Below are positions 1-29,557 of a stretch of 29,557 nt of DNA, in pieces. Source of the stretch: a virus; IMG/VR virus record IMGVR_UViG_3300027974_000118, positions 1 to 29,557 of that record; one strand, written 5' to 3'. Every line of letters begins with the position of its first letter. Position 1 is the first letter of the stretch. Made by a program: the position numbers and the translations under genes. The notes under the pieces were generated by a model, which did no database searches, had not been told where the DNA came from, and was given only the letters and a program-made list of their open reading frames with translations.

Positions 1-33
1 GTCGGAACCTGTTTTGGGTGCATTTTGCGTCAT
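1..33 (-). CDS. Partial CDS, N-terminus only (11 codons), unknown product
   Basis: An ATG at 33 is preceded at a good distance by AGGAG (spacer about 6 nt), part of a small inverted repeat AGGAGACTCCT. Eleven codons (MTQNAPKTGSD) are visible before the window ends. No function can be assigned. It competes with a longer open frame that begins at 172 in another frame. The stronger ribosome binding site favours this start; the four-base overlap with the upstream gene favours the other. Confidence 0.42.
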   Translation of the reverse strand, partial: MTQNAPKTGSD

Positions 34-172
34 AGGAGTCTCCTAACTTGTTGATACTACGCACTATTGACCCTATCTTGCGTAAGTACCCTATAATCAA
101 CGACCCTGCTTGCGTAAGTCGCACTTGTGCCTTGTGTAAAAACTTGCGTAAGTCGGATATGCCTTTTGTCAT
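1..172 (-). CDS. Alternative partial CDS, open to the window edge
   Basis: An ATG at 172 overlaps the TGA of the upstream gene as ATGA, the coupling used repeatedly in this genome. The frame stays open for 57 codons to the window edge. The visible product begins MTKGISDLRKFL and is rich in Lys, Arg and Ile/Leu, with no domain I recognise. Three copies of an 11-bp repeat fall in it in two different frames, which suggests the DNA itself is functional. If the gene at 33 is real, this frame is either a short overlapping gene or not translated. Confidence 0.35.
   Translation of the reverse strand, partial: MTKGISDLRKFLHKAQVRLTQAGSLIIGYLRKIGSIVRSINKLGDSYDAKCTQNRFR
77..153. repeat. Three direct copies of CTTGCGTAAGT, operator- or iteron-like
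   Basis: Exact copies of CTTGCGTAAGT lie at 77-87, 109-119 and 143-153, spaced 32 and 34 bp, about three helical turns. The core is an imperfect palindrome (CTT..AAG arms). A degenerate version (CTTGTGTAAA) lies at 131-140. Related sequences occur at 3895-3904 (TTTACGCAAG) and 4918-4927 (ACTTACGCAA). The cluster lies just upstream of the start at 33, a natural place for a regulator binding site. Function is inferred only. Confidence 0.6.
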
Positions 173-642
173 AGCTCGCCCCCTGCCTCCTTGTAAGCCT
201 CTACTATTGGCCTTGCCTCCTCAACGAACTGGCTACGCTGGGCTGGTGTCCATTGGGTAGGAGTCTTGCGGGCGAGCCATTGGCGAGCCTTGATTATGTA
301 GCTATGCCACGCCTGCTCTGCCTTTGGGTTCGAGGTCTCGATTGGGTCGGGTAGCAAGCCAGTCCATAGGGCTAGTTGCTTGAGACCACTCGGGCTAGGG
401 GCTTGTAGGCTTGGCCTTGCCTTTGCCACACGCTCATACCGCCTCGCTTGCTCACCGTTTATTCCCGCTACCTCTTGGATGGTGTCGAGGTCTAGCCCCT
501 CCACCCTTGCCGATAGGAGGATGTCGCCGGCGTCTGCCGCCAGTCCGATGGCTTCCCCCATCTGCTCGATTGCGTTTTGCTTGGCCTTGTCTAAAAGCCT
601 CACCGTTTTTTGTAGCTCCATTCCGATCTGCTTTTCGCTCAT
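169..642 (-). CDS. Hypothetical helical protein, possible DNA-binding regulator
   Basis: The product is 157 aa, predominantly helical, starting MSEKQIGMEL with AAAGGA about 10 nt upstream. The N-terminal half (LLDKAKQNAIEQMGEAI, then ILLSARVEGLDL and IQEVAGINGEQARRYERV) resembles phage and plasmid proteins in which a helical region precedes a helix-turn-helix-like step; 'IQEVAGINGEQARRY' is the best candidate recognition region. The C-terminus is Trp/Gln-rich. It belongs to the leftmost regulatory cluster and ends at 169 with a four-base overlap with a possible downstream start. I do not recognise a specific family with confidence. Confidence 0.8.
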   Translation of the reverse strand: MSEKQIGMELQKTVRLLDKAKQNAIEQMGEAIGLAADAGDILLSARVEGLDLDTIQEVAGINGEQARRYERVAKARPSLQAPSPSGLKQLALWTGLLPDPIETSNPKAEQAWHSYIIKARQWLARKTPTQWTPAQRSQFVEEARPIVEAYKEAGGEL

Positions 643-660
643 TTTAGGATGTCCTTTTGG

Positions 661-951
661 TTATGCGTAAGCCTCGGCCAACTCCTCGGCCTCGACCTCT
701 GCGGGTGGTTGTATCTCACGAAATCTATGCTGTGCAAAGCCTCTCTCTGGGTAGGGCGGGACGGTTGAGCAGGGGTTCTCTAGCCCCTCCAAATACACGA
801 CCACCTCCCCTGCCTCTCCGTTCAATGCTACCCCTATGCCTATTCCCCTAACCACATACTGCCTATCCTTTATGGGTAGGGCGTTGTAAAAGGCTAGGAT
901 TTCGGGCGGGAATCTATCGTCCACGCACACTACTTTTGACCCAGTTGTCAC
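661..951 (-). CDS. Conserved phage hypothetical protein
   Basis: The product is 96 aa and starts MTTGSKVVCVDDRFPPEIL. The opening VVCVDDRFPPE, a central beta-rich part with GIGVALNGEAGEVVVYL, and a 'PERGFAQHRFRE' segment match a small protein I associate with phage and prophage replication or regulation regions, function unknown. The C-terminus is acidic. It overlaps the upstream gene by four bases (948-951), so it is probably translationally coupled. No catalytic motif is visible. Confidence 0.8.
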   Translation of the reverse strand: MTTGSKVVCVDDRFPPEILAFYNALPIKDRQYVVRGIGIGVALNGEAGEVVVYLEGLENPCSTVPPYPERGFAQHRFREIQPPAEVEAEELAEAYA

Positions 952-1484
952 CGTTTTTTCCCTCGCTTCTTAATGCCCTTAACCCACGCTTCCTTGTTCC
1001 ATTTTGGGCATTCTTCCCGCCTCTTTTTGTGTACCCTCAAGGCTCGTTCCTTGTAGATTTGGCGTACCCTTTCGCTCCGTTGGATGCGTAAAACTAGGCC
1101 AGTCCGTTGGCTTAACTCCGTAAGGCGAGCCGAAATGGCGGCTCTGGTATATGGCTTCCCAGTTGAGGGGTTGATGTAACGCTTGGCTATGGCCGTAAGG
1201 CTGTCTGGGCTTCGGTTGCTCGCTAGGGCTAATAGTGCCTCGTCCAAGGTGTCGTCCCGCCGATGCCTCAACATCTGGCTATCCCCCTCGTGCTTGATGG
1301 TCTGCTCCACCACCTCTGCCGTGAGCTTTGCCAGTTGGTCTAGGTCGATGGCTGGGTTCATCGCCTTCATTTGGGCTAGTCGCTCCTTGACCCGATCTTC
1401 TAGGGTGTCGATATGGTCTGCCATATTTGGCGTGTAGCTTGCCAAGATGCTGTCGGCTGGGTCTTGGCCTTGGTGGTGGTTCAT
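948..1484 (-). CDS. Putative DNA-binding protein with HTH-like segment
   Basis: The product is 178 aa. The first 80 residues are acidic and helical and could form a coiled coil. Residues about 93-125 (SPDSLTAIAKRY..., then TRAAISARLTELSQRTGL) look like a helix-turn-helix: a helix, a loop containing 'STGKPYT', and a recognition-type helix. The C-terminal 50 residues are very basic (KKRREE, KKRGKKR), consistent with nucleic-acid binding. It overlaps both neighbours by four bases. It could be a regulator or a small-terminase-like DNA-recognition protein; position among regulators favours the former. Confidence 0.75.
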   Translation of the reverse strand: MNHHQGQDPADSILASYTPNMADHIDTLEDRVKERLAQMKAMNPAIDLDQLAKLTAEVVEQTIKHEGDSQMLRHRRDDTLDEALLALASNRSPDSLTAIAKRYINPSTGKPYTRAAISARLTELSQRTGLVLRIQRSERVRQIYKERALRVHKKRREECPKWNKEAWVKGIKKRGKKR

Positions 1485-2035
1485 TGGATTTCTACAAGTG
1501 CCGTCCGTCCCACCCTTGCCAATTCCCTCTTTGCTTGCCGTTCCGTGGCATAAAAAAGGTCTACAACTGGGAGCTTGGTTTTGCCCGATGCCTTGCGTGA
1601 GATTACCGCCGTTCCAGTATCGTGAGCGTGGTAGGTCTTGCCCTCAATTAGTAGGGTAGTTCCGTAGGGGATAATTTTGGGGTCAACCGCACAAGATTTG
1701 CCAGAAACCAACCGTTTTCCAGTAGAGCTTTTCCACCCAAACTCGTCCTCGCCCAACCAGTACGCCGTGATGCGAGCCTTGATTGTTTTCTTGGCTGGTG
1801 GCTTTGGCGTTTCAATCATTATGTTGGCCGCTTGGCTTGAACATAAGAGCGTGATGGCTAGGATGATGATGGCTTTTTTCATCGTTAAGAAGTGGAGTCG
1901 CTCGCACAAATGGCGGTAGCGTCTCGATGGGGATTCGTCTCCCTTGGTTCTTTTGCCTTCTGCGTTGTCAATCGGGGTCTTGAGCTTGTCGATCTGTGCC
2001 TCGATTGCCTTGGCTTCCATCTTGTTAATCTTCAC
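1481..2035 (-). CDS. 3D-domain (double-psi beta-barrel) exported cell-wall protein
   Basis: From the GTG at 2035 the product is 184 aa; from an internal ATG at 1882 it is 133 aa and starts MKKAIIILAITLLCSSQAAN, a typical Sec signal peptide. The mature part has the 3D domain (named for three conserved Asp), with 'AVDPKIIPYGTTL' at 116-128, 'AHDTG' at 137-141 and 'VVDLF' at 157-161, so Asp118, Asp139 and Asp159 are all present. The fold is shared with MltA-type lytic transglycosylases, suggesting peptidoglycan cleavage in the periplasm. The 51-residue charged N-terminal extension has no obvious role and may be absent from the secreted form. It overlaps the upstream gene by 11 bases. Confidence 0.82.
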   Translation of the reverse strand: MKINKMEAKAIEAQIDKLKTPIDNAEGKRTKGDESPSRRYRHLCERLHFLTMKKAIIILAITLLCSSQAANIMIETPKPPAKKTIKARITAYWLGEDEFGWKSSTGKRLVSGKSCAVDPKIIPYGTTLLIEGKTYHAHDTGTAVISRKASGKTKLPVVDLFYATERQAKRELARVGRTALVEIQ

Positions 2036-2321
2036 GATTTACCTCCGTCCAATGGCATCGCTTGTTTGGCCTTTTAATCTTGCCCCTGCCCTCCAAATAT
2101 CGGAGGTGGTACTGGATTGCTCCGTGGGTTTTCTTTAGCACTTCCGCAATCGTGCAAGTCGGAATCTCGTTAGTAATCAAAGTGAGTACGGCATCTCGAA
2201 GCATATCGATTGTCGCTTGGTTGCGAGTCTTTGCGTAAAGCTTTTCCAGTTCTTTTCCGGGGTAGCGATCAGCAAGGATGCCGTTGGCCTTTGCCTCTGC
2301 GGTTACATAAGATTCGTTCAT
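2025..2321 (-). CDS. Winged-helix DNA-binding protein
   Basis: The product is 98 aa. Residues about 56-82 (CTIAEVLKKTHGAIQYHLRYLEGRGKIKR) read as a winged helix-turn-helix: a first helix, the recognition helix 'GAIQYHLRYLE' and the start of a basic wing. Such small proteins act as repressors or activators of phage promoters. The gene sits directly downstream of the AT-rich glycosyltransferase cassette and overlaps the 3D-domain gene by 11 bases. The target site is unknown; the repeats at 77-153 and the palindrome at 8493-8510 are candidates. Confidence 0.78.
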   Translation of the reverse strand: MNESYVTAEAKANGILADRYPGKELEKLYAKTRNQATIDMLRDAVLTLITNEIPTCTIAEVLKKTHGAIQYHLRYLEGRGKIKRPNKRCHWTEVNRED

Positions 2322-2344
2322 TGAGTTTTTAAGATAGTTTGAGT

Positions 2345-3226
2345 TTAGGTTGATGCAAGGGATGGTTTTGGGTTATTCTTTTTATGCTTTTCGTCTAATA
2401 TCATCGGGGTGGTATTCTGCCATCTTATAGAATGATGTATTCTAGGATTGCTCGATCTCATCATAGAGATTTTAACGCTTGATGGTTGCATCATTACGGT
2501 TGTAAATGCCTTGCAATATGTTCCATAGCGTAAATACATATCAGTAATTCCACTTTTTTGACTTTGAGTAGCGGTTTGCGTTAAAGATACGAACGGTATG
2601 GTTAAAAATATACCCCCTCTACTGCCGAGTGTAGTGTAAGTATTAACATCCTCGTTCATAGCCCCTACAAATTGAAACGGCCGACTCGTTGAACACATAA
2701 ATGAGTTCATACACTTTCGTTTGCTAAATCTGTATATGTCTTTGCCATTGAATAGGCCGCCTATAAAATCCCCGCCCTGCGAAAAGGCTATGCTTCTGAA
2801 GTCGCAAGACTTGTAATATGTAAGCATATTTTGCAAATACTTGTTTAGGTTTTTTATATATCCCGGCATAACTCTTTCATTTATGAAAAGCCTATAATCA
2901 AAAGAGGTGTAATCATCGTCTAGTTGCACAAAGTATTCTATACCGATCTCTTTTGCTATTTGAAAGCAAGCGTTCCTAGCGTGTGTTATTGTTCTTCGTT
3001 CATCAAAGTTGTTGCCCTCGTCTACGCTATCTGCAATTTCCTTTTTATTAAAAACCTTAACATTCTCTTTTCCGTATCGAATGATATATTTTTCAAGGGT
3101 CTTGTCCTCATTATCTACGATGAAATATATTTTACCGGTATATCCGCACTTCTTCAGCGTTGCCAATGTCTTTATGTTGTCTGGTCTGCCGTGAGTTAGT
3201 ATAAAAATAGCAAAATCAGCTTCCAT
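2345..3226 (-). CDS. TET-associated (GREB1-like) glycosyltransferase, putative DNA base glycosylation
   Basis: From the ATG at 3226 the product is 293 aa; an upstream in-frame start at 3265 would give 306 aa but overlaps the previous gene by 50 bases, so I prefer 3226 (11-base overlap). It has a GT-A fold: 'FILTHGRPDN' at 8-17, 'FIVDNED' at 35-41, 'RNACFQIAKE' at 84-93 and the metal-binding 'QLDDDY' at 101-106. The pattern matches TET-associated glycosyltransferases related to the GREB1 C-terminal domain, which in phages are linked to glycosylation of hydroxymethylated pyrimidines in DNA. The substrate here is inferred. The gene and its two upstream neighbours are clearly more AT-rich than the rest, suggesting acquisition as a cassette. 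Confidence 0.75.
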   Translation of the reverse strand: MEADFAIFILTHGRPDNIKTLATLKKCGYTGKIYFIVDNEDKTLEKYIIRYGKENVKVFNKKEIADSVDEGNNFDERRTITHARNACFQIAKEIGIEYFVQLDDDYTSFDYRLFINERVMPGYIKNLNKYLQNMLTYYKSCDFRSIAFSQGGDFIGGLFNGKDIYRFSKRKCMNSFMCSTSRPFQFVGAMNEDVNTYTTLGSRGGIFLTIPFVSLTQTATQSQKSGITDMYLRYGTYCKAFTTVMMQPSSVKISMMRSSNPRIHHSIRWQNTTPMILDEKHKKNNPKPSLAST

Positions 3227-3626
3227 CTGTGTATTCTTCCATATATTGAGCCTTAATCTCTTCACATAGTTTCACATATCCGCTCTCTATGGCTTTCTTG
3301 AAATCTATAATCACAAGTGCAGACTTCTCCATAAGCCCCTGCATTGTTTCTGATGAGTGAGCGTAGTAGTCAGCTATCTTTTCGTAGTTAAATACATTGT
3401 GTCTTTTTGCGGCCTCAATCAAAAATGCTTTTTCTTCTTCTGTTACTTCTGAATCGCTAATCTCCCTAATAAGTTGCTTTGTTTTCGTGTTCTCCAATAG
3501 CTCCATAATGTGAGGCTTTTTATTTTTAGGCTCATATATCGGGGCTTCAATCTTTGATGAGTATTTGTTGTCCTCTTCAACATCGCTCCCGAACATATTG
3601 GCTTGCTTCAGTATGCTTTCACTCAT
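3216..3626 (-). CDS. Hypothetical protein linked to the glycosyltransferase
   Basis: The product is 136 aa. The first 40 residues look disordered and acidic; the rest is helical, with a central 'HNVFNYEKIADYYAHSS' and 'LMEKSALVIIDFKKAIESGYVKL'. The second half looks strongly conserved in style, reminiscent of a phage protein encoded beside DNA-modification genes, but I cannot name its activity. It overlaps the glycosyltransferase gene by 11 bases and the upstream gene by four, so the three are probably co-translated. A partner or accessory role in DNA modification is inference. Confidence 0.78.
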   Translation of the reverse strand: MSESILKQANMFGSDVEEDNKYSSKIEAPIYEPKNKKPHIMELLENTKTKQLIREISDSEVTEEEKAFLIEAAKRHNVFNYEKIADYYAHSSETMQGLMEKSALVIIDFKKAIESGYVKLCEEIKAQYMEEYTDGS

Positions 3627-3826
3627 ACCCCGAACTCCTCAATCACTTCCCACCCCCTATCTGATCTCTTAACTATCCTTGCTCTTGCTGTATTGTACGC
3701 TTTGTCCCTTGCAAGCTCAAAACTTGCGTAGATTTTTGGCAATTCCTTCCAGCAATTCATTGAGTATTCTTGAATCTTATAGAATACCTTTTCTTTTCTT
3801 TTTGTTGGTAGGTCTTGAAGATTCAT
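3623..3826 (-). CDS. Small basic hypothetical protein
   Basis: The product is 67 aa, begins MNLQDLPTKRKEKVFY and is rich in Lys and Arg, mostly helical, ending with 'RGWEVIEEFGV'. No known motif is seen. It overlaps by four bases both the HTH gene upstream and the 136-aa gene downstream. It shares the AT-rich composition of the glycosyltransferase cassette and may be its first gene. Confidence 0.68.
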   Translation of the reverse strand: MNLQDLPTKRKEKVFYKIQEYSMNCWKELPKIYASFELARDKAYNTARARIVKRSDRGWEVIEEFGV

Positions 3827-4089
3827 AAATAGTATTGGGCTATGCTTTTTCCGCTATTGGTTTTGATTGTTCTCTTTTGTATCTGATTCCCTGCTTTACG
3901 CAAGTCACAAATTCGGCTCGCCAATCGGAAGCACTTGAACCATTCCAACGCTTCCAGAGCCGTGAGTGTGCGACCCGATTGCAAGTGAGCTAGGATGCGA
4001 GCATTCTGGTCGTGGCCTTCCGTCTTTACTGGGTGCGTTGTCCTCATAAAAGGCAACTCAAACTGCTCTGCCTCTACAATAGCAATCAT
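3823..4089 (-). CDS. Small helix-turn-helix protein (HTH_39-like)
   Basis: The product is 88 aa. Residues about 26-88 follow the pattern of small phage helix-turn-helix proteins of the HTH_39 type: 'ARILAHLQSGRTLTALEAL', then 'RLASRICDLRKAGNQI' and a C-terminal wing ending 'SIAQYYL'. Such proteins are common in phage replication regions and usually regulate transcription. It overlaps both neighbours by four bases. It marks the change from normal composition to the AT-rich cassette. Confidence 0.82.
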   Translation of the reverse strand: MIAIVEAEQFELPFMRTTHPVKTEGHDQNARILAHLQSGRTLTALEALEWFKCFRLASRICDLRKAGNQIQKRTIKTNSGKSIAQYYL

Positions 4090-4493
4090 CGTGAACCTCC
4101 TTTGGCTTTCCTAACAACGAAGTTACGGCTCTTAGCAAATAAAATAGTTGTTGGGTGAACGCCCCAAGCTCTTGCAAGCTCGCTCATCGACATTCCGCTA
4201 TCGAGTTGGTGCTTCCAGAGCGTCCATCGCTTCTTAACAGTCGAATACTCACGATTTCGCCTTGCCCCAGCCTTCCCATAGGTCGGAACAAGCTCTTTTG
4301 GGATGTCTAGGGGGGTAGTTACCCCTATTACGAACTTTTCAAGCCCTTTAGAGGCCAATTCCGCTCGATTTTGAGCCATTGTAGAGGTTAGTGTGGTCAC
4401 CATTTGCTCAAACTCCCTTAATTTGTCCTCGCACATCTTCACTCGGTGAATTGTGGCGGCTAAAACCATATCTTGAGGGTAGTTCACGGACAC
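4086..4493 (-). CDS. Coiled-coil protein with C-terminal HTH
   Basis: The product is 135 aa. Residues about 15-60 are helical and may form a coiled coil. The C-terminal third has a clear helix-turn-helix-like segment, 'GMSMSELARAWGVHPTTIL' at about 99-117, followed by a basic tail. This suggests a dimeric DNA-binding protein, either a regulator or a replication accessory. It overlaps the replisome-organizer-like gene by 10 bases, and an origin-associated role is possible but unproven. Confidence 0.75.
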   Translation of the reverse strand: MSVNYPQDMVLAATIHRVKMCEDKLREFEQMVTTLTSTMAQNRAELASKGLEKFVIGVTTPLDIPKELVPTYGKAGARRNREYSTVKKRWTLWKHQLDSGMSMSELARAWGVHPTTILFAKSRNFVVRKAKGGSR

Positions 4494-5224
4494 CCCGCTT
4501 CTACCCAGTCGATATGGGTGTTAAAGCCAGCTAATTTATAGGTTGGTGGAGATTCGCACCCAGATTTTATTGGTTTCTTCATTGGTTGGTTGTTTCCTTT
4601 CATTGGTTGTTGGTTGCTCCGTCTCTGACAATTTCTGGCACAAGCTCTCCAATCCTTAACCGATGCCTTGCCTCCGACCTTCCATCCGTTGCTTTGGTAG
4701 TAATCAAAAGCCGACTCTGCATCCGTCTGCCTCCATCCGATCTCATTTGCAAAGGCAATCCATTCAGAGTGCGTGGGGCGTAAGCCCTCTCTCTCTATTC
4801 TAGCTTCTAGCCTCTTGCTTCTAGCTTCTAGCTTCTGCCTCGGACTTTCGGTAGGACATTTGCTGGACATTTGCTGGACATCGGCGTGACGCATTCGCAT
4901 CTTCCTACTAGCGTCAGACTTACGCAACTGCTCATCCTTCACCATTCTGCGTGAAATGATTGTCTCTTTGTCGAAGCTGAACACTCCGGATGCGTGTAGC
5001 TCGTCCATCAACTCCGATGTCCTTTGCGGTGTTAGGCCACATATTCTAGCAAGTTGTTCGCTTCGGGCTGGATTGCCGCCTATAAGCAAATATCCGTGTC
5101 GATCTGACTTTGCCATCAAGCAAATCATATCAGCCCAAAGACCCCTAGCCTCAACCGAGCAAGACCGCAGAGCCTCATCGGAAAGCCAGTCAGCCACAAA
5201 GAATTTAATCCAAGGCAACTTCAC
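4484..5224 (-). CDS. Replisome organizer / replication initiator-like protein
   Basis: The product is 246 aa. Residues about 5-95 (WIKFFVADWLSDEALRSC, 'EARGLWADMICLM', then 'QLARICGLTPQRTSELMDEL') match the N-terminal winged-helix region of phage replication proteins of the DUF1376/replisome-organizer type, functionally analogous to lambda O or DnaD-like loaders. A basic, low-complexity middle (residues about 105-150) and a helical domain (WIAFANEIGWRQTDAESAFDYY at about 157-178) follow. The DNA for the middle contains iteron-like repeats, as the lambda origin lies inside O. The C-terminus has a short 'QPMK' repeat. Helicase loading at the origin is the likely role. It overlaps neighbours by 4 and 10 bases. 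Confidence 0.75.
   Translation of the reverse strand: MKLPWIKFFVADWLSDEALRSCSVEARGLWADMICLMAKSDRHGYLLIGGNPARSEQLARICGLTPQRTSELMDELHASGVFSFDKETIISRRMVKDEQLRKSDASRKMRMRHADVQQMSSKCPTESPRQKLEARSKRLEARIEREGLRPTHSEWIAFANEIGWRQTDAESAFDYYQSNGWKVGGKASVKDWRACARNCQRRSNQQPMKGNNQPMKKPIKSGCESPPTYKLAGFNTHIDWVEAGCP
4578..4609. repeat. Pair of direct repeats TTCATTGGTTG, 21 bp apart
   Basis: TTCATTGGTTG occurs at 4578-4588 and 4599-4609, a spacing of two helical turns, near the 3' end of the replication gene. It encodes the repeated QPMK of the protein. A related sequence (TTCATTGGTTGTTTC) lies in the leader just upstream of the gene starting at 6970. It may be a protein-binding site or a simple local duplication. 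Confidence 0.4.
4796..4881. repeat. Iteron-like repeats inside the replication gene, candidate origin
   Basis: Two adjacent arrays lie in the coding sequence. Heptamers on a perfect 7-bp period (GCTTCTA and close variants) occupy 4803-4837, with a weaker copy at 4796-4802. An 11-bp unit, GGACATTTGCT, is repeated at 4854-4864 and 4865-4875 with a partial copy at 4876-4881. A 7-bp or 11-bp period is not a codon multiple, so the repetition is at the DNA level. By analogy with lambda, where O binds iterons inside its own gene, this is a candidate replication origin. Confidence 0.5.
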
Positions 5225-5430
5225 TTCTTGGCCTTTTCCATATCTATCTTTTGATATTTCTTGGCTCGTTCCAATAGCTCTTTAGTGATACGATGCGAAT
5301 AATCTAGGTGGCTGATGATGTCCTTGTAGTTCTCCCGCTTTGCGTGGTCGAAGTCCTTGAACAATTCCTTCAGCCTTTTCGATACGATTGCGTGGAACTC
5401 GTCCACAAGTTTCAGTCTTTTAACGCTCAT
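5221..5430 (-). CDS. Small charged helical protein
   Basis: The product is 69 aa, almost entirely helical and rich in Lys, Glu and Asp (MSVKRLKLVDEFHAIV...). It overlaps the replication gene by four bases and directly follows the 64-aa gene, whose stop is adjacent to its ATG. It has no recognisable domain. Position suggests a replication accessory role, but this is only inferred from context. Confidence 0.68.
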   Translation of the reverse strand: MSVKRLKLVDEFHAIVSKRLKELFKDFDHAKRENYKDIISHLDYSHRITKELLERAKKYQKIDMEKAKK

Positions 5431-5625
5431 TTATATTTTCTCCCCTAAATAATTTAAAACAGATTCATAACCATCTCTATTTAATGTGTATTCATAAATG
5501 CACATAGACTTTGGATTTTGAACTCTGATTTCAATGTGTCTTTTTGCATCTTCTATTGTTTCAAAGATGCCCTCTGGACATCCCTCTGGATAAGATTCGC
5601 CTTCCAAAACACAATATACTTTCAT
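5431..5625 (-). CDS. Small conserved-type hypothetical protein
   Basis: The product is 64 aa: a short strand (MKVYCVLEGE), a loop and 'GIFETIEDAKRHIEIRV'. This is the layout of small phage proteins (DUF7336-like) in which a 'VFxxxExAxxxI' helix follows the first strand. Function is unknown. It overlaps the upstream membrane-protein gene by four bases (ATGA). Confidence 0.68.
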   Translation of the reverse strand: MKVYCVLEGESYPEGCPEGIFETIEDAKRHIEIRVQNPKSMCIYEYTLNRDGYESVLNYLGEKI

Positions 5626-5774
5626 TTCTTTTTAATCCTTTCCAGAATATCTTTTCCCAAATCCCACAATACGCCGCTCACAAACAGAATGGTTAGATAG
5701 AGAGACAAACATCCCAAACCGATGACGAACAAGTCCCACAAAACTTTCCCGATAGACGAAAGGAAAGTTACCAT
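5622..5774 (-). CDS. Small single-pass membrane protein (50 aa)
   Basis: The ATG at 5774 overlaps the stop of the 72-aa gene and the frame ends at 5622, where its TGA overlaps the next ATG (ATGA). The product, MVTFLSSIGKVLWDLF and onward, has a hydrophobic stretch at about 10-36 (LWDLFVIGLGCLSLYLTILF) and a basic C-terminus (ERIKKK). It fits the coupled-gene pattern much better than a longer overlapping frame starting at 5907. A role in superinfection exclusion or membrane anchoring is possible, but nothing in the sequence decides it. Confidence 0.65.
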   Translation of the reverse strand: MVTFLSSIGKVLWDLFVIGLGCLSLYLTILFVSGVLWDLGKDILERIKKK

Positions 5775-5986
5775 TTGGGTGCTTTCGGCCAACTTGCCCA
5801 AAGCCGAACATCATTTTCAGAATGCCCCCAGCTTCGAGACACAAACGAGCCATCGACATAACGACCGACACAAACCTCACCGCCAATATCCATAAGCACT
5901 TTTTCATCGTTCTTGGGTTTCTCCTCTATTGTTTTCCATTGAATCATTGACCATTTGAGCTTTGGAACATCGACATCAATGCTCAT
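5768..5986 (-). CDS. DUF551-like small protein
   Basis: The product is 72 aa, with 'WKTIEEKPKNDEKVLMDIGGEVCVGRYVDG' and a Trp-rich end (LWASWPKAPKW). The sequence W-x-T/S-I-x-x-x-P-x-x-x-x-x-VL is the hallmark of the small DUF551 phage/prophage proteins of unknown function. It overlaps upstream by four bases and downstream by seven. Confidence 0.75.
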   Translation of the reverse strand: MSIDVDVPKLKWSMIQWKTIEEKPKNDEKVLMDIGGEVCVGRYVDGSFVSRSWGHSENDVRLWASWPKAPKW

Positions 5987-6159
5987 CCTAGTCTCCGCAG
6001 GGCTACGACAACCTCATTGAGAATGTCTTGGATGACCTGATCTTCCGTTCCATCTGCTAGTCGTTGGACGAGTTCGGCACACCGCTCCCTTTCAAGGGTG
6101 GCGGCCTTGCTCATCGCATCATTGATTATATCTTGTAGTTGGTCAGAATGGGATTTCAT
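5983..6159 (-). CDS. Small helical protein (58 aa)
   Basis: The ATG at 6159 lies inside the end of the recombination-type gene (17-base overlap) and the TGA at 5983-5985 overlaps the next ATG. The product, MKSHSDQLQDIINDAMSKAA and onward, is helical with alternating charge; 'ERERCAELVQRLADG' resembles a coiled-coil segment. It is supported by overlaps on both sides rather than by a known domain. Confidence 0.62.
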   Translation of the reverse strand: MKSHSDQLQDIINDAMSKAATLERERCAELVQRLADGTEDQVIQDILNEVVVALRRLG

Positions 6160-6970
6160 CGTTGGGATTTCCTTTGGCTATTGCATCTGCTTCGGAGAGA
6201 ATCTCTGCTATGATTTCGTTTCTGATGATGTCGTTCTTATAAGGCTTGCCATCTGCTCCGGGCTTGAGGTCTTGCTTGCTCAACCACTCCAAATAATCCA
6301 AGCCCTTGTTTCCGAAGGCGGCGATCTCCCGAAGGGTCGAGCCTTTGTGCTTTCCAAACTTCAACTCCATATCTCTAGGCTCACCACCATTCGTCTTGAC
6401 TGCAACTCCATTCAGCTTGGCCGTGATGTCGGCTAGGTCTGCTTTACTGATTGAGTCTGACTTAACTGTATCTAGCTTAATTGGCTTGGGTGCTGGCTCG
6501 TACTTGTCCGTGTTGATGTCCTCGAACCCGCCGTGTGGAACTTCCTCGGCTGGGGTGGTTGAGAGGCTCTTATCAATCAATACTACGATATGAGCGAAGG
6601 CAGAGCGACAAGCCCTACTGATTGCTCTTGTCTGGCACATCGCTCGCTTGGCATAGGTCGGGCGGCTTGCCCACATAGGCTCATCGTCACCCAAGAACCC
6701 CTCGGCACTTGAGATTACTTGGCCGTTGTCCATTCGCTTCACCTCACCGATGCACCGATAGCCATCTTCGAGACGCTCGACATCTCTTGCAGAGGCCACG
6801 CATCCGTGAGCTACTGCGATTGCTTGCCAGCCCTCAACTCGAACATAGTCCTTCTGGCCTATGCGTTGGCAAGTTTCTTTTACGATGGCTCGACAAGCCC
6901 CAGCCACATCAGTCGCTTGGCGAATGTGGGTCGAGACTCCGTTGCCGTTGGTTACTGCTAGTTCATTCAT
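6143..6970 (-). CDS. Recombination/ssDNA-associated protein with XC-like domain and SSB-like tip
   Basis: The product is 275 aa with AGGAG upstream. Residues about 40-135 ('KDYVRVEGWQAIAVAHG', then 'TYAKRAMCQTRAISRACRSA') match a phage protein type found in replication/recombination modules. A linker follows, then residues 201-232 (MELKFGKHKGSTL to LDYLEWLSKQ), which match the C-terminal domain of exodeoxyribonuclease X-like proteins (DUF3820: FGKHKG...YLEWL). The last residues, NDEIPF, mimic the DDDIPF tip of bacterial SSB, which recruits host repair and replication proteins. A role in binding single-stranded DNA or recruiting partners is inferred. No nuclease active site is seen. Confidence 0.7.
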   Translation of the reverse strand: MNELAVTNGNGVSTHIRQATDVAGACRAIVKETCQRIGQKDYVRVEGWQAIAVAHGCVASARDVERLEDGYRCIGEVKRMDNGQVISSAEGFLGDDEPMWASRPTYAKRAMCQTRAISRACRSAFAHIVVLIDKSLSTTPAEEVPHGGFEDINTDKYEPAPKPIKLDTVKSDSISKADLADITAKLNGVAVKTNGGEPRDMELKFGKHKGSTLREIAAFGNKGLDYLEWLSKQDLKPGADGKPYKNDIIRNEIIAEILSEADAIAKGNPNDEIPF

Positions 6971-6989
6971 TGGTTGTTTCTCCTATTTT

Positions 6990-7205
6990 TTATTGTTTAT
7001 CTTGTCCGTAATCGAATATGCCAAAACCTTCGGCATTTTCTTTTGCGGTTGTGGGTAAGTTCAAACACCTAAAATCATTCCGCTGGTCGAACTCAGTATC
7101 TGGGAAAGCTCCGAACACTCTTACTACCCATTCATCCGTGGTTTCATTTGGCAGCTTTTTATTGGCTGGTTCTTCATACCAGAATGTAGGCAGTTCTTCA
7201 CTCAT
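6990..7205 (-). CDS. Small acidic hypothetical protein
   Basis: The product is 71 aa, acidic and aromatic-rich (MSEELPTFWYEEPANKK, ending 'GFGIFDYGQDKQ'). It overlaps the nuclease-like gene by four bases. No motif is recognised. The acidic character could fit a DNA-mimic or inhibitor protein, but that is speculative. Confidence 0.62.
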   Translation of the reverse strand: MSEELPTFWYEEPANKKLPNETTDEWVVRVFGAFPDTEFDQRNDFRCLNLPTTAKENAEGFGIFDYGQDKQ

Positions 7206-7522
7206 TTTGTAATCCTTTCATTTATGGTTTTTATTATCGGGGAAAGCCACTTGGTGCTGATGTCGTGGGAGGGAACACGAAAAACCAGAATGCCCATTGA
7301 GGCGGCAAGATTGTATTTTTCCATATCATTCAAGAACCCGGTTGGCCTCGTGTGTCTGCCCCTGCTCCACACCCCGCCCTCTAGCTCAATGGCTATGCCC
7401 TCGATGTGGTAATAGTCAAATCTAAATCTTCTGCCATCAGCAAACTTGTATTCCCTTAAAAGCCCCCAACCGCCAAGACTCTTCCAAAGAATCTCAAACT
7501 TGGCCGATGGTGTGAGCTTCAT
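7202..7522 (-). CDS. PD-(D/E)XK-like phage endonuclease
   Basis: The product is 106 aa. The core is 'RRFRFDYYHIEGIAIELEGGVW', where Asp36 and the Glu46/Glu48 pair fit the acidic residues of a PD-(D/E)XK fold, followed by 'GRHTRPTGFLNDMEKYN' and the strand 'GILVFRV'. This pattern is typical of small phage endonucleases related to VSR/DUF559 proteins. The usual Lys of the motif is not obvious (the segment reads ELEGG), as in some VSR-like enzymes. Likely roles are resolution or processing of replication intermediates. It sits between a membrane-protein gene and the acidic 71-aa gene. Confidence 0.72.
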   Translation of the reverse strand: MKLTPSAKFEILWKSLGGWGLLREYKFADGRRFRFDYYHIEGIAIELEGGVWSRGRHTRPTGFLNDMEKYNLAASMGILVFRVPSHDISTKWLSPIIKTINERITK

Positions 7523-7523
7523 T

Positions 7524-7763
7524 TTAGTTACGCCCCACCCAGTTCTTGCTAGGCAAAGTTAGCTCTGGCTGTTTGGGCTGGTTGCCATCGGCCACGATCT
7601 TGTCCAAGCGGTCTAGGTCGGCGGCCACGGACAAATAGAATCTCCTTCTCTCGTAGTTCTGCTGGTCGATGTGCTGGGCAATTAAATAAAGCCCTCGGAC
7701 AATCACAAGCCCCACAAAAATGATGAGGCCAAAGATCACCAGCGTATCCTTTGTTTCTGCCAA
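7524..7763 (-). CDS. Small N-terminally anchored membrane protein
   Basis: The product is 79 aa. Residues about 8-27 (LVIFGLIIFVGLVIVRGLYL) form one transmembrane helix; the rest is a soluble, charged helical tail (QNYERRRFYLSVAADLDRLDKIV) and a Pro/Lys end. It overlaps the end of the ligase-like gene by 28 bases in another frame, and a single base separates it from the next gene. Function is unknown; it could tether a phage complex to the membrane. Confidence 0.68.
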   Translation of the reverse strand: MAETKDTLVIFGLIIFVGLVIVRGLYLIAQHIDQQNYERRRFYLSVAADLDRLDKIVADGNQPKQPELTLPSKNWVGRN

Positions 7764-8305
7764 GCGGGTGAGCAGTAGTTAGGGTTGGTGATGAATGGAT
7801 ACTTGCCATCGTCCATAGCCTTCATCACAAAGCCTTCCCAGATCACTTCACCCGCCTTGTTATTCTGGAAGTTCATCTCTTCCCAGATTGCGTTGATCTT
7901 GTGGTGGGCGAGCTGAACAAAGCGGAGGAGCTTGTTCTGTGGAACATCAAAGGTCACGGCCTCCAAGTGTTCAATCTCCTTCATCCGTTCTGCGTAAGGC
8001 TTGGGGTTGGCGGGGTCGAAGGCATCCATCACTATGATTGTTCCTTTGCCAGTCTTAGTTCGCATCCCCATAATCTCGCAATCAATGTAGGGGGCTTTGA
8101 TGCCAGCATTGGCGAGACGCTCAACCATTAGGTTATGGTTGGATGCAATCTTTCCGTGGCGGTTGTATCCGATGCCAGTCTTTTGATGAAATAAACCTCG
8201 CCAGCCATTAGCCTTGCCTTCGATAGCTGTATATTTTTTGAACTCAATGTGGGATGCTGGAACTGCGGAGGCTTGTGGCCTTGCTGGGAGTGGGAAGGAT
8301 GTCAT
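7736..8305 (-). CDS. Minimal ATP-dependent polynucleotide ligase-like nucleotidyltransferase
   Basis: The product is 189 aa. It shows the nucleotidyltransferase motifs in order: motif I 'EGKANGWRG' at 29-37 (catalytic Lys31, KxNG instead of KxDG), motif III-like 'YIDCEIMGMR' at 73-82 with 'IVMDAFD' at 91-97, motif IV 'WEGFVMK' at 156-162 and motif V-like 'WQKQR' at 182-186. It stops there, so the OB-fold domain of usual DNA ligases is missing. It is probably a DNA or RNA ligase, sealing nicks during replication or repair, but substrate preference cannot be read from the sequence. It overlaps the next gene by 28 bases. Confidence 0.78.
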   Translation of the reverse strand: MTSFPLPARPQASAVPASHIEFKKYTAIEGKANGWRGLFHQKTGIGYNRHGKIASNHNLMVERLANAGIKAPYIDCEIMGMRTKTGKGTIIVMDAFDPANPKPYAERMKEIEHLEAVTFDVPQNKLLRFVQLAHHKINAIWEEMNFQNNKAGEVIWEGFVMKAMDDGKYPFITNPNYCSPAWQKQRIRW

Positions 8306-8343
8306 TGTTTTTTTGTAGGGATTTCGCTGGGTTATGGCAAGAC

Positions 8344-8430
8344 TTATTTTAGGAGTTGCTCAACTATGAAAAGGGTTGAGCCAGCACCTACGATTAGTCC
8401 GACTATGTATGCGATTAGGATTTTGTTCAT
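8344..8430 (-). CDS. Very small membrane peptide (28 aa)
   Basis: The ATG at 8430 gives MNKILIAYIVGLIVGAGSTL and ends FIVEQLLK; almost the whole peptide is one hydrophobic helix with a Gly/Ala face and a Lys near each end. No strong ribosome binding site is visible upstream. It lies in a 209-bp gap that has no other gene. Comparable tiny membrane peptides are common in phages, but existence here rests only on the open frame and its composition. Confidence 0.4.
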   Translation of the reverse strand: MNKILIAYIVGLIVGAGSTLFIVEQLLK

Positions 8431-8514
8431 ACGACAACCCTAACACACTCCCCCAAGTTGTCTAGTCTTTTCTTATCTTATCTTAACGATTGTTTATAAG
8501 TACCTATAAATACG
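8431..8514 (-). promoter_or_regulatory. AT-rich intergenic region with an 18-bp palindrome
   Basis: Directly after the stop of the winged-helix gene lies TTTATAAGTACCTATAAA (8493-8510), an 18-bp palindrome with 8 of 9 pairs matching. It is followed in the transcribed direction by short GATAA direct repeats (about 8468-8482). This is the largest non-coding gap in the replication half. It may be an operator or promoter region for the ligase-side genes. I see no convincing -35/-10 pair. Confidence 0.45.
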
Positions 8515-8790
8515 CTACTTACGAGGTGGCTTTGTGGGTATAATCTTAAACATTTTTAGCTTTCGTAGCAACTTATCTCCATCCTTTGAGGTGATGACGG
8601 ACATCTGCCGAATCATCTCCACCTTCTTTTGTCTATAAAGCGTGTCGAGGTGGCGAGTCGCTGTGTTCATTTTCATTCCCCACTCTTTTGCAATCTCTTC
8701 TCTCGTATAAAATCCCTCTGGTCGTGGCGGTGCTACCTTCGTTCTGATTGCTGTTTCTAAAAGTAGTTGCCAAGGATTTTTAGGTTTCAT
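8515..8790 (-). CDS. Winged-helix DNA-binding protein
   Basis: The product is 91 aa. 'FYTREEIAKEWGMKMNTATRHLDTLYRQKKVEMI' at about 27-60 is a clear winged helix-turn-helix: helix, turn, recognition helix 'NTATRHLDTLYRQ' and start of the wing. The C-terminus is basic. It is probably a transcription regulator. The palindrome at 8493-8510, immediately behind the gene, is a natural candidate target, but binding is not shown by the sequence. The phosphoesterase gene upstream ends two bases before its start. Confidence 0.8.
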   Translation of the reverse strand: MKPKNPWQLLLETAIRTKVAPPRPEGFYTREEIAKEWGMKMNTATRHLDTLYRQKKVEMIRQMSVITSKDGDKLLRKLKMFKIIPTKPPRK

Positions 8791-8791
8791 A

Positions 8792-9532
8792 TCAAAACGA
8801 TTTTATGTTTGTGGGTAGATGAAACTTGTTGCCTCTCTGCCTAGCTTGGAAAACATCGTGGGTCTTGTCGGGGTAGATCATGCCGAAAGCCCAGCCGTGT
8901 TGCCATCGTAGCCTTCGCAACTGGCCTCGGTTATATTCTGGCGTTTTGTTGCAGAGGCATCCGATATTAAACCCGGTGCGAGGGTCAATGGAGACGCTAC
9001 GGAAGTAATCAATAGCGTGGGTATGCCCGAAGATAACATCTCCGTAAGCGTCTGCGTGTTGCTTCCCGCTGTGCATAGCGTGGCCGTAGCCGTGAACGAA
9101 GGAGAGATTGCCACACTTGTAAATGCCGCCGACTGAATCATAGGGGAACATCCTCGCCTTCGTCTCCTTCATTATGAGTTCGATATTCTCAATCCCATCG
9201 TTGGCGTAATCACGAGCCACGCCACTTCGACTATTCCTAGCCATATCATAGATGCGTTCATCGTGGTTTCCCCGCAAAAAGATTCTCTCATCCCCGAACT
9301 TAAAGAACTCTCGAATAAAATCTTCCCCTGCATCCCAATCTTTCTGAAGGCTCGACGCTTGCTCCTCATCCCCTGCCCCTTTTCTTATCGCCCTAAAATC
9401 CCAGAGATCACCAATGCAAACCACCAAGTCGGGCTGATATTCTTTCGTAAAGGCGAGTAGAGCCTTTACCGAAGGGGCATCTTGTTCATCGCCGTGAATG
9501 TCTCCACAAGCAACGAACTTAATTGGCTTCAT
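8792..9532 (-). CDS. Calcineurin-like metallophosphoesterase
   Basis: The product is 246 aa. All metal-binding motifs of the calcineurin-like family are visible in order: 'CGDIHG' at 9-14, 'IGDLWDF' at 40-46, 'RGNHDE' at about 91-96, 'VHGYGH' and 'FGHTHAID' further on. Such phage proteins hydrolyse phosphodiesters or phosphomonoesters using two metal ions; nucleic-acid or nucleotide substrates are most likely here because of the location in the DNA-metabolism block. It overlaps the upstream gene by four bases. The exact substrate cannot be told. Confidence 0.92.
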   Translation of the reverse strand: MKPIKFVACGDIHGDEQDAPSVKALLAFTKEYQPDLVVCIGDLWDFRAIRKGAGDEEQASSLQKDWDAGEDFIREFFKFGDERIFLRGNHDERIYDMARNSRSGVARDYANDGIENIELIMKETKARMFPYDSVGGIYKCGNLSFVHGYGHAMHSGKQHADAYGDVIFGHTHAIDYFRSVSIDPRTGFNIGCLCNKTPEYNRGQLRRLRWQHGWAFGMIYPDKTHDVFQARQRGNKFHLPTNIKSF

Positions 9533-9888
9533 AAGGGGGGTTTAGATTGACCAGTCAATGTTGTGTAAATAAGGTGACAACACTCTCTTGCTCTGGGGTT
9601 TGTCAATGTCTCGTCTGTGCATCCGTCCCTAGCCAATTCCATAACAATGTGCATTTGGGAGCGAAGCGTGAGCAGATAGGTTAGCTGGTCTGTTGCTTCT
9701 TCGATTGCGTTCTCAACAAGTTTTACCGCCGGCATCTCCCAAAGTTTTGTCCCAAAGTTTTCCTCAACCCCACGCTTGTATTTTTTCTCCATCGACTCAA
9801 CCGCCGCAACTTGCAAAGTCGTTAAATGAAGTTCGTGCTTTTTAGTAAAATGCTTTTGGGTTTTCTCCACGCCTTGCTCTAATGTCAT
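9529..9888 (-). CDS. Hypothetical helical protein
   Basis: The product is 119 aa, almost entirely helical, with a likely coiled coil at about 20-45 (TTLQVAAVESMEKKYKRGV) and two Cys near the C-terminus ('CTDETL', 'RECCHLIY'). It is between the endolysin and the phosphoesterase, with a three-base gap and a four-base overlap respectively. I do not recognise the family. The small size and charge suggest a DNA-metabolism accessory. Confidence 0.7.
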   Translation of the reverse strand: MTLEQGVEKTQKHFTKKHELHLTTLQVAAVESMEKKYKRGVEENFGTKLWEMPAVKLVENAIEEATDQLTYLLTLRSQMHIVMELARDGCTDETLTNPRARECCHLIYTTLTGQSKPPL

Positions 9889-9891
9889 CCA

Positions 9892-10398
9892 TTAACGACT
9901 AGACCACGGACGCTTGCTTACTAGAGAAACTTTTTGATTATTCACTTCTTGTTTTTGTGGGGCAATTAACTCTCTCCACCCAGAAATTGTTGCGTCCTCT
10001 AAATGGGGTTGCTCCCAATCGAGATGCCGTAGCTGGTGTTTCTGTGCGATCTTTTGGCAAATCGAATAGGTCTGGTCATCGTCCCAAGAGGCCAATAGAT
10101 TGCCAGTTGGGGTGCGGGATAGGGGAACATAGTCTATTGCGTGTGCCCCCTTGCCTTGGTCAATGTGGAGCGATTGTGGTGGTATCCCGCGAGCGTTTGT
10201 GACCTTTCTCCCTGCCTTGGTGCGTCCTTGGGCATATAGTTCCTCTTGCTCTTGGGGGGTACGCACCGAGCAGTAGATTAAAACTGGAATCTTTTTGGAC
10301 ATTAACTCCGAGTACCAAGCCGCCACCCTCTTGCCGAAACTAGGCTCACACTTTTCGATGTGGCCTCTTGACCTTTCTACCGCCTCCCGAATCGTCAT
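9892..10398 (-). CDS. Endolysin, M15-type L-alanyl-D-glutamate or D-Ala-D-Ala peptidase
   Basis: The product is 168 aa. 'SVRTPQEQEELYAQGRT' at 44-60 and 'KVTNARG' at 65-71 are the classic opening of M15/VanY phage endopeptidases (T5-endolysin type). Zinc-site segments follow: 'SLHIDQGKGAHAIDY' at 76-90 (His78 and Asp89, with a few extra residues compared with the usual SxHxxGxAxD) and 'DWEQPHLE' at 127-134 (His132). It cuts peptide cross-links of peptidoglycan at the end of infection. There is no signal peptide, so export depends on a holin. It overlaps the lipoprotein gene by four bases, and the cassette upstream supplies the other lysis functions. Confidence 0.9.
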   Translation of the reverse strand: MTIREAVERSRGHIEKCEPSFGKRVAAWYSELMSKKIPVLIYCSVRTPQEQEELYAQGRTKAGRKVTNARGIPPQSLHIDQGKGAHAIDYVPLSRTPTGNLLASWDDDQTYSICQKIAQKHQLRHLDWEQPHLEDATISGWRELIAPQKQEVNNQKVSLVSKRPWSSR

Positions 10399-10676
10399 TG
10401 CTGGTCAAGCCTCGACTTGCATCGTTCTGTTTCTTCCATTGATCGAGATAACGCCTTGAGCGTTTGTGCATACAACTCTCGGTATTCTTGTGGGCTGGCT
10501 TTTGCTCGGTCGAGCTTGTCCCATCGCATGATGAAGTCCGAGATCGAGTCTTGGTGTGGCGTTTGCCCAATGTCGTAAGGGCGGGTTGTTACGCACCCAC
10601 AAAGAAAGCTAGCGGCGATGAATCCAAGAATCCACTTCTGCATCTCGTAGACGGCGGTTGTAAGCAATCTCTTCAT
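10395..10676 (-). CDS. Outer-membrane lipoprotein, probable o-spanin (Rz1-like)
   Basis: From the ATG at 10676 (AAGGA upstream) the product is 93 aa: MKRLLTTAVYEMQKW, a hydrophobic segment (ILGFIAASF) and a lipobox LCGC with Cys28 as the likely lipidated residue. An ATG at 10643 would give 82 aa with the same lipobox. The mature part is helical and charged. Its 5' part overlaps the small membrane protein gene at 10609-10770 in another frame, as in known overlapping Rz/Rz1 pairs, and it overlaps the endolysin gene by four bases. It should sit in the outer membrane and act in the last step of lysis. Confidence 0.72.
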   Translation of the reverse strand: MKRLLTTAVYEMQKWILGFIAASFLCGCVTTRPYDIGQTPHQDSISDFIMRWDKLDRAKASPQEYRELYAQTLKALSRSMEETERCKSRLDQQ

Positions 10677-10770
10677 CGTCTCTTTCCTTGCGGGTCTTGG
10701 CTCGATTTTTAAGCCACCAGAAAACAATCCCAACAACTCCTGCAAGCGAGGCGATGGCGGCCTCAAACAT
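10609..10770 (-). CDS. Small inner-membrane protein, probable i-spanin (Rz-like)
   Basis: The ATG at 10770 begins three bases after the stop of the holin-like gene. The 53-aa product starts MFEAAIASLAGVVGIVFWWL, giving one transmembrane helix (about 4-20), followed by a very charged tail (KNRAKTRKERDDEEIAYNRR). A membrane anchor plus charged helical tail, overlapped out of frame by a lipoprotein gene, is the layout of an inner/outer spanin pair. It is short for an i-spanin, so a holin or antiholin role remains possible. Confidence 0.65.
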   Translation of the reverse strand: MFEAAIASLAGVVGIVFWWLKNRAKTRKERDDEEIAYNRRLRDAEVDSWIHRR

Positions 10771-10773
10771 AAC

Positions 10774-10944
10774 CTACTTCTTCGAGAACTTGCTGAGGAA
10801 CGAAACGATCTTTGTTAGGGTCGCCTCCGGCTCGTCACCGGGTATCAAAGAGGCAATCGCAATCACGGCAGAGAGGAGGGCAACCAAAGCACCCACCCAA
10901 GCAAAGATGTCTTGAGACTGAACAAAGGAGAAGAGTTGGTTCAT
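10774..10944 (-). CDS. Small holin-like membrane protein
   Basis: From the ATG at 10944 the product is 56 aa (MNQLFSFVQSQDIFAWVGAL...), with one hydrophobic helix at about 13-34 and a basic C-terminus (KFSKK). A longer frame from 11046 would overlap the upstream gene by 79 bases and adds non-typical sequence, so I reject it. The site before ATG 10944 lacks a clear Shine-Dalgarno sequence. Its place directly upstream of the spanin pair and endolysin makes a holin role likely. Confidence 0.62.
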   Translation of the reverse strand: MNQLFSFVQSQDIFAWVGALVALLSAVIAIASLIPGDEPEATLTKIVSFLSKFSKK

Positions 10945-10967
10945 AAGAGGATGGATAGTGTCAAAGG

Positions 10968-11582
10968 CTACAAAGGATCGCCGGTGCTGGTGTCGTATGT
11001 TCCTCCGTAAGACCACCATTCGGAGGGGACAAGACTTGCCGTACAAGATATAACCTCCGATATATATTCTTGATTACCAAAATAATTAACTGTAATGTCT
11101 AATGTAGACCCTAAAATAGAAATAGGAAATTGAGCGGATGGATAAGTGTTGTTATCCACGCTGAACGAAAATTCTGTGGCAATAGAATAGTCTGAAATAT
11201 TTCCGACCAAGCCAGAATAATATAAATCATCAACTTTTTTATAAAATTGGTCATCAAAACCAACTGGCAAAAAAAATATATCTCCATATTTTCCGCCGTC
11301 GCTTCTTTCAAACCCGTTAATATTGCACACAAGCGTAGACTCTTCCTCGGCATAGCTACGAATGTTTGTAACGGATGCTGTAAATGGAACATCAGTATTT
11401 TCTCCTTCCTCTGGATAATCATAAACCCTGACAACTATATCTGCATTAAAATCCCATGCCCTTACACGCCAATAGGTTTGCATGGCCTCCTCTAAAGACC
11501 AAACTGCAAATTTACTATCCGCACTTTCCTCTATACATTTTGGAAAATACCCGCTTCCTTGTGCAGATAAAACTTTTCCCAT
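10968..11582 (-). CDS. Hypothetical tail-region protein
   Basis: The product is 204 aa, begins MGKVLSAQGSGYFPKC and is beta-rich with many aromatic and acidic residues. It is more AT-rich than neighbouring tail genes. It lies between the NHL propeller gene and the lysis cassette, the usual place for tail-tip or appendage proteins. No domain is recognised. The upstream leader contains AGAAATCCTATG rather than a good ribosome binding site. Confidence 0.7.
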   Translation of the reverse strand: MGKVLSAQGSGYFPKCIEESADSKFAVWSLEEAMQTYWRVRAWDFNADIVVRVYDYPEEGENTDVPFTASVTNIRSYAEEESTLVCNINGFERSDGGKYGDIFFLPVGFDDQFYKKVDDLYYSGLVGNISDYSIATEFSFSVDNNTYPSAQFPISILGSTLDITVNYFGNQEYISEVISCTASLVPSEWWSYGGTYDTSTGDPL

Positions 11583-11605
11583 AGGATTTCTTTAAGGCAA
11601 CTGCC

Positions 11606-12649
11606 CTAGTAAACAGAACTTCGGATAGTGTAATTTCCGGAATCTCCAACAAAGATATTGCCCGCAGAATCTACGGCAATGCTTCTAGGGAGATTGAACC
11701 TAGCGATGTCGCCATTGGCGCTTCCGGTAACACCGGGAGTTCCAGCAAGTGTTGTCACAACCCCTGCACTTGTTACTTTTCGGATTGTGTGGTTGCCTGT
11801 ATCTGCCACCAAAACATTGCCAGCCGTATCTACGGCAACACCATAAGGAAAATTAAACCTAGCGAATGAGCCAGTAGCATCGGCAGTTCCAGTAACGCCC
11901 GCAGTTCCAGCAAGTGTTGTTACTACACCTGCACTTGTTACTTTTCGGATCGTGTGGTTGTTTGTATCTGCAACAAAGATATTGCCCGTGGTATCTACGG
12001 CAATGCCATAAGGATATCGAAACTTAGCGCTTCCGGCTGGGCCGTCGATACTGCCAGCAGAAGTTGTGATTCCAGCTATGGTGGTCACAACCCCTGCGCT
12101 TGTTACTTTTCGGATTGTGTAATTGAATGTATCTGCGACAAAGATATTGCCCGCAGAATCTATGGTAACGCCATAAGGATAACCAAACTTAGCGCCCGTG
12201 CCGGTTCCGTCTGTGCTTCCATCAAAACCCGTCGTTCCGGCTAGGGTAGTTACCACGCCAGCGCTAGTTACTTTTCGGATTGTATAATCCGGCCCATCTC
12301 CGACAAAGACATTGCCTAACGCATCAACGGCAACGCCAGAGGGTGAATAAAATCTAGCGGCTGAGCCAGTTCCATCGATATGGCCGGGAGCGCCCGCAAG
12401 TCCAGCAAGTGTTGTTACAACTCCAGCGCTAGTTACTTTTCGGATTGTAGCGCTACCCGAATCTGCAACAAAGATGTTGCCTGCAGAATCTATGGCAATG
12501 CCCGGTATGCCATTAAATCTAGCGGCAGAGCCAGTGCCATCGGAACTGCCTGAAGAACCCGCACGGCCAGCTAATGTGCCAAAATACTGGCCTATGCTTG
12601 ATTCTGTAATGCTAATTTCAGATAGCGAAACATCAGAAAATCTGCTCAT
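11606..12649 (-). CDS. NHL-repeat beta-propeller, putative receptor-binding tail protein
   Basis: The product is 347 aa. After about 24 N-terminal residues come six repeats on an exact 55-residue period starting at 25, 80, 135, 190, 245 and 300. Each carries the NHL signature: 'GIAIDSAGNIFVADS' with a following 'TIRKVTSAGVVTTLAG'. Six repeats would close a six-bladed propeller. NHL propellers bind proteins, RNA or glycans and some relatives are enzymes, but no catalytic residues are evident here. The gene overlaps the upstream tail gene by four bases, so it is co-expressed with virion genes and probably sits at the tail tip. No signal peptide is seen, against a plain bacterial secreted protein. 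Confidence 0.82.
   Translation of the reverse strand: MSRFSDVSLSEISITESSIGQYFGTLAGRAGSSGSSDGTGSAARFNGIPGIAIDSAGNIFVADSGSATIRKVTSAGVVTTLAGLAGAPGHIDGTGSAARFYSPSGVAVDALGNVFVGDGPDYTIRKVTSAGVVTTLAGTTGFDGSTDGTGTGAKFGYPYGVTIDSAGNIFVADTFNYTIRKVTSAGVVTTIAGITTSAGSIDGPAGSAKFRYPYGIAVDTTGNIFVADTNNHTIRKVTSAGVVTTLAGTAGVTGTADATGSFARFNFPYGVAVDTAGNVLVADTGNHTIRKVTSAGVVTTLAGTPGVTGSANGDIARFNLPRSIAVDSAGNIFVGDSGNYTIRSSVY
11609..12577. repeat. Tandem 165-bp repeats encoding NHL blades
   Basis: Six consecutive units of 165 bp (the last about 144 bp) begin at 12577 and end at 11609. The best-conserved stretch encodes TIRKVTSAGVVTTLAG and is nearly identical at DNA level between units. Such repeats can gain or lose blades by recombination or slippage, altering receptor binding. 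Confidence 0.85.
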
Positions 12650-14391
12650 TGATAGTCTAATACTGTAATTCGGTAGGTGGCAGTATTTACTGCAATCGAA
12701 CTATTGTCGGCATTTGTGCAAGATAGGCAGACCGTGTTAGCCTTATAAACCACGCCTTGAATTACTGCTCCAGCGGAGATTGCTGATGGTAAGCCAACAA
12801 GAACTATGTCATTAACCGACGCCCCAGTTACTACAACTTCACGATAATGCTGGTCATTCGCCGCAATCGTTCCAAAGGTAACAGATGTTGTTGTTGAAAG
12901 AGTCCTGAACGCACCATTGGCTGTTCCCATAGCAATATAATAACTGCCAGAGATTGCGACATTATTTGAGGCTATGGTTACAACGGTTGATCCAGAACCA
13001 AAAGCCTTAGTTTCCCAATTTACGGCAGTTACCCCAGAGGAGTCTTTAAGGACTCGATTGCCCCAGTCAATAGATGTGACAGCACTTGAATCAGCAAGAA
13101 AGCGAGTCGTGGCAGAAACATTCCCAGCCCAATCGGTCACTACATTTGATGGAACGCCAGCCACTCCAACCGTAACTGTATTGGCTATTAAGCCCAAATT
13201 AACTAAGGCACTAACTACGCTTGTGTTTGCTGGTTTTGCTATTGCCGTAGTGCCATAAAATCCAACATTATTTTGACTACTAACAAATGCGGCGTAGCTC
13301 TCGGCGGAGGTAAGGTAACTGGCTTGTGGGGCCGGAACGGAAGAACCGCTAGTAATTAAATCACGGCGAACTGTAATATCAGATTGAAGAACCGTCTTGG
13401 GTGTCCCATTTTGAGTTAGCTCAACCTCAATCTTTGGAGAGATTGTATCTGTACCAGCCTCGGCGAATAACTCATCTAGTTCGGCAGTAGCCATCGTGAC
13501 CGTGGTTTGCAAGAACTTACCAAATATAACTCCGCTTGCATCGAGTGTAAGGGCAGTCGTAATGTTGGTTAGGCCAAGGCCACGAACAAAGGAAATAGAA
13601 TAAAGGCCAGCATTATTGCCAACATCAACGCCTATGTTCCCAGCTCCGATTTCGGTAATTGATGTGAGGGCTTCTTGGAAGCTGATCGCAGTAGCCCCAA
13701 TTTGGATGGCGGTAGTCGAGTTGGCTCCATAATTTAGAACAAGTGAGCCGCCTTCTGCATCTGACCCAATGGCCAGACTGTAAGTTTCGTTTTGGGTGGA
13801 AGAGCCATCTTGAATTTTAGTTAAAGAGATAACCCCAGCGGTAGGAGAGGCAACAAATGTGTCGGAATAAACAGCAGGGTTACGAACCAAACGAATGACT
13901 TGCTGGGCCGCAATCGATGAGGCCGGGAATCTGCGGGTGCTTACAAGAACAGAGCTAGTAGGGAAAAGCGTAAAGGCAACACCACCGAATGACATAGCCG
14001 TGTTTGCCGTTGCGGAAGTGATTAAATAAGAAAATTGTTCGTTCGCATAGGTTGTCACCCCAACCCCAGCACCAGCGATTGCGGAAATAGCGTTATAGAC
14101 TTGAGTGGTCGTTGCATTAAATGAAATGGCATTCGATGTTACGCTATTAAGAACCAGCTTAAATTGTCCGTCCGTTGGGTCGCCATCAATCCCTCCGATG
14201 CCAAGCTTAATTGAAGAACCAGTCAAATCTAAATCTCGTGAAAATCCCGCGGAATCCCTTTCTTGCAGGCGAACACGGAAATTATAGGAGTCGTTGCGAG
14301 TAAAGGTAGGAAGGGCTCCACTCCTAGCCGACCCTGCCGCAATTAGCTTCCCGCTAGTTGTATCAATGTATATGTCTAAACTTTGAGCCAT
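12646..14391 (-). CDS. Large tail/baseplate-type protein
   Basis: The product is 581 aa. The N-terminus (about 28-75: 'PTFTRNDSYNFRVRLQERD' then 'DLTGSSIKLGIGG') resembles the N-terminal attachment domain of siphophage upper-baseplate or fibre proteins (BppU-like). The remainder is Ser/Thr/Ala-rich beta structure with repeated 'AISFNA' / 'TAISFQEAL' motifs, suggesting at least two related sub-domains. No enzyme motif is visible. The likely role is a tail fibre or baseplate component near the receptor-binding end. AGAGGA precedes the start, in a TTGACACAAG-type leader. Confidence 0.75.
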   Translation of the reverse strand: MAQSLDIYIDTTSGKLIAAGSARSGALPTFTRNDSYNFRVRLQERDSAGFSRDLDLTGSSIKLGIGGIDGDPTDGQFKLVLNSVTSNAISFNATTTQVYNAISAIAGAGVGVTTYANEQFSYLITSATANTAMSFGGVAFTLFPTSSVLVSTRRFPASSIAAQQVIRLVRNPAVYSDTFVASPTAGVISLTKIQDGSSTQNETYSLAIGSDAEGGSLVLNYGANSTTAIQIGATAISFQEALTSITEIGAGNIGVDVGNNAGLYSISFVRGLGLTNITTALTLDASGVIFGKFLQTTVTMATAELDELFAEAGTDTISPKIEVELTQNGTPKTVLQSDITVRRDLITSGSSVPAPQASYLTSAESYAAFVSSQNNVGFYGTTAIAKPANTSVVSALVNLGLIANTVTVGVAGVPSNVVTDWAGNVSATTRFLADSSAVTSIDWGNRVLKDSSGVTAVNWETKAFGSGSTVVTIASNNVAISGSYYIAMGTANGAFRTLSTTTSVTFGTIAANDQHYREVVVTGASVNDIVLVGLPSAISAGAVIQGVVYKANTVCLSCTNADNSSIAVNTATYRITVLDYQ

Positions 14392-14412
14392 TTAAGTGTC
14401 CTCTTGTGTCAA

Positions 14413-14673
14413 TTACTGTGTTACTGCCGTGCCAAGCACAACGATTTGGGCTGGTTCTCCATTGGAACATACATTGAGAGTGATTGCAGAATATCCAGTA
14501 ACATCCCCTCCACCAGCACCACCAGAAATTTTGAAGCCATTCTCTTCCTCTGATATTGTAATTCCAGAGCCAGCCAAGGGCTTAGTGCATTCAATCCTTC
14601 TTATTAGCTTGTTGAAAAATGACTTCGTTAGAATGGATGTTCCTTGAAGTTCGTTAATTTGATTTTCTCTCAT
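14413..14673 (-). CDS. Small tail-tip accessory protein
   Basis: The product is 86 aa: a helical start (MRENQINELQGTSILTKSFF, then 'LIRRIECTKP'), then a beta, Gly-rich part (GSGITISEEENGFKISGGAGGG). The 'GSGITIS...NGFKI' pattern is common in phage fibre and tail proteins. It lies between the distal-tail-type gene and the 581-aa protein. Function within the tail is inferred from position. Confidence 0.68.
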   Translation of the reverse strand: MRENQINELQGTSILTKSFFNKLIRRIECTKPLAGSGITISEEENGFKISGGAGGGDVTGYSAITLNVCSNGEPAQIVVLGTAVTQ

Positions 14674-14679
14674 ATAGAA

Positions 14680-15321
14680 TTATTGAAAAAAGCCCGACTT
14701 CTCTGTATATGTGGTTCGTGCAACAAGAAACAAGCCCCTGCGCTCACAGCTAAATGATTCGACACAATAACCAAAATATTGACCAAAGAAATAACCTCCG
14801 TTAATAAATCCCGGAGGTCTAGGATTTAATGGCATTTGTGTTCCATTAATAAATGGTGGCATTTGATTGACCGTACCAAAGGAAACATTACCAAGCTTGA
14901 TCTCTGCTGTTGCATTGATATTTCCCTGAATAAACATTGTCTCGGTTACATCTGTTACAAATTCTGCCTCAATAGTTAGGGGCGGGCCGAATATGCCCGC
15001 CCCAGCCGTGGGGATTAGTCTTACTATCGCCGGAGGCAATCCACTCTCTGTCGTTAGCCCAACAAAGGTCACAAGCATTTGAGTTATTCCACCATCTTGC
15101 TCCTCTGTGTTTACCGACTCCACAATCATTCGAGGATATTTTTTAGTGGACGAGGAAAAAGAGAAATGGACTACTCCCTTTTCTGGAACAATCGTGTCCC
15201 TATTGGAAGTTTTGATGGCATAAGATTCAGTAATTGTCTCTAGGCCATTTGGCTCCTTAGAGAAGTTTTGCCTCTGTAAAACCTTTGAATCGATTGATGA
15301 GCCAATAATTGAGAATCCCAT
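14680..15321 (-). CDS. Putative distal tail / tail-tip protein
   Basis: The product is 213 aa, beta-rich, beginning MGFSIIGSSIDSKVLQRQ and ending with a Cys-containing segment (YCVESFSCERRGLF). It is immediately downstream of the tape measure gene (one base apart), where siphophages encode the distal tail protein. No family signature was found, so the assignment rests mainly on gene order. It contains Pro/Gly loops (PPFINGTQMPLNPRPPGF) that look surface-exposed. Confidence 0.6.
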   Translation of the reverse strand: MGFSIIGSSIDSKVLQRQNFSKEPNGLETITESYAIKTSNRDTIVPEKGVVHFSFSSSTKKYPRMIVESVNTEEQDGGITQMLVTFVGLTTESGLPPAIVRLIPTAGAGIFGPPLTIEAEFVTDVTETMFIQGNINATAEIKLGNVSFGTVNQMPPFINGTQMPLNPRPPGFINGGYFFGQYFGYCVESFSCERRGLFLVARTTYTEKSGFFQ

Positions 15322-15322
15322 A

Positions 15323-16624
15323 TTATTTTACCACAGTTCCAGATTGCATAAGTTCAACTAATTTCTTGATGGCTTGTAAAGTTTCATTGCTTAAACTGCT
15401 TTTTTCTTCGCCTAGCTTGCCTTGTGTGCCAGTCATACTTGCCTTGCCAAATGCCCTATCTTTTTCAAACTTACTTGCGGCGGCCTCCCTTGCAAGTTGA
15501 GATGGGTCAACGCCAGTCAATCCCCCTTGGATTTTCTCCCCCAACGATGGCATTTCCCCTGCGGCTTGTTGGGCGGCCAGCTTCTCTCTTTCTCTCTGAG
15601 TTGGGGCAATTCTTTCCGCAACCTTAAAGTTTTCTGATTTAAGCTGTCTTTCCCTTTGTTTCCTAGCCACATCAAGGGCTTGTTGCCCACCCCTACTTGC
15701 ACCGAGAACTCCACCCCCAGCCTCTTGAGCTATTTTTGCATTTTCAGCCTTTTTCTTTTGAGACGCTTGTTCAAGTGATAATCTTTTTTGAGCTACTTCT
15801 AGGTCTTTTTCTCTGCCTTTTCTTGTAAGATCATCAATGAGTTTTATATTTACGCCGACATTCTTTAACTCATATAATTGCTCTATCTGCTGATTTATTA
15901 AATCAAGCTGATATTGTGCTAATTGTAATTCTGCCTTTGCATCGGTAACAAAATCTGCTTGTGTTTTATTTCTTATTGCATTTAATTGACGAAGTATTCT
16001 ATTGGATTTAACAGTTCTCTCTGTATTTTCTGCCTCTTCCTTGCCCTGCTTTGTTATCCTTTCTTCTTCTTTTCTTGTTGCAAGTAATTGCATTTCTGCA
16101 TCTAAAAGTGCTTGCGTATCTTTTAGTGTTTTCTCTGTGCTGGATACGCCGAGATCAAGATTAAATAATTTTTCAATCCCCTTCATTATTCCAGCCATAG
16201 GGCCGAGTTGAGTTATTTTACCCCTCAACGACTCAATGGTTGATTCTGTTCTTTCTAGTGCCGCTTGTGCTTGGTCAACGCTAGTGCTTTTGAATGATGT
16301 TTCAAAGGCATCAGCCAAATCCTTTTGTGCCGAGTAATAGTCAGTTGAGGCTTGCTTGACTGTTTCCCCAAATTTATTCATCGCACCAAGTGCGGCGTAT
16401 CCAAAGATTCCTCCAGTTCCAAGTCTAGCCAACATACCAAGGGATGTTCCAGCCTTACCTGCATTTAACCCAAGGCTAACAAGTGTCTTGCCTAGCTTTT
16501 GGGCAGATACATCAGATTGCTTAAATGTGTTTGCCGTCTTTGTAGCCTCTTTCTGGACTCCCCGCAAGCCAGTCGTGGCTTTGCGTCCGTCAATCTCGAT
16601 CTCTCCTTTTAATACAAAAGCCAT
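15323..16624 (-). CDS. Tape measure protein (short)
   Basis: The product is 433 aa. It begins with a beta segment (VLKGEIEIDGRKATTGL), continues with a Gly/Ala-rich hydrophobic stretch (LGMLARLGTGGIFGYAALGA at about 62-81) and then a long coiled-coil region (about 115-310, rich in Lys, Glu and Gln). This is the usual arrangement of tape measure proteins, which set tail length and hold the tail tube lumen. At roughly 1.5 angstrom per residue the tail would be about 65 nm, short for a siphovirus. Position after the G/GT chaperone locus and before the distal tail gene agrees. Confidence 0.82.
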   Translation of the reverse strand: MAFVLKGEIEIDGRKATTGLRGVQKEATKTANTFKQSDVSAQKLGKTLVSLGLNAGKAGTSLGMLARLGTGGIFGYAALGAMNKFGETVKQASTDYYSAQKDLADAFETSFKSTSVDQAQAALERTESTIESLRGKITQLGPMAGIMKGIEKLFNLDLGVSSTEKTLKDTQALLDAEMQLLATRKEEERITKQGKEEAENTERTVKSNRILRQLNAIRNKTQADFVTDAKAELQLAQYQLDLINQQIEQLYELKNVGVNIKLIDDLTRKGREKDLEVAQKRLSLEQASQKKKAENAKIAQEAGGGVLGASRGGQQALDVARKQRERQLKSENFKVAERIAPTQREREKLAAQQAAGEMPSLGEKIQGGLTGVDPSQLAREAAASKFEKDRAFGKASMTGTQGKLGEEKSSLSNETLQAIKKLVELMQSGTVVK

Positions 16625-16629
16625 ATATG

Positions 16630-17406
16630 TTACCTTGTCCTATTGGCCTTGTCAGCAATCTCTTGTTGCTTTTCTGAAATCTTTATCTTCATATCTGCCT
16701 CTTCTGCATTTATCGCATTTTGTAAAGCACGAGGCCCGATCTTTGCTACCCCAGCCGCCGCATTAACAAACACAGCCTTAACGACATCCCCAGCCGCAAA
16801 AACATTGTCAATTCCATATCCCAATCCAGCACTCCCCTTTAATGCTCTAAAGAACTTCAATAGAACATTGTCTGGTTGAATTGTTTTCCCAATGGTTTTC
16901 CTGCTAAAATGATAGAATGGGGGCAACCATCCAGCGGCAATGTATCCAGCAGACGACCTAGCTCGTTTAACAAACTTATTATAAAACTGGCTTGCTGTTC
17001 CTCCCTTTTTACCCTTACCCGGCCCAGCTAGTTTGGCTGGGAACTTGTTGTAGAATCCCAATCTTTTGCCTCTTGCCAGTCTCCAATTTGCAATCTTAAA
17101 AGCCTCTTGGCTTCCCATATAATTAACAGTTGCTTGTTTCTGGGTTGTCTTTCCACCCTTGCTCAACGCAACATATTCCCCCCTCTTCTTTGTTGTTTTA
17201 ACATAAGAAGCGGTAACAGTTTCAACTGCCTTCATATCATCAGAAATCTTTTCTGGGTCTGCTTTATCTGTCAGCTTGCTTGCTCTTGCACAAATATTTG
17301 CCGCCCTTCGATTTAGTTCATTAATTCTGTCTCGACGTGTTAGGTCTAGGTATAGGTCAATTGTCCTATTAAATTCTCTAACATCTAGTCTAATTAGATT
17401 GCCCAT
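16630..17406 (-). CDS. Basic tail-region protein of unknown function
   Basis: The product is 258 aa, strongly basic (for example 'AKLAGPGKGKKGGTASQFYNKF'), with a helical N-terminus (FNRTIDLYLDLTRRDRINEL) and a helical C-terminus. It is placed between the chaperone locus and the tape measure gene, where many siphophages have no extra gene. It may be a minor tail protein or a tape-measure partner. The start is preceded by a TTAACACAAAG leader element overlapping the stop of the GT extension. Confidence 0.72.
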   Translation of the reverse strand: MGNLIRLDVREFNRTIDLYLDLTRRDRINELNRRAANICARASKLTDKADPEKISDDMKAVETVTASYVKTTKKRGEYVALSKGGKTTQKQATVNYMGSQEAFKIANWRLARGKRLGFYNKFPAKLAGPGKGKKGGTASQFYNKFVKRARSSAGYIAAGWLPPFYHFSRKTIGKTIQPDNVLLKFFRALKGSAGLGYGIDNVFAAGDVVKAVFVNAAAGVAKIGPRALQNAINAEEADMKIKISEKQQEIADKANRTR

Positions 17407-17422
17407 AAGATTCTTCTTTGTG

Positions 17423-18009
17423 TTAAACTATCCCCAATAGCTTCTCTAGGTTTGCCCTATCTTCGCCAATCTCTGTAAGCACTCGCCGACACTTTACCCC
17501 GTTTTGCCATAGGTAGGTATGGGTTGCTTGAGTGATTATGGCTAAAGGAATGTTCCATAAAATATAGTCTATGCTCCAACCAGTTCGTTCTGCCAACGAA
17601 AACACAAAACTTGCTGTTCCCGCTGGCGTTAGGCGTTTCCCAAGTCGGGCTGATGAGGGGCTGGGATAACATCAACTTTCCCCTTCTGGGCTTCATCCAA
17701 GATATTAGAAACGACGGTTGTGGCAATTTCACGATCTGCCTCCGTCTTCCCCTCGATATATTCCATTATCTTTTCCCTAAACAAGCTCTTATTCCAAGCC
17801 AGTTTGATTGCGTCCTTCTTGTTCTTGGCTAATAGGATGTGGACATAGATAAACGACCAAATGAAATAGATTGAGGAATCTTCATCGTCCCTTACTTGCA
17901 AAAGGAGCAACCTTGAGCCTTCCGTGTATGGTGCGAGTTTATCACCCATAAACTCCTTTTCTGGTGAGATGAATGCCGAGTTTAGTTCTTCTTCTAGGGA
18001 TATGCTCAT
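17423..18009 (-). CDS. Tail assembly chaperone GT fusion by -1 frameshift
   Basis: Predicted join of 18009-17635 with 17635-17423 after a -1 slip at GGGAAAC. The product would be 195 aa: 125 residues of the short chaperone, then 70 residues starting RLTPAGTASF and ending 'DRANLEKLLGIV'. In lambda, gpG and the gpG-T fusion made by slippage on GGGAAAG guide the tape measure protein during tail assembly. Here the second frame has no good start of its own (only a GTG at 17605), and position just before the tape-measure block fits. The heptamer is in the correct zero-frame register (G GGA AAC), three codons before the stop. Confidence 0.75.
17592..17641 (-). promoter_or_regulatory. Programmed -1 frameshift signal: GGGAAAC plus downstream stem
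   Basis: The slippery heptamer G GGA AAC is at 17641-17635 in the mRNA sense. Seven nucleotides later a 7-bp stem can form: GCCAGCG (17627-17621) with CGTTGGC (17598-17592), including one G-U pair and a 22-nt loop. A spacer of about seven nucleotides is typical of recoding stimulators. The zero-frame stop TAA is at 17631-17629. Confidence 0.75.
17629..18009 (-). CDS. Tail assembly chaperone, short form (gpG-like)
   Basis: The product is 126 aa, acidic and helical, starting MSISLEEELNSAFISPEK. It is encoded between the tail-tube candidate and the tape-measure region and contains the slippery site near its 3' end, the hallmarks of a lambda gpG-type chaperone. Sequence similarity to gpG cannot be judged by eye, so the call depends on gene order and the frameshift signal. 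It overlaps the upstream gene by four bases. Confidence 0.78.
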   Translation of the reverse strand: MSISLEEELNSAFISPEKEFMGDKLAPYTEGSRLLLLQVRDDEDSSIYFIWSFIYVHILLAKNKKDAIKLAWNKSLFREKIMEYIEGKTEADREIATTVVSNILDEAQKGKVDVIPAPHQPDLGNA

Positions 18010-18380
18010 AGATGCTTTAGGATTGCCCTTCTTTGCTCTGAGGTTGCGTTTTCTGATATGAGTAAAGTCTGACCGCCCCTTTGTATCACCCGAACCGGAA
18101 CGGCTCTTTTAAGCAATCCTAAGAAGGTTTCTCGGTTCTCTAGGGCGGCACGGACATATCGGATTGGGCTTTCTGGGTCGCTCTTCATTTCTGACCAAGG
18201 GCGTTCCATTTCTGCCCTAGCCTCTGCCCCTGCCCCAGCCTCAAACCAGAAGGTAGCTTGGGTGCTTCCGTCCTCTTTGATTGTCCTTGTTACTGGGTCT
18301 AGCTGTCTTGGCTTTGCTCCAAAGGAAGCGACTGCACTAGCTACCTTGATATTCGTTGTTCCCCAAAAAGCCTCGGTCAT
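18006..18380 (-). CDS. Hypothetical tail-assembly region protein
   Basis: The product is 124 aa, with 'EDGSTQATFWFEAGAGAEA' followed by a charged helical half (EARAEMERPWSEMKSDPESP) and 'ENRETFLGLLKRAVPVRVIQ'. It lies between the tail-tube candidate and the short chaperone and overlaps the latter by four bases. No family is recognised; a tail accessory role is inferred from position. The start is preceded by GAAATCCTAAACTT rather than a classic ribosome binding site. Confidence 0.68.
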   Translation of the reverse strand: MTEAFWGTTNIKVASAVASFGAKPRQLDPVTRTIKEDGSTQATFWFEAGAGAEARAEMERPWSEMKSDPESPIRYVRAALENRETFLGLLKRAVPVRVIQRGGQTLLISENATSEQRRAILKHL

Positions 18381-18398
18381 AAGTTTAGGATTTCAAAT

Positions 18399-18417
18399 TA
18401 GAGGATTAGAACCTCTA
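18399..18417 (-). terminator. Short stem-loop after the tail-tube candidate gene
   Basis: In the mRNA sense TAGAGG (18417-18412) pairs with CCTCTA (18404-18399) around a seven-base loop, directly after the stop at 18418. The following sequence is AT-rich but has no run of U, so it may stabilise the mRNA end or attenuate rather than terminate fully. Confidence 0.4.
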
Positions 18418-18765
18418 TTAACTTACATTCGGATAGCCAGTAGCCGAGATGTCGAGCGTCACAAACGCATCGTTAGACTTGTTCAGCGTGATGGAGTCGA
18501 TGCGGGTAGTTCCAAGAGTGGTTGCATTCGCCAAGGCCGCAAGAGCCGCCCCTGCGGTTACATTGTAAGCACCAGTAATGGCAACCGAGAGCGAGTAGGA
18601 GGTTGTGGCGTTGTAATATCCAACGGCAACAATATCGCCAGAGTTATTGCGAACTTCATTCTTCTCTACATTGCGAGCCTCTGAAAAGCTCTGAACCAGT
18701 CCGATGCCAGCTTCCGCAACCAAGCCGAAAGACAAGCCCTGCGTGCCAATAGTAACAGCGGCCAT
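18418..18765 (-). CDS. Putative major tail tube protein
   Basis: The product is 115 aa and beta-rich, with 'FSEARNVEKNEVRNNSGDIV' then 'GYYNATTSYSLSVAITG' and 'ITLNKSNDAFVTLDISATGYP'. This reads like the compact tail-tube proteins of small siphophages: an E-R-N-V/K-N-E segment, alternate beta strands and a conserved end. Position directly upstream of the chaperone locus agrees. Translation is apparently coupled to an 11-codon leader ORF by TAATG, and a stem-loop follows the stop, which would fit a highly expressed gene. A related minor tail protein is the main alternative. Confidence 0.6.
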   Translation of the reverse strand: MAAVTIGTQGLSFGLVAEAGIGLVQSFSEARNVEKNEVRNNSGDIVAVGYYNATTSYSLSVAITGAYNVTAGAALAALANATTLGTTRIDSITLNKSNDAFVTLDISATGYPNVS

Positions 18766-18800
18766 TAGATTGAAACCTCGTTAGAAAGTGTGTTTTGCAT
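18765..18800 (-). CDS. Leader ORF (11 codons) before the tail-tube candidate gene
   Basis: An ATG at 18800 with the best ribosome binding site nearby (AAGGAG, three bases before the ATG) starts the peptide MQNTLSNEVSI, whose TAA overlaps the ATG of the next gene (TAATG). The downstream ATG has no good site of its own. The peptide may only serve to deliver ribosomes by re-initiation. Confidence 0.45.
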   Translation of the reverse strand: MQNTLSNEVSI

Positions 18801-18822
18801 AATCTCCTTCGCTTGTGTCAAA

Positions 18823-19077
18823 TTATCGTGGGAACACTCGCACCTTTATGAGTTCCCAGATCGTAGAGAATACCGCACCCGACACTAGGGCAACTAGCCA
18901 TAGCTTTGTTTTGATGGTGTGAGCGTCCCTCTCTAGGGTGTCCACCTTGCCGTTAATCTTGGCTGTCCATTGAGCTATTTCGCTAGTATGACGCTCTAAA
19001 ATTGAAATCAACCCTACCTGCCTCTCCTCGATTCTTGCGAGCCTCTCCCGCAAATCCGCCACTTGATCGGCACTCAT
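18823..19077 (-). CDS. XhlA/holin-like coiled-coil membrane protein
   Basis: The product is 84 aa. Residues about 2-55 form an amphipathic coiled coil (QVADLRERLARIEERQVGLI) and residues about 59-76 (KLWLVALVSGAVFSTIWELI region) one transmembrane helix, with a basic end. This architecture is typical of phage proteins related to XhlA or to holin partners. It lies in the middle of the tail operon, away from the main lysis cassette. It overlaps the 46-aa gene upstream by four bases. Confidence 0.7.
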   Translation of the reverse strand: MSADQVADLRERLARIEERQVGLISILERHTSEIAQWTAKINGKVDTLERDAHTIKTKLWLVALVSGAVFSTIWELIKVRVFPR

Positions 19078-19214
19078 ACTTCACAATCCTCTGCTCCTTC
19101 GCAGATTCGGACGCAAGTATTCCCATCTTCATCTATGAACTTCTCTATATACCCCTCATCGCAAAGCCATTTTAGAGAAGATACGAAGTCCTCATAAGTA
19201 TATTGGTAGTTCAT
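19074..19214 (-). CDS. Small Cys-containing soluble protein (46 aa)
   Basis: The ATG at 19214 overlaps the stop of the small lipoprotein gene (ATGA), and its own stop overlaps the ATG at 19077 (ATGA). The product, MNYQYTYEDFVSSLKWLCDE and onward, is acidic with four cysteines and a C-terminal 'CEGAEDCEV'. Coupling on both sides supports translation. No motif is recognised. Confidence 0.6.
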   Translation of the reverse strand: MNYQYTYEDFVSSLKWLCDEGYIEKFIDEDGNTCVRICEGAEDCEV

Positions 19215-19336
19215 TTTGTTGCTCGACCAGCATCTTCGGCGGCCGACATATCGCTATATCTTGGTAATACATTGTTTTCTGTGTGCTTTGGCGAGCAAGA
19301 GCAGAGCAAGAGAGTAAAGAGGAGGAGGATGGGCAT
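19211..19336 (-). CDS. Tiny lipoprotein-like peptide (41 aa)
   Basis: The ATG at 19336 shares a base with the TAA of the upstream gene (TAATG). The peptide starts MPILLLFTLLLCSCSPKHTE: a hydrophobic stretch ending in a lipobox-like LCSC with a candidate Cys at 14, then a short polar tail. It lacks the usual positive residues before the hydrophobic segment, so lipidation is uncertain. With the neighbouring membrane protein it could be a second spanin-like pair. Confidence 0.52.
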   Translation of the reverse strand: MPILLLFTLLLCSCSPKHTENNVLPRYSDMSAAEDAGRATK

Positions 19337-19818
19337 TAGGCTATTTTTGTATACTTGATGTAACAGCCAGTAGACATAATTGCTGGATTGCTTGCATCCG
19401 TTGCCGATCTTTGAGCAATACGGAAACCAAAAGTCTGTGCGGTGGTTATAATTAAAGTTCCATTACACCATCCAGACATGAATAGAGAGGAAGCTCCTCC
19501 GTCCATATTTACAGCACAATGATAAATAGCATTTGTGTCAGCCCTACGAGTTGTCCCTTGATCTGTGTTTATGCCAAAATAAGTAGAGCCACGACTTGAC
19601 CTGTTCACAAAACAACCAGACCCAGTCATTGAGGAAATTTCAAAAGAAATACCCCCCGTGCTTGAGGCGGTACTACCACCAACCCATCCCTCATATTGGT
19701 AGGTTCCGGAGGGAAGAGTGATCTGTGTAGATGATGAGACAAATGATGTGGATGCAGACTGCGTTAAAGTCGTGTCATAAAGAGTAAAGATTTGAGGAGT
19801 AGATCGGAAAAGTGCCAT
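19336..19818 (-). CDS. Beta-rich tail appendage protein
   Basis: The product is 160 aa, all beta with many Ser, Thr and Gly, and aromatic residues in strands (FTLYDTTLTQSASTSF...ITLPSGTYQYEGWVGGST). The pattern resembles C1q/TNF-like or other jelly-roll fibre domains of phages, but that is a shape judgement only. It lies in a run of small surface-type genes between the tail-terminator-like genes and the tail-tube candidate. The downstream lipoprotein-like ORF is coupled by TAATG. Confidence 0.65.
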   Translation of the reverse strand: MALFRSTPQIFTLYDTTLTQSASTSFVSSSTQITLPSGTYQYEGWVGGSTASSTGGISFEISSMTGSGCFVNRSSRGSTYFGINTDQGTTRRADTNAIYHCAVNMDGGASSLFMSGWCNGTLIITTAQTFGFRIAQRSATDASNPAIMSTGCYIKYTKIA

Positions 19819-19827
19819 CGCATACTC

Positions 19828-20370
19828 CTAGCTAACTTGCGTAATTCTGGCCGTGCCAGCCGTAGCGAAAACTGCGGTATGGGCGAGCGAAAGCTGTCCC
19901 GCTGGACACTCCCAATAATCTCCGGCCGATAGGCGAACTTGGTAAGAAATCGTTGTGCAGGTCGCACCGGGTGAGATGTGCAAGTTGCCAGCCCCCTCAT
20001 TAAACACGGTCAAAACCTCCCTGCCAGTAACCGCAGAAACTAGCGTTGTAGATGAAGTTAGACTTGTGATGGTTGTGTTGGAAACGCTTGTTCCTTGGGC
20101 TGGATAAACTGTTACTGCCGAATTAGAAATGGATGCGGTGACTGAACCAATTTGCGATGTGCTTGCTCCTAGCGTTACTGAACCAGTAATCGTCTGAGAG
20201 GATGGGAAATTAGAGATTGAAACAACACTTCCACTCACAGCACTACGCATATCTGTAATCGCTTGAGTGCCAAGGCTAACAACCGTGTGGGCGGTGATAT
20301 GCTGACCGCTTGTAAGAATGGTCGAGAGCGTAGTTGCTGACTGATTGCCGTCTAAAATTGAAAGTGCCAT
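19828..20370 (-). CDS. Ser/Thr-rich beta virion protein
   Basis: The product is 180 aa, rich in Ser, Thr and Val with repeated short strand motifs ('SNFPSSQTITGSVTLGAS', 'QIGSVTASISNSAVTV'), followed by a globular C-terminal part (VLTVFNEGAGNLHISPGATC). The C-terminal piece resembles small beta-sandwich proteins found as phage decoration or appendage proteins. Function is unknown. Position supports a virion role. Confidence 0.7.
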   Translation of the reverse strand: MALSILDGNQSATTLSTILTSGQHITAHTVVSLGTQAITDMRSAVSGSVVSISNFPSSQTITGSVTLGASTSQIGSVTASISNSAVTVYPAQGTSVSNTTITSLTSSTTLVSAVTGREVLTVFNEGAGNLHISPGATCTTISYQVRLSAGDYWECPAGQLSLAHTAVFATAGTARITQVS

Positions 20371-20386
20371 ATAGCCTTATCCCTTG

Positions 20387-20878
20387 TTAAATGACTGCCA
20401 CATACATAGAGTTTCGCTTTTCGTGAAAGTCCAAGAATCTAAGGCCGTCGTCTAGCTCTGATGGTGTGCAAATAAGGCTCATCTTTAACCCTCTTTGCCA
20501 AGCCCTTTTAGCGGTTCGTATGGTTGGAGTCTGACCAGTAATCCGTGCCGTATAGACTTTTGTATCAAAAATTTTGCTTTGAATCTTTGTGAAAAGGGGA
20601 GGGGTTTCAGAATAGAACGACTCAAAGATTGAGCAATATTTTGCGTCAAAATTGGCTTGGCTAATCTTGGCCGCTGTATCGGAGTAGTCCATTGTAACGG
20701 AAACTTCATAAACCCCGGTATAGTTACCAAGAACTTGCCCCCCAACCGATGCAGAGATTGTTGCAAATGGAAATAGCTTTGCCCCAACTCTATTAGTCTT
20801 ATAGACATTGAGGCCAGAGATTGATGTGAGAAGGCCAGCAATAGCATCCTCCACATTGATTTGAACGCTGTTATTCAT
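20387..20878 (-). CDS. Tail-terminator-like / tail completion protein
   Basis: The product is 163 aa. Its first 130 residues are clearly related to residues 1-135 of the upstream LamG protein: shared features include V-E-x-A near the start, 'SGLNVYKTNR' versus 'TGVNFFTSER', 'NYTGVYEVSVTMDY' versus 'PFSGVFKTPTTITY', 'ANFDAKYCSIFESFY' versus 'ADFDAKFYDILEQLY', and 'ITGQTPTIRTAKRAW' versus 'VTGDTPTVISQNRTW'. Size and place after the connector gene suit a tail terminator or head-tail completion protein. One base separates it from the LamG gene. Confidence 0.65.
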   Translation of the reverse strand: MNNSVQINVEDAIAGLLTSISGLNVYKTNRVGAKLFPFATISASVGGQVLGNYTGVYEVSVTMDYSDTAAKISQANFDAKYCSIFESFYSETPPLFTKIQSKIFDTKVYTARITGQTPTIRTAKRAWQRGLKMSLICTPSELDDGLRFLDFHEKRNSMYVAVI

Positions 20879-22792
20879 TTAATAAATAGCATATTTAGTG
20901 TTTAGATACGCCTCTACTTGCTGGCGTTCTTGGGTGGTTACAGCACGATTATACATTATTATCTCAGCTATTTGTCCATTGAATAGCTCGCCACCGGGAT
21001 TATTAAACGACTTATTGTATCCACCAATTTGAAGTGAGCCACTTGTTATGTCGATGTTCCCCACTTGGTCATTATAGGTAGCTGTCTGGATTCCGTTTAC
21101 ATATATATTAAAGTCAGTTCCATTAAATGTAAAATCCATTACTCTCGCAACTCCGTCATCAATATCAACCCCCGAGTTTCTGTCATAATATCCTCCATTA
21201 GCAATGTCGAAACTGCTGTTTCCACCACCTAGTTTAGCCGTTTGCCAATATGCACCAGAATCCTCTAAAGCGTTTGCATTTTTCATGAATGTAATTTCGT
21301 TCCCAGTTCCATCACCAGTCCTCTTCAAAACTATAAAGATTGATGTATTGATAAAATCAAGACTACTTGAATCTGGTATAATAAGTAATTGGCTTGTTCC
21401 ATTAAATTGAATGGATGGCTTGCTATTGCTAAAAGATGATACAAATGTTGGTTCTTCTCCAGAGTTTTCTACGCTTGCATTATTTCCATTTCCACTCTGA
21501 TCTGACCAGCTGGTTACATTGTTTGTATTTGCTGTTGCGGTTGTAACACTTCCAGTAATTGAACCAGATGGGACTGATGAGCTTGTGCTTATGGCTGATC
21601 CTATTGATCTTGGTGAATTGGTTAATATTCCAGTTGGTGCTGGGCTTGGGCCAGAACTTTGCGCCCATTCAATTAAATTACTGCTTGAGTATGAGTTTGA
21701 CCAATCTTCATTTGTTACAAAGAAATCTCCGTCAAAATAAATGTATCCACCATTAGAATGCGTCCAGCTATTTACAACAAAATTCTCTGTTGCATCATAG
21801 CTCCCATTGATTGAGCTTGCGTTTGTTGCCCCAGACAAAGTAACCCTGCTAATATAGGTAGCTGGAGTCCATGCCCCAGAATAATTGGCGGGTGCTGTTG
21901 CAATTATAATGTTGTCAGCTATTGAGTAGAGATTTATGCCGTTAATATAAAAAGCTCCACCGACCCTCTCAAAATAGTTTCCATCTCCATTGTATGTTCC
22001 ATTCGCCCCAGAGTAGATGCCAGTAAATCCACTTATGAAAATCTGAGTATATGAATTAGATGCAGACCAGTTAACACCATTACCAGAAGCAAATCCTCCA
22101 GCATCTCCGCTTCCATTTTCAAATAGATAATATACTTCATCCGATGGATTCCATTGCATCGTCTTTCCAGAAGGGCCAGAGAACATATATGAGTCAACCC
22201 ATTCTTGTCGGTCATTCCCATATCCCGGAACTCCTATTGCTGTATATGTTCCAACAAAACTTGGATTGCTTGTTCCGCTAATTATAATTTGTGATGCATA
22301 GTTGTAGGACAATTTGCTTACGCCAGCATCGGCTTTGAGCCACAATGATAATCCGGATATATTTAGTGGAGAGAATATCTTTGCCGCCGTTGCCGTGATG
22401 TCTAAAGTCATTGCCCTAGACCAAGTGCGGTTTTGGCTTATAACGGTAGGGGTATCCCCAGTCACCTTTGCAACATAGAAAGTTATGTTTGAGTTTGTTG
22501 TGAGGTAGCTTGCTAGGTCTGGGTCACGATAGAGTTGCTCTAGGATGTCATAAAACTTAGCATCAAAATCTGCCCTTGCGGTTGTATCTGCCCTAGCAAC
22601 ATAAGTAATTGTGGTTGGTGTTTTGAACACGCCAGAAAAAGGCACAAGTTCCTCTGACCCAATCTGGGCTTGAACCGTGACACTTGGCATCGTCCTAGCC
22701 GTGCCTCTTTCACTCGTAAAGAAGTTCACCCCAGTAACACCAGAAACAACATTAAGGAGGGCGTTCTCAACCTCCCTCTCTATTGAGGCCAT
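20879..22792 (-). CDS. Tail-terminator-like domain fused to a LamG domain with repeat insertion
   Basis: The product is 637 aa. Residues 1-135 are a paralogue of the downstream 163-aa tail-terminator-like protein. A LamG (concanavalin-like) domain starts with 'ISGLSLWLKADAGV' at 145-158 and resumes with 'VTSWSDQSGNGNNA' at 426-439, continuing to 'RAVTTQERQQVEAYL' near the end. The stretch between (about 163-420) is an insertion of three related units of about 70-80 residues, each with an 'ISG/LSG...NGTY' start, a W/Y-rich core ('MQWNPSDEVYYLFENG', 'FYINGINLYSIADN', 'GYIYFDGDFFVTNEDW') and a Gly/Ser linker. This suggests a glycan-binding virion protein. It shares one base with the upstream gene (TAATG). 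Confidence 0.75.
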   Translation of the reverse strand: MASIEREVENALLNVVSGVTGVNFFTSERGTARTMPSVTVQAQIGSEELVPFSGVFKTPTTITYVARADTTARADFDAKFYDILEQLYRDPDLASYLTTNSNITFYVAKVTGDTPTVISQNRTWSRAMTLDITATAAKIFSPLNISGLSLWLKADAGVSKLSYNYASQIIISGTSNPSFVGTYTAIGVPGYGNDRQEWVDSYMFSGPSGKTMQWNPSDEVYYLFENGSGDAGGFASGNGVNWSASNSYTQIFISGFTGIYSGANGTYNGDGNYFERVGGAFYINGINLYSIADNIIIATAPANYSGAWTPATYISRVTLSGATNASSINGSYDATENFVVNSWTHSNGGYIYFDGDFFVTNEDWSNSYSSSNLIEWAQSSGPSPAPTGILTNSPRSIGSAISTSSSVPSGSITGSVTTATANTNNVTSWSDQSGNGNNASVENSGEEPTFVSSFSNSKPSIQFNGTSQLLIIPDSSSLDFINTSIFIVLKRTGDGTGNEITFMKNANALEDSGAYWQTAKLGGGNSSFDIANGGYYDRNSGVDIDDGVARVMDFTFNGTDFNIYVNGIQTATYNDQVGNIDITSGSLQIGGYNKSFNNPGGELFNGQIAEIIMYNRAVTTQERQQVEAYLNTKYAIY

Positions 22793-23109
22793 TAGGTTGT
22801 AATCTCCGCAAGTTCGATGGTGTATGAAAGCCCATCTGTGCTTTGCGAAAATCCCCCGATCATACGCTCCACCCCGCTAACCGTGCAAAGAGAGCCGATG
22901 ACTGGGGCAGAGATTCCAGAAGCTAAAACAACTAGGCTTTGCGTCACCCTAAACACCTCACCGCCTATCTCTAGCTCGCTTGCCGTGGTTAGGTCTGTTA
23001 CGGAAGCAGAAACAGAAGAAGAACCCAAGCCAGTCACGGATTGGTATAGGTCTTGAATCATATAGTTCAAGTCCGTTGCAAAATAGGAGGTGGGGATACT
23101 GCCAGCCAT
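22792..23109 (-). CDS. Putative head-tail connector/joining protein
   Basis: The product is 105 aa, with an N-terminal helix (TSYFATDLNYMIQDLYQSV) and a beta C-terminal half (LEIGGEVFRVTQSLVVLASG, 'MIGGFSQSTDGLSYTIEL'). Small helix-plus-barrel proteins of this size between head and tail genes often are head-tail joining proteins. It is the first structural gene after the glycan-enzyme block. The assignment is by position and shape only. Its stop overlaps the ATG of the LamG fusion gene. Confidence 0.55.
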   Translation of the reverse strand: MAGSIPTSYFATDLNYMIQDLYQSVTGLGSSSVSASVTDLTTASELEIGGEVFRVTQSLVVLASGISAPVIGSLCTVSGVERMIGGFSQSTDGLSYTIELAEITT

Positions 23110-23125
23110 AAAACCACCTCTTATG

Positions 23126-23800
23126 TCAATCCATAGTTATCATACCTTCAAAGCTGAAAATGTTGTCTGTTTCCCACTCGTTTTTCTGTGGGAAAAAGCC
23201 AGTTTGCTTGTCTCTTCTGGTTGCCGAAGCGAGGATAATTGGGGTGCTATTGATTGCCCAAAAGTTCGTAGCTCCTCGGATTGCCTTTGCCATCTGCTCA
23301 ACCGATGGTGCAGTATAGGTATCCAATCCTTGAATCTTAATGTCTGCTGGGCATAGCACAAAGAAGTTGTCTTTGCCCATAGTCTGCCTAGCCCTCACGA
23401 TTAATTCTAGTGGGTTTCGATAGTAGCCTTGAGATAGGCCAAAGGGAGCAACTAGGTTATAAGTCTCTGGAAGTCCCTCGGCTGGTTTGTCGTCTAGCTT
23501 GTCTAGGATAATGTTTGTCTTGTCTGCGTCTTTAATCTCTGGATGGCTATACACAAAGTCAGTCCAGCTTCTTCTACTTTTTCTATAAGCCTCGTATTGG
23601 TTCGGCCAAATCTCTAAATCAATTACATCGCCCTGCCTATGCCCAGCCTTCACATAGCTAGTCATCTCAAAAACTCCTTGGTATTGGGCGAAGCAATCAA
23701 AGAAAACTTCGTGGCCTTGGTCAGCTAGATATTTGCAAGCCGGAAGGCAACGAAGCACATCCCCCAATCTCTGCGAATACTTAATAGTTTTAACACTCAT
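23126..23800 (-). CDS. GT-B (heptosyltransferase-like) protein
   Basis: From the ATG at 23800 the product is 224 aa. The start 'QRLGDVLRCLPACKYLADQG' resembles the donor-side opening of GT9 heptosyltransferases (GD.L...P...L). The later 'NLVAPFGLSQGYYRNPLELI' and 'SVEQMAKAIRGATNFWAINS' resemble their C-terminal half. It is shorter than usual (about 350 aa), so it may be a reduced enzyme. It begins inside the end of the upstream GT gene (11-base overlap), so they are co-translated. It probably transfers or modifies a sugar on a glycan or virion protein; target unknown. Confidence 0.62.
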   Translation of the reverse strand: MSVKTIKYSQRLGDVLRCLPACKYLADQGHEVFFDCFAQYQGVFEMTSYVKAGHRQGDVIDLEIWPNQYEAYRKSRRSWTDFVYSHPEIKDADKTNIILDKLDDKPAEGLPETYNLVAPFGLSQGYYRNPLELIVRARQTMGKDNFFVLCPADIKIQGLDTYTAPSVEQMAKAIRGATNFWAINSTPIILASATRRDKQTGFFPQKNEWETDNIFSFEGMITMD

Positions 23801-24557
23801 CGACAACACTCTTATCTGTTACAAATGGAAAATAATCTCTCAACCTAACTGGGCTGGTGATTTGTTGTAGCTTCTCCCATCCCTCGACTAGCCCCTTATA
23901 CCCATAAAAATCTTCTTTGAATTGTGCTTGTTCTTTTGTGGCGTAGGCGAAGTGGTCGAAGGTTAGCCCCCAAGTTTCTGTAACTCCCCTTGGAATCATC
24001 ATCGACTGAACATTCAGCTTGGGCGGTTCGTGACTAACAAATTCAACTCCTCTGCCCCATTTCCAAGCCCTCAACCATTCGTACCAGTTCGAGCCAAACC
24101 CCTCCTTGGTAACTACTTTTTTATTCTGTCCCACATAATAGTTACAATGGAACTGCATCGCTCGCCCCTCCTCGCAACCCTTGAGATGTCCAAAGATTGC
24201 ATCTAACTGGTCGGCTTTCCATATCTCATCGGAATCAATCTCCATCACAACCCCCTTCTCCACTCCCTTCAATGCCTCGCTAATCATCGCCAGCTTGCCG
24301 GGAAAGGGCTTTGCTTGCCAATAGACTGAAACATTCTCTCCCCTAATGCTCTCAAGATATTCGTGCGTTCCGTCCACGCTTACAAAGTTCTTGTGGTACT
24401 TCTCTGGAACTTGCTTGCACCAGCGGGTGCATCCCAGAGGCTCGGCCACTCCCTCGACAATCCTCCACTCCCACGGAATCTTTAGCTTTTGAAACTCCAC
24501 TAGATGTCTCTGGATATAGGGCATCCCATTAAGAACTATGGTGAAGATAGTTAGCAT
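23790..24557 (-). CDS. GT-A glycosyltransferase
   Basis: The product is 255 aa. It begins 'LTIFTIVLNGMPYIQRHL' like family-2/92-type transferases, has 'WRIVEGVAEPLGCTRW' and a clear metal-binding 'MEIDSDEIW' at 105-113 (DSD). The middle has Trp-rich segments (WYEWLRAWKWGRGVEFVSHE). It is encoded between a methyltransferase-like and a GT-B-like gene with short overlaps, so the enzymes act in one pathway. Substrate unknown. Confidence 0.78.
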   Translation of the reverse strand: MLTIFTIVLNGMPYIQRHLVEFQKLKIPWEWRIVEGVAEPLGCTRWCKQVPEKYHKNFVSVDGTHEYLESIRGENVSVYWQAKPFPGKLAMISEALKGVEKGVVMEIDSDEIWKADQLDAIFGHLKGCEEGRAMQFHCNYYVGQNKKVVTKEGFGSNWYEWLRAWKWGRGVEFVSHEPPKLNVQSMMIPRGVTETWGLTFDHFAYATKEQAQFKEDFYGYKGLVEGWEKLQQITSPVRLRDYFPFVTDKSVVDEC

Positions 24558-25162
24558 AACTGGAATATGGCCGCACCATTACGAACCGACCAATCCTCCC
24601 AGAGCAGTTTCCCAAATCCCTTGAGCTTGTTATAGTTCGCCCAGTTTTTAATATCGTTAATATCGTCCAAGGCGATGATTGCCTTCTCTGCTAGGAATGG
24701 CCTAACGCAACGAAGTTCGGCCTCACCAGAAAAAGGCGAGCCATCAATCAATACAAAATTGAAATTCACCCAATCTTTAATATGTATATCCTCGATTGCG
24801 TTTGTGCTGTAAGGTTGAGCAAATTCAACACATTCGTGATACCATCCAAGAACTTGATCTAAGGGGTATTGATTGAGGTTCGTTTTGTTTGTGCCATAAA
24901 ACTCTGCTACATCTAACTGGTTCATCCATAGCTTTGGGAGGGTTGCAGTCCCTTTGACCGAAATTCCCCCCCTTGCGGATAGGTTCATTGAGTGCCTACC
25001 GATGCGGTCTGGATGGTTCTCAATGCTGAATAGCCTTTTTGTCCGAATACATTGAGTTGAGCCATCGCCAGTCCCTCCACCGATCTCTAGGCCAACATCC
25101 AATCCCTCACTATATTTTGCAAGGGCTTTCCCAAAAGAGTCGTTAATGGTTATTTCTTGCAT
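24551..25162 (-). CDS. SAM-dependent methyltransferase-like protein
   Basis: The product is 203 aa. Motif I 'VGLEIGGGTGDGST' at 23-36 and the acidic 'FSIENHPDR' at 45-53 match a class I Rossmann methyltransferase of the Methyltransf_24 type. Later 'FNFVLIDGSPFSGEAELR' and 'AIIALDDIND' match its strand 4 and strand 5 ends. It is likely to methylate a sugar or small metabolite rather than DNA, because it is among glycosyltransferases and has no DNA-MTase catalytic motif. It overlaps the next gene by seven bases. Confidence 0.75.
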   Translation of the reverse strand: MQEITINDSFGKALAKYSEGLDVGLEIGGGTGDGSTQCIRTKRLFSIENHPDRIGRHSMNLSARGGISVKGTATLPKLWMNQLDVAEFYGTNKTNLNQYPLDQVLGWYHECVEFAQPYSTNAIEDIHIKDWVNFNFVLIDGSPFSGEAELRCVRPFLAEKAIIALDDINDIKNWANYNKLKGFGKLLWEDWSVRNGAAIFQLC

Positions 25163-25164
25163 AT

Positions 25165-26817
25165 TTAAGCCCAGTTGCTTGCCTTGCGTTTTTCATAGAT
25201 AGCTTTTCCTTTTTCGTAAAACTCTGGCTTGTTGTGATTCTTCAACTGCTCGTCTGGTTGCCCACCATTAAACATAGGGTTATCGTGCTTGAACTTGATA
25301 TGTCTAGCCTCAACTACGGCTTGTTCTGCATAGGCTCTGTCCGTGAACTCATTGTCCGAATATATGCCATCCGACTCTTGGTAGTCTGGATGGAATAGAT
25401 GCCTCTGCTTCTTTAGCCTAGATTGCGTTAAAATCGCCATACATAGGAGTTTATCTTGCCGTAGCCCATCTGATACTGCCAGCACTTTCTCTGCCTTTGT
25501 GTCCCCAATAGCGGTTGAAATTAGGGCATCCCAATGGCGAGGGGGTGTCCAATCATCGCTCATTTGAACGATAATATCCCCCTTGGCTATTTTTGCCCCT
25601 GCGTTCCAAGCGTTAATCATCCCACCGGGATTACACCTAATGGCTTGGTGGGGAGTGTAGTCGATGGGGTCGTTATGATCTACCATAAAAAGCCACTCAA
25701 TTTCTAGTGGATTATGGGCTAAAGAAAGCCACATCCATCGCCTCTGCCAAGCGATCTGTGGTCTGCCTCGGGTGGCGTGGATAATACTGATCTTGGGGGC
25801 GGGTCGCATCTTCCTAATCTTTTCAGCTTCGCTAGTCTCGCCTACGCACACCGAGGCAGTTTCGTATAAATCCATCGCTTGCCAGTTGTAAATGGCCTCC
25901 ACAAGATTCCAGTAGTGGGCTTTTGGGCGATGCAAGGCCATACAAGCTCGAATTGCTCCATAAGCTTTAATCCAGTTTCCCTTGCCCGACCAATGATTTG
26001 CTATGTAGAAATAAGCCTCTCGTCTGTCTGGTTGCAGAGCTATGGCTTGCCCAAGGTAAGAAAGCCTCTCGTTTTCTGGAACAATCCTCCCCAAGTTACA
26101 AAGCACATCGTAGCGAAGCGTGTCCTCTAGGTCTGGGAAAGACAATGCTCGCATACTGGAATCAATGCACTTTTCGTGTTGATTAGATAAAAAGTATTCT
26201 TGAGCTTGGTAGTAGAGAGAGTTTGCGGCTGGAGCAAGGGTATCGGCCAAGATGTTAAAGTTCCTTTCAGCACTTCCCGGTTTGTATCCGTGAGGCTTGT
26301 GGATGCGGAAAATCTTGTCCACACCAATCGTCTTGTTTGGCTCTTTGCAAACCAGCATTTCGTGGACTCGGTTCTTCCAACTGCAAGTTCCTTTCTTTGA
26401 GATTTCTTCTCGGAGGGGGATGAGTCCGGCGTTGTCCACATTGTACTTTAACGCCACTAGGTGAGCGTCTTTTTGAATTGCAAGGTCAATGGCCTCCTCG
26501 ACAACCTTCACCCCATCCTCGGCCATTACATCGTCAGCATCTACCCACAAACACCACTCATTTGAACAAGCGTCAAGAGCCGTGTTCCTAGCCGTAGCAA
26601 AATCGTCTATGTGCTTCCAATCAGTTCTTTTATTCTGATAATGAACGATCTTTGCCCCAAGCCCACTCGCAATTTCTTCGGTCTTATCGGGCGTAGCTGA
26701 CCCCCTAGAAATACATACAACAATTTCTTTTGCGATAGGGGCAAACGACTTGAGACAACGCTCAATGTATTCTTCTTCATTACCAGCGATGAGATAGACT
26801 GAAATAGGATGCTTCAC
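25165..26817 (-). CDS. Bifunctional glycosyltransferase: GT2, TPR-like middle, second GT-A
   Basis: The product is 550 aa from a GTG at 26817. Residues 1-190 are a GT2 domain: 'ISVYLIAGNEEEYIERC' at 5-21, 'ARNTALDAC' and 'WVDADD' at 91-96. Residues about 195-330 are helical and TPR-like (AQEYFLSNQHEKCIDSSMRA and following). Residues about 342-550 are a second GT-A-like domain starting 'ISIIHATRGRP' with 'VQMSDDWTPP' at 417-426 as the metal site and a late 'DNEFTDRAY'. Two catalytic sites suggest the addition of two sugars. It is first of four glycan-enzyme genes in a virion operon, so virion glycosylation or host surface alteration are the options. Confidence 0.82.
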   Translation of the reverse strand: MKHPISVYLIAGNEEEYIERCLKSFAPIAKEIVVCISRGSATPDKTEEIASGLGAKIVHYQNKRTDWKHIDDFATARNTALDACSNEWCLWVDADDVMAEDGVKVVEEAIDLAIQKDAHLVALKYNVDNAGLIPLREEISKKGTCSWKNRVHEMLVCKEPNKTIGVDKIFRIHKPHGYKPGSAERNFNILADTLAPAANSLYYQAQEYFLSNQHEKCIDSSMRALSFPDLEDTLRYDVLCNLGRIVPENERLSYLGQAIALQPDRREAYFYIANHWSGKGNWIKAYGAIRACMALHRPKAHYWNLVEAIYNWQAMDLYETASVCVGETSEAEKIRKMRPAPKISIIHATRGRPQIAWQRRWMWLSLAHNPLEIEWLFMVDHNDPIDYTPHQAIRCNPGGMINAWNAGAKIAKGDIIVQMSDDWTPPRHWDALISTAIGDTKAEKVLAVSDGLRQDKLLCMAILTQSRLKKQRHLFHPDYQESDGIYSDNEFTDRAYAEQAVVEARHIKFKHDNPMFNGGQPDEQLKNHNKPEFYEKGKAIYEKRKASNWA

Positions 26818-26872
26818 TTCAATAGGATTTCTAACTGCTAGAGGATGTCAATTTATTCGTTTTAGTTATTCA

Positions 26873-27349
26873 TCAAGCGGCGGTGATGGTTATGGATGGA
26901 GACCAGCCAGATGTGGGGATATAGTTTGCGTCTGTGGATGAATTATTTGTAATGTTGTTAATGTTGTAAGCATCATTTTCTTGGTCATAAGAAGCATCTA
27001 CAAGCCTCCAAGTGGCAGCGGGAGTTCCAAGTTTATCTGGAAATCCATATATAAAATCTTCGGTAATCAATGCTTGTGGTGGAATTAACACCTTTCCAAG
27101 ATTTTCACTAGCCCCATAGGCATATACTACTCCAGTGTCTACAAATAATTTTCCTCCAAATACAGGATCGCCAAAACATTGTTGTGGATTAACTTTCTTA
27201 ACTGCTGTTCCGTTGAAGGTTGCATTTCCAGATATAACCACACTTGCCGTACTCGCCACGGGAATCCCGCTAGGTGCAGCTCCACCAGAACTTGCAACAA
27301 CGGATGTTCTGCTACCGCTTACGGACATCCCGTAGCCGTACCGAGCCAT
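26873..27349 (-). CDS. Gly/Ser-rich small virion-type protein
   Basis: The product is 158 aa: a start MARYGYGMSVSGSRTSVV rich in Gly and Ser, then a beta region 'STASVVISGNATFNGTAV' and 'GGKLFVDTGVVYAYG', and an Asn-rich end. The 'ISG....NGT...GG' pattern recalls the units inserted in the LamG protein. It is next to the capsid genes and the stop of the upstream gene is one base from its ATG. Probably a capsid accessory or head fibre; unproven. Confidence 0.65.
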   Translation of the reverse strand: MARYGYGMSVSGSRTSVVASSGGAAPSGIPVASTASVVISGNATFNGTAVKKVNPQQCFGDPVFGGKLFVDTGVVYAYGASENLGKVLIPPQALITEDFIYGFPDKLGTPAATWRLVDASYDQENDAYNINNITNNSSTDANYIPTSGWSPSITITAA

Positions 27350-27350
27350 A

Positions 27351-27641
27351 TTAGTCTCCGATTGCGAGAACTACGCCAGAATGGATACGGAAATTGGAAA
27401 CATCCCCAGCAATATAAGCACCAGCGGGGATTGTTACGGAGTTAGCCAAGGTCACGCTTGCGATTGCATTCATACCAGTAACAGTAGAAGTGATTGAGTA
27501 AAACTTGGTTTCTGTGATAGCAACTAGGCCAGCGAATGTGCCAGTAACCGAGCTTGCGGTTGTGGTTACATATTGCGTGCCGGGTCTGGCGGCGTGTGAG
27601 ATTTGATCGTAGTAAGGTTCGGAATTGGAAAGGTCTGCCAT
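27351..27641 (-). CDS. Small virion-type protein after the capsid gene
   Basis: The product is 96 aa, beta-rich, beginning MADLSNSEPYYDQISHA, with 'VTTTASSVTGTFAGLVAI' and 'SVTIPAGAYIAGDVSNFRI'. The last part ('IPAGAYI.GD...I.L.SG.V.AI') is a phrase common to phage collar or decoration proteins. It lies behind the capsid terminator, so it has its own leader with a TTGACACAAGG element. Its exact role is unknown. Confidence 0.68.
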   Translation of the reverse strand: MADLSNSEPYYDQISHAARPGTQYVTTTASSVTGTFAGLVAITETKFYSITSTVTGMNAIASVTLANSVTIPAGAYIAGDVSNFRIHSGVVLAIGD

Positions 27642-27653
27642 AGCTTTATTATC

Positions 27654-27665
27654 CTTGTGTCAATT
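27654..27665 (-). promoter_or_regulatory. AATTGACACAAG leader element (one of several)
   Basis: AATTGACACAAG precedes the gene at 27641 by about a dozen bases. Related copies are at 14403-14414, 18812-18824, 17417-17428 (TAACACAAA variant) and 29541-29552 (TTGACAACAAG). In three copies it overlaps the stop codon of the previous gene. It contains TTGACA but lies too close to the ATG to act as a normal -35 box. An RNA-level or phage-specific promoter role is possible. Confidence 0.45.
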
Positions 27666-27703
27666 AAAAGAAAAAGGAGGAGCAAGGTTTCCCCTGCTCC
27701 CCC
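27666..27703 (-). terminator. Rho-independent terminator behind the major capsid gene
   Basis: In the mRNA sense 27703-27676 forms a GC-rich hairpin: GGGGGAGCA (27703-27695) pairs with TGCTCCTCC (27684-27676) with one mismatch, with two further G-C pairs closing a four-base loop. TTTTTCTTTT (27675-27666) follows. The capsid stop is at 27732, 28 bases upstream. This should limit transcription past the abundant capsid gene. Confidence 0.78.
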
Positions 27704-27731
27704 TTCTTCGGAGGAAACAACCAACCAATCT

Positions 27732-28694
27732 TTAGCTGTAAGTCGTGGTGATACGGACGGCGGCGTTCGCATCAATGACTTTCTCCGCTGTGTTCATGCG
27801 AACACGGAGAACATTGGAGCGACGAGCTTCGTCACGATAGCTCTCGGAGACGAAACCACCGGGAGCGTCATCAGACCAGACCAAGGTGCGTCCTAATCCA
27901 CCAGCGGTGAACTGACCGCCAGCAACATTGGCAACAACGATCTTGGTGTCGGGAACAATGAACGAGCCAGAATAGCTCTTGTTCTTGTTAGCCGTGTTGT
28001 AAGCCGCGCGGCCGATGTAGACATTATCCACACCAAACGCTTCTGCAATCTGCTTTTCATCGAGCAAGCGACCACCAGTATTCGACACAACTCCGTAGAA
28101 TTGATTTTGTAGGAGGGTGGTACGACGAACTCTCTCATACACATTGGCACTCATTATGACGGCGTTGGCCGCATAACCTAATTTATTAAGAGCCAATTTG
28201 CCAGCCGCAACATCCGCAGGGGCGTTGATGCTTGCCAAGTTACCCTCTGTATAGGGTTGCGTAGGGCTTAAGTCAGCCGTGGTGAAGGGGGTCGTTGTTG
28301 CCCAGAGCAAGTCAGCCACCCGTTTTTCGTGGGATAGTTTAACCTGACGGAGCAAGAATTTCGCTGTTTCTGCCTCAAGCGAGAAGAAGCGGTTTGCATC
28401 AGCCTTAAATGAATCGTCCAACAATTCCTCTAGGCCGGTCTCTTGGCAATCGTAGGTATCAGAGGTGAATTTTCGAACCGCACGGGCGTATTCAGAACCA
28501 GCGTTCCGCTTGGCCGCATCAGCGTTCAAGAGGTCAGCATCAGCCGTCTGCACTTTGAGATACACGCCACTCTTTGCCGATACTGGCAAGAGAGGGAGAA
28601 CTTCCGCACCGATCAAGCCGATCTCGGCTGGGGCTTCGATGAGGGCTTGGTTAATATCAGCACGAATGGTCGTGCCACCAGAAATAAAGCTCAT
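27732..28694 (-). CDS. Major capsid protein (HK97-fold type)
   Basis: The product is 320 aa. The N-terminus is 'FISGGTTIRADINQALIEAP', followed by 'GSEYARAVRKFTSDTYDCQE', 'ETAKFLLRQVKLSHEKRVAD', 'MSANVYERVRRTTLLQNQFY' and 'FVSESYRDEARRSNVLRVR' with a final 'RITTTYS'. This is the usual pattern of phage major capsid proteins, with a long helix and a beta-rich, basic C-terminus. Size, position behind scaffold- and decoration-like genes and a following terminator support it. The leader is CAA-rich with only a weak ribosome binding site (AAAGAAAG). Confidence 0.88.
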   Translation of the reverse strand: MSFISGGTTIRADINQALIEAPAEIGLIGAEVLPLLPVSAKSGVYLKVQTADADLLNADAAKRNAGSEYARAVRKFTSDTYDCQETGLEELLDDSFKADANRFFSLEAETAKFLLRQVKLSHEKRVADLLWATTTPFTTADLSPTQPYTEGNLASINAPADVAAGKLALNKLGYAANAVIMSANVYERVRRTTLLQNQFYGVVSNTGGRLLDEKQIAEAFGVDNVYIGRAAYNTANKNKSYSGSFIVPDTKIVVANVAGGQFTAGGLGRTLVWSDDAPGGFVSESYRDEARRSNVLRVRMNTAEKVIDANAAVRITTTYS

Positions 28695-28731
28695 TTTATA
28701 TTATTCTTTCTTTGTTTGTTGTTGTTGTTGT
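28695..28731 (-). promoter_or_regulatory. CAA-rich leader of the capsid gene
   Basis: The 37 bases between the decoration gene stop and the capsid ATG contain about five CAA triplets in tandem in the mRNA sense, then AAAGAAAGAATAATATAAA before ATG. It has practically no G and should be unstructured, which can favour ribosome loading in the absence of a strong Shine-Dalgarno sequence. Confidence 0.45.
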
Positions 28732-29094
28732 TTAGAACATCGGGATTGCAATTTCGATAACAGCCGATGAACTTGTGGCCGCTTCGAGTGCAACACCAGC
28801 CGTCACTAGGTTGGCGGCCAATGTGGTCACCAATCCAGACGCATCAAATTTGAGCGTATCACCAACTGCCGCAACGCCAGAGACGGTTGCGAAGAAGGTG
28901 GGGTGGAACAATTTAACTGCAACGAAACCACCAGCCGCAACATCTTCTTGAGTTACGCCAATACATTTGGTTGCACCAGTTACCGCAACATTAACGAAGC
29001 CAGCCGTGGTGGTGTCGGGCTGAACGAATCGGAACGCCGAGATGGCGGAAGCCGAACCGAATGTGCGAAAATTACCATCAACTTGAGTAGACAT
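28732..29094 (-). CDS. Capsid decoration-like protein
   Basis: The product is 120 aa, beta-rich, with 'GATKCIGVTQEDVAAGGFVAVKL', 'ATVSGVAAVGDTLKFDASG' and 'SSSAVIEIAIPMF'. The layout (signal to 'GD.L..D..G....A.....G.ALE.A..G..I.V') is that of small trimeric decoration proteins of the DUF2190 type that bind the capsid lattice. It is directly upstream of the capsid gene. AAAGGA precedes the ATG. Confidence 0.78.
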   Translation of the reverse strand: MSTQVDGNFRTFGSASAISAFRFVQPDTTTAGFVNVAVTGATKCIGVTQEDVAAGGFVAVKLFHPTFFATVSGVAAVGDTLKFDASGLVTTLAANLVTAGVALEAATSSSAVIEIAIPMF

Positions 29095-29111
29095 TTTCTT
29101 TTATCCTTTTG

Positions 29112-29528
29112 TTAGATTTTGACGATGCCACGGCTTTTGGCCTCGGCATATTCTGTGGGGTTAGATAGCATCACGGCTTGCATAGCCTTGAGCTTTGAAG
29201 TTCCGTAATCGCTATGGGCGGCCACGAGTTCTTCAAAAGTTTTGGGTTCAACCTTCGCAGGGGCTTCAACAACTGGTGAAGCAGAGATGGGCTTAATGCC
29301 AAACTCGGTGAGAACTGCTTTGAGCTTCTCGGCCATCTGCGCTTCATCCTTCTTCACCTCATCTTTGGGTGCTTCGGGAGCAACAACGCCTTCGGCTTTA
29401 TCCTCTGCTTGGTCTGCGGCTTCGTCTGCGGGTTTCATAGCGGCTTCGTCTGCGGGTTTCATAGCGGCTTCGAGAGCCTCTAGGCGAGCTTTAAGTTCGC
29501 TCAATTCGTCCATATATTTCTTATCCAT
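29112..29528 (-). CDS. Scaffold-like coiled-coil protein
   Basis: The product is 138 aa, highly charged and helical. The first 22 residues (MDKKYMDELSELKARLEALE) form a coiled coil, followed by a direct repeat of MKPADEAA, an Ala/Glu/Lys-rich stretch and a short C-terminal helical region. This composition and position upstream of the decoration and capsid genes suggest a scaffolding protein or the scaffold part of a head protease gene. No protease motif is visible. AAGGAG lies nine bases before the ATG. Confidence 0.72.
   Translation of the reverse strand: MDKKYMDELSELKARLEALEAAMKPADEAAMKPADEAADQAEDKAEGVVAPEAPKDEVKKDEAQMAEKLKAVLTEFGIKPISASPVVEAPAKVEPKTFEELVAAHSDYGTSKLKAMQAVMLSNPTEYAEAKSRGIVKI
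29421..29468. repeat. Perfect 24-bp tandem duplication
   Basis: The 24-bp unit occupies 29421-29444 and 29445-29468 exactly, encoding MKPADEAA twice in the scaffold-like protein. It looks like a recent slippage event in a tolerant linker. Confidence 0.9.
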
Positions 29529-29557
29529 ATTTTTATTCTCCTTGTTGTCAAGTATTG

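Follow-up and report, generated by a model that had tools for sequence, protein, structure and literature searches.

The slippery site of bacteriophage lambda is GGGAAAG. In this phage, gpG and gpGT are made at about 30:1 and bind the tape-measure protein, and the T part recruits the tube protein (PMC5009743). GGGAAAC has likewise been connected with such loci: a shift on this heptamer directly before the stop was predicted for gp18/gp19 of Burkholderia phage KL1, where a gene also intervenes ahead of the tape measure (PMC3483164), the same heptamer was predicted in Caulobacter phage Colossus (PMC3556154), and haloarchaeal HCTV-1 provides a published GGGAAAC precedent (PMC5009743).

The locus described here is carried on the minus strand of a viral sequence of 29,557 nucleotides (IMG/VR record IMGVR_UViG_3300027974_000118), the whole of which is referred to as the window. 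It is considered, with a probability of about 94%, to be the tail-assembly chaperone locus of a long-tailed phage in which a -1 slip joins a short protein, G, to an extension, T. As in lambda, a short G is followed by a -1 extension near the end of G, the XXXYYYZ heptamer opens with GGGAAA, and the locus lies upstream of the tape measure; unlike in lambda, the heptamer ends in C and not G, a strong conserved hairpin lies 7 nt downstream, the proteins belong to no curated chaperone family, and one gene separates T from the tape measure. The signal had been called lambda-type in an original prediction made from the sequence alone, and this name proved apt for the arrangement, which is borne out by heptamer, covariation, selection and synteny, but neither the sequence family nor the exact signal fits it, given the lack of a Pfam chaperone match, the GGGAAAC heptamer and the one intervening gene. 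KL1 likewise has GGGAAAC just ahead of the stop as well as an intervening gene, and relatives of the L084 type even share GGGAAACTGA with it. However, the KL1 shift was predicted in one phage, whereas for the clade of the window both conservation and covariation are demonstrated; GT matched no phage record. The elements of the locus are as follows.

Positions 17629 to 18009, minus strand: G-type 0-frame ORF, a putative short tail-assembly chaperone of 126 aa, with its ATG at 18009.
Positions 17635 to 17641, minus strand: slippery heptamer GGGAAAC in the register G GGA AAC, in register in 84/84 related contigs.
Positions 17629 to 17631, minus strand: 0-frame stop TAA, with one codon (GCC) between it and the heptamer.
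Positions 17423 to 17635, minus strand: T-type -1-frame extension, 70 codons and a stop, recognised by dN/dS in the -1 frame and a match to phrog_11996.
Positions 17592 to 17627, minus strand: putative stimulatory hairpin of 13 bp with a 10-nt loop (5' arm 17627 to 17615, 3' arm 17604 to 17592), indicated by energy and covariation.

Reading of the minus strand agreed with the earlier claim that GGGAAAC is in the 0-frame register just before the stop of the 126-aa ORF. The -1 frame is open from the CGC at 17635 to the stop at 17425 to 17423, i.e. for 70 codons, and had been described as lacking a good start of its own; indeed, no ATG, GTG or TTG occurs between its preceding stop and the heptamer, and its earliest start codon is the GTG at 17605. 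The predicted slip product, GT, has 195 aa with the junction LGN-RLTPAG, and both anticipated lengths (126 and 195 aa) as well as the junction were reproduced from the sequence. Most ribosomes would produce the 126-aa G protein only, and a minority would slip back one base at G GGA AAC (GGA to GGG, AAC to AAA), with the strong hairpin seven bases downstream, and would translate 70 further codons to give the 195-aa GT. By analogy with lambda, G would coat the tape-measure protein and the T extension would recruit tail-tube subunits, the G:GT ratio set by the slip helping tail assembly. Frameshifting itself probably takes place, and we infer its occurrence and rate, together with the roles of G and T, from the evidence given below.

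The heptamer alone is weak evidence because 4 of the 49 genes of the window, inspected as a check on chance, have an in-register XXXYYYZ (Y = A or T) within their last 20 codons. As in-register heptamers are not rare in the window, relatives were needed, and these were obtained from IMG/VR searches with G and T and alignments of both; one relative, L024, was left out as its contig stops short of the site. In the first set, all 57 contigs had exactly one site, with the heptamer in register (GGGAAAC in 49, CCCAAAC in 5, and GGGAAAA, GGGAAAT and GGGAAAG in 1 each), the stop 0 or 1 codon further on, and the -1 frame open to the same point except where the contig ends. A second set, found after the pattern was fixed, comprised 27 new contigs with the site, and the heptamer was found in 27/27 (GGGAAAC 25, CCCAAAC 1, GGGAAAA 1), the remaining heptamers listed for these later contigs being additional chance hits that were not counted as sites. 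An in-register heptamer 0–1 codons ahead of the stop was thereby present in 84/84 related IMG/VR contigs reaching the site (GGGAAAC 74, CCCAAAC 6, other GGGAAAN 4), a conservation far beyond chance. All of the variants (CCCAAAC, GGGAAAA, GGGAAAT and GGGAAAG) preserve X XXY YYZ, and the 0-frame stop is TAA, TAG or TGA, its place 0–1 codons past the heptamer being constant. Identity to the GT protein of the window falls to about 54–55% across the relatives. Loss of the heptamer in close relatives keeping both frames had been named as evidence that would speak against the signal; no loss was found in the 84 contigs, down to ~55% identity. The slip signal is real and deeply conserved.

A second in-register heptamer of the window, CCCAAAA (2363–2380, in the gene at 2345–3265), stands six codons ahead of the stop, and the -1 frame stays open there for 113 codons. 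It was judged to be due to chance, as the downstream gene starts at an ATG of its own and several relatives of that gene have lost the heptamer. The product of the gene at 2345–3265 is a TET-associated glycosyltransferase (Pfam TAGT 2.3e-31, phrog_842), which suggests that the phage DNA contains glycosylated modified bases. The 637-aa gene at 20879–22792 has a first ~138 aa common to all relatives compared; for its remainder, which contains a Laminin-G-like domain, L016 alone gave a match. Its neighbour at 20387–20878 has a similar start and is possibly its paralogue. The segment 23126–26817, between the capsid and tail genes, includes a family 2 glycosyltransferase gene (25165–26817) and three unmatched genes.

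The neighbourhood of the locus was then read from the following genes.

Positions 18418 to 18765, minus strand: candidate major tail (tube) protein, 115 aa, by position and conservation.
Positions 18006 to 18380, minus strand: conserved 124-aa gene directly upstream of G, overlapping the start of G by 4 bases, with 62–98% identity in all relatives compared.
Positions 16630 to 17406, minus strand: conserved gene of 258 aa that separates T from the tape measure, a putative tail protein by position, at the same place in relatives (239–287 aa).
Positions 15323 to 16624, minus strand: tape-measure protein, 433 aa, identified by profile alignment to its counterpart in relative L028.

Where examined, the order is fixed, i.e. 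tube candidate, 124-aa gene, G, T, 240–290-aa gene, tape measure and 213-aa gene, which places the chaperone locus two genes upstream of the tape measure with one gene intervening. The gene of L028 two genes past T matches five tape-measure PHROGs (best E=7e-13), and the family of the 433-aa gene of the window aligned with the profile built on this gene at 97% hhalign probability over 203 columns. Direct BLAST of the tape-measure candidate of the window against that of L028 gave nothing, and only profiles linked the two. This gene (window 15323–16624) varies far more among relatives (36–88% identity, or no match) than the nearby chaperone and tube genes. The 115-aa gene is a candidate major tail protein by its position only; its AlphaFold model was weak and the structural matches of that model were meaningless.

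A Pfam scan of 8 GT proteins with E up to 1 disclosed no chaperone family, searches of cultured phage records with GT and with G gave no match, and a GTDB genome search for a host found none. The T domain matched phrog_11996 in 7/8 members, that of the window aligning at profile positions 145–169 of 208, and G had no family match; in Pfam, nothing matched either G or GT. The structure model of G was modest (pLDDT 64), its best structural Z (3.4) being to unrelated chains, and Foldseek and VIA-align searches with this model gave no convincing solved relative and matched no solved chaperone. The best viral model was that of an uncharacterized phage protein (TM 0.63, E 0.03).

A related arrangement occurs in Bacteroides phages, where PHROGs 14983 and 11996 resemble G and T. 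This pair is like the window in its T domain with the TGW-DYI-W motif in the -1 frame, which stands directly ahead of the tape measure, but differs in the slip sequence (AAGGGGAG), in a G that has no sequence relation to that of the window, and in the hairpin, for which the model gave no hit in the Bacteroides-type loci. In Bacteroides phage jmh47_hp the order is a gene noted as major tail protein, a hypothetical gene at the place of G, the T domain and the tape-measure gene. L123 has a corresponding -1-frame segment that matches phrog_11996 at 3.9e-26, and directly behind it comes a 1279-aa protein matching a tape-measure family at 1.2e-59. The Bacteroides-type loci (L105–L111, L113–L116, L120, L123 and L124) have the T domain in the -1 frame past a conserved AAGGGGAGTTAA or AAGGGGAGTTAG-like stretch, and the site, near 5954 in most loci, reads ..AAG GGG AGT TAA in the 0-frame; these loci have another slip sequence, with slippage probably on GGGG. 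A related T motif was also seen in L104, L112, L117, L118, L119 and L121, in which an in-register T run (GATTTTTT) ~20–37 codons ahead of the G stop is possibly yet another slip site.

The failure of G to match known chaperones in sequence or fold would suit a locus in which the frameshifting is real and the proteins are not tail chaperones but, for example, another structural pair. This is quite improbable, in view of the position of the locus just ahead of the tape measure in the relatives examined and of the T-domain family directly ahead of annotated tape-measure genes in Bacteroides phages. The tail-chaperone reading of the locus is well supported.

It is still less probable that T is a separate small protein, made from the internal GTG at 17605 or by reinitiation past the G stop, with the heptamer being incidental. 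The ORF list does give a 60-aa ORF at this -1-frame GTG, and a phage record annotates the Bacteroides-type relatives of G and T as separate hypothetical proteins. However, many relatives have GTC, GTA or GTT in place of the GTG, which is located at the hairpin edge and lacks a clear ribosome-binding site, whereas the residues ahead of it (RLTPAGTASF) show conservation, P, G and A being invariant. A separate T would also leave the conserved heptamer unexplained.

A 7-bp stem starting seven bases after the heptamer had been proposed. Its start, exactly seven bases past the heptamer, and its first 7 bp (17627 to 17621 with 17598 to 17592, including one G-U) were recovered, but not its length, as the stem has 13 bp. 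Folding of the window sequence gave the 13 outer pairs at -19.8 kcal/mol (z -2.4), and with more downstream sequence z was -3.1, with 0/200 shuffles as stable. Over 27 distinct sequences, 91.5% of the cells of the 13-bp stem were paired, compared with 30–54% when the partner was slid by 1–3 bases. Both sides had changed in 5 pairs, amounting to 25 cells, where shuffles averaged 7.5 (0/500 as high), and RNAalifold, unprompted, predicted a nearly identical stem. The 7-nt spacer between heptamer and hairpin and the loop length are invariant across relatives; the lower 7 stem positions form at least 6 pairs in each sequence, and the upper six are looser and broken in several relatives. With a covariance model of the element, a single site in the window scored strongly, at 76.5 bits (the next best scoring 8.6), and an Rfam search at the hairpin gave no family. 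The hairpin overlaps coding sequence and part of its conservation could stem from the protein, but some covarying pairs combine a replacement site in one arm with a silent site in the opposite one (e.g. columns 19 and 46 of the alignment), a pattern that would not readily arise from protein constraint alone. The proposal that, in this clade of uncultivated phages, the conserved covarying hairpin compensates for a weak bacterial slip codon (AAC), the G:GT ratio being set by RNA structure and not by the heptamer alone, is a reasonable one, evenly balanced between being right and wrong.

A fusion protein would also result from a frame change in transcription, by polymerase slippage, instead of on the ribosome. 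Such slippage normally requires a long A or T run. The runs at the site are of only three bases, the CCCAAAC variant keeps tRNA re-pairing without a longer A/T run, and a covarying hairpin at ribosome spacing fits translation, all of which renders a transcriptional origin scarcely credible beside slippage on the ribosome.

The dN/dS of the T region was 0.06–0.29 in the -1 frame, compared with 0.65–1.03 when the same DNA was taken in the 0-frame, and that of G was 0.03–0.16 where unsaturated. Purifying selection acts on the -1 frame, and indeed on both frames. In metagenome contigs errors of one base are frequent, and such an error would leave the two frames in this relation, but a split arising from sequencing or assembly error, or from decay of a single gene, is to be excluded because the relatives carry the same break, the stop falling 0–1 codons past the heptamer in 84 contigs that come from many samples, and because selection is purifying in both frames.

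The mechanism is a textbook one, and the arrangement is known from lambda and many tailed phages; what is new is its members in a family of uncultivated phages. The 84 contigs and the window offer naturally varied -1 sites followed at a fixed distance by a covarying hairpin, and are suited to tests of the influence of structure and of the last heptamer base on the slip rate. They also point to a likely function for otherwise unannotated proteins, among them PHROG families 11996 and 14983 of Bacteroides phages.
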